Of a DNA stretch of 64,000 nucleotides, positions 1-64,000 are shown piece by piece (positions within the stretch are counted from its first letter, which is position 1; the number at the start of each line of letters is the position of its first letter). Below the pieces are notes generated by a model. That model made no database searches. It was not told where the DNA came from and saw nothing but the letters and a program-made list of their open reading frames with translations. The stretch is from Chondrosia reniformis (Eukaryota; Porifera; Demospongiae; Chondrillida; Chondrillidae), in assembly GCA_947172415.1 (NCBI GenBank), contig OX359194.1, forward strand, positions 3,782,001-3,846,000. Reading direction: 5' to 3'. Made by a program: the position numbers and the translations under genes.

Positions 1-760
1 TGTTAGTTAATTACACTCAAGTACACTACACAGTGCAAGTTATACTAGCAAATATATGAAATATTAAAATTACAATCAAGTACTACACAGTACAAGTTAC
101 AATTATAAGAGATCCAAGTGACTATGTAATATTAAAGTTACAAGCAAGTACTAGCTACACAGTGCAAGTTAGAAATCCAAGTGACCCATAGGATAATCAG
201 CATTTTAAATAGTACGTATAGTTGCAGGCTTTGAAACCTCAACTACTGCATAGAGAGTAGTAGTTGATACAAATCATCCAATTGCAAGCTAGAACACATG
301 GCCTACCAATTACCTTTTCACACCTTAGTATAGACTGAAGATGATGCATCTGCATGCCATATATCAACAAAGGTTCCAGTCTTAAAGGGGTCTCGGCTAA
401 TGACCACAACAGATTTGATTTGCATTGTGAGGGAGAATAGAAGAAGAATAGAAGATGGTCGGTTGCATGCATGCATTCGCAAATAATCAACAGGGTTAGA
501 GACCATTTTGTAACTTGTACGCAAGGACATAAAAGGCCATACAAGGCCTTTATTGTACGTATGTCATATGATGTCCCTTGCGTACAAGTTACAAAATGGT
601 CTCTAACCCTGTAATTTTCATATTACATAGTCACTTGGATCTCTTATAATTGTAACTATATATATATATATATGTATATATATATACAGTACAAGGTTAT
701 GACCAAGAAGCCATACGTTAATAAACTTCTGAAAAAAATATAAGGCACCTATGGCGCCCC
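1..760 (+). repeat. Dispersed repeat family A, copy 1
   Basis: Non-coding repeat with copies at about 5480-6160 (inverted), 55680-55830 (fragment), 59740-60210 and 60520-61080. Shared parts, in order: a subterminal unit of about 65 bp repeated two to three times (TACACAGTRCAAGTTACAA, then GAGATCCAAGTGACTATG), a block with CTCAACTACTGCATAGAGAG, a block of about 110 bp ending in GATGATGCATCTGCATGCC, a long hairpin (490-612), and a 3' block containing GGTGCCTATGGTGCCCC-like sequence. The layout looks like a non-autonomous DNA element, but I could not identify terminal repeats or a target duplication. The window cuts its left edge. Confidence 0.75.
490..612. repeat. Long imperfect hairpin inside family A
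   Basis: The arms begin ACAGGGTTAGAGACCATTTT and read into TGTAACTTGTACGCAAGG on the left. The right arm is its reverse complement ending AAATGGTCTCTAACCCTGT. Each arm is about 41 bp with one single-base gap, and the spacer is about 40 bp. The same hairpin recurs at 5519-5652 and, degraded, at 60950-61040. Confidence 0.85.
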
Positions 761-1035
761 AAAAATGTTGTCATAGACTGCAGCTGCGGACAACTGGACA
801 GGCCAACCCTTAAAAGTATTTTTCACTATGCTACAATGTATAGCTAGTTTGCTATTTATTTTATCATTATAATTTCTTCACTGTTATTGCCATTTATTAC
901 ATTATTAAGTATGTAATGGTGTTTGTTTAACGATGCAAAAATGCCCACGTAATCTAATAAATTGGACATGGATTAGTTTCTGCTTCATACGTATATTAGG
1001 TACAGTCTTCATTATATATTATTCATGACATGTGA
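761..1035. other. No recognised feature
   Basis: AT-rich sequence between repeat A and the Tc1 fossil. I see no reading frame or repeat that I can support. Confidence 0.5.
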
Positions 1036-1039
1036 TTAC

Positions 1040-1960
1040 AAAGTAACGAAACGTAGATGAATAAAACAGTTACTCCCCTGTAATACCACCTTCTTTAGTA
1101 ATAATTTTAGGAGAACAGTAAATGTACGTCCAATGTATATTCTGCATTTTTCAGGTGTCATTTTTTGGTTCCAAAATGAGCAAATACCATCCACAAGCTC
1201 TCTTTTGGTCAATGGTTTCACATGTCTTGCTATAAAATGCTTCAGCTCCCTCCAAGCTCTCTCAATCGGGTTAAAATCTGCGCTACTTGCAGATGTAGGC
1301 CACCATTTGAAATTTTACTTGTATGAATGTCCTTAGCAACCCGACTTGTATGCTTTGGATCATTGTACTACATAAAGCGATAATCTTCATCAGGGAAATA
1401 CTCTGTAAGGAAGTGTAATAGAAAATCTTGCAAAATTCTCATGTAAAGGGCACCATCCATTATTTCATCAAAAATACAAATATTTGCGATTCCTCTTTTG
1501 GATATTCCTGGCCACACATTTACTTCGAGAGCATGTTTTGGAGCAGGCTTTAAAAAGCCATCTCTCACAAACTTGACCCTCATAGTCTGGCCGTGATGTG
1601 TCAACTGTACACTTTCATTGAGCAACCTTCCACTCAAAGTTTTTCCTTATATATCTCCTAATGTTTGGGGCACTTAGAATGATTTTGCTATCATACGCTA
1701 TAATACAACTGACGTAACTTCATCATCGTCTTCTAGTTGTCTCTCGATGAAGTCAGCAATTTCAGCAGTTACCTATATTAGCATTCCTGCATGGGCGATG
1801 CTGTAACTCGATGTCCAAAGCTTTATCCATTTTTGCTCTGTTAAACGTGAAGTTTTCGTCCTACTGCCATTACAGATGCTACGATTTCTGAAGTTGTACG
1901 GCCTTCTTCAAATAAATGGACGATTCAATCTCTTTAATAGCTTGATAGAGGATTTGCCAA
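1040..1960 (-). pseudogene. Tc1/mariner-type transposase fossil
   Basis: Reverse-strand reading frames match the Tc1 transposase layout. The 89-residue piece at 1637-1368 carries VNVWPGISKRG and ICIFDEIMDGALY, typical of the segment before the second catalytic Asp. Immediately downstream, a frameshifted stretch reads YNDPKHTSRVAKD, the family's second Asp motif. Further on come SADFNPIERAWRELKHF, with the third catalytic acidic residue region, and a C-terminal piece at 1221-1036. An N-terminal helix-turn-helix part is only traceable in frameshifted bits up to about 1960. The gene has several frameshifts and stops and no clear start codon, so it is dead. I did not find its terminal inverted repeats. 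Confidence 0.85.
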
Positions 1961-2416
1961 TTTTACTAAAGTTTGTGTTCAATTCTATCTACAATTTTCT
2001 TACTAGAAGGAACGATAGATAGTCTGCCCAATTTGGTTATTAACAAGTATTTCGATGGTTCATAAAACTAGATCACGTCCCACAAACTTGTTAACAAGAA
2101 AAGAGTACTAGCGTGTACACCCTTGTACTCTCGAGCTACAAGCGAACCAAACGAGTGTAGCATAGTAATGTATTTCTAATCACTACTGTATATATATTAT
2201 GTACAAGGTTACGAACAGGAAGCCACCAAAAATTGTTATCATGCATAATAGCAATATAGTACCCTGCATGTGTAGCGAAGCTCTTAACTAAATGAAATAA
2301 ATAATGAAATTTGTGTGTGAATTGAAATGTAGAATAGGCCTTTTTAAAACAGATTCGATGTTCCTCAATGAGAGCAGACAAAAGAGCACAGTCTTACACT
2401 GATATTGAAAATGCTC
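1961..2416. other. Degraded intergenic sequence
   Basis: Contains the likely 5' side of the Tc1 fossil. Around 2200-2260 a stretch resembles the 3' block of repeat family A (GTACAAGGTTACGAACAGGAAGCCA). No gene is supported. Confidence 0.4.
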
Positions 2417-3190
2417 TTAAAATTGACATGATGGAAAGAAGGATGAAAAACAGTGCCACTCACTATCACACGCTGGAATATATTGTCCAATCAGTGGAAG
2501 ATACCGGCCAAGACACCACCACTGATATGCTAGCTGGCTAACCTTATCGAGGGAATTAATAATTGAAGGCTTATTTGATAATTTATGATAACCATAGTCG
2601 AATAAATAAGAAATTGATTGATTTTGCTGGTTAATTGAAAGGAAGTGATTTTCACAGCAATATTTCAATAGCAACTGAATTTCTTTAGCTAAAAGGCCTT
2701 CAAACAGAATATGCATGATGTCTTGTGGAAAACATACACCTTCCTTCAAACCACGTATGAAATTAGGAGCAAGTGTATCTCCTCGCATTGCTAACAAGGC
2801 ACCTCTGAACACTCTGGAACAACCCCAGATTTGGAATACAACCCCTTCTGGACTACAGTGTCTGTTTACAACATTAACAAACTGTTGTATCAATTTCTTG
2901 ATGCCATATTTTCGTAAATAAGCTGTCTTACAAATTGCAAACGGAAAATTGCAATGGAGCTGGGAGCACAAAAGCACAAAAAAGAGCAACTTTGTGCTTC
3001 CTATTTTTTGATCCAAGAGGATTGGTGACTTCTACATCATCATAATACCCAATCAATTGTAAAGCATTTGGATCTTCTGTAAATACGGGATTCTCCTTGA
3101 AACAGTTATATCACAAAGGATATCACCTGAGCTTTGGTGTAGGTCTTCAACCTCAGAAAGCACCTGATCATTGTTCAGAAGCAGTTGCAA
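2417..3190 (-). pseudogene. CACTA/EnSpm-like transposase fragment
   Basis: Reading 5' to 3' on the minus strand, 3110-3016 gives ALQLIGYYDDVEVTNPLGSK. It then runs, with a frameshift, into a 199-residue open frame with CFPQDIMHILFEGLLAKEIQ and LAYQWWCLGRYLPLIGQYIP. The block order (YYDDxExxNPLGSK, then PxDIMHxxxEG, then WxLxRxLPxxIG) is one I recognise from large animal transposon proteins, probably of the CACTA/EnSpm group. The family name is from memory. The remaining core and both ends are absent, and frameshifts interrupt it, so this is a relic. Upstream of 3190 the frame becomes unreadable. Confidence 0.6.
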
Positions 3191-3830
3191 TACCCGAATA
3201 AGGATATAACAGCCATAGCTGTTTTTCAGTACTGCTTTTCATATTGATTTACTATAGTTTGCCTCATTTTAATAATTGCCTCTTCATTTAGTTTTACAGG
3301 CACTGGCTCCTATATCAGGAATTACGGTAGTACTCCCTATGTAGGGATGACACGTTTTTTCGTTTTCTCCATACATCAGTTTAGGTGCAAATCCCGAAAT
3401 AGGCCAAAATTTGACAAAACAAGGCTATGAAAAATCTAAGGTACCATTTTCCTACATGCTATATGCCTATTCTGTAAAACGAGCCTATAGGGGAACTAAA
3501 CCTTAAGAGAGCTTTAGATGAAGATACAGGAGTCTTTTCTTCCTTCTTTTCCCTTCTTTCATCTTCTTCTCCACTGGGTCAGACAGCCGTTTCTGGGAAT
3601 TCCACCCTTAATCAGTGATCCTGGTAGTCTTTGTCTTTTTCTTTATCTTGATCTTCTGTGAATCCTATGTATAGCTAATATACAATATACATACTCTAAA
3701 TAGACCTTAAAGGCAAGCCAATATGTCCTGCTAATGAAACTTTAAAAATTCCCATTTTCATCTTCTACATGTTCTTCTTGTTCTTCTTCATTGCCAGCCA
3801 TAACTAAAAAACTATATAAGCTTTTGGACT
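3191..3830. other. No recognised gene
   Basis: AT-rich region. At about 3340-3360 a TAGGGATGACAC motif resembles the end of the small MITE family seen at 45215 and 45945, but no partner end was found. Otherwise nothing is supported. Confidence 0.4.
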
Positions 3831-4160
3831 AATTGCTAAACGAAACTATTGCAAATTTTCCAGGCTGTACTCTTTTGTAGAAGCGAGAGCAATAATGCTA
3901 TTATTGAGTGTAACAGTTTTCATGGCCCCAGAGTCAAGGCCTCAATAAATTCGCCATTTTAATGACATCATATTCAGTTGAAGACTGTTAAACCTAAATG
4001 GGTTTAAATACAATCAAATTCCTAGTTTTGCTCCATAAAAACGACAAACTAGAGAACAATACACAGCAAAAATAGGGTAGTTTGCAATCTGTAAACTAGG
4101 CTGTAAACCTTCATAAACAATGATTTCGCAACCTTTTGTAAACCCCAAGTTTACGATTTA
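3830..4160 (+). repeat. Dispersed repeat family B, copy 1
   Basis: About 190 bp here is clearly homologous to 45690-45890. Shared stretches include GTCAAGGCCTCAATAAA, CGCCATTTTAATGAC, TCATATTCAGTTGAAGA and GGGTTTAAATACAATCAAAT. The left side continues into a block with TTTGTAAAC-type motifs and then the perfect hairpin at 4167-4280. The type of element is unknown. Confidence 0.7.
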
Positions 4161-4166
4161 GTATTG

Positions 4167-4280
4167 ATTCTCTTTGTAAACAAGTTGTAAACATTAAAAA
4201 CCTTTAGACAACTGGTAAAGTTTCTACTTTACCAGTTGTCTAAAGGTTTTTAATGTTTACAACTTGTTTACAAAGAGAAT
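4167..4280. repeat. Perfect 54-bp-arm hairpin
   Basis: Left arm 4167-4220 and right arm 4227-4280 are exact reverse complements over 54 bp, separated by a 6-base loop (TTTCTA). The outer ends read ATTCTCTTTG and CAAAGAGAAT. Perfect identity over this length implies recent formation or gene-conversion-like maintenance. It could be a foldback MITE or the folded end of repeat B. Confidence 0.95.
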
Positions 4281-4335
4281 TATGAATATCAATTAATACT
4301 TTGCCACTATATTATTGCACTTGCTAATGAAAACT

Positions 4336-4402
4336 ATGAATATTATTATTAATTAATGTATATTCATGGCTTATGAATATTATTATTAATTAATATTCAT
4401 AG
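4336..4402. repeat. AT-rich direct duplication
   Basis: ATGAATATTATTATTAATTA occurs twice, at 4336 and 4373, with palindromic ATGAATAT/ATATTCAT ends. Probably replication slippage at the edge of the hairpin element. Confidence 0.7.
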
Positions 4403-4440
4403 CTTCAAATGAATACTTATTCGTTAAAATTAAATCAGGA

Positions 4441-4860
4441 AATTTCTCAATATACAATTAAATATACAAGAGGTGATTAAAATAAACTGTTTAGCAGTTA
4501 ATTCTTCCAAAGTCTATCTTGATAGGTATGTAGCCATGAATTCTGATCCATGGCATGTTGGTTGAATCAAAACAAGAGAAGAAAAGTGGGAATTGTACAA
4601 ATATATAAATCTTCTTACCTAAATACTTACTGATCAATGATGATAATGTGTCTATTGCCACTAGACACCCAGGATCTCCTGTTAAATGCTGCATAAATAG
4701 AAAGCAAATTTTTCATCCAAAGCCCAAACTCAATATCAAAAACATTGAAATCTAATGTTATCTTACTTTGATTGCTTACAGCATTTAAATGTCTCCCTTG
4801 AAGACATTCCACATTCAATTCACACTATACAAGTAAATAAAAACATTAAAAAATGAAATG
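4441..4860 (-). other. Short open frames, unrecognised
   Basis: Two overlapping minus-strand frames of 63 and 67 codons (4818-4627 and 4694-4491) lie here. A stretch reading FNVFDIEFGLWMKNLL looks protein-like but matches nothing I know. It could be an exon remnant of a transposase. No start, splice sites or domain can be defended. Confidence 0.2.
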
Positions 4861-4861
4861 A

Positions 4862-5353
4862 GAAGTAGGGATGGCAGTCCTTGCAACAGTACCTATCACA
4901 TCTAGAAAAAGCAATGAAACAAGACAATGATCATATAATAACGCTCACAATACCAAATGGAATATATACTGCCTCAAATTTCAGTGACTTAACAATACAC
5001 ATCACTTTCATGTTTGGGTGCACCATGATGGCTGAAGTAGGGATAGTGCGCCCAAACATGCATATTTACTTGTATTCCTTCTTTTTTTGTAATGTTATAC
5101 TTTTTAAAATTAATTTGTAAGTTATTTTTGGCAATAACTCAAAATAATGTCGTAGTTGAAGATAAAGAGGATATGACCAAGAACTCCTACTTAGTAAATG
5201 GTGTTAAAAATGGTCTAGTTTTTAAGTAAAGTTAAGGTAAGAGATGAAAAATAGTGAAGAGGTTAAAAATAAAAGTGTTTGAAAAGGAAGATGGCTCTTT
5301 AGGTAAGTTGAGTAAGATGTTGTCAGAATTATGTTTTTTGAGTCATCCCTACT
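4862..5353. mobile_element. Small MITE with AGTAGGGATG ends
   Basis: AGTAGGGATG at 4862 is matched by CATCCCTACT ending at 5353, suggesting a foldback element of about 490 bp. Inside, CATGTTTGGGTGCA (5009-5022) and TGCGCCCAAACATG (5047-5060) form a second inverted pair. The motif TAGGGATGGCAC is shared with MITEs near 45.2, 45.9 and 55.6 kb, so these may be related. Target duplications are not clear. Confidence 0.5.
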
Positions 5354-5518
5354 TATATAGAGAGTAGCACTGTTCTCTCTGATATAGGGTAATTTTTGTA
5401 CAGTGAATGGTTATACTGTTTATATGTAATGTAAATTAAATTTAAAAAGTTTAATCAATCAATCAAATGACCATGAGTCCCCAAGGGAGACTGGTTGAGG
5501 TGTGTTACAATTCATTTG

Positions 5519-5652
5519 CATAATCAACAGGGTTAGAGACCATTTTGTAACTTGTACACAAGGACATAAAAGGCCAAGGCCTTTATATACATATACCATA
5601 TGATGTCCCTTGTGTACAAGTTACAAAATGGTCTCTAACCCTGTTGATTATG
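5519..5652. repeat. Family A hairpin, second copy
   Basis: Near-perfect inverted repeat running from CATAATCAACAGGGTTAGAG to its complement ending CTAACCCTGTTGATTATG. The centre is AT-rich and holds AGGCCAAGGCCT. It is longer than the copy at 490-612. Confidence 0.9.
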
Positions 5653-5995
5653 TGAATGCAAGCAACCAACCGTCTGTATTCTTAGCTCCCTCACAAGGCA
5701 AATCAAATCTGCTGTGAATATTAGCTGAGACCCCTTTAAGACTGGAACCATTGTTGATATATGGCATGCAGATGCTTCATCTTCAGTCTATACTAAGGTG
5801 TGAAAAGGTAATTGGTAGGCCATGTGTTGCAGTAATTGAGGATTTCAAAACGTGCAACAGTGTGACTAAAGTTTTGTACTGTTTAAAATACTGATTATCC
5901 TAGGGGTCATTTGGATCTCTTTAAATTTAAATTTAAAATTTTATTAAATAAGGTCCCCCACTAATACCAGTATCATGCTGAAGGGGCAATCTTTA

Positions 5996-6021
5996 TTAAT
6001 AATAATAATAATAATAATAAA
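5996..6021. repeat. (AAT)n microsatellite
   Basis: Uninterrupted run of about eight AAT triplets inside repeat A copy 2. Confidence 0.9.
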
Positions 6022-6184
6022 TTTGTAACTAGTACTGCATGTGTATAGCTAGTACTTGTTTGCATGTAATTTTAATATTGTATAGTCACTTGGCCCTCTT
6101 AAATTTGTAACTTGTATTGTGTAGTACTCGATTGTAATTTTAATATTGCCAGTACCTATGTATATATGGATATGACATATATTA

Positions 6185-6960
6185 AGGGGCTCACATACAC
6201 TTGCCCAACTATAAGTACACTGCATTCATGACTATAGGCTTTATGCTACCATCTAATATCCTTCTGTGTACTGCAGCTGGCCACCCAGCACTTATCACTT
6301 AACTGAACTAACACACCTGCACTTACTATATGATCAAACTAATATAATCAGATTATACAGTCCTACACCTTGATTATCCAGACAGTGTTGGGTAGACGCA
6401 CTTTCTTGTGTGTCTGTTTATAACCCAAATTGTCTAGATAATAAAAATAGGAGGAAAGCCGCTGTACATGTGATGTTACCATGCAGATCACAAATTTCCA
6501 ACTTCTGGCCGATTGTCAGTACGACATATTTGTGCTTCCCATGAGGCCTAGGAAACACTAAGGTGCTCTTATTTCACAAGACTATAACACCTCTAGGCTA
6601 TATAAAATCTGGAATCACATGACCTGGATAACCGAGGTACTGGATATCTGAGGTCCGGATAAACGAGGTAGGACTGTATGTACATTTTGAATATCCTATA
6701 TTGTAGCTAGGTGATAAAGCATGTTGGGTGGCATGGTTTATCACTTAGCTACAACATATATAGGTTTATCACTTAGCTACAACATATATAGGATATTCAA
6801 AATGTACATGTATGATCATATATAGTAAGTGTAGGTCTGTTAATTTAGTTAAGTGATATAAGTGCTGCGTGGCCAGTACACAGAATGATACTAGATGGTA
6901 GTGTGAAATGTACTTGCAGTTGAGTGAGTGTACAGTTGATTGCAGAATGGTCATTAACTG
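6185..6960. mobile_element. Large palindromic MITE split by a second MITE
   Basis: Sequence 6240-6350 is the inverted complement of about 6795-6905; for example CTTCTGTGTACTG on the left and CAGTACACAGAATG on the right. 6680-6710 is the complement of 6778-6808 (TGTACATTTTGAATATCCTATA versus its inverse). Together they form one palindrome with its centre near 6735, interrupted between 6356 and 6679 by an unrelated element. No coding sequence is present. Confidence 0.75.
6358..6676. mobile_element. pogo-like MITE, nested
   Basis: The left end CAGTCCTACACCTTGATTATCC and the right end (inverted) CAGTCCTACCTCGTTTATCC form terminal inverted repeats of about 25 bp with a few mismatches. Both ends are flanked by TA (6356-6357 and 6677-6678), the target duplication expected of Tc1/pogo elements. 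It is 319 bp with no coding capacity. It inserted into the larger palindrome at 6185-6960 and is therefore the younger of the two. Confidence 0.8.
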
Positions 6961-8095
6961 CAATACAATGGCACTCTCTCAAATACGGACACCTCTCAAT
7001 TCCGTATTGTGGACACATAAATCGGTCCTAACGTATTTATTATTATATAAAATATACTGTATAATAGAGTAGGTATAAATAAGTGTAAGCTGCAGTCAGA
7101 TGACACTGGCAAGAGTGATCTTTCTCTGAGTCTTGACAGCATCCCTTCAAGCTGTTGAATATACGTTTGTGGCCCATAAACAGAAGGGACTTCCAGTCCA
7201 TACCCAGCGCCGTGATTGACCCTTTCCGCAGTGATTTTGACTGTACCTTTGTTACAGTCTCTTATAAGGAATGATGAGATAAGAGGAACAAAATTTTATG
7301 GAATATGCCCGACTATTGTACTCTCCGCCTTTAATATGACAACAGTGCACTTATCCCGACAATTTTTGGGCTTTCTTTTCAGGTTTAACATCTGTCCAGT
7401 TTCATTACTCTGTGCTTACTAAAGCCAGGCAGATGACATTAGATGATTATTTCCATAAATAAATTCTTTAAATTAAAATTAAAAAAATGATGCCATTTTT
7501 CACTCTGAGTTTATATAAGACCTCTGTGCAATGCTAAAGTTCCTGTGTCTGTGCAATCACCCTATGATATATGATGTTTTATACATATGTAGCTGTTATG
7601 GTAGTATTGTTATTTGTTCAATGTGCAGTGTTCGTTGTCAAGGGGTGCTGCACTGAAAAACTGCCTATGCTTGAACTTGGAACATCCAATAGTCACTAGA
7701 TTTTGACTTCAGTCCTAGACCACCAGCAGCTATCATGGCATTTACCATTTGCTATTTGGATAACCATTCTGAAATTGACTGTAGATTATTTAAACTATGC
7801 AGCACAGATTGTGTAAATGATCAAAGCTTAATTATATAGCATTTATCATCTCCCCAAATTCATTTTGTGTTTAATGTGATGTTAAACTAGTGGAACAGCA
7901 AGCAGTTAGAAAATTATCAATAATGGTTATTTCAGACTCCAACCTTCCAAGTTGATTCGAGTAAGATTGCTTTTTGGGTTGAGAGGGATTGCGTATTGGA
8001 AATTGCAATTGGTTGCATTCATGATGTACCATATACATTACTGAGTTATGTACTGTTACAGTATATGGTATGACGTATGCATAATATTAACTATA
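6961..8095. other. Mostly featureless, one solo transposon end
   Basis: CACTCTCTCAAATACGGACA at 6971 resembles the end of a pogo-type element, but no opposite end was seen. The rest is AT-rich with only short open frames and no recognised coding sequence. Confidence 0.4.
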
Positions 8096-8529
8096 TAGAG
8101 TGGGCTCTGATTTATCCAACACTGATTTATCTAGAAATCTGATTGAAGGGGGTGGGTGTACCTTTTCAATAAAAAGAGAGCATTTATTAATTATGTAACT
8201 TTTGCAGTGTATTTAGTATGTACTTCTGACTTTCTATACTGTTCCTACTATACCTAAACTACAGGTAGCAAGAAGGCTGCCTCTTTGGTTACTTGGTGTA
8301 GCTGAATATGATGGTGGCACAGTGCATGTGCAGTAGGTACCTTAACAGTATCATTACAGGCTATATTCAGAGTATGTTAAAGAGATCTAGAAAGCCTTTT
8401 TTGAAGGTTATAGTGTGAATGCGCATAGGGTACGTGTTCTAAGAACTTTCGTTTATTAATTAAATCATATACAGGGTTTAAAGTTGATAAAAATAGTTGG
8501 CTTTATTAAATCAAACTTAAGTTTTTTTT

Positions 8530-8901
8530 TCAGTTGACTGTTGAGTCTGCAGCTGCGCATGCTTCTTCTGAGTCATCTGTCAAGTCGATGATTTCGGGAA
8601 TTGCATTTGTTTCATCGTCACTGCAAAAAGGTATATAATCTTCTTCTTCTACTTGTATTTCTTCTTCGGATTCGCTAATAGCGAAAATATCGGAGTTATC
8701 TTGTTCGTACAAGTAATAAGTAATTTGTTCAATTGTTGGGTCTTCAGGCTGTGGCGATGTTTGAGTGCTGACGTCGTAATAAAAAATCTACATAATGAAT
8801 TTTAGTTATTATATCATAAGTAAATCGTAGCTTAATAGAAAACTTACTACTTCTGTTGCGATTACTTTGTAGTATGAAGGTAGTCGAATAGTGTTACTCA
8901 T
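8530..8901 (-). CDS. Two-exon gene for a small acidic protein
   Basis: Exon 1 runs 8901-8848 (ATG at 8901, 18 codons) and ends at a GTAAGT donor. Exon 2 starts at 8787 after an acceptor reading TTATGTAG and ends at the stop at 8530-8532. Splicing is phase 0 and yields 103 residues with no stop. The protein begins MSNTIRLPSYYKVIATEV. Its C-terminal half is strongly acidic, with runs such as SESEEEIQVEEED and IIDLTDDSEEA, the second resembling a SUMO-interacting motif. No catalytic domain is recognised. It lies about 250 bp from, and divergent to, the transposase gene, so the two could share a promoter. It may be a transposon passenger or accessory protein, or a tiny host gene. The intron boundaries are my prediction. 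Confidence 0.55.
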
Positions 8902-9153
8902 TATTCTTCGTCTTAAAATTATACGAAGTACGTTATTTTCGTATTTCAGTGAGCTCTCATTTATCCGGACCTGATTTATCCGGAAATCTCATATATCCGG
9001 TGTTTGAACTTAGGAACAAAAATTTTGCCATACAAAAGTATAGGAAATTATACTGAGTTATCCGAAATTGGGATATCCGTATCCGGCACTGCAGCGTGGG
9101 AACCACGCGCTGATTCTCCATACATTTCCCACTTATCCGTCCGACTTTGAAGT

Positions 9154-10718
9154 ATGGCTACAAAATCAAGTTCCAAGCGTGCCAGAGTTTCTATCTCGGT
9201 TTCTTTAAAGAAGAAGATATGTGCCTACAAAAAGAGCCACCCAAAGGCTACACAAGAAGGAATTCGTTCACTTATTTTTAAAGAAGATTCTGTTGATATC
9301 GGGCGAACAACGATTAGTGATATCCTTCGTGATGCAGACAAGTGGGCCAGCGTTGAGGACTTCAGCTCGACCAAGCACTGTCAGGGACGTTTTGCGCAGC
9401 TAGAGGAGGCTCTTTGGATTTGGTTCGGCAATATTCGCTCTCAAAGTTTGTCCATTTCAGATGATATGTTGCGGGAGAAAGCCAAAGAGTTTGGAGAATC
9501 GTTAGGAGTTATTGGATTGACCTATTCCAGCGGGTGGCTGCAAGGCTTTAAGAAACGTCATGGCATCAAGGTGAGAGTTATTCACGGTGAGGCAGCCATG
9601 TAGGAGCAGACATTGTTGAAGAAGGAAGGAGGAAGCTGAGGGAGACCTTGCACGGATATTCACTAGACTCGATCTACAATATGGATGAAACGGGTCTGTT
9701 CTTTCGGTTGGAGCCTAACAAAACCCTGGCAACTGGAACAGTCTCAGGTACCAGGAAGTGTAAGCAGCGCATAACAGTGGCTCTGTGTTGCAATGCTGAT
9801 GGGACAGACAAGCTGCAGCCTTTAGTTATAGCAAAGGCAGCCAGACCACGGTGTTTTCCCAAGACGTTTGACGTGCAATCTGTTGTGCAATACCATCATA
9901 ACACCAAGGCATGGATGACAGCTGCAGCCTTCACAGAGTGGCTGAAAAGTCTCGAGAGGAAAATGGCTGTCAAGAAGCGACACATTCTTCTTTTGCTGGA
10001 TAATGCACCAAGCCATATTCACAGTGTTGAACTAACCTATGTTAAGATTGAGATGCTGCCACCAAACACTACATCTCACATTCAGCCCTTGGATGCTGGG
10101 ATCATCAAAAACTTCAAACTGCACTACAAGACCAAGCTGATGCAGCATTATGTTCGAGAAGTGGATGAAAAGGGCAGGTTTGACCGCATCAATCTCAAGC
10201 AGGCTGTCTACTTTGTTAAAGATGCATGGACAATGGTTAAGGAGCAAACAATTGCCAATTGTTTTTCACACACTGGAATCTTGGCAACCATTCAAGCCAA
10301 TCTCTCACAACCAGCTGAACAACAAGAAGCACAAGCAGAATTATCAGAGTTGGCCGACATAGCATCCATTGACAACCCCTGTAGCCTCGATGAGTACATC
10401 AACATGCCAGAAGAAAATGCAACAGAAGAGCCACTGACTGATGAGGACATCATAAGACTTGTTCAAGGGGATACGCCAGTGTTGAATGAAGATCAAGACA
10501 GTGATGATAACAGTGAGGAAGAACCTGAAGTGATTGAGCCATATTCTTTATCAGAAGCTATTCCCGTATGTGAATCCCTCCTTGCAACTCTTGAGAGCCA
10601 TGATGGCTTCACAGAGCAGAGCTACAGTTTCCTGCGTACTATTATCAGGGATATCCACCTGGCCAAAACTAAGAATGTGAAGCAGACCACCCTGACAGAC
10701 TATTTTACTAGATCTTAG
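9154..10718 (+). pseudogene. pogo/Tigger (CENP-B-like) DDE transposase, one frameshift
   Basis: Cut-and-paste transposase of the Tc1-pogo superfamily, expected to bind the element's ends in the nucleus. The first 149-codon frame (9154-9603) holds the N-terminal helix-turn-helix, rich in Lys and starting MATKSSSKRARVSISV, and a CENP-B-type second DNA-binding domain with SSGWLQGFKKRHGIKV. The 356-codon frame (9648-10718) holds the catalytic core: Asp in YNMDETGLFF, Asp in LLLDNAPSH, Asp in HIQPLDAGIIKNFK. An acidic tail follows, ending TTLTDYFTRS. Both frames are continuous in protein sense; they are separated by a single frameshift near 9590-9605, beside an in-frame TAG. All three acidic residues are present, so the copy is young. 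The ATG at 9154 is the first in frame after the terminal region. Confidence 0.92.
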
Positions 10719-10957
10719 TGAGATGCATGCTTTTGAACGACTGTCCTTGAGAATGATTGCATGCTTATGTGTATCTCTTGTTTACTGTCGTGTCATTGTT
10801 ATTGTGGCCCACAATGAGTGCATCTATTCCTTTTGAAGAGCTTGTACTATATAGCACTGTCTTTCTGTCTTTCTTCCATGATAAAGGAAACTGTATGTCT
10901 ATATTTGTTATCCGACATCTCATTTATCCAGCACATTTTGCTGGGAACAAATGTCGT

Positions 10958-10978
10958 CGGATAAATGAGAGCCCACTG
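10958..10978. repeat. Right terminal inverted repeat of the pogo element
   Basis: CGGATAAATGAGAGCCCACTG followed by TA. A further inverted copy of ATCCGAC-type sequence lies just inside (10910-10935), so the end itself folds back: TCCGACATCTCATTTATCC against GTCGGATAAATGAG. Confidence 0.85.
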
Positions 10979-11059
10979 TATATATATACTGTACGTAAAC
11001 TCCTTCCATACGTAAACTCCTTCCAGCCACGCCTCTTTCGTGCATGTGTATATACGTAG

Positions 11060-11380
11060 TGGTGTTAAAAGTTTGATGTTGCGATTATCGATTTGATGTT
11101 TGATTTGATGGCCAATGTTTGATATCTATCGTACGGTAGACATTAAAAAAAGTTCTAACATTTCGTACGGCATTTTGTTCCTACGAAAACTGTGTTAAGA
11201 CGATACACCATGATCGATCGTCTTCGAAAAACGATCATCTGTACTTTCGAAAGTATGCGGAACGGTACCCGTCTTGCGTAGGAACGCATGCACGTAAGGA
11301 ACGCTTCGTGTTAATTATAGTACAATTGTCCAAGTATTTCATAAGTAAGCTAAACAAGTATCCACACGTTTTTTGATGTC
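11060..11380. other. No recognised feature
   Basis: AT-rich flank of the pogo element with no supportable gene or repeat. Confidence 0.4.
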
Positions 11381-11382
11381 AA

Positions 11383-12058
11383 CCGTATATTCGAGTTCTT
11401 TGCTTATGTGAGCCATGTAGACTATTTCTATTTTAATGGCAATGTACTTTTACTGATGGTATATTCAAGTTCTCTCCTTATGTGAGCCATGTAGACTATT
11501 TCTATTTCAATTGCAATGTAGTTTTACTGATGGTTCAGAGTTGGCATATGTTTAGATCAATGTTATGTGTGGTGTAAGGGATTAAAGTAATGGCATGGCT
11601 ATTGGTCCAGTAGTCAGATTGTTATGTACATTCAATTTTATTTCTGTTACTGCTGTGCCCATGTTTAACAGTAATTTACAACTTATGTCGGAACGCAAGC
11701 AATAGACGATTTATCGTTTTTATTCATTTTGTAGGCCTAATATATATATATATAATAATTAAGGACAGTCTAAAACGCTTTGGGACGAATTGAAGACTAA
11801 GCTGAAGTGAAACAGTATGCCGTTTTGGCGTAGTCTTAACGAACGAAATGTTAACTTTTTGACGTCTACCATATATTCGAGTTCTCTGCTTATGTGAGCG
11901 ATGTAGACTATTTCTATTTCAATGGCAATGTAGTTTTACTGATGGTTCAGAGTTGGCATATGTTTAGATGAATGTTATGTATGGTGTAAAGGATTAAAGT
12001 AATGGATTGGATATTGGTTCAGTAGTCAGATTGTTATGTACATTCAATTTTGTTACTG
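11383..12058. repeat. Duplicated 180-bp block
   Basis: TATGTGAGCCATGTAGACTA occurs at about 11405 and 11480 and, as a GAGCGATG variant, at about 11895. The block from there through TTCAGAGTTGGCATATGTTTAG to TTGTTATGTACATTCAATTTT is present twice in full (about 11459-11640 and 11868-12050), plus a partial 75-bp copy at 11383-11455. The copies are 90% or more alike by eye. The segment between the full copies (11645-11865) is unrelated. Confidence 0.85.
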
Positions 12059-13005
12059 TAATACCCAGATCTTGGTAAATGTGACAATTAAGTTTTTTAT
12101 TTGATGAAGGGCTAGAAGATGATTGGGAAATGTGGAAGATTCTGCAAGAGAGGTAAATGTGATCTTAACATCAATTGAGGTTGTGACAGTAGCTCTAATA
12201 GAAGTGGCTAATAACTCTGACACTGGAATTTTCACAATTGAAACAGAACATATTGGTCAATTTATGATGTACGTATACGATTGCTATTGTACTATTGTAT
12301 AGAGGGTAATATATAGCAAATTAGCATAATATTTCATGTTTTAAATTTTGCCTTTATAATGATTTATTATGTTTTAATGAACTTTGATGATAATGTCACC
12401 TTTAGATTGTTTGTTTATAAACACAGGTTCTCTTTTGAGAAGGTTGTTTCAATAAACAATGGTAGGGTCCTGTGAATATTGAAATGATAGTGTTTTGGTG
12501 AGCAGTAATTAGTTAATAATATCATTGGGTAGTTGTCTCTCTGTACAGTAGTGCATAAAACAGGTAACAGTAACTGATAAAAGAAAACTGTCAAAAGTTA
12601 TGAACTATGTAAATTAATACTTGGGATTAATTTGTTCATTTGTAATTTGTTATAGATTTTGGGATAGTCAAAGAGATTCAATACATGATATGCTATGGAT
12701 GTAAGGTGAGCATGTTAGTACTATATGGAGATGTAATAAGGTTAGGTAGTACCATTTTTATGCATTGTACTGTATGTGCATTTGCATGCAATCCCATTGG
12801 TTACCATATGTTTATTAACACATTTCTTTTTCCTCTTTTTGTACTTATGTGTATCCTTATAGTTGTTGGATAGCAAGTCAAGAACTGCTATGAGGTGGTA
12901 TTCTGCACTAATAGTAGTAGTGTTTAGTGTAAGTATCACTATGTAGCTACATTAATGTGACATTAGTTATCAATACGTACAAATATATATTAGTACTCTG
13001 TTATA
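12059..13005. other. No recognised gene
   Basis: Short open frames only (60-65 codons) with no domain. One short stretch at 12110-12240 reads plausibly on the minus strand but has no recognisable motif. Confidence 0.4.
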
Positions 13006-13009
13006 AGTA

Positions 13010-13210
13010 CAGTGGAACCTCCATTAACGTACACCTCCCAACGGCGGACACTTGCGATAAAACGGACACTTACGCAGGTCCCGAACGATATCCGTTAATC
13101 TCAGTACAAAAAACTCCAAAAACGACACCTCTCTAACCCGTAAAACGGACAATAAAATACTCCCCATTTGACCGACACAATACAAAAGAACCTCTGATAA
13201 TGGACACTGC
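13010..13210. mobile_element. Solo left end of a pogo/Tigger-like element
   Basis: TA followed by CAGTGGAACCTCCATTAACG starts at 13010, with internal repeats of the type ACGGACACTTACG and CGGACACT. This is the style of a Tc1/pogo terminal region. I found no matching right end nearby, so it is either truncated or the decayed left side of the element carrying the transposase at 14.7-16.35 kb. Confidence 0.5.
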
Positions 13211-13912
13211 AGACGCTTGCACTATTTTCTTGGACACGTGATTACGGCATGACAAGTTCTTGTAGGCGTGGTTTTTCGATTGCTTTTGCCATGTGGTCTA
13301 TTCTTATTGCAAAACTCGGCAGAGTCGCCTTGATGTACTGACACTTTTACTGTTATCATTTGTAAGTTGATGTTAGTGTGGCCTGCTTCATAGTTAGGAT
13401 ACTTAACCTTGTGTTAATCTAGTGTTTAAATTGGTTCTCAAACTATTATATGTAATTATAGTTCAGTGATATGGCTTATTTATTACTTATGCTTTTGTAT
13501 GTATATGTAGATAAACCTGGTGATTGTTATTGTGATTAAAGTAAGGAGAAAGAAGAGTGATATTACAAATGCTGTTATGTAAGTAGCACTTCTGTATATA
13601 TTAGAGATAAGGAGATGGGTAATATATACCTAAAGAAAATTTACTATTTTTTTGCTTTTTTGTTTTTGTTTTGTTTTGAGATAGTTAATCTTTATGTCCT
13701 TTGAGTGAAGTTGGTAATGATTTTTATTCTTAGAGTGTCCTGTGAACACCCATAATTCTGGATTAAGTTGGTTTTTAGGGACCTTGTCTGTATACTTTAT
13801 ACTATTGAAAATCTAGATTTTACCTGCTGATTTAGACTCTAAACAATGCATGGTGTTCTCATATAGAAAATTTGTCTACAACCTGTACTGTACCTGTTAT
13901 TGTAGACATATT

Positions 13913-13969
13913 TGTGTGTGTGTGTGCGTGTGCGTGTGCGTGTGCGTGTGCGTGTGTGTGTGTGTGTGT
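13913..13969. repeat. (GT)n / (GTGTGC)n microsatellite
   Basis: About 57 bp of GT dinucleotides, with a central block of five GTGTGC hexamers interrupting the pure GT runs. Confidence 0.95.
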
Positions 13970-14698
13970 ACATACAAGTACATACTGCACTAATTTGCTG
14001 GTAAAGAGGATTCACACGAAAGACTATATAATGAAGTCTAGGAATTCCTCTTTGCTTGCTAGTCAGTGTTAAAAGTATAGAACATCTTCACTACTTTTGT
14101 AGAGAAATTTTAATATAGTTATTAGTTGATGATTGATCATATGAGTGTTTAATACGATATGTCAATAGGATGAATATGATAATAATAATGAAACAGCAAC
14201 CAAAGGAAGTCAACTATTTCAAGCACAGAAGGTGGTCCAGCCTATAAAGAGGTAATAACCTGAGAAATTAAATAGTGGCTAAACATTTTCCTCAGTTGCT
14301 ATAGAAGACTCCCAGGGAAATGCCCCCATTTTTGATAGAAATTGATTGACAGGCTGTACCTCTGGATGCTGTTTGAGGGCATTCACATGCTTCTCTTATT
14401 GATAATAATTTTCCATTTCAAAGAAAATCATCTATGATACGGTGTTTAAAAAAGTAACGGTAACCGATTAAAAGGTAACCTCTAGAGATTAAAAGTTAAT
14501 CTGAAACGTTAACCGAAAATCGTCAAAAGTTAACTGCTATGTAAATCAACACATGTTGCTGCTAATTCATTATTTCGAGATATTTCAAGAGATACGTATA
14601 AATACGTAATCAGATACGGGCGTATACATGACGTGATGTTAGTATACGGAGATATAATAAGATATTGTATGTAGGGGTCACTGTTAACTTTATTTTAC

Positions 14699-16354
14699 AT
14701 TGAAGCAGAAACCATCGAGGCGAATGGATTAACGCACCGTCCCGGACAAACATTCAACTGCGATGAGACAGGTATGCCACTGGTCCATAAGCCCCCAAAG
14801 GTGGTATCACATGTGAGCCAGAAACATCCTTATGCTGTCACATCGGCAGACAAATCTCAAATGACTATTTTGGCTTGCGCCAATGCCAGTGGCTATACAA
14901 TCCCTCCCATGGTTGTTTTTGATAGGAAACATCTACAAGCAGAAATGACAGCTGGTGAGGTACCAGGTACCTTCTATGGGCTGTCAGACAGCGGGTGGAT
15001 GGACGCAGTTCTCTTCAAGGAATGGTTTACAAACCACTTCCTTGTACATGCACCTTCTGCTCGACCGCTTCTACTCCTCCTCGATGGCCATGCATCGCAT
15101 TACAATCCCACTTTCCTGAAAATGGCTGCAGAAGAGGGAATTATAGTATTTTGTCTACCACCACATACTACGCATCTCCTACAGCCACTCAATAATGGTG
15201 TGTTTGCGTCCTTAAAGGGCCAGTGGCAACAAGAGTGTCAGCACTTCTATGCTAAGAATCCAGGCAAAGTCATAAATCAGCGCAACTTTATGCAGGTCTT
15301 TCACAAAGCCTGGATACAGGGCTTGACCATTGCAAATGTCACGTCGTGCTTTCGTGCTGTGGAAGTCTACCCCATCAATAAATCTGCAGTATTGTCACAA
15401 ATTGTCACCAGCAGTAGCCCCTCCCACAGCCCAGGTGTGCCATATGTGCCCTTCTATACCCCAAGCAGAAGTGGCACTGCACAACCCACACCAGTACCTA
15501 CTCATACAGCCCAGGCTATCATGTTTTCCCCTGATGAGGTGGAAGCCTTCCAGCAACAACTCAGGGAAGATAAAGAGTCACGGTATACACTGTGGCTTGA
15601 TACCTTCTACCCCACAAACCCTAAGGCTAGTTCAACATCACAAGGAGTGCTAGCTACTATCTTGCAACGGCCAACACCACCAGCGCAGAGGAAGGTGCAC
15701 ACTCACCATCAAGGTGCCCGGGTCCTTACCAGCGAGCAGTGCATCCAACAGCTGGAGGAGAAGGAGGCGAGGAAGAAGGAGAAGCAGGAAGAGAAGGAGA
15801 GGAGAAAGGTGGAGTGCGAGCGCAAGCGACAGAAGGTGGAGGCAACAAAGGTGAAGAAAGCAGCAAAAAAGAAAGGTATACAGCACAGTTCAATAAAGTT
15901 ACATGCAGTGCATAAAATCATAGATCCATGGTAAAATACAACACCATCTCACCATAATAAATCTGTTTATCTTGCAGAAATACGACAGACTGCATCCAGA
16001 GAGCTGGACCTCAGCACTCCACAGCATCAGCAGGTCAAACAGCCAGCACCCACGTTCACCTCAGCAGAAGTGTACAGGTACAAACGGCGACAGGAGGAAG
16101 GCTATGACATACCAGATCCCCATTATCAGCAGTGGCTGGAGAGTGTTGGTGGCAGGCCTGCAACAGTGGCAATAAGTCGTGGCGACACAGCCAAGTCCAG
16201 CTGCCATAGAAGGGAGGGTGATCACCCGAAGGCCAGATCGTGGATTGCATGTGACCAGTGCTCCAGGTGGTACCATTGTCTCTGCATCGGCGTACACCAC
16301 AAGAAGGCAGAAACAGTTGATTTTAAATGCTATGCCTGCACACACCATTCATAG
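14699..16354 (+). CDS. pogo-like DDE transposase fused to a PHD-type zinc finger, 5'-truncated
   Basis: The open frame enters without an ATG near 14670, after a pyrimidine-rich stretch that could be a splice acceptor. It contains the first catalytic Asp in FNCDETGMPLV, the second in LLLLDGHASHY and the third region in THLLQPLNNGVF. Here Asn (LNNG) stands where related enzymes have Asp, so activity is doubtful. A basic coiled stretch of Lys/Glu/Arg follows (15730-15870). The unspliced frame stops at 15934. However, a donor GTATAC at 15876 and an acceptor TTGCAG ending at 15977 join the frame in phase 1 to a second exon of 376 nt. That exon ends in WIACDQCSRWYHCLC and FKCYACTHHS, a PHD-like finger whose first Cys pair is incomplete. 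The N-terminal helix-turn-helix exon is missing or unrecognised. PHD tails on pogo-like transposases are known in animals. Confidence 0.8.
15876..15977 (+). other. Predicted 102-bp intron
   Basis: GTATAC donor and TTGCAG acceptor. Removing it restores a frame from the DDE core into the PHD-type exon, whereas reading through meets TAA at 15932-15934. The in-frame continuation over 376 nt is strong support. Confidence 0.75.
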
Positions 16355-16860
16355 ACTGCATAAAACACCATTCGACTTGTTCTGGTGTGCTGCTATCTCC
16401 ACATCACCATTTTCTTTATTTTCAGTGCATACTATCTTAATTATGTTATTATTATTATTGTTAACACTCGGTGTTGGTTTAGGAAGCCCTACTAGTGCAT
16501 GTGTTGTGCGCAATGGAATGTGACCTAACCGCAATTTACGCAGGCATATGTGACAACGCTGACCTGTCAAGAAGCGTAATTCAGATCTTGTAGGTTTTCA
16601 GGCAGCTCACTCTCTCAGAGCTCAAAAAGATCAGACGCAGTCAGACACACCAGAAAAGGTCGCTAAACAGGTCGCAAATTTGAAATGCAACTATTGCATT
16701 ACGCATTAAGGTGTCTGATTATTGCTGACCCCAACATTTCCGGTTCTACGAAGCCGTGCTCGCCCGTCGCAAGGAAGCATTGCTCGAAACCTCGGCTATG
16801 AGCAGAATGTGAGTGTACCCAAATAGCTACGAAGTTAAAGCGGATAGATCTTTTCATCTT
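16355..16860. other. No gene seen
   Basis: Contains a short (TTA)n run near 16445-16462. Somewhat more GC-rich than its surroundings but with no recognised coding motif. Confidence 0.4.
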
Positions 16861-17100
16861 GCAATGTAGGAGCCACTGTCCGGAAACAGATGACTTCTGT
16901 CCGTTTTCATATTTTTCCAGATGGTAAGTATTTGGACGAATAACACCTGGGAGAAGCAGCGTATCCCTGCCTTGCACTGTGTACAGTGTTCCATTCTTCT
17001 GCTCCACACATGTACCAACAATCGAAAGAAACGAGTCTTTCTCGGCCGAGATCGGGCGTCCGTTTATAGATGGCGTTCGGAAACGGATGCCGCACCCTAT
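16860..17100 (+). repeat. Dispersed repeat E, copy 1
   Basis: Shares its ends with 18045-18255. The left side has GAGCCACTGTCCGGAAACAGATGAC (18 kb copy: GAGCTACTGTCCGGAAATACATGAC) and the right side has CGGAAACGGATGCCGCACCCT (18 kb copy: CCGAAAATCGATGCGCAACCCT). The interiors differ. A 138-codon minus-strand frame (17115-16699) overlaps it without any motif and is not called as a gene. Confidence 0.55.
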
Positions 17101-17390
17101 ATATATAATATACAAAGTTTCAACACAACAACAGAATACTTCACAGCATGGTAGCTCTATCCTTCCTCTACAAATTTCTTAACTTTCAACGCATAACGTT
17201 TAAGATCCAGGAAATGCGACGTTAAAATCGAGTCATATGTGAGTTAATTATATGACTTGATTTTTAACGTCGCATTTCCTTGATTTTAAAGGTTATGCGT
17301 TGAAAGTTAAGAAATTTGTAGAGGAAGGATAGAGCTACCATGCTGTGAAGTATTCTGTTGTTGTGTTGAAACTTCGTATATTATATATAT
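17100..17390. repeat. Palindrome with 140-bp arms
   Basis: The left arm 17100-17238 and right arm 17250-17390 are near-perfect inverted complements around an 11-base loop. Matching stretches include CAACACAACAACAGAATACT against its inverse, and GGTAGCTCTATCCTTCCTCT against its inverse. A few mismatches and one small gap separate the arms. A degraded direct copy of part of the right arm (GAGGAAGGATAGAGCAACCAGCTGTGAAGTATTC-like) follows at 17490-17525. This is foldback-transposon style. Confidence 0.92.
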
Positions 17391-18044
17391 AGCTATAGTC
17401 CGAATTCTGATTATATGTTGTTAGGTGTGGTTATCGAACTCACATTTTCGCAAACTTAAACGTTTCACGATGAAAGCTGGCAACGTCAGAGAGGAAGGAT
17501 AGAGCAACCAGCTGTGAAGTATTCAAGTATGTCAGTCCAAAACTGAGGGCGCTAGAGGCTTTCATCCGAATTCTGATTAAACTGTCTGAACTTTGCTTAT
17601 ATTCGGCCACCCCACTTAAACAGCTCGTGTTCAATGAAGTCGAGGCGCAGTCCCCTCTTACTGTGCCTGCTGGTCTCTCTCAAAAGTGGCTACAATTTAA
17701 TATCCATTTGAGGCTCGTACCTTTAATACTTGCTGAGAACAAGCCGTCCAAATTCTGATGTGGCCGAATTCTGATACACTACTCTATTACTGATATTTAG
17801 TTTGAACTAGCCTTGTTAAAGACATTAGAAACTACAAAGTGGATACCTAAGCTATTTACAGCCCAAAAATGTCGAAATTAGTAGCAGACGGTGTCCGATT
17901 TTAGATGAACCCAGAGCGCCTAATCAAAAAAACCTTACTCTGTCATCTCAAAACGGTTGAATCTTAATCTTCTCCTGGTAGTAGCCTTTGAGTATATCCA
18001 TCATTAGAGCAACTAAAAGTCGGCGACTGTGCTTGCTTCAAAGT
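17391..18044. other. Repeat-rich, non-coding
   Basis: The phrase CCGAATTCTGAT recurs at 17398, 17564 and 17762, with CCAAATTCTGAT at about 17748. No gene is supported. Confidence 0.4.
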
Positions 18045-18255
18045 TTACGAGCTACTGTCCGGAAATACATGACTTTCGTCTGAAAATATATATTTTCGGT
18101 CACTTTGAACTTTGGTCAATAACTTCTAGTCGGGAAGCTATTTCTGGGCCAAATTTGGTCAGCAAAAAAAGGAAGAAGATTGATTGCTTTGCCACTGAGA
18201 ACAGGGGTCTGAAATTACATGGTGTCCGAAAATCGATGCGCAACCCTACTTACAC
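18045..18255 (+). repeat. Dispersed repeat E, copy 2
   Basis: See copy 1 at 16860-17100. The ends are conserved and the middle has diverged or been replaced. Confidence 0.5.
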
Positions 18256-18637
18256 GAAACCGGAAAAGTAATTGCATAAGGTGAACTTCTGCTTACATAT
18301 ATCAAACCGGAATAATTTTTCAATGTCTATAAACAGTTTCATTGCTTGTAGCTATACTCATATCAATTCGAAAATTATCTCAGACAAGCAATGAGTCAAT
18401 TAGAAGGACGTTTACCAGAAAAAGAAGAAGTAAGGCTCTACATTTTATCATGAAAGGCTTCTAGGGTCTGGCATCAATTTTGGGACACCATCAAAAATAG
18501 GACACTAGATCTCAGTCGGGAATTGTCGTATCTCTTAAATCTGTGGACCACTTAATTAATACTTAAATATAACAAAGTACGCCAAGTTAGAGCTGCATCG
18601 GTCACTCAATGGACGAGTTATCACTCAAAATACGAGT

Positions 18638-18661
18638 GTCCCAAATAACGTTATTTGGGAC
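18638..18661. repeat. Perfect 24-bp palindrome
   Basis: GTCCCAAATAAC followed directly by GTTATTTGGGAC. Together with GGGACACC at about 18481 and other GTCCC motifs nearby it may mark the end of a small foldback element. Confidence 0.8.
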
Positions 18662-18959
18662 GGATTTCATTTAATTTGATACAGTACTTATCAAGTAGTG
18701 AAGCAAGATACAAAACCCATCTGAGGCAAGAACTGCTCAACCGTCCACTGAAAACTCAAAGTGACGGTGCCTTGGAAGACAATACATCCAGTGATTCACT
18801 AGAGGAAGATTCCTATGCACACCCTAGAGACCAAAAATATTAATTTAATTTCTTTTGTCCCTAGGCTGAAAACAGCTGATGACACTATTTTCGGACTTTT
18901 GATTGTAATTATATTAATAGTGTAACTCAGTGCAATGTGCTAGTCTAAAGTCTAAAGGG

Positions 18960-19340
18960 TGAATCATTATATAGTAGTTAGCTTTGAAACACTTTAAATC
19001 ATAAAAGATAAGCTTATTATTAGCGTATATGTCACAATGTAGATTAATTGAAGGCTTTGAGCTACATTTTTGTGTAGAATGTTTTAATGAATAGTTACTG
19101 TAGTAATTCTTTAAAACTGTAAGAGCTGTAAGCCATAAAATGTAACATTAACAGGAGCGAGTGCGTGTATTAATAGAAAATGATGTGTTTCTATGTACGA
19201 GAAACACTAAGTCATAAAAGATGTATATTAAGCTTATCACTAGCATATATAACACAATGTAGATTAATAGAATTAAGGTCTAGGGCTACATTTCTGTGTA
19301 GAATTCTTGTAGTGAATAGGTGCCGTGAATAAATTGTTTA
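18960..19340 (+). repeat. Satellite-like repeat D, two units
   Basis: Two units with a period of about 220 bp: AAATCATAAAAGATAAGCTTAT, then ACAATGTAGATTAAT, then GCTACATTTYTGTGTAGAAT, then TGAATAG. The same unit appears in degenerate form at least four times in 46130-47010 (for example TAAGCTTATCAGTAGC and TTTCTGTGTACGATTCTTGTAATG). Confidence 0.65.
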
Positions 19341-20690
19341 AAACTCTTTAATCAAATGGAGGTTAGATTGTATCTTCAGGATGTCTTAATAAACTCAGAA
19401 ATTGTTTTTAATCACATTTTATAAGTTATGATGAAAAATGATATTAGGCCAGTTACTCTTCATTTGGTATACCATCAAATTTCTCTTGTATGATGATTCA
19501 TCTTCACTATAAGTCCTTTGTACCTACATGCATGGATATTTTGTATGAAATCATTAAATGATATTACATATAGCAGTTTACCTTTTTTCCTCACTGCTTT
19601 CGTTTCTTTTCCTTTTTTCCTATAGTACTGCAGCTGAATCAAAATGTGCAACATTTTTAGGCTTCCCGTTGATTTCCTAGAAGCGTGTTCTGCAGTTATA
19701 ATTCATCTCTCTATTGAAGAATACAAGAAGAGCAATATGACACCTTGGAGGGTGACAAATATCCACTCAATTGGCTTCTATTTATATTTTCTGTTATTCA
19801 GTGTAATTTGCATTATCCTATATAATCCTTTACGCGCGAGTGATGCATATTTGCGTCAGATAATAAGATATCTTCAATAGCGAGTGATGCATATTTGCAT
19901 CAAAGATACCATGGGCGTTTTGTAGTGTGATTTACAGAGCTACATAACACTGCTGCAGCCGAAATGTTGGCGATACAAAGACTAAAGACGATGGTTTATT
20001 TGTGCGCCTTATTCTGCTTGCCACACTTTACTTGATGGTTTGGTAAACAATTTGTTTGAGGTTATGACATTTCTCCAATGTTTTAGGGCTTTCAAAAGAT
20101 TACATAAAGTAATACAGTAAGAAAAGGATAACCAGGGCTCTTCCTAACCGAATTTGATTCTTTAGATAGTCAGAGAAAGCTTCTTACCCAAAGGAACTTA
20201 GAAAACATAGCCATGTTTACCTTCTTCACTAGAAGAGGTAATATCTTGAAAATTAGAGCATCTTAGAAGCCAATAGAGCAACAAATATGCCTAAAAATCA
20301 GCATGAAAGTTTTACCGTCAAAAAGAGTTGTCACATTCCTATCAAGGTGACAAATTTTAATTCCAGCCTCATGGTGTCCTCGTGACAATTAAGTATCACT
20401 TCTTGTGATTATTACGCCCACGTAATTATCTCGCGCATAAAGGGATAAAATCCAACTTAATCTGTTGGATACAATTATGGCTATTCACAGAGATGCACTC
20501 TAAGAGTTAATATGGTTAACCAGCCATCTCTAAATACTCAAAGGACAAAAAGATCAACTATTTCAAAAACAAAAAATAGTTAATTCTCTATTGTATCTAA
20601 TTAATATTGTCCATCAATATTCTTATTTATAATATATATGTATAGAAATGCTAATACTATAACTTCAGGCTAATGCTACAAGGTTACTTC
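19341..20690. other. No recognised gene
   Basis: AT-rich. GCGAGTGATGCATATTTGCRTC is duplicated at about 19835 and 19880. A 78-codon frame at 19644-19880 is hydrophobic at its end but has no recognised domain. Confidence 0.4.
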
Positions 20691-20696
20691 ATGATT

Positions 20697-21900
20697 GAGC
20701 GGACTACTTCAAAATGATTAGGAGGATGTCAAAGATAGATTGACATTTTAGTAAAATTATCTACAATATTTTTATCAAGGCCATGGGGACAGTATCTGGC
20801 CCAATCATTATTAGCCATATTATATGATAATACACTTGTCTGCAGTAAATGACAAAAGGTAAGTATTTCTACGTAAGTGCCCCAAGTTTTACATTGATCC
20901 ATTCCAGAATTTTGAATGTAATCGTTTATAGTGTGTTCAGTGATAAAGGGACCTATCAAAAAGGGGGCTATATGGTACATGTGATTAACAATAGCGTTAC
21001 GTATTTCCATATGTTGATCTTCTGATCCTGTTATAACGTAAGAGAAACATCGAAACAGACAATTCCCATCTCCTACAATTGGTTTGATGTTATATGGATT
21101 TGGAGGGCCTAGGGGGACAGTAGGGCCACCTGGTGACACTCTGGTAGTCTTTACAAAAGAAAGATGGAGTTTTAAACATGCATTACGTTGCCACATTTCA
21201 GTAACTTGGTAATATTTTAATGGATTTACATAGTCATGATTAGACTGAAAGCAAATTTCAGTATTTGTTTCACTTGATGGTAATTGATCAGTTTCAGTTT
21301 GTTCACCTGACATTGTTTGCTTTATTTGGGGAAGGATTTTTCTAACATAACAGTTACTGATTATCTGAGATGTTAATTGATTCTCAACAGAGTGTGCCTT
21401 TTTAGCATTTGGTGCTTCAATATTATTATCTCTGGACATTAACTTCCTCTTTTTAGAAATTTTGGCAACAGCTGGTAGTGAAAAGACAGATAAATCTTTT
21501 CTATATATTTCTCTCAGACGATTTACGTCTTTGAGACATCTGATACTAACTTTAATTGATTGTGAATCAAAGGCACTTAGGTGCGGACCAGAGAGTGATC
21601 TTACTCTAGACAGTGCTACATATGCCATTCCAGCTGCAAATATTTTGTCTGACAAATCAATAATAGCACAGTCAAGTGATAAGCCCTGGCATTTGTGTAC
21701 AGTAATAACATAAGCCAGAATAAGTGGAAACTGTTTTCTGTAAATATCGAGATTTTACCATTTCTACATTATATGGTTTATCAATATGATCAAATTTTAC
21801 AGTTATGTAATTAGAAGTGATAGCTTTAATAGAGCCTAAAGCACCATTTACTAATCCAATTTTGGTATCCATGTTAAGACGCAACATTACACGAGCACCT
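20697..21900 (-). pseudogene. PIF1-like helicase C-terminus plus OTU protease domain
   Basis: The 21887-21672 frame holds MLRLNMDTKIGLVNGALGSI. After a frameshift, the 308-codon frame 21655-20729 starts with [13 protein letters not shown] (helicase motif VI). It then runs through a basic linker with [10 protein letters not shown] to an OTU domain at about residue 195, with [16 protein letters not shown] (catalytic Asp and Cys). The frame ends at TGA 20729-20731, directly before PNHFEVV in the same frame, which carries the expected catalytic His. Thus a single CGA-to-TGA change removes the His. OTU domains are known in Helentron-type elements; their role is unproven. Confidence 0.85.
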
Positions 21901-22039
21901 ATTGCTACAGTAAGTGTAGCTTCTAAGCCAGCTGTAAGGCTGCAGTCAGTTTTAACTTTTTCTAAGTGTTTTGCTGCTTTCTTTGTCCACTTTTATGTGC
22001 TCATTATTTCATCTACCTCATCAATATATGGTTTTTTAT

Positions 22040-23215
22040 GAATTTTAGAATTTAGATGAGATAACATTTTAATGTTGAATTCATTGCATTGTCTTCTAGT
22101 AGGGAAAAGACAAACAGGACTTTGTCCACACTGTTGAAGCTCAGTAAATAGATCTGTTATAGGCTTTTGTATTAATTTCTTTTGAAGTTCTGCTTCTACT
22201 TCTTCATTAAATTGACCACATCTTACAGCATGTAGTAATGATGAAAATGTACTATCATTTTTTTGACGTTCATTGATGGTTAGTTCTTCATACTCAATTG
22301 CATCTTTCCAAATGTTAATAGCAGTTACACACCCAATTTTTGTGCTAGTGATTTATTACCCACCTTTTCAAATACAGGATTACCATTGACTGGCTGTAAT
22401 TGTAAGATATCTCCAACAAAAAGCATATTTTTGGAGCCAAACCAGTCATTACTATTAAACATTTCATCAAGTCTTAAGTGGATGTATGCTAAATTTAGAC
22501 TTGAAACCATAGATACTTCATCTATAATAAACATTTTTACATCATGCATTGTAGTTTTCATTAACTTTTGTGATGTTTTTGGTAGTGGCCAATAATTAGC
22601 TGTTTGACTATTATGTTCAATGGGTAGTTGAAATAGTCGGTGTATAGTAACTCCTCCAATGTTGAAAGCAGCTAGACCATTGGGTGCTGCTATTGTACAG
22701 GTCAAATTTTTTATTGACCAGAGATTGCTGATTAAACTCTTAATAGTTTCAATTAGAAATGATTTTCCAGTAACACCTACGCCACTTATAAACATTCGTA
22801 GTGGCTTTAAGGTATTATTACAACTACAAGTTTTGTTTTCATGCTGTAATTGATGAGGAAGATGTGTTTTTATACTGCTATATACCCGTTTTTGATCAGC
22901 ATTTAACATGGCCTCTCTTTCTTGAAGAGTAACATTATCAGTGCATTCTGTTATATTTAAATCAGAAATATCTTCCATTGTTGCTTTAGCTTCTCCAATC
23001 ATTTGTGGTTCATCATCCTGTTCGGTGGACTTTTCTTCTAGGAGACTGTTTCTGGTTTCATTAATTATTTTAACATTAGAGTTTGCTCTCAGCATTTTCT
23101 GTAAAGTTGCATGGTAAGCTAAACTTTGGTTATTGGCAAGTAAGAGACGGTAAAATGCTTGTTCTTGCTGTTTCATTTTCAAGTAATAAATTGCTTTCAT
23201 CATGAAAGGGAACAA
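22040..23215 (-). pseudogene. PIF1-like helicase, N-terminal half
   Basis: The 296-codon frame 23215-22325 contains NADQKRVYSSI (motif Q region), GVGVTGKSFLIE (Walker A, with Val where Gly is usual), FIIDEVSMVSS (Walker B) and MLFVGDILQLQPVNG (motif III, Ile for the usual Asp/Pro). A frameshift near 22330 is followed by readable family sequence (QKPITDLFTELQQCGQSPVC) down to about 22020, where a TAA interrupts. In an intact element it would unwind DNA during rolling-circle transposition. Confidence 0.85.
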
Positions 23216-23327
23216 AAAGAAGAATTAAAGAGTAGTAATAATCTTCTCTTTGAGTTTCTTTCTCTGGATCAAAAAGCTTATGATTCACAAGTCTTGGAGT
23301 ATTTAGTTTTTTTTATATACTCTTTGA

Positions 23328-24379
23328 TTATCCTTCTTTATATATACAATCATAGTTTGCTACAAAATCATATAAACAAAGTTTTTCAAGATTATCAGGT
23401 CTTTTAGGATAAATCGTGTCTATTAGATTATCTTGGAATATTTCCTCATTATTTGGGTTCTGTTTTTCCATTTCTTGCAATATTTCATGGTTCTTTAATC
23501 GGCGACATCTTTTATGTGGCATGGAGACATCTATCCATTTTACAGTGTCAGATTTGTCATAAACATAATCACCAAGAAGGAGATAACTTGCTTCATAAAG
23601 ACCACACTCTCGTGAGCATAAGCTACGTACTCCAAAGCTCCAAAGACGATTATAAATATTTTTATCACAACTGATGTCATTCCAAATATCTTGCATAGTG
23701 CTTTTCTCAGCTTTAGTAACATAACCACTCACATTGTGGGCCAGTGCAAGTGATGACTCTGCTATAAACTGTATATCAATATTTGCTTTCCACCACAGTA
23801 AGAGTAGAGGGTTATAGTCATTTATTCAAATTTCAGCTTGAAAACGCTGTAAATCATAGAATATTTTCCGAGCCTTTAGGCTATCATCAATAGAGTGTAT
23901 TTTGGCAAATTCATAAACTTGGCGAGGAAACCCAAATTTGCACCTAGTTATAAAGGTACCTTTTCCATACTTATACCTTCGTTTGCAAACTTCATTTGAA
24001 GGGTTAGATTCAATGATATAGCTTTTTAATCTGAGCCAAATTTCCTTCCCTAGGGTGTCACATAAGTTTACTTTTGTTACAGACTTCCTTTGATGGAGAC
24101 AATTACAACTGCAACATTCATATATAGGATGATCATTGATTTCTTTTTAAAGCTTGTTATAACTTCTGCATATTTTAACATTAGTTCTGACTGAAGATTC
24201 AAATCAAAATTGTTACCGTCTACTGAGGTACTTAGCCTTTCAATCAAAAGTCTGGAATTTTGACAGGACAAAAGGCTTTGTAAATTTTCAGTGTCAATGA
24301 ATTCAGCCAAATATTCAAAGTTCTCATCATTTAGAACTACATCTATATTGTAAATGTACCTATGACTTTTTATAGCCAT
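23328..24379 (-). pseudogene. Helitron-like protein, region between nuclease and helicase
   Basis: Fragmented frames. The 24379-24077 piece precedes CCSCNCLHQRK and NEVCKRRYKYGKGTF, then TRCKFGFPRQVYEF, the Cys-x-Phe-Gly-Phe-Pro block seen in Helitron proteins. The next frame (23732-23328) reads VSGYVTKAEKSTMQDIWND and DVSMPHKRCRRLKNHEIL, a well-conserved stretch just upstream of the helicase in this family. Frameshifts and one TGA or TAA per 200-300 bp separate the pieces. Confidence 0.65.
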
Positions 24380-24630
24380 GTATATATGACTTAAGAATTT
24401 TCTTAAAATTGGGTAATGTGTTGAAGTGGCTCTCAGTATTCTTAGTCTACTGTAGCAGTGCCATTACTATAGCAAATTAGTGGGTGGCCTCTTAGGCAAA
24501 TGTGGCTATCCATAGGTTGATCAATAATACTGGAGGTCTCTTCTACATGAGTATCATTGCAGTGACTTGTATTTACACCCTTAAATTTTAATGTTGTACT
24601 GTAATGTTGGTTTGGGCATTCATCACAAAA

Positions 24631-24987
24631 TTATAAAATTCTTCGCAAACGTACAATTGGTTCTTCAAATGCATGCTTTAATTCAACTATAGCTGCTATG
24701 TCTTCATTTGACACTGGCTTACATTCATCATAACATTTCCACATCAGAGTTTTTGAATTTCTTACATGGTCAGTAGGAAGATTTTCAAATGGTACATCTA
24801 CAATTTCTCTATTTAGCACACATTGTCCCTGTAAGTTAATTGGAATTGCAAACTGTCTTGTTGGCATACTCAAGCTATAGGCTGCATCATAAACGTAAGG
24901 CTCAGATGCAGGTGTATGGCCTTTTATACCAAAGTCATTCTTATTGTCAATTTTCATATTATTTACTAATTGAACAGTCTTTAGCAA
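24631..24987 (-). pseudogene. Helitron-like protein, N-terminal segment
   Basis: A 118-codon frame with SEPYVYDAAYSLSMPTRQFAIP and ENLPTDHVRNSKTLMWKC. I associate such sequence with the region ahead of the Helitron-like N domain in animal elements. It overlaps the end of the 2A/repeat frame by seven bases and is shifted relative to it. It is followed by a gap where the conserved N domain (present in element 2 at 50.2-50.6 kb) should be. Confidence 0.5.
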
Positions 24988-26210
24988 AGTTTTTTATGCA
25001 CTTCCCGTGTTTGCAATAGTTTATTAATAATTGCTTTTGCTACTATTTTACTAGCAATGTTTACCTTGAAGTTGGGTAATTTTCCATTACACTTTGAAGT
25101 ATTTTCTTCTAGAAGTTTTACCACTTTGATTGACAGTTCAGACTTAGTTAATAACCAGCTAGCAATTCTTTTTTCATAAATCTCTTGCATATACATAGGT
25201 ATTTTCAGTGAGTACCTACCTTGAAAGTAAGCCAATCTCTTTGTTTTGTATTTGTTATAGTACATTTTAAAATTCTGACTACACTTTTTTTGCTTACTGC
25301 AATATCTAGCAAGGGAGGCTGTTCTCATTTTGATGAGATTAGAAAGATACCTACCACGAGCTGCAGCTTTTTTAATTTCTGGTGCCCTAGCATATTGAGC
25401 TCTAGATGCAGCTTTTTTAATTTCCGGTGCCCTGGCATAGAAGGCCTGAGATGCAGCTTTCTGAATTTTAGGAGTTTTAGCATATTGAGCTCTAGATGCA
25501 GCTTTTTTCATTTCTGGTGCCCTAGCATATTGAGCTCTAGATGCACCTTTCTGAATTTCAGGAGTCCTAGCATATTGAGCTCTAAATGCAGCTTTCTGAA
25601 TTTCAGGAGTCCTAGCATATTGAGCTCTAGATGCAGCTTTCTGAATTTCAGGAGTCCTAGCATATTGAGCTCTAGATGCAGCTTTCTGAATTTCAGGAGT
25701 CCTAGCATATTGAGCTCTAGATGCAGCTTTCTGAATTTCAGGAGTCCTAGCATATTGAGCTCTAGATGCAGCTTTTTTAGAATCAGGGTCTCTAGCATAG
25801 ATTGCACGACCTGCAGCTTTCTTTTTCTCTGGATGGAGTTTATATAGTGTATGATCAGTGGCTCTCCTCTTTTGAAGATTTTTAGAATATGACTCCTTCC
25901 TTTGGACTAATATACTCTCTTTGTTAACAAAATAATTGATTTTTCTTTCTGCTCTTTTCTTCTTATTTGTAAAGGGACCAGGATTTGTTTCTATATCCCC
26001 ATGACATAACAGTATTAATATCATATAGAGCACGAAAAATATAGCAATTAAGGAAATGATCACAAATGTCCTGAATATATCATTGACCTGTTGCATCTTC
26101 TTCATTTTCTTTTTAGTAGTTTTTTTGTCTACAAGTGTATATCTCAACTTCCTTGTTTGAAAATCATAATTAAAACTTGTCATAGCTTTATTCAAAGGGT
26201 TTATGTCCAC
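24981..26210 (-). CDS. Helitron-associated 2A and tandem-repeat protein
   Basis: Open frame of 409 codons. Residues 30-40 are very basic. Residues 49-69 form a hydrophobic segment (FVIISLIAIFFVLYMILILL), immediately followed by CHGDIETNPGP at 69-79, which fits the 2A ribosome-skipping consensus D[V/I]ExNPGP. The predicted break is between Gly78 and Pro79. From about residue 130 to 300 there are about eleven copies of a 15-residue unit, typically KAASRAQYARTPEIQ, encoded by a 45-bp minisatellite. Similar Arg/Lys-rich repeats are common near the N-terminus of Helitron-like proteins. The following 24987-24631 frame overlaps its end and continues the protein family, so the intact ancestor was probably one long polyprotein. 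The hydrophobic stretch could also act as a signal or anchor sequence if skipping fails. Confidence 0.75.
   Translation of the reverse strand: MDINPLNKAMTSFNYDFQTRKLRYTLVDKKTTKKKMKKMQQVNDIFRTFVIISLIAIFFVLYMILILLCHGDIETNPGPFTNKKKRAERKINYFVNKESILVQRKESYSKNLQKRRATDHTLYKLHPEKKKAAGRAIYARDPDSKKAASRAQYARTPEIQKAASRAQYARTPEIQKAASRAQYARTPEIQKAASRAQYARTPEIQKAAFRAQYARTPEIQKGASRAQYARAPEMKKAASRAQYAKTPKIQKAASQAFYARAPEIKKAASRAQYARAPEIKKAAARGRYLSNLIKMRTASLARYCSKQKKCSQNFKMYYNKYKTKRLAYFQGRYSLKIPMYMQEIYEKRIASWLLTKSELSIKVVKLLEENTSKCNGKLPNFKVNIASKIVAKAIINKLLQTREVHKKLC
25366..25816 (-). repeat. 45-bp coding minisatellite
   Basis: About ten tandem copies of a 45-bp unit (plus strand: CTAGCATATTGAGCTCTAGA and CAGCTTTCTGAATTTCAGGA). 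Adjacent copies at 25600-25760 are virtually identical, indicating recent unequal exchange or slippage; outer copies are more diverged. Confidence 0.95.
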
Positions 26211-26270
26211 TTCAGAGCTACCACTCTCAAACCCAAATTGGCTTTGAGAAGGGAGAGAGGCATTTCCTTT

Positions 26271-26529
26271 TTTCTTGTGTTTATTACATGGATTGCCTCA
26301 ATCTCCAGTGGGAATTTAGAATGTGTGCATTTCCCTACTGAGCTCTGGTAAGGATCTCTATAAACAATTGACTTGTAGAGATGTAAAAGCTTCATAATAT
26401 ACAAATACATGTTAGTTTACCACATTGCCAAACATAACATCCAAAGCATTTCCAAGATATTGCACTTATATTTAATGACTTACCATAAACTATTATGATG
26501 TAATTATAAATACATATAAGTGGTGAATG
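26271..26529. other. No recognised gene
   Basis: Spacer between Helitron-like element 1 and the LINE; the Helitron 5' end probably lies here, but no terminal hairpin or TC start could be fixed. Confidence 0.4.
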
Positions 26530-26719
26530 TGTAATATTATCAGGATATCAGGATATCAGGAAATCTTATTTAAACTGGGGAGGCCAATAGCCTGAGGCTA
26601 CTACAAAGGCACCCAGTACAAAAACTACAATATGTACAATAAATAAATAATAAATTAATAAATAAAATAGAATTGTCAATTCGGTTGTGTGCATATTGTC
26701 ACATTATACAAATTGTCGC

Positions 26720-27109
26720 TCATGCATTAGAATAAAAACGTTTAAATAGTTCCGTAAAGTTGTTGAGGCTGAGGTTAGGTGTTGCACAAACGGCTGTAGG
26801 TAGGCTGCGCCAGAGGGAAGCACCGGCAAAACTGAATGCCTTCCGTCCGAATGAAGACCTGACCAAGGGAAGATTAAGTTTGGAAGTGAAGGAGGAACGA
26901 GTGTTATGGTGGCAAGAAACATAAGAGAAGAGCCGAGACAGATAAGGTGGAGCCTGGGAGGATAAGCTGCGAAACATACACTGAGCCATGTGAAGTTTTC
27001 TTCTCAAGGTGAGAGTCGTTAATCCAAGTTCTTGAAGAGCAGCAGCGGAAGAAGAGTCACGACGCCTATGAAGCACAATCTTGCAACCAAAGTTCAGCAG
27101 CGATTCCAA
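26720..27109 (-). pseudogene. LINE C-terminal domain
   Basis: A 130-codon frame with LTLRRKLHMAQCMFRSLS, then FAGASLWRSLPTAVCATPNL and ELFKRFY, the typical CR1/L2 ending. It is continuous with the RT apart from a frameshift near 27150. Confidence 0.85.
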
Positions 27110-27154
27110 GCGGCGAGATTCATCTTGAGTACAGCCAGACCAGATGACATCACA

Positions 27155-28068
27155 TTAGTCAAAGTGGGGAAGGATGTACGATTTAAGATAAGTGAGGAGG
27201 AGAGAGCGAGGGAGAAACCAAGACAGCCTACGAAGAAGGTTGAGACGAGAGCTTACTTTTCTACAGAGCATGTCAACATGATCACTCCAAGTTAGGGTAT
27301 CGTTTATAAGCACACCAAGATACTTGAACACTCGTACCTGATCAACAGTTACACCATTAACAAGAACGTCCAAGCCAGTCTCAATTTTTCTTCTACTAGA
27401 GCGAAGGAGCATACATTTTGTTTTGCTTGCATTCAGTTGCAGTCCATTGCTGGCCATCCACAGGCTGGTTGCATCTAGACACTGTTGAAGTGAAGAGTTT
27501 AAAGAAGCAAGATTGCTACTCGTGATGTAGATGGCAGTGTCATCAGCAAAGAGAACAACAGAATCAGCAGGCAGGACTGAAGGAAGGTCATTGATAAAGG
27601 CAGAGAAGAGAGAAGGACCAAGCACAGAGCCTTCGGGAACACCAGTTGAGGGAAAACCAAGAGAGAAGAATGAATTACTGATACGAGTAACCTGGCAATG
27701 ATCGGAAAGATAAGACTTAAACCAAGCAACTGTAGACGAGGAGAGACCAAGTTGGGAAAGCTTAGACAAAAGAAGATCATAGTTCACAGTGTCAAAAGGT
27801 TTGGAGATATCAAGAAACACAACCCCGATGAACTGTCTTCTGTCCAGAGCCTTGTACCAGTCATCCAAGCAGTGAGGAAGAAGCGTTTGGGCCGAAATCC
27901 AGATTGATAAGGGAAGAGAAGGTTGTTTTGTATGAGGTGAGAAGAAAACTGCTCCTGGACACACCTTTCTAGAAGTTTACTGCAGACTGGAAGCAGAGAA
28001 ATGGGTCGGTAATTCGTGGGGGAGACACGATCAGCGCCTTTGTGGAGTGGCTTAACCCAAGCACACTT
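27155..28068 (-). pseudogene. LINE reverse transcriptase core
   Basis: The 269-codon frame 27964-27155 contains LDISKPFDTVNYDLLL (motif with the first Asp pair), STGVPEGSVLGPSLF and VVLFADDTAIY (the catalytic FADD). It then has LNASKTKCMLL and VRVFKYLGVLINDTLTW. Glu replaces the usual Gln in GVPQGS. The part between 28068 and 27964 carries RT motifs 1-2 in a shifted frame. Confidence 0.9.
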
Positions 28069-28860
28069 TCAGGATCCAGGAAAGATAGAAGAAGAAAGGG
28101 AGGAATTAAGGATAGACGACAGAGGGTAAGAGATGACAGATCGGCCAGCTATAAGAGCAGAGGAAGGGATACCATCAAGACCTGGAGAGCATCTAGGCTT
28201 AAGAGAAGCTAGGGTTTCTTCACACCAAGCAGGGGTAGTGGAGGTAAGAGATAGAGTAGACTGGGGAGGAGAAGCCAAAGCAGGGGGAGATGGAGGGGTA
28301 CCAGACCCAGTAGAAGAAACAGCAACAAAGTGGTTATTAAGAATATTGGCAACAGAAGAAGAGCTCTTGTTGAAGCAAGACCAGTTTTCATGTGAAGAGG
28401 AAGAAACACCAGCTGCCTTAAGAGTATTGCATAGAGCAGAAGGATGAGCTTTGTTCCTGATTAAGCGAAGGAAATAGTTTTTCTTTGCCCTTCGTTGAAG
28501 TGACGTTACTCTATTCCTCTGTGCCTTGAATGTTTCCAATGATACCGTTAGTCGATTTTTCTTGAACAGTCTAAACAGTTTATTCCGATGATCCATCTCG
28601 TCTCTGATACGTTTCGTGATCCAAGGGGCAGGCTTCTTCTTGACACATACTGTCTTCAGTGGGGCATGTTGTTCCAAAACATCCAGCAAGAGTGAGTTAA
28701 AGATGTCGATCTTATCATCAAGGCTATCGAAGGCATCAATTATAGACCATGGTACAATAGAAAGATCCTCTTTGAAGCTTACTTTGGAAAAGTTCTTAAA
28801 TGACCTACGAGTTACTAAGCATGGATGAGGTTTAGGAACACTACAGTCGATGTCAAGCAT
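28069..28860 (-). pseudogene. LINE linker between endonuclease and RT
   Basis: A 263-codon frame with PWITKRIRDEMDHRNKLFR, FKAQRNRVTSLQRRAKKNYF and LKPRCSPGLDGIPSSALIAG. This is the conserved region from the end of the endonuclease to reverse transcriptase motif 1 (SPGxDGxP). The frame is lost at about 28069, where the RT continues in another frame. Confidence 0.85.
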
Positions 28861-29109
28861 TATAGGTAGATGATCAGAGATAGCTGAGTCAAGAACAGAA
28901 GATTGGGATATGGGAACATTGGAAGTAACGATGAAGAGGTCAAGGATGGAATGTGAAGTAGAAGAGAAGTGAGTGGGGGAGCCTATGGGTTGCTGAAGAG
29001 AGTGGGAAGTCAGGAAGTTCGAGAGAAGTTTGGATTAAGGTTTGTTCAGATCAGCCATGTCCACATTGAAATCTCCACAGGCAAAAAGGTTCTTTTTGAC
29101 AATCGTCAT

Positions 29110-29645
29110 TTATTCAATGCTGTTACACACATCATGGACTAACTGGGAAGGTAGATTTAGAGGACGATAGAAGCAGCCAAAGACAAGAGGGGAAGAGAAC
29201 AGCCTGGAATCAATAAAGACCCACAAGTATTCAACGTCAGAGGCAGAAGGCCCACAAGAAAGGACAGCACAGGACAGATGATCAGCACAGTACACAGCAA
29301 CACCTCCACCACACCGAGAACGATCACAACAATACAGAGTATAACCAGGAAGATACAACTCACCATCACCAACAGATGAATCCAGCCAAGTTTCAGAAAG
29401 GGCCAAGACTTCAGGATGGACAGAGGACACCAGGAAAGCAACATCGTCAAAGTGACCGATGAGGCTGCAGGCATTGAGGTGTGCGAGTCGTAACATCTTC
29501 TTTGGGTCTGATTTCTTCAGTCGCGGCTCTTGGCTGTCAGCGCAGGGTCCTGGGTCAGGTTTCACGTCTCCACAACTGAGCAGTAGTGTGTATAATATTA
29601 GTAATATATTAGGTATAAATTGCTGACATCAAAGCATTTCTTGAT
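29110..29645 (-). pseudogene. LINE 2A-like leader and endonuclease N-terminus
   Basis: Upstream of the first ATG the frame is open and reads ILLILYTLLLSCGDVKPDPGP (plus-strand 29545-29605). This is a hydrophobic stretch followed by GDVKPDPGP, one residue (Asp for Asn) away from the 2A NPGP core. The endonuclease follows: LAHLNACSLIGHF, LALSETWLDSSVGDGE and YLPGYTLYCCDRSRCGGGVA, ending near 29110. The next readable sequence is GDFNVDMADLNK at about 29075-29040. Several CR1/L2 elements of marine invertebrates carry a 2A motif at this place, so the position is expected. The D variant would probably weaken skipping. Confidence 0.75.
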
Positions 29646-30812
29646 TTGACAAAGTGTAACAGTGTATACATGTAAAACTAGTGTTGTAATCATAAATAAA
29701 TACTGATTTACATACATCATAACCTGATCTTGATAGTAGACAAAACTGCAATCAAAAATTGAAAAAAATACGTACATAAATGTGCATTAGGATTTAATTC
29801 CACTTTGACTCTCTGGTTGATATAGCTCTTGAAAAGTAATAAACTGCTGATTCTCCTAATCACTATATATACTAATCAAACTTTACAAAATTCTTTAAAG
29901 CATTTCCTAACCGTTATACCCTAGCCACTCCGAGAGTACTATATACCATACCCTTTGATGGGCTCCTTAGTAACATTACTGTAACAGCTTTGTTCAGTAA
30001 TTCATTGTAAAATGCTTTAATTGGATTTGAATAATATTTACTGACTTCTTTCATGTGCATGCTGTGTTTAAATGACAGTTATGTGTTGTCTCTGCTTATT
30101 CTAACTTATTGACTACCTCATATGCACTCAGAAATTTATACAAATCAAATCTGCATGTACAAAGGTTTCAAAGTCTTCTACATTACAAAGTTTATATTAA
30201 TTTGTCATAAGTAAATTACTAAGACATATATAAAAAGCCATCAACCAAATAGTTAAAGGTAAAATTAAGTCCTTGAACTTCAGTGCCTGAGTTTCTTTGC
30301 TTATTCAGTTGTTTAAAATCTATAGATATGTTCTCTTCGTGATTTACAGTACTTCTTATATTGTATGTTATTTAAATTACATTATTTTTGAATCGATTTC
30401 AAGCTAGCCTTAAATTCTCCTACAAACTGTAACGTAAATGTAAATGCGTGTGCACATTGAAAGTGAAATCAGCGTGACCCTAATGCATTTTCATGCTATC
30501 TATATCAGTGACTAGAAAAGAGACAATACTACATACGTGATCACTATCCGAAGTAAAATTTACATATAGCGTTCAAACACTATCAGTTTGCCATGCATGA
30601 GCGTCTTTCAGCAAAATTAAATTCTAAAAACTAATAGTATACACAATTAGATTCTTTGCTTTAAACTCAGAAGTTCTGGTGTATTTATAGGTCGTTTGTT
30701 GGGCTCCAATTCCGAATCATTTCATTCTGCACGGGTTAACTTATCGAGGCTTAAGTATTCTCAGGCAAACTGGAAAGACCACTAGCCTACTAGGCTCCAG
30801 GGTGAACGAAAC
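29646..30812. other. No recognised feature
   Basis: AT-rich intergenic sequence with no open frame over 60 codons and no repeat that I could match elsewhere in the window. Confidence 0.5.
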
Positions 30813-30814
30813 TA

Positions 30815-31427
30815 CAGTGGAACACGTTTATAACGAACACGGATTTAACGAAATTTTGGTTGTAACGAAACGTTTTCAAAAACAGTTTTAAACAACATAA
30901 AACCTTCGGTTTATAACAAAAGTTTAGGGGCGAATCTTGGTAAAATTCGTTTATAACCAAGTTTTCCTGGCCTAGTGTTTTGATCCTGGACGTGTTAAGT
31001 TGTTGTGAATGAAGTATATATGCATAGCGGGTACAAATTTTTCCTTTTCAGAAAGAGCTACCAGCTTGCCACATCTTGTAGCCATAGAAAAGGAAATCAA
31101 GCAAGATGCGAAGGAGCTTGAAAATTGCCAAGTACAAACTACACTAACTAACTTCTGTATAGTTACAGTCCTGCAGTCCTGCAGGACATTCTATAACTTG
31201 AAAATCGTACGTATACGAAATCACGTGATGGTTTATAATTTATTTTGATGTCAATGTACTACAAAAAACGAACAAACGACTTAGAGCTATAGACATTCCA
31301 TCTATAATTCACTGTGACGAGTATGGATACGATGCGTGCCTGAAAACGTATCTTTTTATAATGAAATTCGGTTATAACGAAATAAATTTACTGCAATTTG
31401 AAGTTCGTTATATCCGTGCTCCACTTT
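30815..31427 (-). mobile_element. Deletion derivative (MITE) of the 53-55 kb Tigger
   Basis: The left end CAGTGGAACACGTTTATAAC matches, inverted, the right end of the element at 53133-55227. The right end (AAATAAATTTACTGCAATTTGAAGTTCGTTATATCCG-type) matches that element's left end. Internal sequence such as AATCAAGCAAGATG and ACATTCTATAACTTGAAA is also shared. TA lies at the left boundary; the last bases at the right have mutated (CCACTTTAA). The transposase region is deleted, leaving 613 bp. Confidence 0.85.
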
Positions 31428-31429
31428 AA

Positions 31430-33900
31430 ATATAATTATTGGTTAACAACATGAAAAGATGCCATTGGGTTTTCAGTAAATAAAAAGTACAGTGATAACC
31501 TTACCACAAATAACCTGACGGCCTGATTCTTAAATGACCACATTGTCAAAAAAAACAGACGAATGCTGATACAATAAGATTTGGCAAATTTGCCAGAATA
31601 AAGGTACACAGAAGAGCTCGACAAACTGTTTTCGAATCCATCCCTTACCGAAAGAATAAATTCATTACAGTTACGACCAGATTACATTCCCGTTACGTAC
31701 TAACATCCGATCCTTTAACATACCTGTACACGTGTACAATCACCTTACTTCCCGGAAATAATCGTCAGGCTACGCACATAAAAGGGATAATACCATCTAA
31801 TCATGACGCTTTTAAGTCACATGTGATACTCGAAATTTAACGTCATAATCAAAAGCAATCAGGAGATCACCAAGAACTCCTATATTATTAGAAAATGGCG
31901 AAAAAAAGGTTCCAATTTTCTAATGCGCCACAGAAAACCGTCTTTCCACAAATCGTTTGAAGACAGAAAGGTGCCTATTCCCTAGTTGCTAAAACTTTTA
32001 GACGATATGCCCCTAAGATGTATTTATCTACAAGCGCGTTTATGCACTAGCGTAAAATAAAAGAAAGAATAATAATAATAAGAAGAAGAAGAAGAAGAAG
32101 AAGAAAATGAGGAAAACCGGAAGTAGGCCTGAAACCGTTTTACAAACTTGAAGCCTTTATGCGCTCTTGAAAACAGCTTCCCTCAATTGAAATCGTACAA
32201 AAAAGACATATTACGAGTTTAAAAGAGGTAAAAACACATTCGCTGCCTACTTATAAGGTGTTAACCCGTAATACATTGAATACGGCATCCATTTTTTCGG
32301 GCCATCCGTACTTAGAGAGTACCACCATACTCTCTGATAATAGAATCAGTTGTTGTAAATAAAATGCAAGTATCACTATAAGTCTCGTTACTGGAACTAT
32401 ACCATTCACTAAAGCTGCAAGGAAGCGTTGCACCAACTTTAACAGCCTGCCATGGTGCCTAATAAAACAAAGACAATTGGTGAATTACTTCTACAAGGTA
32501 TAAGGATTTTGCAGACTTACGTGTACGTAATAGTCTAAAGAACCGTTTCCTTCGTGAATGGAGCATCATTTCGAGGTTAGCGAGTTCCTTCCAAAAGGTA
32601 TATGCTATAATTGCATTCATAGAATTACCAACGCCTTCACAAGATTTTGGTGGGACTAGGCGATCTTCTCTGTGTAAGATCGTGTTAACCTTGGCTTACT
32701 AAGACTTCGTAGAATTGCCTAACGTACGTCGCCGAACTGATGTAATATGCGTATGCAGTACACTTGTAACACGGTTAGTTTCAATATGTTAACACTGTAG
32801 CCATCATACACTGTAATATTCATTCACGGCTGTTCTGCTTCCTATGGTAACCGGTAACTTAGTTTTTCACGTGACTATTATGCAACAGTTAATCGGTTAA
32901 AAGAAAGAGAAGTGTGCCTTCTTTAAACCCTTCGTTTGCCAATCTTACTACAGTTCGTGATTGATTTACAGGTTAGTATGAATGTACTGTTTATAATAGG
33001 TATATAAATGCAACAAACGTCCTCAGAAAATGTCTTATTTAGGTGAAATTAGTAGTTTTGTAGTAAGCGATTTTCTTTCAATTTCCAGCTTCTACCAGTT
33101 TTTAGATGAATTTTGTTGGTAGCAGCATACTCTTCAAAGTATATATACTTCATTTGTAATTACTGGTTTTGTGGCCTTTTGGTTTGTTAAAGCTATGGTC
33201 AAAGTACACTAGTTGATGATGAAATCTTAATTTATGATGCTCTTTACTAGGTTGATTAATATATAGATTAATATGGCATTAAATGAATGCAACATTAGTT
33301 TATTAACTGTACTCCTGTGTTGAATCAGTGGCCTTTCCTTAGCAGCATATGGACAAGTTTGTAGAGCATGCTCCTTTAACATTGCTTTAAGCTTCTGTGC
33401 TGGATTTTTAATGTTGGAATATGTTCTCTCTAGAGAGTTAAAAATGTTATGTATAGATTCTGCACCATGCTCTGCATGTTAACAAAGGCTACAGTGCCAT
33501 GTTGTCATCTGGGGAACAGAATGGTCCTCAAGCATGTGCATTTTTGGGGTAATACGTTCATGCGGGAAAATCTGCCTAAAGCAATTCAAAAACAGATCTA
33601 CATCTTTTCCTACAGATATAGACATATAGTGCAAATTAATGTACATGTTATGTGTTTCCTATCAAATATTAGCTTTATGGTACTGGTGTTTACCAAAGTA
33701 TAGTTTATTGATTGATTAGTTAATGAGAGAGGATAGTCAGAATTATGTGCATATAAATGAGCCCAGTGATTGCTATCTATTTGCATGCATGGATAATATG
33801 AGAATCAGCAGCAACTTACTGAATATTTAAATGCCTTCATCAGACATTGAAGTGGACTTAAAATAGGTATTGTGGCATTCAGAAAAAAGGAAAAGCAGCT
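31430..33900. other. No recognised gene
   Basis: Long stretch without coding motifs. It holds an AAT/AAG microsatellite at 32068-32104 and several short frames. Around 33905-33946 a 21-bp unit (AAATTTCTGTGCATTACATAG) is directly duplicated, just before the RTE-like LINE. Confidence 0.5.
32068..32104. repeat. (AAT)n(AAG)n microsatellite
   Basis: Four AAT followed by about eight AAG units. Confidence 0.9.
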
Positions 33901-33912
33901 GTATAAATTTCT

Positions 33913-35181
33913 GTGCATTACATAGAAATTTCTGTGCATTACATAGAGCCTTCCCGAGGTGTGAGAAAACGGTGGAGCAGTAGTCCTCTGCGTCGGGTAA
34001 ATAGTCTTCCATTTGAAGCAAGGATGCCAGCACGCTTTGGAAACGAAAGAACAATATATAGGCTAGGAACATGGAACGTCAGATCTGTCAAGAATAAGGA
34101 AACTGAGTTGATTCGGGAGATGGAACGGTATAACCTCGATGTTCTGGGAGTCAGCAAAACAAAAGCGAGGGGGAACGGGATGACGGCGATCGATGGGGCT
34201 ATTTATGTGTATGCAGGGGTGGCAGAAGGCAGAGCAAAAAGTGGAGTGGGCATAGTGATAGCAGAGCGATGGGCAGATTGTGTGAAAAGCTGGAGGTACG
34301 TCAATGAAAGGTGCGTAACGCTGAGAATGAAGATCGCGGGGGTGTGGCTGACACTGGTGCAGGTCCATGCTCCAACAGATGATAGAGACAACGACATCAA
34401 AGATGATTTCTTCTCAGTACTGCAGGAGGTGTTAGATAAGGCTCCCAGAGGCGATAAGGTGGTAATCATGGGTGATCTAAATGCAAGGTTTGGCAATAAT
34501 GTGACTCGGTGGAAGGTGTAATTGGAAAGCAGGGTAAAGCTGGAGAATTACAGTAGGAGAAGGTTACTGAGTTTCAGCACAGAGAACAGTTTCAAGATAC
34601 TGAACACCTACTATGAGCATAAGGAGATACATAAACACACATGGATATGGCCAGGGAGAGGCCTACAATCCATCATTGACTATTTCCTGATAAGAGGAGA
34701 TATGAAGAGGAATGTGAATGATGTGAGGGTAATCAGAGGGGCAGAAATAGGCAGTGACCACCACCTAGTACTCATGAAACTAAAATTGTGTGGAAGAGTC
34801 CAAGTCAGAAAGGTGGAAAAGCAAAGTAGACTGAGGAGTGAAAGGTTAACAACTGAAGAGGGCAAACTATAATATCAGATCAGACTAGGGCACAAGCTGA
34901 ATGAAGCAAAATGGACGAATGGCAGTGATGTGGAAAAAATGTGGGAAGAATTTAAGAACATTGCCATAGAGATAGCAGAAGTTGTGTGTGGGAGAATAAA
35001 GTACGGAAATGGAAACCAGAGAACTAGATGGTGGGTCAAAGAGGTGGAATTATCAGTTAGGAAGAAGAAATTAGCATTTAAAAGATGGCTACAACTAAAA
35101 ACCACAGAAGCAAAGGAAGAATATCTGAGAGCAAAGAGAGCGGCAGGACATGAAGTTAGAAAGGCAAAAAATGATGAATAG
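33913..35181 (+). pseudogene. RTE-like LINE endonuclease region
   Basis: Endonuclease motifs: RLGTWNVRSVKNKE, LDVLGVSKTKARG (Lys for the usual Glu in the SET/SEx motif), KSGVGIVIAERW, VQVHAPTDD, VVIMGDLNARFG and, after a frameshift and TAA at 34519, IDYFLIRGDMK and EIGSDHHLVLMKL (catalytic Asp-His). The 34930-35181 frame continues through QRTRWWVKEVELSVRKKKL. The plausible natural ATG is at 34024 (MPARFGNERTIYRLGTW). Endonuclease would nick the target DNA for target-primed reverse transcription. Confidence 0.88.
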
Positions 35182-36575
35182 AGAAGATTAGGTGAATCAC
35201 TGCAGGGCGACTATATACACAATCAGAAGAGATTCTGGGCAAACATTCGATCAGCAGTGAAAGGCACCCATGAAGTGGGAAGAATACGTGATGAAAGCGG
35301 ACAGGTACTGTGTGAAGAAGAAAAGGTCAGGACGAGGTGGAAAAACTACTTTGTCACACTGCTAGAGAGTGAACAGACCAACGATGCTCAGGTACCTGAA
35401 TACGGGAAGGCACCTAGCCAAGCAAACCAGGCTGCAGAATGTACAGATAAGATCAGTGTGGAAGAGGTGCAGGAATGCATTAGGAGGCTGAAGAACAGGA
35501 AAGCACCTGGAGTATGTGGAATAACAGGAGAAATGCTTAAGGCTGGTGGAGATGCAGTGGTCCAGTGGTTACACAAAATCTTTTGTATGGCCTGGGAGAG
35601 TGGAACGGTGCCTGCAGATTGGAGGAAAGCACAAATTGTCCCAGTATACAAAAAGGCAGTAGAACACAGTGTAAGAACTACCGGGGTATTAGTCTACTAA
35701 ATGTTCCAGGGAAGGTGTACGCTACTGTATTGGATAAGAGGATACGAGCCATCACTGAAGAGAGAGTACTAGAAGAACAGGGTGCATTCCGGAGGCAAAG
35801 AAGCTGCATTGATCAGTTTTTCACAGTGAGACAACTCGGGGAGAAGATAATTGAGAAGAACAAAACAATGAACATGGTATGCATAGACCTAGAAAAACCT
35901 TTGACAGAGTGAATAGGGAGTTGCAATGGCTGGTGGTAGAGAGATATGGTGTCAGCGGGAGGCTGCAGGAAGCAGTGAAGTCTCTGTACCTAAGAAGTGA
36001 AGCATGTATACGGATACAGGGGCAAAATTCAGACTGGTTTGGTGTAGAGAGAGGGGTGAGACAGGGGTGTACCTTGTCGCCTTGGCTTTTTAACTTATTT
36101 CTGGACAACATAGTGAGGGAGGCAAGGGAGAGTTTCCAGGGTGGTGTGCAGTTGGAAGCAAGTAAGGTACAATTTCTGATGTTTGCGGATGACCTAGCAG
36201 TAGTGACTGAAAAGGGGGAGGACATGAAAAGAAATGTTGAAGTACTCAATGAAGTAATGACAAAGTGGAAGATGAAGATAAACTGGGAGAAGACCAAGGT
36301 GCTGGTAGTGCAGAGGGGAAGTGGCACATGTCACATAGTTGTGGATGGAGTTGAGGTGGAAGGAGTACAGACAGCAAAATATTTGGGGGCCATGTTTAAT
36401 GAGGAAGGATCATGCGATTATGAGATTGAGAACAGGATTGGGGCAGCAGCAAGAATGGTGGGGGCTTTAAGAAGTGAAGTTATTGAACACAAAGAGCTGA
36501 GCAAAGCTACGAAGCTAAGAGTTATCAATGCCATGGTTGTACCAACTCTACTGTATGGGAGTAAGACGTGGACCT
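35182..36575 (+). pseudogene. RTE-like LINE reverse transcriptase, 5' part
   Basis: Motifs in order: RRLKNRKAPGVCGITGEML, WRKAQIVPVYKK, then (frameshift) NYRGISLLNVPGKVYA, MVCIDLEKP (first catalytic Asp), then (frameshift) FDRVNRELQWL, RQGCTLSPWLFNLFL, FLMFADDLAVV (catalytic Asp pair), INWEKTKVLVV and TAKYLGAMFNEEG. It is cut at LLYGSKTWT where the gypsy LTR begins and resumes at 40742. Confidence 0.9.
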
Positions 36576-36788
36576 TGTGGAGGACTCTTAGTAACTGTTA
36601 TTCTACATTAGGCATTACATGGTTACTATTAGTAGCATGACATTACGTGTATTGTTATACTATTATTAGCCTTGATTACTGCTGTACTATTTTTGGGACA
36701 CCATGCCTTTTGTTTTGAGTCCATTGTTCTTTAATTGATTGAGTTACAGTGATCAAAGTGTTCTCATTTGCTACCGAGCTCCACTACA
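36576..36788 (+). repeat. 5' LTR
   Basis: Starts TGTGGAGGACTCTTAG and ends GAGCTCCACTACA. The inner short inverted ends TGTGG and CTACA are imperfect. Five substitutions separate it from the 3' LTR. Confidence 0.95.
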
Positions 36789-36803
36789 TGGTATCAGAAG
36801 TGG
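36789..36803 (+). promoter_or_regulatory. Primer binding site, Met-tRNA type
   Basis: TGGTATCAGAAGTGG starts one base after the 5' LTR. TGGTATCAGA is the usual complement of initiator Met-tRNA in LTR elements. Confidence 0.7.
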
Positions 36804-36809
36804 CCTACC

Positions 36810-37512
36810 ATGACTAGCCTGCGCCTGGAACCGCCCTCTGCTTTCAACTTTCGCACTCCAGACGAATGGCCTCGCTGGAAGAAGCGTTTCGAGCAGTTCC
36901 GCCTTGCTTCGGGCCTATCAGTCGAAACAGAGGAGAAGCAAGTCTCCACGCTCCTGTACTGCATGGGTGAGGATGCCGACGATACCCTCACCTCTACGCA
37001 CCTTACTAATGGACGAGCGCAAGGAGTACGTGTCAGTGATCGCGAAGTTGGACGGATTCTTCCAAGTCCGACAGAACGTCATCTTTGAACGGGCGAGATT
37101 TAACCGCTGCGTTGAGAAGGAGGGAGAATCGACGGAGCAGTTTATCACCAGTCTCTACAACCTGGTGGAAACCTGCGCTTTCGGTGACCTCAAGGACGAA
37201 ATGATCCGCGACCGAATCGTTGTTGGAATTTGGGATCAGGCCTTATCCGAATGCCTCCAAACGGTGGCAGACCTCACCCTGGAGAAGGCCAAAACCCTTG
37301 TCAGGCAAAGGGAAGCTGTACACGACCATCAGCTCACCCTGAATGGCTCTTCAAAGGTGGAGAAGTCGCTGGATTCGGTGCAAAAGCAGGCTTTCAACTC
37401 CAGGGGCAAGGGTCAGACTTCAAAGAAGAAGGGCCAGGCTGCATCCAAGAGCCCAACAACTAAGTGCACCAGATGTGGTCGGGGAGATCTGCGATCCGTC
37501 AGAGTCTCTGGA
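36810..37512 (+). pseudogene. gypsy gag
   Basis: Begins MTSLRLEPPSAFNFRTPDEW at 36810 and contains WKKRFEQFRLASGL. A frameshift near 36990-37010 moves to a frame with ERARFNRCVEKEGESTEQFI and TCAFGDLKDEMIRDRIVVGI, typical of Mag-like gag. A zinc knuckle starts (TKCTRCGRG at 37462) but is cut short, with the protease region following after a shift. Acts as the nucleocapsid precursor in an intact element. Confidence 0.85.
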
Positions 37513-38753
37513 TGACTTTGCCTTTCTGAACACGATTGGTTCAGATTGTGACGCATTCTGGACATGTATCATCTCAGTCAGTGGGCAGGACATACCCTTT
37601 AAAGTCGACACTGGAGCGGAAGTCACAGTTGTCTCGGAAAAGTACGCCAAGATACTCTCACGAGACCTGAAGCCACCCTCCAAGCGACTTCATGGACCAG
37701 CCAGCCAGCCCTTGAGTGTCTTGGGTGAGATCCAAGCCACACTGACATACAAGGATAAGCAAGCCACTCAGACGATCTTTGTGCTACGCAACCTCCAGCA
37801 CAACCTGGTAGGCTTACCAGCTATCCGCGCCCTGGATATCCTCACCAGGATCAGCGCCATCTCTGCGCCTATCAAGGAGCAATTCCCTTCTCTGTTCACC
37901 AGTCTGGGCACATTTCCTGGCAGTAGTTATGACATGCAGCTAAAGCCAGATGCCAAACCATTCGCGCTCTTCACACCACGGAATGTGCCACTGCCACTGA
38001 GACAGAAGGTCAAGGACGAGCTCACTCGGATGGAGGCTTTAGGAGTCATCGCCCCAGTGGAGGAGCCAACCCCCTTGGTGTTCAGGCATGGTAGTTGTAC
38101 CGAAGAAGTCCAATCAGGTACGTATTTGTGTTGACTACCGTGCACTGAATGAGAGTGTGTTGCGAGAGGTGCATCCGCTTCCTACAGTGGATGACACTTT
38201 AGCCCAAATGGCAGGAGCCACTGTTTTTAGCAAGCTCAACGCTAACTGTGGCTTCTGGCAGAATCCTCTAAGTGAGAGTTGCCAAAAGCTCACAACTTTT
38301 ATCACCCCATTTGGCCGCTACTATTTTAAGCGGCTACCATTTGGCATCTGCAGTGCTCCAGAGCACTTCCAGCGTAGGATGAGCGCAATCCTTGCAGGCC
38401 ATGACGGGGTGCTCTGTCACATGGACGATGTGTTCATATTCGGACGAGACCATGAGCATGACGCCCGTCTCCACGCCGCCCTACACACCACCCAAGAAGC
38501 TGAAGTCACCCTCAACCCCGAGATATGTGAGTTCAACAGAAAGAGCATCACCTTTCTGGGCCACGTCATTAGTGAGCAGGGCATTTCCGCTGACCCCAGC
38601 AAGACTCAGGCAGTGACCAACATGGAGAGGCCAAAGAACATCACTGAGCTGAGGAGATTTATGGGCATGGCAAACCAGCTAGGGAAGTTTTCTCCTAAGC
38701 TAGCAGAACTCTCCCAGCCACTTTGGGCACTCCTCAGTTCTCGAGCAGCATAG
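37480..38753 (+). pseudogene. gypsy protease and reverse transcriptase
   Basis: Aspartic protease: FKVDTGAEVTVVSEKYA at about 37600. Then MQLKPDAKPFALFTPRNVPL leads into RT. A frameshift lies near 38090. RT motifs: RICVDYRALNESV, VFSKLNANCGFWQ, FITPFGRYYFKRLPFG, VLCHMDDVFIFG and FLGHVISEQGISADPSK. In motif A the catalytic Asp is replaced by Asn (KLNAN for KLDAN), so this RT could not polymerise. The frame ends at TAG 38751-38753, before the RNase H. Confidence 0.92.
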
Positions 38754-39233
38754 GTGTGGGGTCCAGCACAGGAAGAGGCCTTTAATGCAATCAAAGCAGA
38801 GCTGGCAAACCCCGCTACACTAGCATTGTACGATCCAGCCACCCCCACAAAGATCTCTGCTGACGCCTCTGCCTACGGATTGGGTGCCGTGCTACTCCAG
38901 CAACATGCTGACCTTTGGCAACCAGTAGCCTTTGCCTCAAGGTCTATGACTGAAACCGAATGACGGTATTCACAAATTGAGAAGGAGGCCCTGGCACTCG
39001 TATGGGCATGCGAGAAATTTGGCGACTATGTGATTGGCAAAGACATCGCTCTGGAGACAGACCACAAGCCACTAGTGCCCCTCTTGGGCAAGACCAACTT
39101 GGACTGCCTACCACCGAGAGTGTTGAGCTTCCGGATTCGCTTGATGCGGTTCTGGTATACCATCAGTCATGTTGCAGGCAAACAGCTGTACACTGCAGAC
39201 ACACTCTCCAGAGCACAGGTTGGCTACCCCTGA
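38754..39233 (+). pseudogene. gypsy RNase H domain
   Basis: Motifs ISADASAYGLGAVLLQ and PVAFASRSMTETE, then TGA at 38961-38963. It continues in frame through QIEKEALALVWACEKFGDYV and LETDHKPLVPLLGK to DTLSRA, the normal end of RNase H. Degrades the RNA strand of the hybrid during reverse transcription in active relatives. Confidence 0.9.
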
Positions 39234-40503
39234 CAGCACACACTTGGCAGAAGACAGCCAAACTGAGCGTTTTGTTGCTGAGATTGTCTCACTCCTTCCA
39301 GCCAGTGCCGACTGTCTACACAAATATCGCACAGCACAGCATAACGACCCCACCTGTGCAGAGCTCATCGCCCTTTGCAAGTCAGGATGGCCCTGCAAGG
39401 ACCGACTTCCTGAAACCATCTTGCCCTACTGGCCAGTGAGAGGAGAATTGACCCTCCACAATGACCTCCTCCTACGTGGAAGGCGCATTGTTGTACCTGT
39501 GAGCCTTCAAAAGGAGACACTGGACAAGATTCACTCAGGTCATCAAGGGATCCACAGATATCAGAGCCGCGCCTCGATGTCCGTGTGGTGGCCAGGCGTG
39601 AAGCAGCAGGTGGAACAGCTGGTCCAGCACTGCCCTGCGTGCACCAAGGTTCTTGCAGCCCCAAGACAACCTATGTTAACCACACCTCTACCTGAGTACC
39701 TGTGGCAGCGAGTTGCTTCTGATTTGTTCGAACTGAACTAGAAGTCCAACATACTCGTTGCAGACTACTTATCCCGATATGTGGAACTACAGTCGCTGAC
39801 TAGTACAACATCAGCAATTGTCATCAGTGTGCTGAAGTCAATTTTTACACGACATGGCATTCCAGAGACTTTCGTGAGCGACAATGGACCACAGTATATC
39901 TCCCAGGAAACGAAGGACTTCGCACAAGAGTACAACTTTGTACACATCACGAGCAGCTCGTACTACCAGCAAAGTGACGGACTAGCAGAAAGAATGGTAC
40001 AGACCATGAAGTGCCTCATTGGAAAAGCATCTGACCCCTACTTGGCCTTGTTGGCTTACTGGAGCAAACCATTGCCTTGGTGTGGCCTCAGCCCAGCACA
40101 GCTACTGATGGGACGACCACTGAGGACCGATGTTCCTCAGCTCCCTGCCACCCTCACACCTGAATGGTCATATTTAACTGAATTTTGTGAGAAAGAGAAG
40201 GTGGAGAAATTGAAGCAGAAAGGCAACTACAACCGACGCCATCGCGTGAGGGATCTTCCTGAACTATCAGAAGATAAGTCTGTTTGGGTTCACACCCAGA
40301 ACAGGACCGAGCCTGGCCGAGTGATCACCTCTGCTGATGCTCCAAGATCATATGTTGTCGAAACAGAATCTGGAGACATTCACAGAAACCGAGCCCATCT
40401 CACCTCACGACCACCAAGCAACAGCAGCGGGTCAACCACCATCAATGCCCCATCTCGTGCTGCCACTCGCTCCCAAACGGGATACATGTCAGACCCCCGA
40501 TGA
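39234..40503 (+). pseudogene. gypsy integrase
   Basis: The zinc-binding HHCC part reads GHQGIHRYQSRASMSVWWPG then HCPACTK. The catalytic core has ADYLSRYVEL (first Asp, after a TAG at 39739-39741), VSDNGPQYIS (second Asp) and SDGLAERMVQTMK (Glu). WCGLSPAQLLMGRPLRT follows, and a basic tail ends at the TGA at 40501. All three acidic residues of the DDE core are present. Separate 39169-39741 and 39781-40503 frames show only point stops in this part. Confidence 0.92.
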
Positions 40504-40516
40504 GACTCTCCTACTG

Positions 40517-40528
40517 GAGAAAGGGAGA
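40517..40528 (+). promoter_or_regulatory. Polypurine tract
   Basis: GAGAAAGGGAGA directly precedes the 3' LTR and would prime plus-strand synthesis. Confidence 0.8.
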
Positions 40529-40741
40529 TGTGGTGGACTCTTAGTAACTGTTATTCTATATTAGGCATTACATGGTTACTATTAGTAGCATGACATTACG
40601 TGTATTGTTATACTATTATTAGCCTTGATTACTGCTGTACTATTTTTGGGACACCATGCCTTTAGTTTTGAGTCTATTGTTCTTTAATTGATTGAGTTAC
40701 AGTGATCAAAGTGTTCTCGTTTGCTACCGAGCTCCACTACA
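40529..40741 (+). repeat. 3' LTR
   Basis: Starts TGTGGTGGACTCTTAG and ends GAGCTCCACTACA. Identical in length to the 5' copy. Confidence 0.95.
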
Positions 40742-40945
40742 GACCCTACAGAAAAGACACAGAAGTAAGATCCAGGCAATGGAGATGAGGTACCTTAGGA
40801 GAGTAGAAGGTGTGACCAGAATGGACAGATTAACAAATCAAGACATTAGTAGAAGGCTGGAGGTTGAAGCAGTTTTAGAAGAGGCAGATAGGAAGAAGAA
40901 TGAGTGGAGGAAAAAATTGAGGAAAGGCCTCAGGAGAGGTTGGTG
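40742..40945 (+). pseudogene. RTE-like LINE C-terminus, resumed after gypsy
   Basis: Directly after the 3' LTR the sequence reads TLQKRHRSKIQAMEMRYL and RRVEGVTRMDRLTNQD, then a basic tail ending RKGLRRGW at 40945. Joined to 36575 it restores the canonical YGSKTWTLQKR context, which proves the insertion order. Confidence 0.92.
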
Positions 40946-41172
40946 AGAAAAGTGTTTGAGGAAGAGGTGTGTGGTAAACGACCAAGAGGATGGCCAAGAA
41001 AGAGATGGAGAGACGACACTTAATGATTTTGCCTATATATTAATATGCAGAACACTTAATGTCCCTATAGTAACTGAAACTTTTATAGTATTTTTACTGT
41101 ATGTAACAGCGACCTCCTACTGAGGAGATGAGCTACATGATGAATTGATTGATTGATTGATACATAGAGCCT

Positions 41173-41600
41173 CCTCTTTTATTTCCGCAGCAATATGCTG
41201 TTCAGCCACATTAGAAAAGATGCTGCACAATCGGTTAATGTTTTCACGCTACATAACAATGATTAGTTGTTAAGTTTTAATATGATCTATGTAATCAAAT
41301 ACGTAATCACCTGACAACATTTGTGCACATGATTTCCCACAAAAGTACCACTAAAATAAGCCTGCCTTTCAACACCAATTAAAGAGAGGATTTTATTTAA
41401 TGCTTGGATACATGGTCCTGTATTGCGGCTCAGCTTACTACCTTGTAATGATTTTAACTTTTCCTTCTAAATTAAGAATATATAATATATATATACGCAT
41501 ATATATATACTGATAGATGATTTGATCATCATCAAATGATATATATATTATGTATCAAGTAGTGTACATTTGACTAGCTAACTAAAAGATTAGCTACTTT
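41173..41600. other. No recognised feature
   Basis: AT-rich region with TATATA runs between the LINE and the transposase-like gene. ATATATATAC repeats lie at 41480-41510. Confidence 0.4.
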
Positions 41601-41620
41601 TTTGAAGTCATTGCTCTCTT

Positions 41621-43707
41621 TCAGTAAACAACTGCTTGGTCACTGGCTTCTTCGTCAACATCCATCGCCATCCACAGGGCTATTTCTTCAGCTTTCCTAG
41701 CATTGTCCTCTAGTTTACTTATCTCTTTTTCATATTGCCTGATGGATTGTAGAGTAGTGACATATTCTGTAAATTCATTTGAAGAATTCCCTGACATGTA
41801 TCCACTTTCTGCAGTTTTAACATCCAGTTGGTGACAGGCATTTTCCAGCATCTTATATAGCTTATTAAAAATACCCAAACTTACATGTAAAGCTGGAATT
41901 GCCACCTAATATACGTGTAATAATATAAGACGATATCATAATGATTGGTTAGTATATGTTTCAAATATTTAGTGTATAAGCCATTTTGTTACTTGATGTA
42001 TAGGAATGTTTAGTATGGCTTCTTCTATAACATTATTGTGTTGCTTTGCTTGAGTATGTTTGGATCCTGCTGCAGCAAATTGCTGAAAGTCACTTGCTAA
42101 GGTTGACAAAGTCCTGGGACTAGCACATTGTCTTTCTGATCTAGGCTTCTGCATCTTCTTACTCTCAATGTTTCACCACAGACAGCAGTGCCTTCCTGAT
42201 AGATTAGTGCATGGCATGTAGTAATTCATTATTATATTTATATAGAGATCTATAATCATCTCCTTACCATTTGCACCAGATATTCCATACATTCGTGATA
42301 AATATTCATAGTCCCCAAAATGAAACAGTCTTATTTGTTTTCCACTATGTTTAATACACATATTTCTGGTGCATATACTCATATGCATTACCTTATATGT
42401 GTGATCACTCACTGCCACATAGTTCCTTGAAGAAATTCTATGTCTTCTCTGTATTGTGATAGGGCAAGTCTTAAGTTTGGTCTTGAATCGGTGGCCCGGA
42501 AAATGCAGAATACAAAAGTGTTTTTTGATGAATTGTGATGTTCTGTGTTGACAATGTGTTTAAGTGGTATGCCATATATACCTTAAACAATGTATATTAC
42601 CATATATAATTGCAATAACCATTGCTTACCTGAAAACAACTCTTAAATGTCCCACCACCTTTATCTCCTCCTATTTTACCCAGATTTCTTCTGATGGAAT
42701 ACCACTGTGCCAGATTAAATACATCACAAATTTAATGTAAGTATATATATGTTGTCTATAAAGAGAGAGTTTAAATGTATCTTACCTGACCCCCAGTTGG
42801 TAAAGTTAATGTAGTTGTTGTTGCAAAATTGCTAGAGGACTTCATCATCCTTTTGACAAGATGTGTAGCTACTTGGCGCTCCACTGTATTAGGTGTCTTA
42901 GTCAACGGGGCATTTAAAACTTGGCGTAAACTAGGTGTGGCACAAGTTAATACTTCATTGGAATGACTAGATATACCTTCCATATCTTCAGATGTGCTTG
43001 TAAATAAGCTGGCTGATGCTGGAGTACGTGATGAGCACAAAGTATTAAAGTGTTCAATTGAAGATCACTTTCATCGGTAAATGGTAGTTCAGAATCAGTT
43101 TCATTGATTGTAAAATTTGCTATTTCAGCATCTTCATATGGTGGAATGACTCCAGCAAGATTGGAAAGAGATTCTGTTGAAGAGGGTGAAACTGGTGGAT
43201 TGGTTGACTCAAGAGATGGAGGTTTTATTTGACTTGTTTTATGTATATTGTGTCCTTCAAGGTGAGTATGTAAACTACCCAGAGTTGCATCTGCTTTGCA
43301 TCCTTGCACAGGGCAGATTACTGGCAACTCTTTATAAATCGATAAAATAATTGATGCTGGCTTTGTGATGCCACTTTCTACTATAATATAGCTACAAATG
43401 GGACACTTTGGTTCAGGTGATGAGCAGCAGTAGTTAATGGCTTTAACTTGGCACTCTGCACATGTAATGTGATTGCATTGTAATTGCAGTGGGGATATCA
43501 GTATTTCTAGGCATACTGCGCAAGTAGAGTGGCTGCCATTTCAGATGTTGATGCTTTTGGGGTTAAATATTGCACTTAAGTTGGTTTGTATTGTGGGACA
43601 CTGGCAGTTGTTTTTTCTTGTATTTGTAATTAAAGTCATCCTTGTTCTTAATTCAACAGATGTATGCTCAGCATTAACTTTGGTGGTCTCCCACCTCTTA
43701 ATTGCAT
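41621..43707 (-). pseudogene. Multi-exon transposase-like gene with RAG1-type RING and zinc finger
   Basis: Minus strand, from an ATG at 43707 (MQLRGGRPPK, an AT-hook-like start; a one-base shift then leads into KVNAEHTSVELRTRM). A RING finger at 43521-43394 reads CAVCLEILIS, LQCNHITCAEC and KCPICS. It is followed 26 residues later by a Cx4C...H...H finger (CPVQGC, LHTHLEGH; 43317-43251). The cysteine spacing and the gapless 26-residue linker match RAG1 as I know it. After a poorly conserved stretch come several short exons: 42704-42630 (WYSIRRNLGKIGGDKGGGTF, probable first catalytic Asp), one ending at a GTGAGT donor near 42415, one with FHFGDYEYLSRMYGISGANG and a GTAAGG donor, then RHCCLW (zinc-binding CxxC, second Cys lost to TGA), then a GTAACA donor and a TATTAG acceptor into VAIPALHVSLGIFNKL and a coiled coil ending at TAA. 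Defects: two frameshifts and two stops. One junction (near 42590) is unresolved. Confidence 0.65.
43394..43521 (-). other. RING finger coding segment
   Basis: C-x2-C, then C-x-H-x2-C-x2-C, then C-x2-C pattern over 43 codons, open in one frame. A TGA lies 11 codons upstream. RING domains bind two zinc ions and usually act as ubiquitin ligases or dimerisation modules. Confidence 0.8.
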
Positions 43708-45185
43708 GTTGACAGAACTAAACATATTTCTGTGCATATATATTTATATTTTTATGAAGTGGCAATTAGATGACTTGTTTAATATGGCAGGAAGTTCTAC
43801 AGGATATACTTTGATTGTTTTAAATTTATGAGTGCTATATATCTTAGCTAGTTACTAAAGTTAAAGCACACCCACAGTCAGAAGCAAGTGATTGTAAAAG
43901 GATGTTTTCCAGAATCTGGCACTACATACCTTTTACTAGTGTTTGTATATTGTGGAGTCTCAGAATAGCAGAAACATTAGGACATGCTACATTGTCCTCT
44001 GTAGGCACTTAGTTATGTATAAATGAAGTACTAAGGTACAAATCCTCCAGAGTATGTTAGCCTGTTTGTGAATATATATAGTCCCAATTGATACCCGGAA
44101 AGTGGCAATTATAAAAATGGCTACACTTAGAAAGTAGTCGACAAGAAAATAACATACTTTCAAAGGAAGTATATGATAAGCATCCATTTGCAATTAACTG
44201 CATAAAATTATACATCAAGCAGCCTTAATTATTGAATCATTAAAACAGCCTCTGCAAATTTCTTAAATGTCTCCTTTGGTTCCTCAGGTTGGTCAGCAGA
44301 GAAGGAATATGAAATGTTCCTTGAAGAGAAACTATTCTACATCCGTTCAGTCACTCGTGATCTCATGCAAAGCTGACAGGAACATCTCCAAAGCACTTCC
44401 CATTGGAGGAGGGCATGTATTAGAATATATAGAAATAACTAATTTCTCTTCTATTAATATATAACCTGTACATAACCGGTTGGTATCTTTTATTCTCCTT
44501 TTTGTATTATATTATAATAATAATATGAATGTGCAATATATAATATGATATATATCATGCATTACTAATAGTCTTGACTTGTATAACAGCATCAGCTAAA
44601 TCTATGCTTTCTTCAGTACCTACAAAAACGTATTATACTTACGTTATGTCTTGTAATAAAAGGGAAAGAAATGTTGTATGAACACGTAGTTTGAAAGGAG
44701 ATTTCTCGGCTAAATCGAAAGGCCACAAAAAGACAGAAGGTAAACCCATAGCAATGAATACTAGCTATTATTTGATATCTAAATGGAATTTATACAAAAC
44801 GTTATCCTCACCATAACTAAACTCAGTTTATTGTGTGGCACATCTGATGTACAAATACCTCAGAATCCATTTTACAGGAGTATCATTAATATTATTCATA
44901 GTTATTTTAAGGCATTCCAAATGACTTCACAGTTAAAAGCAACGGTCACTGTGATAACTTACGTAAACGTTTGGCAATTTGTGCTAACAAACCGGTAAGT
45001 AAACTTTTGTGAACTACTAGTTTACACAATAATGGAATAAGGATTTCTTCTAACTGCGTCGAACTTATCTTTGTAAAGGTTCATCTTTCGACTTTTAGAG
45101 CGTCTAGAGACGCAGTTTTTTCCGATTCTTCTGTCTGGCATAGTTTACACAACATTGTGAACTGTGTAAACTACTTTATTTTTTG
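43708..45185. other. No recognised gene
   Basis: AT-rich. At 45000-45170 there are repeated TAGTTTACACAA and GTAAACTA motifs on both strands around AGAGCGTCTAGAGACGC, suggesting a decayed foldback element. No coding sequence is supported. Confidence 0.4.
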
Positions 45186-45190
45186 CCGTG

Positions 45191-45415
45191 ATAAAGATTT
45201 TCTACAATAATAGTGAAGATGTAGGAATGGCACAAAAAGCACAGGAACAAGAAAGGGATGTTACACAGTGAATCATTAATTATACATGAATCCTACAAGA
45301 AAGGGTGTTGTATGATTTATGCATAAATAATGCTTCAATATGTAACATCCCTTTCTTGTTTCTGTGCTTTTTGTGCCATCCCTACATCCTCTACTATTAG
45401 AAAAGGTTTATTGTT
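45191..45415. mobile_element. Palindromic MITE (family C), copy 1
   Basis: Arms run from TTTCTACAATAATAGTGAAG and GATGTAGGAATGGCACAAAA into GCACAGGAACAAGAAAGGGATG on the left, with the inverse on the right (CATCCCTTTCTTGTTTCTGTGC and TTTTGTGCCATCCCTACATC). Arms of about 75 bp enclose a short AT-rich core. No coding capacity. Confidence 0.88.
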
Positions 45416-45685
45416 CTCTTTATTATATTAATAATTTATTGGTGTATTTATTTACATTCGATTACCTTAGTATATTGTAACTTGTACTGTATGTATGTAC
45501 ACAGATCAATCAAGATGACTCATATATATGAGTCTGCAATTAATGAAGCAGAGGAGCAACATATCCTAACTGGTTTGGAAGTGATCAATAAAGGTGTGTT
45601 ATTGCTCCTAAAACATTTGCGGAGCTAGTCAGAAATAAGAAATAAGAAATATGTACTTCACAGAAGACACTGTTTGGCTATAAGT
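45416..45685. other. No recognised feature
   Basis: Spacer with short open frames only. Confidence 0.4.
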
Positions 45686-45689
45686 GCAG

Positions 45690-46085
45690 GATAAGGGTTG
45701 AATACAACCCACACATTTTCCCGGCTGTATTCTTTTGTAGTAGCAACAGCGATAACGCTATTATTGAGTATGATGGTTTTCATGGTCCCAAAGTCAAGGC
45801 CTCAATAAAGTCGCCATTTTAATGACTTCATATTCAGTTGAAGATAGCAAAACCAAAATGGGTTTAAATACAATCAAATTCCTCCATAAAAAATACAGAA
45901 ACGTGAAAACAATAAAAATTTCTACAATAATAGTGAAGATGTAGGGATGGCACAAAAACACAAAAACAAGAAAGGGATGTTACACATTAGCTATGCATGA
46001 ATTCTCCATGCAAGGGTGTTGTATGATTCATGCATATAAAGCTAATGCTTCAGTGCTTCATTATTTAACATTATAAGTCAGGTTA
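45690..46085 (+). repeat. Repeat B copy 2 joined to a family C MITE half
   Basis: 45690-45890 matches repeat B at 3830-4010. It is followed at 45915 by TTTCTACAATAATAGTGAAGATG, GGCACAAAAACACAAAAACAAG and AAAGGGATGTTACACA, the left half of MITE family C. The right inverted half is missing or replaced. Confidence 0.75.
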
Positions 46086-46129
46086 GGGGTAGCTTGCAAG
46101 GTGTAAAACTTACAATATAGCATTAGCAG

Positions 46130-47010
46130 TAACGTTTGGAATGGATGGATGCGCGTTTCTATGTGCGACTCTTTTTAGCGACTCATTACAGTAGAACATT
46201 TATAAACACTTTAATTCAAAAGCAAGCTAAGCTCATCAGTAGCGTTAATGAAGCCTACAGCTACATAGCTTGGTTTTTAGAGGCATTTTAATTTGTAAAA
46301 GAGATAAGCTAATCACTAGCGTTGATTACACAGTGTCTGTTAATGGAAAGCCTAGGTAATGTTACTGAGTAGGATTCTTGTAATGAAATATCATGGCAGA
46401 CGTTTGAAGTCAGATTAGTGATAGCATGAAAGGTGTAAGCCTTACTAGAAAGATAACGTTAGCATTTGTCTATTTATAGAAGGGATGCATTTCTATATGT
46501 AACAGTCTTCAAAGAGAATCATTAGAGTAGTTAGTTTAAAAAAGTTATAAACTCTTTAATTCGAGAGGAGCTTAGTTTATCACTAGCGTGTATGACACAA
46601 GGTGAACTAAAAGATGGCTAGGGCCATGCACATTTCTGTGTACGATTCTTGTAATGGAAAGATATGGTCTAACAATATAAGTCAGGTAGTGCTAAGGCAG
46701 CTTCAAAGGTGTAAACCTAACAAGCTGTCATCAATTAGCAGTAACGTGTGGAATGGATGTGCGTTTTTATATGCGAGTCTTTTGAGTGACACATTGCAGT
46801 AGGAACACTTTAACTCGAAAAAGAGCTAAGCTTATCAGTAGCATGAATGAATTATTAGAAAGCCTAGAGCTATGTAGCTTAGCTCTTTAGTTTATCCCTA
46901 ACGTGTATGACATAATGTACGACTGTGTTTCTATGTCGTATTCTTGCAGTGATTAGTTGATGTAGATTTTCTTTAAACCTATAATTATGGTTGGCAATAG
47001 CATGGAAGTC
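46130..47010 (+). repeat. Satellite-like repeat D array, degenerate
   Basis: At least four diverged units of about 200-230 bp contain TAAGCTTATCAGTAGC, GTGTATGACACAA, TTTCTGTGTACGATTCTTG and AGAGTCTTTGAGTGACTCATT-like phrases. They match the two units at 18960-19340. Unit boundaries are approximate. Confidence 0.55.
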
Positions 47011-47490
47011 TTTCTGTGTGCAAGACTTCACTAATTGGTTGGTAATGAGGATATGGATTAAAGACTATCTAACAAAGTCTTTGCTTGCTGGTTAGTGTTG
47101 AATGTACATAATATGAACTCATGTCAAAAAAGACAAACAAATAAATAATAAATAAATAGATATGGCGTTTAGTTAATTAAACTGAACATTTCCTCCATGT
47201 TTCTAACTGTTATGTTGTGAAATGTCTATAAAAATAAAAAACAATTAATACAATGCCATACACATTAATTTACATATATTGTAAGTGTGTATGATCTATG
47301 TAAGTGCATTTTACGCTCACATTTCCCCTTATGTAAGGCCTCCGGCCTCGAAAACCTGCAACTGCATATGAAAGAGAAATATATATAGTAAATGAGTATA
47401 TATATATACATGTTTAGATCCAAATGTATGCATGTTAGTATATGTACTAAGGGACCAAACATGACTAACCTTTCACAGGTCCATCCCCTT
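47011..47490. other. No recognised feature
   Basis: AT-rich sequence with an AAATAAATAAT run near 47140. Confidence 0.4.
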
Positions 47491-47495
47491 TATTT

Positions 47496-47675
47496 GGGCT
47501 GGGGGACGCATTGGCCCCCAGCTTACAACCCCTCTGGAGGAACTGGCTGCGGTTTGGGTTGCTGGGAGACAGGTTAGGCCCCAGCTTGCACCCCTTCTGG
47601 AGGAACTGGCTGCGGTTGGGGTTGCTGGGGGACACGTTGGGCACCAGCTTGCAGCCCCTTCTGAATGGGCCCCTC
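47496..47675. repeat. GC-rich minisatellite, about 66 bp unit
   Basis: About 2.7 copies of GCTGGGGGACRCRTTGG, then CCCCAGCTTGCA, then CCCCTTCTGGAGGAACTGGC and TGCGGTT. On the minus strand it encodes a Pro/Gln-rich repeat (PQQPQPQPVPPEGVQAGA) interrupted by stops, so it may be a decayed low-complexity coding repeat. It stands out by base composition from its AT-rich surroundings. Confidence 0.8.
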
Positions 47676-48925
47676 CTCCATTAAAATTAGTTCATCCTGT
47701 GTAAGATAGAGTGATAATACTGTAAAAAACAAATTTGTTTTAATTAAACTATTCTAATTGGTTCATCTTTCTACTAGTGAGTTTATTTATACTAAATTTG
47801 CGAGAAAGACGGGTAAATAAAATGTTTCCTAAGCTTTAATTATCTTCGTAGACATTACATTAAGGTGAAACTTATCCTAACTTAAATACACTACTTTTGT
47901 GTTGCAGTACAGCTCTCAATTAAACCTCACGTCTACGATTAAAATATAATTACATCTAAGTTTAAATAAACGATCAGTAACATCGTAATCATACCCCCTT
48001 TCAATTTACACTTACAAAAACATTTATGCTAACTTAAATATTCTACTTTTGATCTACACTAAATTAAAGGTAATAGCATTTAATACTACCTTTTGATCTA
48101 CAATTATGAAAAGCTAAGGTATATATATTTAGTTTAATGTATATGTCATTTTTATTGCTCTTGTGGAAGACTCTTTATTGTTATACATACTACACCCTGC
48201 ATGTCGGTGTAAACTTTAATGAAAAGGGTACAGTAACATCGATCCCTAAGGTCATAATGATAATGATGTTACCAATAATAATGAAAGGGTGTGTTAGTCC
48301 TGTGTTCTATATGGCCACCTGGTGAGTGCATATAGATGTCTTTGTAATGTTGAGATGTATATTGGCAACATTGCCTGAATATATATTCTTTTCCACTATA
48401 ATATTCTTGTGTGCACACCTTCCTTATTTATACAGAGAGAGCAACGTGGGTCACTGCTCAACTGAACAACAGCAGCTACATACAAATTCCAAAGGTAAAC
48501 CTTCTGTCGGGGCAAATCATGATGTATGCATGAACACAATCTGATGTTTAATTATTTAAATGTTACCTGATGTTAAAGTTGATTATATAACATGTTTAAG
48601 AAATTCAGGCCAAGAAATATGGAAAAGATAATGACAAGAGTAAGAAACCTACCATGCATATGGATCAAAGTTCAGATAAACTGTTTCATATGCATGGTTA
48701 TGTGTATCATGGATGTTTGTTATGGTTACTGGCATATCTGTTAGCTACACGTCTGTCTTTTGATCAGGGTTACAGTTATCTGAAGCAGCCAGTGTCAATG
48801 CCAATTTTCTGCTGGAATCCACCTGCTGAATGGAATATAGAACATGATAGAGTAGTTCCTGCTCATGGAGTCGAAGAAATGACCCTATGTAGACCTTATA
48901 CATGTGACTATTTCATTGATGAATT
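47676..48925. other. No confirmed gene
   Basis: A 99-codon plus-strand frame at 48654-48953 (MHMDQSSDKLFHMHGYVYHG) has mixed composition and a hydrophobic middle, but I recognise no family. It could be an upstream exon of Helitron-like element 2 or chance. Confidence 0.3.
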
Positions 48926-48939
48926 ATTGAAGTTGAATC

Positions 48940-49040
48940 GGTGCTGCAGCTAGGACCAGCCCTGTGGCTGGGCACTATGTCCTGCAGCTGGGACAGTTGG
49001 TCCTGCAGCTGGGACCGGACCTGTGGCTGGGGCAATCGGT
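48940..49040 (+). repeat. Short GC-rich tandem repeat
   Basis: Three to four copies of CTGCAGCTGGGAC / CCTGTGGCTGGGGC with a period of about 24-27 bp. In one plus-strand frame it reads as alternating VAG and PAAG peptides, continuing to 49159 without a stop (VGPAAGTGPVAGAIGPFVGT). Confidence 0.7.
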
Positions 49041-49177
49041 CCTTTTGTTGGGACTATACAGGCGATCTTAGGCTCAGGGAATGTGACCATAAGACACATA
49101 GATGCAGCGCTTTTGATATTCTTGGAGATATACCAGAGTACGTTGCAGCAGTGTAGAATGATTATGTAAGCATTGCT

Positions 49178-49920
49178 GTGACTGCTGCATATACAACTAG
49201 TCATAGCCATTATACTGCTATATTTCAGCACTTTGATGGTAGGACATTGAAGAATTATGCATTTATTATAAGTATCATTGATACTGGTATGCGTACATTC
49301 ACTTTCCAGAGGCTGCACTGGTTTAGATGTACACTGCAGTTGCTACTACACAGAAGACGTTATTGCAAGCATAATAACACTTTAACTAAAGTGCTTAGTT
49401 TGGTATTGCTCCTTGGAGGAGAGATAGAATCAAACCCCGGTCCTTCAAAGGAATGCCTTAGGAAACCGGCCAAAAAACAAAATTATCTATTGCAAAGAGA
49501 CAAAATATTGAAAGAGCAAAGGGTGGATTAAGCAGAGAACCCAAACCAAAACAATGAGCATCCAAAGCAAGCTCTGAAGCCAAGAAAGCTGCATCTACAG
49601 CATAGTATTCTACTAATCCTGAAAGCTGCCACTAAAGTAAACTATTTTGCCAATCCTGAAACCAAGAAGGCTTCTGCTAAAGTGCATTACTCAGCCAAGT
49701 CAGAAGCCCAGCAAGCTGCCTCTAGAAAAACGTTTTCTGCAAATCCAGAAGCTAAGTGGGCTGCTTCTAAAACAAAGTACTGTTGTAACACTGAATCCAT
49801 GAAAGCTGCCATTAGAGTGAGTTACAAATGCAAACCAAGTGTGGCAAAAGCAGCCTCCAGAGCAAACTACATTAAAAGACGATGGGTGAAAATAGCTGCA
49901 TCAAAGGCAAATTATTAACA
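49178..49920 (+). pseudogene. 2A-bearing leader and Lys-rich repeats of Helitron-like element 2
   Basis: The 117-codon frame 49178-49531 reads TLTKVLSLVLLLGGEIESNPGP at residues 68-89, a hydrophobic stretch followed by GEIESNPGP, which keeps the ExNPGP core of 2A. It stops at TAA 49529. Repeats of the type KAASRANY, KKASAKVHYSAKSEAQ and KAAIRVSYK follow in shifted frames to 49918. They match the 15-residue units of element 1 but are much more diverged. Confidence 0.75.
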
Positions 49921-50063
49921 GAAAAAGGAACATGTGAACCTTTATTGCAGTGGTAAATATGCTACCAAAGACATATACTAGACATCTGTATGCAGTGAAG
50001 TTACAAAAAAGCTATTTTCAAAGCCTTCCTAGAAACTGCTTTTGTTGAAGGCAAGCAAGGAAG

Positions 50064-50760
50064 ATGCCTCCACCTTTCAGTTGTATATCTACTATTCATA
50101 CACTGAATCAAAAGCAGTCTACAGTTTATGACATTGAACAATATAAACTACTTCGTATAAAAGAGAATGCACTGGATAATTGCCAGAAATTCCTGGATGT
50201 TATGTGTTTTCTTTATCTATTTCCAAGTGGTACATTTGGTGAGTTTCACATACGTGATGTGAAGCTCTCCTCCAGTGAGTATGCCAACTCTAAGCTGCTT
50301 ATTAAGGATTCTGGGTTCCAAAAGAACCCTCAGTCTGTATATTTTCTCCTGTGGCAGAAAGAATTACGGCAGCTCTCTGCAGGGGTATACAATTTGATGA
50401 AAAGAACACAACAGCAAAGAATGTCTGTTCAGCTGTTCCTAGACAAGGTGTCACATACTATTGAATCTCTTGAAGTAAATGTGTCAACAATATTCCAGTC
50501 CATTAGAGGTACAAAGCAGTACTGGTACTTGAGGTCCGGTGAACTGCGTTGCATGCTTCGAGAGTTGGGTACTACTACCCTATTTCACACCTTCAGTTGC
50601 ACTGAATATGAGTATCCAGAAATTAAAAATTACCTGTAGAAGGTGAATCAGGTACCTAAGAACTATCTAGTTGGAAAGCTGTGCTGTGAAGATCCCATGT
50701 CAGTGTTGAGAAAGGTTTCTCTAAAATTCCATGCAATGTTCAATACTGTCATACTGAAAT
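50064..50760 (+). pseudogene. Helitron-like N domain
   Basis: The 191-codon frame to 50639 has FPSGTFGEFHIRDVKLSSSE, VYFLLWQKELRQLSAGVYNL, FQSIRGTKQYWYLRSGELRC and ELGTTTLFHTFSCTEYEYPE. This is the block that precedes the HUH nuclease in Helitron proteins. After TAG at 50637, VPKNYLVGKLCCEDPMSVLR and FHAMFNTVIL are still recognisable, then the sequence jumps to helicase. The HUH motif itself is absent. Confidence 0.85.
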
Positions 50761-52190
50761 GTTGAACGTAGACCAAGCACGTGTCTTTAAACGCATTTCT
50801 GGACACCTTCTTCACCAACAGCAGCATGAGTCTGGAGTGTGTGAATGCTCACAATTGCAACAACTGCATATGTTTGTTAGCAGAGTTGGATGGAATGGGA
50901 AAGTCTTTCCTCATTGAAGCCATCAGAGCTCAGGTGGCTGCAATCTGGAATGACAAGCATGAAGCACTTCTCTGTGTTGTAGCTGCACCAACAGGGCTCG
51001 CAGCCTTTAATGTTTTTGGTGTCACTCTACATCATTTATTTCAGTTACCCATTGAGCATGAAGGGAAAGAAGCTGGCTATTGGGGACTGCCACGAGACTC
51101 ATTAAAGATAATGAGAACAACACTTCGAGATGTCAAACTTTTTGTTATTGACGAAGTGTCCATGGTATCCTGTCTCAACCTGGCCTACCTTAATTTGCAC
51201 CTGGAAGAAGTTTTGGGACTGACAACTGGTTTGGGTCAATTAGTATTCTCTTTGTGGGTGATTTTTGCGACTTCCTCCTCTCAATGATGCACCTGTGTTT
51301 GATAAACTGAATACCAAAGCAGTTTTATGAAAGCTAGGTTGCATGACTTCGGTTAACATATGGAAGGAAACTATAGTATATGATGAGCTGACCATCAATG
51401 AGCGTCAGAAAAAGGGCACACAGTTCTGTGGACTTTTGGATGAAGTCTGATGTGGTTGTGTGTCTGAAGAATGTATTAGGATTCTGGAAGAGAGAGTTAT
51501 CCAGAGTCCTATAGCAGGTAGGTTTAAGGAACTGATGCAGTCTGGTCAGTCACCTGTGTGCCTATTTTCTACACGAAAGGCATGTGAAGAATTCAATAAT
51601 AAAATGCTCAGCAGGTTACAGTGTAAGATGGTTGAAATTTGCTACACTGAAATATGGACGAAACTAAGGGCATGCATAAATGGAGTAAAAAGAAGCAAAA
51701 GAGCTAACAAAGACTGTCCCTAACTGCTGGTTTAGAAGCTGTGCTTCATATTGGTGTTGGAGCACAAGTCCTGTTGTGCAGAAACACTAATGCAAGCTTG
51801 GGGTTAGTTAATGTTGCACTTAGTACTGTTGTGGCCATTGGCGCAAACAAAGTTACACTGAAGTTTGATCATGTGAGTACAGAGTATCAAGTTTAAAAGG
51901 TTAAGAGTAGATTTATTGTCATGAGAAGGGTGTACATTTACAGGGTACAGTTTCCACTGATTTTGGCTAATGCTGTAACCATCCACCAGTGTAAAGGCCT
52001 TTCACTCGACTGTGCCATGATGGACCTCTCTGATCAGGTTTTCAGTTCTGGCATTGCATATGTTGCACTATCACGTGTAAGAACACTTGATGGGATTCAC
52101 CTGGTTGCCTTTACCAAAAGTCAATTATGGTTAGTTTCAAGTTTCTGCTGGAAATTAATTGGCTACGACAGTTGCATAGACCAAACTTGA
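50760..52190 (+). pseudogene. PIF1-like helicase of Helitron-like element 2
   Basis: MLNVDQARVFKRISGHLL at 50760 starts the helicase. A frameshift at the Walker A leaves GMGKSFLIEAI. Then AAPTGLAAFNVFGVTLHHLF, LFVIDEVSMVSCLNL (Walker B), FVGDFCDF in a shifted frame, SPVCLFSTRKACEEFNNKML, LTAGLEAVLHIGVGAQVLLC, NAVTIHQCKGLSLDCAMMDL and [20 protein letters not shown] (motif VI). At least five frameshifts or stops. Confidence 0.88.
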
Positions 52191-52539
52191 GGTTTTCATC
52201 ACATTAACAAAGTGCCAATAGAAAGCGAAAACTCAGTGGCACTTGTATGATTTTACCTCATCCAAAGAAGCAAAAGATTTGAAAGAAAGGAATGCAAGCA
52301 CTAAACATGCTCAAAAGAGGCCACTTTGTTTAACACTGCAAGACAAAGGTCAACATGCAAAGAAGCCACGTAAGGCACAAAAAACAATGATAGAGGTAGA
52401 AGTTAATTGGAACAATCTTCCTTTTGGTTCCATCAAGTTGACTCTAAGTTGCAAAATGAAGCATGTAGTAAGGTTGGTGTCCAATACCAAAGACCCTGTC
52501 GATTTGGGCATGTCAGTCCAAACTGCCTTCTGACAAGGC

Positions 52540-52935
52540 CCAATTTTCAGACAGTGAGACGGATACTTGTAGATGGCAACTGCCTTTTCCGTTCGTTCTC
52601 AATGATCATTACAGGGTCATAAGAAGACCACCTCGCAATTCGAAGAGCAATCTTAAACCATATGCAAAAGATTGCATCTCTTCTATTAGGAGCACATGTA
52701 ACTCAGGATAGCATTGCTGAGTACATTCAAGACACCAACATGAACATGGATGGAGCATGGGGTACAGATGTAGAAATACTCACTTTGGCTCATTTACTGC
52801 AAACTAATATTTATGTGTTTGACACTAGTTACAATTGGTGGCAACTATTAAGCCCTTTTCACTTGGATCATAGTCTGCCAGTTGACAACAGTGCAAATCT
52901 ATGTACATTGTGCATTTTCCTCAGGTAATATCATC
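52540..52935 (+). pseudogene. OTU domain of Helitron-like element 2
   Basis: LVDGNCLFRSFSMIITGS (catalytic Asp and Cys) is followed by TAA at 52620-52622, then in the same frame EDHLAIRRAILNHMQKIASL and GTDVEILTLAHLLQTNIYVF. The C-terminal catalytic His segment was not found before the frame ends at 52928. A basic linker precedes the domain at 52243-52530. Confidence 0.85.
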
Positions 52936-53130
52936 TGTTGTGATAGGGACAACTTAAGGCTACATAAAATCGGTGATGTGCATAGAACCCGTGGCTGAGG
53001 TGGTTAATAAACTAGGTGGCTAGGGTAATATACTCAGTGACTTGAGTGGATATGGATACTCTGCAGGTGGAGTTGTATAATTCAGCAAACTAAAGTCCGT
53101 TGAAACAGCACATTAGTGTTTACAGTGATT
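52936..53130. other. Spacer, possible Helitron end
   Basis: No CTRR end with a hairpin could be defended between the OTU domain and the Tigger element. Confidence 0.3.
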
Positions 53131-53132
53131 TA

Positions 53133-55227
53133 CAGTGGAGCACGGATATAAGAAACCTCCCAATTGCAGTAAATTTATTTCGTTATAACCGAATTTCGTT
53201 ATAAAAAAAGAGGCACCCATCATATCCATATTCGTCACAGTAAATTATAGATGGAATGTCTATAGCTCTAAGTCGTTTGTTCGTTTTTGTAGTACATTGA
53301 CATTAAAATGAATTACAAACCATCGCGTAATTTCATATACGTACAATTTCAAGTTATAGAATGTCATGCAGGACTGTAACTAAAGAAGTTTGTTAGTGTA
53401 GTTTGTACTTTGCAATTTTCAAGCTCCTTCACATCTTGCTTGATTACCTTTTCTATGGCTACACGATGTGGTAAGCTGGTAGCTCTTTCTGAAAAGGAAA
53501 AATAGTTTCTCAGGGTATCCACTCCCTGCTGGACTTCTCTGAATGATGCCTTCTGGATATGGATAGTTGTGTTGTCAATGTCATCATCATCTTATTCATC
53601 ATCTTCTGGTCCCTGTCCAGCAATATCAGCTATTTGGCCATCCTTTAGTGCAGATGTAGTCTCTAAGTCAGCATCCATATTCAGGTATTCATCCATTGTC
53701 TCCTCAGCTGCATCATTGGGGAGCATTGCACTCAACTGTTCCATAAACTCTTCATCAATAGGATCTAGGCAGTTTTCTGATGAAGTTTCCTCGATGCTAT
53801 CATCAGCAGCAGGGCACTGAAATGCACAATGTGCAAAGCAATTGACAATTGTAGTTGGAGAAACCTCAGCCTAAGCTTGCTTCAGGAATAGCATGGCATC
53901 CAATGCATTGGCTTTGAAAACAACACACCATCCTCAGAGGCTTCAATAAATGTCTTCGGCAGTCTTGTCCGATACTTGTGTTTTATATCCTGTATGATGC
54001 CTTGATCGCAAGGTTGAGGTGGCTGGGTGTATTTGGTGAGAGATACACTATCTCTATGTTAGTCAAGTTGGGAACAATTGGATGAGCCGGGCAATTATCA
54101 ATCACAAGGAAAATGTGCATTTTATGAAACCGCATCAGTGTATTAAACTGTCGAATCCATTCAGTCCATACTGTTCCTGTCATCCATGCCTTAGAGTTGG
54201 ACTGGTAGGGAAGTGGAATTTTCTTACCAGAAGAGCACGTAAGCTTAGCAGATTTCCCAATAATCGGAGGAGCTATTTTATCACTACCTGACATGTTACT
54301 AGCAACTAGCACTGTTAACCTCTGCTTCGATTCCTTTCGGCCATGTGATGCCTTTTCGCCTTTTAATGTGTATGTCTTATTTGGGAGACACTGATAAAAT
54401 AGGCCTGTTTCATCAGCATTATAGATGTCATCAGGTGAGTGTTTTGAGAAAATACTAGGAAGCTTTTGGTTTCTCCATTCATCAATCATGGTAGGAGTAA
54501 GAGATCCAGATTCTCCACAAACAGTTTGAAAATTAGAGATCTCCTGATTTTGAAACGAAATAACCATCCACTGTTGGCCTTGAAATCAAGTTCTAACTCT
54601 TTGGCCAAACTGTTTGCCTTCTCCATAATGATCAGACCATTAATGGGAATGTTCATAGCTCTGGCCTGCTTTATCCATAGGTACAGAGCTTTGTCAAGGT
54701 CATCAAAAAAGGTAAACCTAATATTTTAGCCTTTGAACTAATGTGATCACCATCTCTGGCCCTCTCTAGTTTGTCTTCGTCTTTAATGAAAGTAGACAGT
54801 GTTGATGGAGCAATTTTAAGCTTTTGACAAATGGTCTTTTTCATACCTGCATCAAGTTCTTCTAGCACTTCCAGTTTGAAATAAACACTGTAAGACTTTC
54901 GCTTGGACATCTTAAAATCAACTTCAGCAGAATGAAAAATACCGTATACTTAAGGTGTTAAGGTATTAGTTATTACTAGACCACCAAAATAACATCGAAT
55001 TCGTTACAATGTTCGTACCCACTATGAGTATACAGTTCATTCACAAAAACCTAGGATCAAAACACCAGACCAGGAATGCTTCGTTATAAACGAATTTTTC
55101 CAAGATTCCCCCCCTAAAGTTTCATTACAAAGCAAAGGTTTTACGTTTTTTAAAATCGTTTTTTCAAAACATTTTGTTACAACCGAAATTTCGTTAAATC
55201 CATGTTTGTTATAAATGTGTTCTACTG
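53133..55227 (-). mobile_element. Tigger/pogo transposon, 2.1 kb
   Basis: The left end TA + CAGTGGAGCACGGATATAAG and right end (inverted) CAGTAGAACACATTTATAAC + TA bound 2095 bp. TA is duplicated at 53131-53132 and 55228-55229. It contains a single minus-strand transposase gene. The 613-bp MITE at 30815-31427 derives from the same family. Confidence 0.9.
53560..54910 (-). pseudogene. Tigger/pogo transposase, frameshifted
   Basis: Minus strand. It starts MSKRKSYSVYFKLEVLEELD at 54910, a CENP-B-type helix-turn-helix with ICQKLKIAPSTLSTFIKDED. A frameshift near 54715 leads to FFDDLDKALYLWIKQARAMN and SGWLFRFK, the second DNA-binding part. Another shift leads to the 54567-53983 frame with NADETGLFYQ (first Asp), HIFLVIDNCPAHP (second Asp) and YLSPNTPSH. 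A last shift gives PCDQGIIQDIKHKYRTRLPK (third Asp). An acidic tail is readable to about 53560 (SIEETSSENCLDPIDEEFME). All three catalytic residues survive, with three or four frameshifts. Confidence 0.9.
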
Positions 55228-55585
55228 TATGTAGCTAAAGGCCTTGAGAGGTTTGTAATGTATTATCATTTCAAAAACACTCCACACAAAGACATGCGGT
55301 GAAATTATCAGTAAGTATAAAGGCTGCAAATAAGTATATAGGGAACTAGGACAGAGGCACAATTTCTCTTGAGTAGAGCAAAGAAGATTTTTGTAACACG
55401 TAATGTGTAAATTTTAGTGGTTCAAAGGAATAAAACATTTGTTTGCACTATCAGCTATAAGATTGGAAGGACCAAGCTACCTGTATACCTATGTACATGG
55501 GAAGTAGACACCAATTTCTAGTGGGAGGCACAACATGGAAAATGCTAGGGATATGGCAACATCCTTGCTTGTATAGTTAATGCAT
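55228..55585. other. No recognised feature
   Basis: AT-rich sequence with nothing recognised. Confidence 0.4.
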
Positions 55586-55662
55586 GGCTACATAATACTT
55601 CACTGTGTAACATCTCTTCCTTGTTTCTGTACTTTTTGCGCCATCCCTAAATCTTATCTATT
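55586..55662. repeat. MITE family C half copy
   Basis: TGTAACATCTCTTCCTTGTTTCTGTACTTTTTGCGCCATCCCTAA-like sequence matches the right arm of the MITE at 45191-45415. Confidence 0.7.
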
Positions 55663-55679
55663 TTCTGTAGAAAATGTTA

Positions 55680-55830
55680 TATACTCCAAGTAACCCATTG
55701 GATAATCGTTATTTTATGCAGTACAAGACTTTAGTCACACTGTTTAAAAGGCTTTGAAATCCTCAACTACTGCATAGAGAATAGCAGTTGAAACAGACAG
55801 TAACTTTCAATGTGTAGTGTATTTGAGTGT
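55680..55830 (+). repeat. Repeat family A fragment
   Basis: GGATAATCGTTATTTTATGCAG, CCTCAACTACTGCATAGAGA and CAGTTGAAACAGA match the block at 190-270 of copy 1. The rest of the element is missing. Confidence 0.65.
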
Positions 55831-55916
55831 AATTAGCCAGCAATGTACTTCACTATACTTAGACATTCACTATGAGCAATTTCGTTATGCGATTCTACTG
55901 TATGAACACAAATGGA

Positions 55917-56072
55917 TAAGAATAAAGCCTTGTTGAATGTCAGTAACATAAATTTACTAATTGTGGATGTTTCAACCCGGAGGTCTTCATCGGTAACACA
56001 GGACTGGGAATATCAAGTAGCAAATTAATAAATTCATGTTGCTGATGCTCAACAAAGCTTTATTCTCATAAT
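55917..56072. mobile_element. Small foldback element
   Basis: AGAATAAAGCCTTGTTGAATGTCAGTAACAT-like left arm and inverted AGAATAAAGCTTTGTTGAGCATCAGCAACAT right arm, about 45 bp each, in a 155-bp unit. The two arms differ at a handful of positions. Confidence 0.75.
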
Positions 56073-56079
56073 GATCGCA

Positions 56080-56772
56080 ATAAATACTCCTTAATCCTAC
56101 ACACGAACAAGTAAAAATATGAGGAAAACATAAGAAGAGAAGACAGAGCTTAAATTACCAATGTTTTAATACGGTCAGCTAAACATATTTCAATATAGGG
56201 GCAACTCTGCCTCAAACTTTACGAGGACGTACACAAATATGCTTTATCTAACCTTTGCTACTGCTCACTTATTCAGTAGCTCCTTCTCGTAGGAGAGCAT
56301 TGACTTGTCAGGGCCGTTCACAAAAGGGATGATCTTCTTTAGCAACGAGGCGGTGACATTTTCGCAACGTCACATGATTCAATAAATGTGTACAGAGTGA
56401 CAAACAAAAGTGTTGGTGACACACTGGAGATACATCAAAATTCATCACCAGATTGCGCAAACGTAACTTTGAATTCTTTATTATACCTTGATTATTTTGC
56501 AATTATTATTAAGCAACATTTCGCCAGACGTTTGTTATACACATGTACAATATGTCGGTTTCACAGTGATCTGACCAATTGATTATTTTTATCAACATAA
56601 CACATGGTTTCCATATAAAGTTTCTTTAGCTTTTCTATTGACCCATGGCATTTTATTTGTAGACTTTGTCCTTCATTTTCTGCCAACGGAGACCTAAATA
56701 AAAAATCCCTTAATTTAAAATGAGTTTTATACCCTAAACTATATGATACTATGCCCATTCTGTTGCTAGGTC
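56080..56772 (+). repeat. Left arm of a 650-bp inverted duplication
   Basis: The inverse of this arm is found at about 59050-59690. Shared phrases (read on the right arm) include AGAATGGGTATAGTATCATA, CATCCCTTTTGTGAACGGC, CTCTCCTACGAGAAGGAGCTAC and GTAATTTAAGCTCTGTCTTC. Divergence is moderate (roughly 80-85% by eye). It could be one long terminal repeat of a foldback transposon, or two copies of one repeat inserted in opposite directions. Confidence 0.75.
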
Positions 56773-56774
56773 CT

Positions 56775-57160
56775 TTCCTTCGTCGTTTTCCTACCAAGCT
56801 GCTAAGCTGTGGAATGGTCTACCATCTCACTACATTCACTCAAAGACTATGATTCTCCTCACAAATTTGTTGATCATATGTATAGACAAATATCTCAATT
56901 TATCATGAACCAGACTATATTAACTCATGATTAAATTTTGTATCTTAATTGAGACATACACATTTTATTTTCACTGTATATACTAATTTATCTATTTATT
57001 TAATTTATCTATTTATATAATTTTATCATTATTTTCCCCCTTAACCTGGGCCCCCCCTCACACCCCTTCCCATTTGTTTTTGTAATCTAATCTTGGACCA
57101 CTGTGAAGTAGCCAATGGCTAAAAGGCTCCCCAATCTAAATAATGCTTATTGAATTATAC
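56775..57160 (+). mobile_element. 5'-truncated CR1/L2-like LINE 3' end
   Basis: Reads FSYQAAKLWNGLPSHYIHSK, the conserved C-terminus of CR1/L2-type proteins (compare the AGASLWRSLP part of the element at 26.7 kb). A 3' UTR follows, with ATGGCTAAAAGGCTCCCCAATC, analogous to GGCTATTGGCCTCCCC of the other LINE. 5' truncation is normal for LINE insertions. Confidence 0.7.
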
Positions 57161-57242
57161 ACTAAGGTAATCCAATATAAATAATATAATATAAATAAAG
57201 CCACTCAAAGCGACTCGCGAAAGCGACAAAAAAAAGTAAAAA

Positions 57243-57551
57243 ATGGCGTCAAGATTCCCTCCGCGATGTTGCCCATGTATGAAGAATGGTCGCTGTATCA
57301 GATGTCAATGTGTAAAGAATGGTAGAAGATGTGTTGATTGTCGGCCGTCTTCAACGATTCCTGCCAGATGCGTCAATTTAAGCAACATTAGTGCACCTCC
57401 CCCTACCATGCACCTTCCCGCTTCACCGATCACGCGCGCCTGTTATCCAAACCATTGCAGCACTAACTTGGCCCACAGTGCAAGCCCGGGGGACCCGGTT
57501 CCCCCCGCTCAGACCAGGTCTATTGATGCTCACGACGACGACATCCATTGA
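57243..57551 (+). pseudogene. Cys-rich N-terminal ORF of the deleted non-LTR element
   Basis: MASRFPPRCCPCMKNGRCIR then CQCVKNGRRCVDCRP: eight cysteines in 26 residues in repeated C-x2-C and C-x-C pairs. Similar Cys knots occur at the N-terminus of some marine-invertebrate retrotransposon proteins, perhaps for nucleic acid binding. From about 57360 the reading frame passes to that of the downstream 57391 frame, and this one runs out at 57551. The ATG at 57243 is the first in frame. Confidence 0.6.
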
Positions 57552-59016
57552 ACTCATCAGCCATGACCAGCCATCGGTTGAAGTACTTCTGTCCTCATTC
57601 CCTGGTTTACAGTTTGTCAATGCTAATGATGCCACTCTTCTGGGCTCCTCTCTGGGTGACATTGCCTCAATCAATGAAACCCTAGAGGCCAAAACAAACC
57701 AGCTGAAATTAATACGTGAGCGCCTTTGTTACCTACACTCACATGATGCCATCACCTTACTCCGGCACTTCTTTGCTATTCCTAAACTGCTACATATTTT
57801 ACGTACCTCTCCAGCATTCTTATCACCCACACTGCTTCCCTTCGACCAGTTCCTAATGTCCATTGTCTCTCAAATAACCCACATCCATTTCCACATTGAT
57901 GACCCTACCTGGGCGCAAGCTACCCTTCCTGTGGGTTCTGGTGGTCTTGGACTGAGGAGTGCTACCCATCTTGCGCCGTCTGCTTTTTTAGCCTCTGCTG
58001 TTAGAGCCTCCTCACTAATAGAGCAACTTCTTCCCCCACATCTTCAGAAAACCACTTACATAGAACAGGATCTTGCATTGCGCTCCTGGAGGGAGTGCCT
58101 GCCATCGGATTCACTCCAGCCTGAATCTCCAACCTCCCATCTACAGAAGGCATGGGACAAACCGAGAGTCCAATCAAGATGGGACTCTTTATTCTCCAAC
58201 TGTGTAGATCCTCAAGCTAGGGCACGTCTCATGGCCGCTCAAACTAAGGAATCAGGTGAGTGGCTTAATGCCTTACCTGTCTCCTCTCTTGGGCTTCACA
58301 TATCTGATGATTCCCTTCACATTGCCATATGCCTAAGGCTAGGCACCCCCCTTTGTCTACCCCACAAGTGTACCCTCTGTGGCATGGATGTTGACCGCCT
58401 AGTCACACATGGTCTGAGCTGCAGACATAGCCAAGGTAGAATACCTCGACACAATGCCATCAATGACATTATCCATCGATCCTTGTCCGCCTCTAAAATC
58501 CCATCTAGACTGGAGCCTTTGTATTTACACAGATCTGACGGGATACGTCCAGAGGGGATGACCATGACCCCCTAGTCACAAGGAAATTTCCTTGTATAGG
58601 ATGCAACCTGTACTGACACCCTCTGCGCTTCCAACTTACAGAGATCGGCCACAGAAGCCGGTGCTGCAGCAGCCCATGCAGAAACCTTGAAGAAGAACAA
58701 ATATGCTGATCTAGGTTCACCCTATATCTTTGCCCCCATTGCTGTTGAAACTTATGGGTCTTTTGGCCCCCAAGCCCGGTTTTTCCTTAGGAACCTTGGC
58801 CACAGATTGAAGGAAGCTACAGGGGATCAAAGAGCCTATGGGTTTCTCATCCAAAGGATATCTGTTGCCATCCAGACAGGAAATGCAATTTCAGTCCAGG
58901 GCTCCCTTACCCCATCCGCAATGCCACATAGTGATGACTGTTTTTTTGACCATGAGTTGCTGTTGTTATCATTGAAATTATTGTATAATAATAATAGTAA
59001 TAATATAAATAAATAA
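57550..59016 (+). pseudogene. Non-LTR retrotransposon C-terminal region
   Basis: Open frame to 58575 with LLRHFFAIPKLLHILRTSPA, PVGSGGLGLRSATHLAPSAF, PHKCTLCGMDVDRLVTHGLS (Cx2C...H zinc finger) and IIHRSLSASKIPSRLEPLYL. This is the typical post-RT region of a group of marine-invertebrate LINEs. Beyond it two TAG codons stand where TGG (Trp) is expected (SQGNFLV-stop-DATCTDT). After that, in the same frame, come NKYADLGSPYIFAPIAVETY and LIQRISVAIQTGNAISVQGS, ending at 59014. Clade not assigned. Confidence 0.8.
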
Positions 59017-59049
59017 ATAATATAATTTAATAATTCATATGGCTCCAGA

Positions 59050-59690
59050 AATGGTCCTAGAAACAGAATGGGTATAGTATCATAAAGTTTAGGGGATAAA
59101 ACTCATTTTAAAATATTTAGACCTCCGTTTGCTGGAAAACGGAGGACAAAGTCTGCATATAAAAGGCCATAGGACTATAGAAAACCTGTGGGAAATTTAT
59201 ATTCAAAATTTCAATTTATATGACTAACGTCTGGCGAAGTTTTGCTTAATTAAAAGAGCAAAATAATCAAGATATAACGAAGAATTAAAGGTTACAATTG
59301 TGCAATCTAGTGATGTTTTATGATGTTTCCCTAGAGCATCACCAAAACCCTCGTATGTCGCTCCATACACATTTAGTGAATCATGTGAGGTTGCAAAAAC
59401 ATCACCACCTCATTGCTAAAGAAAATCATCCCTTTTGTGAACGGCTATGACAAGTCGACGCTCTCCTACGAGAAGGAGCTACCGAATAAGTGAGTTGTAG
59501 CGAAGGTTAGATAAAGTGTATATGTATATGTTCCCGTTAAGCTTGAGGGAGAATTGTCCCTATATTGATACAAAAGAAATTCGTTTAGTAGATTGTATTA
59601 AAACTTTGGTAATTTAAGCTCTGTCTTCTCTTTTGTTTTTGTTCATATTTTACTTGTAATTGTCCATGTGTAGGAATAAGGAGTGTTTTA
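59050..59690 (-). repeat. Right arm of the 650-bp inverted duplication
   Basis: Inverse of 56080-56772. The spacer between the arms (56773-59049) is made of two LINE remnants, each with its own 3' tail. The arms might therefore belong to an older element that received both insertions. Confidence 0.75.
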
Positions 59691-59739
59691 TATATATAAA
59701 GTATATTGTAACTTGCACTATATATATATATATATATAT

Positions 59740-60210
59740 TTGTAACTTGCACTGTACATTCCCAAAATAATCAAAATTAGGTATATTAAATGCTACAAGA
59801 CTTTAGCCACACTGAAATTCTCAACTTCTGCATACAGAGTAGTAGTCTCTACAGATCATATAAGGTTAAACACATGGCCTTCCAATTACCTTTCCACACC
59901 TTAGTATAGATTGAAGATGATGCATCTGCATGCCAGTGTCATGCAAGGGGTCTCCGCCAATAATCACCGCAGATTTGATTTGCCTTGAGGGTGAGCTAGG
60001 AGTACTGTTGATTGCTTGCATGCATTCTCATAAACAACTAGTTTAGAGACGATTTGGTAACTTGCACACAAGGGACATTGTTCATGAAATAAATTAAAGG
60101 CCACAACCTTCATGTCCCTGTGTGCAAGTTTTATATTCAAGGTTACAAACAGGCCATACGCGTTAACATAATTTCTGAAAACAATATAAGGGTGCCTATG
60201 GTGCCCCAAA
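59740..60210 (+). repeat. Repeat family A, copy 4
   Basis: Carries the tandem subterminal unit, GATGATGCATCTGCATGCCAG, a shortened hairpin region (AACTTGCACACAAGGGACAT and inverse ATGTCCCTGTGTGCAAGTT, 60060-60130) and AACAATATAAGGGTGCCTAT of the 3' block. Confidence 0.7.
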
Positions 60211-60491
60211 AACCAATACTGGAAAAGGCACATGCAATGGTACCAGAGTTTAGAAAAAGCCTTAAGGAGAGGAGACAGATCATTATACAGGAAAGAGATC
60301 AGGTCCTGAAGAAAAAGCAAGAAGCACTGGTAAATGCTAGACAGAAGAAAAGGAAGATCTTACAGAAAATATCATTAAATATGGACTCTGGCAGACAAGA
60401 GAAGGCATTATGTAGCATCTTAATCGTTTGTAACAATAGGAGAGAAGTTGAAGGATTGAAAGCCCAATTAGACTTAGAAAGAAAGTGCTAG
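60120..60491 (+). CDS. Charged coiled-coil ORF inside a repeat A copy
   Basis: 123 codons. The useful part begins about residue 28 (VPQKPILEKAHAMVPEFRKS) and continues ERRQIIIQERDQVLKKKQEA and VNARQKKRKILQKI. It ends GLKAQLDLERKC, followed by TAG. It is rich in Lys, Arg, Glu and Gln and should form a coiled coil. It resembles the C-terminal tail of some transposon proteins in basal animals, but I cannot name the family. No other copy of repeat A keeps this ORF, so this may be the remnant of the autonomous parent. Confidence 0.45.
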   Translation: MCKFYIQGYKQAIRVNIISENNIRVPMVPQKPILEKAHAMVPEFRKSLKERRQIIIQERDQVLKKKQEALVNARQKKRKILQKISLNMDSGRQEKALCSILIVCNNRREVEGLKAQLDLERKC

Positions 60492-60519
60492 ATCAAGAAA
60501 CACCAACCACCAAACATTT

Positions 60520-61080
60520 ATTTTATTAAAATTACAATTGAGTACCACACAGTACAAGTTACAAATTTAAGAGATCCAAGTGACTATGCAATATTAAAAT
60601 TACAATCAAGTACTAGCTACACAGTGGCAGTTACAAATTTAATGAGATCCAAGTAACACCTAGGATAATCAGTATTTTAAATAGTACGTATAGTTGCAGG
60701 CTTTGAAATGCTCAACTACTGCATAGAGAGTATAGCAGTTGATACAGATCATCCAATTGCAAAATAGAATACATGGCCTACCAATTACCTTTTCACACCT
60801 TAGTAGAGACTGAAGATGATGCATCTGCATGCCATCAACAAAGGTTCCAGTCTTAAAGGGGTCTCAGCTAATAACCACAGCAGTTTTGATTTGCCTTGTG
60901 AGGGAGCTAAGAATACCGACAGTCGGTTGCATGCATGTATTCACATAATGAACAGGGTTAGAGACCATTTTGTAACTTGTACACAAGGGACATAATATGA
61001 CATACGTATATAGAAAGGCCTTGGCCTTTTATGTCCTATGTGTGGTTCACAATATTTGGTGAAACTTCTATTCAGCATTT
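60520..61080 (+). repeat. Repeat family A, copy 5
   Basis: Full set of blocks: tandem subterminal unit (60530-60660), CTCAACTACTGCATAGAGAG, GATGATGCATCTGCATGCC, CAACAAAGGTTCCAGTCTTA, and a hairpin at 60950-61040 whose right arm is mostly lost. Confidence 0.75.
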
Positions 61081-61520
61081 AAGACTTCAATAGAAAGGTA
61101 TGGTTATATATGGTTTCACTAAAAATTACTCACCAAAAATTACTTTTCATAAAATCAAAATAACTTAAAGTTTGTGTTGTCGGCCTTTAAAGTCAAAAAG
61201 GCTGAATGGAACATCACACAATGTACAGAAACATTGACTCAACTGAGTCTTTCACTAACTTGATAATCCACATGCAGTTTGTGTTCTTACTCTAAAGTCA
61301 AAAAAGGTGAGTGAATAAATGAGGGAAGAATAGTAAGGAACACAAAATTTGTATACTTAATCATATATATAAGTCGGCTAGCTAACTGAAGCCAAGCAGG
61401 TAGACTGATAAATCCCTGCACATTCTCATTTTTGTGAATGGCCTAGTGGTCAGTTAACACTTAAACTGTTAATTTGAGCCTGGCTCTGCATTTGCATATA
61501 TGGATACACATCCTAAAAGG
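61081..61520. other. No recognised feature
   Basis: AT-rich. The phrase AAAGTCAAAAAGG occurs at about 61189 and 61292. Possible 3' flank of the Merlin-like element. Confidence 0.4.
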
Positions 61521-61528
61521 CCCAAATT

Positions 61529-62373
61529 TTACATAAGTTCGTCGAGATACGAAGGGAGTTGGCCCCCATCTACGCCTTTCATTCTTTTGAATTTCAGCTT
61601 AACTCGCGACCAGTAGGACTCCACATTTTGTGTGTGGACACCAGTCATTGGGTCGACGAAGTGGAGGGAGTGGTTGACGGTTTCATGTGTCTGAACATTG
61701 TTAAGTCCTTGGACTCGGCGATAGGCACTCCATTCATTGGAATGTATGGTTGTTCCTGGACATACATGGTCTTGTATGATGGGGAGGAGGGTGATTGCTG
61801 TTCGGTTTGGGACAATCTCCATGTATCCCAATGCTGGGGTTTGGCTGCAGTCAACTAACCCAAACACCCAAATTTCTTGACTTGTAGCACGCCCCCGATG
61901 GTTCTATTGGGATTCATAATTGATTGTGGTGACATTTTGGCTTTTTTTACCTTGGGCTTGTGCCGAAACAGGCTCTCATCGATCTGAACAATCGAGCCTG
62001 GTCCGCCAAGTTGGATGTTTTGCCTGTTCAGCCTTGTTGAGCAAATCTCACGCAGCCATTGATATACATCAACGGCCACGTGTTTAGATACCTCCGCCTC
62101 TTCCATTGCATCTGTAACGCTATACTCCCTCACCCACCAATGGATCAGAATTAGCCACTTCTGGAGGCTGATTCTTGTCCTCTCAAAGAACGTTTTATCG
62201 CGGATAGCAATGCTCTTCCTGCATGTAGTTGATGGACATCGCCAACAATACCCATCAACCACATCCCGACGAACTTCCCAGTTCATGGGCTGCGAATTGC
62301 CTGGAGTGCTGCAGTTGGGACACTCCTTACTAGTTGCAAGGAGTTTTTTCCCTGTGTGTTGTGAATATACCAT
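61529..62373 (-). pseudogene. Merlin/ISXO2-like (IS1595) transposase
   Basis: Minus strand. 62373-61855 (172 codons) contains an N-terminal zinc ribbon (CPNCSTPGN, then CWRCPSTTCRKSIAIRDKTF) and the start of the DDE core with GSIVQIDESLFRHKPKVKK (first Asp, plus Glu). A single-base frameshift near 61873 leads to FGLVDCSQTPALGYMEIVPN. The 61867-61529 frame follows with TIHSNEWSAYRRV and HTQNVESYWSRVKLKFKRMK (final Glu). In the second motif Asn stands where Asp is expected (SNEW for SDEW), so catalysis is probably lost. Length (about 285 residues) is normal. Family known as Merlin in eukaryotes and IS1016/ISXO2 in bacteria. Confidence 0.88.
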
Positions 62374-62655
62374 TATAAATAGATATTTACTGTGTTCATT
62401 TCACTCCTCTATATTTAATTTACAGTTCTTTACCTTCCATATAGCTAATGATGCCATCATTACCAGCAAAAAGAACAGATCCAAGACTGAAAATCAACAT
62501 ACTGCAACCGTTGGCTCGCCAAAATAATAATTAGATTCATTTTCGGGTCTATCCAACTCCACTTCCTTTATACTTCCTTTATAAAATCGTTTAATTATTT
62601 TTTTAGATTGAATTATTATAATTATAAGCATAACGTAAATTATGTAAATTAGTCA
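62374..62655. other. No recognised gene
   Basis: 5' flank of the Merlin-like gene. Terminal inverted repeats were not recognised. Confidence 0.4.
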
Positions 62656-62735
62656 GTGTGTTGTCAGGTGTGATGACGTAATGGATGGGTCACATGTCAG
62701 TGACATCATAAGTGACGTCACTGCAGTGATAACGC
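62656..62735. promoter_or_regulatory. Cluster of CRE-like TGACG motifs
   Basis: TGATGACGTAATGG, GTCAGTGACATCATAAGTGA and AGTGACGTCACTGCAG occur within 80 bp. The perfect palindrome TGACGTCA lies at about 62714-62721, and another GGTGACGTCATT lies at about 63054. These are CREB/ATF-type sites and also imperfect inverted repeats. Whether they regulate anything is inference. Confidence 0.45.
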
Positions 62736-62774
62736 CGTGGTCCGGCTACTGCACCTGATCCCATTTATCAAGGA

Positions 62775-62945
62775 GGAGTAAAATTTACGGGTGAATTTTA
62801 ACTTGACAAACAAGAAAACGTACGGGTGAATCTTGACAAACAAGAAAACTTATAGGGTGAATCTCCTAAGAAGACTTACACGTGAATCTCCACTTGACAA
62901 ACAAGAAGAATTTCGGATGAATCTCTTGACAAACAGGCGCTACAA
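62775..62945 (+). repeat. Imperfect tandem repeat, four units
   Basis: ACGGGTGAATTTTAACTTGACAAACAAGAAAACG-type unit, 32-45 bp, four to five copies with variable internal gaps (CTTGACAAACAAGAA recurs at about 62800, 62830, 62898 and, partly, 62924). Confidence 0.8.
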
Positions 62946-63129
62946 GGCTGCCTAGGAAACTAGAGAATGAGCGTCCATTAAAGCGTATATGAGGAAGGAG
63001 ATAAGCGCCCACCAATACTTGGAATAGAATCGTCATGCAACATGGTGTCGATTGGTGACGTCATTATTGCAAATGGATACTCCTTTTGGTGATTTGTCGC
63101 ATCGGTTGGTACAGAAAGGAGGGTGTTAC

Positions 63130-64000
63130 TAAAGGCCTTTTCACATTGCGATGCGCATTTGAATTAGGATCGAATTCGCATCGGTTTAATGCACTTTCAA
63201 AGCGTTTCGACTCGTTCACATTTACTCTAACCAAAAGCCTAACTGTATACAATTGTTTTGCGTTTTAATCGAGTTTCGGTTAAAAAGATGGCTATCGGTC
63301 AAGTTGTAGTGCTTTATCTTTACTCTTGCTCTCGTACCTTCGCCTGTGTCTAAGGCATCGCACTGATCGTCGACGAAGGATGATAAGACGTATTCAAGGC
63401 CGCAGACGATTTTTATTGGAAAATCGGCAAAGAAGAAAGAGAATGTAAGTTTAAAATAAAAACCAATAAAATATGAGCTTACTCGAAGATTTAATCTCTC
63501 TTTGCCACAGAACTTTGCTGGCACATTCTTTAGGGCTTAGTAGGAATGGCCTACCAAGGACACGGTCAGTCTGGTCTCGGCCACGTAGTAAGAACTGGTG
63601 GGAATCAGTGACTCCACGATTATTTGGTGACAGCTGGTGGAAGGAAAACCTGCGAATGTCACATGCCACATTCACAATTTTATGCAATGAGAGAGGCCTT
63701 ACATTTCAAGACAGGCCACCAGATTTCGCAATCCCGTTAGTGTTGATAAGTGTGTGGCTATCACGTTGTGGAGACTGGCCACCAATGTAGAATACAGTAC
63801 GCTCAGTGGACTATTCAGTGTTGGTATTTCAACTCTTGGAACAATAGTTAACGAAACATGTAATGTCATAGCAACAAGGTTGACAAGGAAGTACGTAAAG
63901 ATACCACAGGGTGAGATGATGAGGAATAATGTTGATGGTTTTGAAACCTGCTGGGGATTCCCTCAGGCAGCTGGTGCCATTGATGGCAGTCACATCCCCA
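63130..64000 (+). mobile_element. PIF/Harbinger-type element, cut by window end
   Basis: CTAA followed by GGCCTTTTCACATTGCGATG at about 63136 resembles a Harbinger terminal repeat with a three-base target (TAA). The transposase begins downstream. The right end lies outside the window. Confidence 0.6.
63473..64000 (+). pseudogene. PIF/Harbinger transposase, N-terminal part
   Basis: The first frame starts MSLLEDLISLCHRTLLAHSL at 63473 and includes WWKENLRMSHATFTILC. A frameshift near 63745 moves to a frame reading CVAITLWRLATNVEYSTLSG, LFSVGISTLGTIVNETCNVI and FPQAAGAIDGSHIP, with the first catalytic Asp at the very end of the window. Harbinger transposases normally have about 350-400 residues, so about half is visible. 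Only one frameshift is seen. Confidence 0.85.

Follow-up and report, generated by a model that had tools for sequence, protein, structure and literature searches.

Unlike ends in a 12/23-like arrangement on a sponge transposon, very probably of Chapaev type, with a RAG1-type N-terminus

Introduction

Chapaev transposons, reportedly treated by Kapitonov and Jurka in 2007, and N-RAG-TP of Aplysia, which Panchin and Moroz are said to have described in 2008 as entirely RAG1 N-terminal-like sequence, are among the mobile elements that recall RAG1. In two Chapaev subgroups, according to the available part of Kapitonov and Koonin (2015, PMC4411706), a Chapa domain is followed by a RING, as in RAG1, the Chapa domain corresponding to the importin-binding part of RAG1; the transposases of these subgroups are described there as no more than distant relatives of other Transib transposases. 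The hallmarks of Chapaev, in the available text of a further study, are 3- to 4-bp duplications, CAC/GTG termini and C(2)C, LH and H(4)H motifs (PMC4079192), and that of the wider clade, again in the accessible portion of the source, is C(2)C plus H(3-4)H (PMC12730594).

Transib and ProtoRAG elements have CAC termini and bipartite ends, which in some are unlike at the two sides, features shared with the element described here. As far as the accessible parts of the sources go, Transibs, some of which have 12/23 TIRs, differ from it in lacking the RAG1 N-terminus, and ProtoRAG, with 27/31 spacers, differs in having RAG2L and 5-bp duplications (PMC8355894, PMC8289069, PMC7204232). Outside V(D)J recombination, the available part of a review records 12/23 asymmetry for a few Transibs only and for no RAG-like element (PMC8355894). 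An element with a RAG1 N-terminal module bears on the origin of the 12/23 rule.

Results and discussion

The window copy and its extent

The window, by which we mean the whole 64,000-nucleotide stretch of Chondrosia reniformis DNA analysed, contains a dead transposon copy, very probably of the Chapaev type of cut-and-paste DNA elements (CMCT/RAG-like DDE clade). The earlier note had placed a RAG1-type RING and finger on a transposase-like gene at 41621..43707. The motifs it named were all found in the letters and ORFs of the minus strand, and the interval proved too narrow, as the element spans 32825, its 3´ terminus, to about 44790, with the gene on the minus strand. The terminus (32825..32867, minus strand) is a 23-type end that starts with CACGGCTGT, is homologous to the 3´ ends of sister copies A1 and A2, and includes an inner block, AACTTAGTTTTT, at 32856-32867 (minus strand), with CTTAG from element base 34.

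The exons, all on the minus strand, were placed by ORFs, alignment rows and comparison with the protein of sister copy B1. The last core exons (33308..33916; tblastn and alignment rows) encode the H(4)H motif (ITPKMHMLEDH) and the final acidic residue (GAESIH) and are matched by B1 residues 958-1108 at E 4.5e-42 (tblastn, sister-copy protein query). They are preceded in the gene by a core exon matching B1 residues 877-928 (41311..41466; sister-protein comparison), a core exon with ALHVSLG, the LH motif (41621..41905; ORF and alignment rows), and an ORF (42173..42559; ORF and alignment) that contains the second-D exon (GDYEYLSRMYGISGANG) together with the beginning of the C(2)C exon, in which CCLW is followed by a stop in this copy. 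The first-D exon (KIGGDKGGGTFK) lies at 42674..42745 (B1 protein match and alignment rows), with GGDKGGGTF at about 42.67-42.72 kb, and an exon end with LPTGGQ and a VERxVA..KRM stretch, matching B1 residues 367-420, at 42786..42938. The RAG1-type RING, 26-residue linker and Cx4C..Hx3H finger occupy 43250..43540 (ORF, PDB searches); the RING STCAVC..CNHITCAEC..CPIC, the 26 residues, CPVQGC and LGSLHTHLEGH can all be read, as had been reported, in the ORF at 42947-43540.

The window copy is damaged: its 5´ end is gone, it has internal deletions, and its gene is split by nested retrotransposons. Compared with A1, about 825 bp (L040 3439-4263) are missing at 43720..43738, a loss that took out the RAG1_imp_bd/Chapa domain exon, and the copy also lacks about 857 bp at 42713-42716 as well as 502 bp at 44270. 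In the 5´ part of the element (44270..44790, minus strand) homology stops at 44790, leaving the copy without the outer 119-130 bp and hence without the 12-type end. The later insertion that divides the gene (33948..41160; sequence and ORFs) is presumably a non-LTR retrotransposon, in pieces at about 33948-36575 and 40742-41160 and flanked on both sides by duplicated TACATAGAGCC. Nested inside is what we take to be a Ty3-type LTR element (36576..40741, plus strand), with LTRs (36576-36788 and 40529-40741) 97.7% identical to each other and flanks GACCT and GACCC. The outer retrotransposon carries a GATTGATTGATT tail.

Sister copies, termini and target duplications

We searched the genome (117 Mb, 15 contigs) and found at least 11 loci that carry the element, in diverged groups. 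The N-terminal unit matched 33 times at E up to 1. Eight loci, the window among them, stand out by the strongest of these matches, each with a best stretch at or below E 2.0e-19, and three moderate loci (6.9e-6 to 1.6e-5) constitute group D. The core exon too has close copies elsewhere in the genome. By whole-locus comparison, group A consists of the window copy, L040 (A1), L041 (A2) and L042; group B comprises L033, L034 and L035 (B1-B3), whose pieces are 94-99% identical, group C is L036 (C1), and group D is L037-L039 (D1-D3), about 99% identical. What A and B share is limited to patches at about 70-86% DNA identity. Measured element lengths range from 6.5 kb (D1) to 9.1 kb (B2), the fuller copies being about 6.5-9 kb. 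Two further candidates, C1:642991 (RING-only match) and C7:810794 (no match), were rejected as family members. Searches of viral and genome contig collections (non-eukaryote) with two peptide patterns gave 90 and 28 stretches, none of them confirmed.

We also noted a diverged, degraded member at L060 (C5:4489000-4496900), with pieces at 25-60% protein identity to B1; a scan for ends of L060 and L061 found none. At another diverged locus, L032, GIY-YIG-like and reverse-transcriptase-like ORFs (2216-3143, minus strand) lie downstream of a RAG1_imp_bd exon and resemble what we take to be an inserted Penelope-type element.

Homology between copies stops abruptly at CACGGCTGTT.. on both sides of the element. 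Eight copies retain both ends, with CACGGCTG-type termini in inverted orientation, and six of these have an exact 4-bp target duplication: AGCT (A1), TCTT (A2), TACG (B1), GGGG (B2), AAGT (B3) and CACG (D3). With equal base use assumed, this count has a chance probability of about 1e-13. The duplication of D2 is 5 bp (TTTGT), and D1 has none. CAC starts 18 of the 19 ends read, the remaining one (A2 3´) having CAT; several ends were located by the string CACGGC and the remainder by the stop of homology. The 3´ end of group C was scanned for in L057 and not found. The loose scan used for L060 and L061 has background, with 11 matches in about 50 kb of window sequence elsewhere.

Several exons and a history of purifying selection between groups might be expected of a domesticated host gene, a reading that we consider extremely improbable. 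It is rejected on the dispersed, near-identical copies (about 94-99% within A, for A1/A2, and within B and D), their sharp termini and their target duplications, and the window copy is itself broken. The sister copies with ends, duplications and DDE-type motifs bear out instead the earlier suggestion that the locus is the fossil of a mobile element whose RAG1-like N-terminus is joined to a very diverged core.

The RAG1-type N-terminus

Against PDB, the RING-finger unit of the window copy has zebrafish RAG1 as its top match (1.8e-10), then mouse RAG1, with BRCA1 at 1.3e-6 and TRAF6 at 4.7e-5. A four-member RING-finger profile of diverged copies widened the interval (RAG1 7.1e-16, TRAF6 2.2e-10, BRCA1 4.9e-10). 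As the earlier note had stated, the vertebrate linker is also 26 residues, counted by eye in the PDB alignments of mouse and zebrafish RAG1. On these sequence comparisons, the likeness of the unit to RAG1 is beyond chance.

It might still be a generic TRAF/SIAH-type RING with a fortuitous likeness, since Pfam zf-RAG1 reaches E 0.016 on the window copy, under the cut-off, and matches one of four diverged copies at E up to 1, whereas generic RING models match all four. This we regard as most improbable. PDB sequence and profile searches both put RAG1 first, several orders ahead of TRAF6 and BRCA1, and in these searches TRAF, BRCA1 and TRIM all lie further from the unit than RAG1 does, as had been supposed. 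In addition, the spliced sister proteins B1 and D1 match Pfam RAG1_imp_bd, another domain specific to RAG1 (6.5e-12 and 6.7e-10, over the curated cut-off), upstream of the RING. In a genome search with this model, nine of the 11 loci are over the cut-off (the window copy and L042 being the exceptions), as is C4:5078997, and a match at C2:7386246 is under it. B1 and D1 also match DUF1280 (2.2e-12 and 7.9e-15, over the curated cut-offs) and RING models.

A profile of the region after the finger gave no RAG1 match in PDB, and hence no nonamer-binding domain was detected. A single-sequence fold of the RING unit (mean pLDDT 45.8) was set aside. By analogy with RAG1, a dimer is the probable state of the N-terminal zinc module, which may serve as an E3 ligase or nuclear-import region. 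The sister copies present a RAG1-type N-terminus in a whole coding context outside RAG1 itself.

The transposase gene and its core

ORF comparison yields one multi-exon transposase gene, with a colinear exon chain between groups. Spliced models made with a simple GT/AG chooser encode 1108 aa (B1) and 848 aa (D1), with exon borders that are script-chosen and approximate, two D1 junctions being without a GT/AG pair. The order along the gene is the RAG1 importin-binding/Chapa domain, the RING, the RAG1-type finger and a DDE-type core. CLWC, ALHVSLG/GLHLSLG and the H(4)H positions are common to both models, and their invariant residues include D196, D266, C285, C288, H355, H612, H617 and E638. The mouse RAG1 counterparts, counted on the alignment, are D600, D708, C727, C730, H795, H937, H942 and E962, and we take the roles of D600, D708 and E962 to be as generally held. 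H795 is an active-site residue of RAG1 in the available text of one source (PMC7204232). The intervals along these residues are 108/19/3/65/142/5/20 in RAG1 versus 70/19/3/67/257/5/21 in B1; thus the D-C-C spacing of 19 and 3 is that of mouse RAG1 D708-C727-C730, and H-x4-H is followed by E after 21 residues here versus 20 in RAG1. Where other copies were aligned to B1 by script, some motifs come out damaged or wrongly read, in C1 at GGDK, in A2 at GDYE and C(2)C, and in B2, D2 and D3 at GDYE.

Sequence searches gave no corresponding match to the RAG1 core. A two-sequence core profile found no RAG1 or Transib chain in PDB at E up to 10, and the Pfam RAG1 core model had no match in the genome, in a search in which no control gave a signal. 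An hhalign comparison of the core with mouse RAG1 gave a probability of 1.7% and P 0.03 in local mode, a score reached by one of 150 shuffles, and nothing in global mode. We therefore limit the likeness of the core to motif order and spacing, as judged from sequence. The earlier reading of the core as DDE-type stands as to the motif set and its RAG1-like order and spacing, and not as to demonstrable RAG1 sequence homology.

dN/dS between B1 and A1 or A2 is 0.15-0.31, and between B1 and the N-terminal part of C1 0.31, at dS 1.4-1.7, from which it follows that selection acted on the protein during the divergence of these groups; the comparison covers A, B and C, and dS is undefined for the C1 core. 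Between B1 and B2 dN/dS is 0.60-0.82, indicating little constraint on recent copies. With regard to RAG2, D1 has 895 and 720 bp beside the gene with no ORF of at least 65 aa wholly inside, and this compact element has no room for RAG2. The gene flanks of B1 are 2489 and 1678 bp and contain ORFs of 68-83 aa; group B may have a multi-exon RAG2L.

Comparison with known systems

All the Chapaev features looked for were found, namely a 3-4-bp duplication, 5´-CAC ... GTG-3´ termini, DDE with C(2)C/LH/H(4)H motifs, and a Chapa domain followed by a RING, and on this basis, rather than on a tree, the element was filed as Chapaev-type. The likeness extends to the RAG1-type zinc domain before the RING, the diverged RAG1-like core and the mostly 4-bp duplications, the comparison having been made with descriptions of Chapaev rather than with Chapaev sequences. 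A RAG1-type N-terminus on a diverged core, the combination that headed the earlier note, is therefore not new, having been published for Chapaev, of which it is the known make-up in the available part of the source (PMC4411706). With N-RAG-TP, as far as the accessible description goes, the element shares its nature as a mobile element with a RAG1 N-terminal-like protein, and it differs in that the sponge element shows a DDE-type core as well as both of its ends.

With vertebrate RAG1 the element shares the N-terminal zinc domain, the RING, the 26-residue linker, the finger and the D-C-C and H-H-E spacing. It differs from RAG1/RAG2 in a core too diverged for sequence searches, in the absence of space for RAG2 in D1 and in its mostly 4-bp duplications. 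A RAG-like (RAGL/ProtoRAG) or Transib element proper that has lost RAG2 would also have CAC termini and could have a RAG1-type N-terminus, and 12/23-type asymmetry is known in a few Transibs according to the available part of a review (PMC8355894). We find such an assignment very improbable: a RAG1 core was found by sequence neither in the genome (Pfam model, search without a control signal) nor, together with Transib, in PDB, and a 5-bp duplication is present in only one of eight copies.

A 12/23-like arrangement of the inner block

The striking feature of the element is its ends, which lie outside the interval of the earlier note. Counting from the first C of the element end, we found the start of the CTTAG-type block, with CTTAG lying within AACTTAGTTTTT or a similar sequence, at position 23 in eight of ten 5´ ends (A1, A2, B1-B3, D1-D3) and at 22 in both group C ends; at the 3´ ends it is at 34 in six of nine (A1, A2, the window copy, B1-B3) and at 33 in D1-D3. 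The block of the B1 5´ end reads TTTAG, and position 23 was read by eye in B1 and B2, where an earlier CTTAG, at 13, falls inside the spacer. Measured from the 8-base CACGGCTG to AACTTAG, the spacer is 12 bases at one end (11 for group C) and 23 at the other (22 for group D), and the 12-type end is upstream of the gene in all ten read. RSS nonamers occupy bases 20-28 of the 12-RSS and 31-39 of the 23-RSS, so that in groups A, B and D the block of the element shares this register to within one base and, as in vertebrate RSSs, lies about 12 or 23 bp away from the heptamer. It differs from the RSS in being AACTTAGTTTTT, not ACAAAAACC.

Across the genome, an end pattern with 30 spacings allowed had 13 sites, with free lengths of 12 (2), 13 (7) and 24 (4) only, and the reversed-pattern control had none; the 13 sites are related copies, not independent events. 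We relied on the longer end pattern, which catches 12 of the 19 ends read plus L059, because the first end pattern gave 18 matches and 6 in its reversed control. At L032, TACGGCTG, 12 bases and AACCGAG occur about 600 bp upstream of the RAG1_imp_bd exon; as the loose scan has background, this is only suggestive of another 12-type end.

Two loci with unusual ends were seen on the same contig. L036 has two same-direction 12-type ends, at 1857 and 3412 (C13:4186656 and C13:4188211), about 1.55 kb apart and 84% alike over 306 bp, a duplicated or nested 5´ end. L058 has an isolated 23-type end at 72 (C13:2088421), with CTTAG at 34 and a spacer unlike those of the other groups. The 1.2 kb read there has no transposase homology, and the end perhaps belongs to another family or a non-autonomous copy, or is due to chance.

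Do the unlike ends have a role in pairing?

The inner block sits about one helical turn deeper at the 3´ (23-type) end than at the 5´ (12-type) end, and for this reason we propose preferential pairing of unlike ends. A transposase dimer would bind the inner block, cut at the terminal CAC and preferentially pair a 12-type with a 23-type end, in the manner of RAG on 12- and 23-RSSs, and entire elements would be excised as a result. We give this mechanism, with its block binding, CAC cutting and 12/23-like end choice, roughly an even chance.

A Chapaev-type transposon in which the offset has no role in pairing, and is an inherited layout of motifs bound by the transposase or another factor, is a substantial possibility, a little short of even. 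Consistent with it, other motifs (CACGTGA and ACGCAA) are also common to both ends at differing offsets, and the block is T-rich, which the RSS nonamer is not. Furthermore, in a shuffle test within single elements only B passes (0/1000), A (157/1000) and D (545/1000) failing on their own, and the 23-type spacers of A and B are alike at 13 of 23 positions, so that these groups are not fully independent; against D, 5-10 of 22 positions are alike. Speaking against an inherited layout, the identical block is the top segment shared between the two ends of an element in A, B and D (offsets 11, 11 and 10), the 12-base spacers of these groups have only 2-5 of 12 positions in common, and A and B are separated by a coding dS of about 1.4-1.7. 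The explanation as a whole, a Chapaev-type transposon with 12/23-like pairing of its ends, appears to us evenly poised, given that the saturation estimates cover A and C against B alone and that the A and B 23-type spacers are so alike.

The register also sets the element apart from described Chapaev transposons: no report of 12/23-type ends in Chapaev was found in the accessible parts of the open literature searched, a scope with Repbase Reports and the Transib paper outside it, and such ends may be new for Chapaev. That a 12/23-type rule operates, without RAG2, in Chapaev transposons with a RAG1 N-terminal module is a bolder claim, and we think it doubtful. If true, the one-turn asymmetry and its link to the RAG1 N-terminus would be an old property of shared RAG1/Chapaev ancestry, and the asymmetry of V(D)J signals would not be a vertebrate or RAG2-dependent invention. 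With unlike ends in V(D)J register on a transposon that has a RAG1 N-terminus, the rule's origin becomes accessible to tests on one enzyme and a small set of end substrates.

Other elements in the window

ORFs at 49157-52190 contain a PIF1-like helicase fragment (RTTLRDVKLFVIDEVSM.., VALSRVRTL), upstream of which a GGEIESNPGP stretch resembles a 2A-like peptide; the ORFs resemble a Helitron-type element. A pair of similar stretches around AATAGTGAAGATGTAGGxATGGCACAAAAA.. lies at 45190-46050; inverted copies occur close by, and the stretches resemble small non-autonomous elements.
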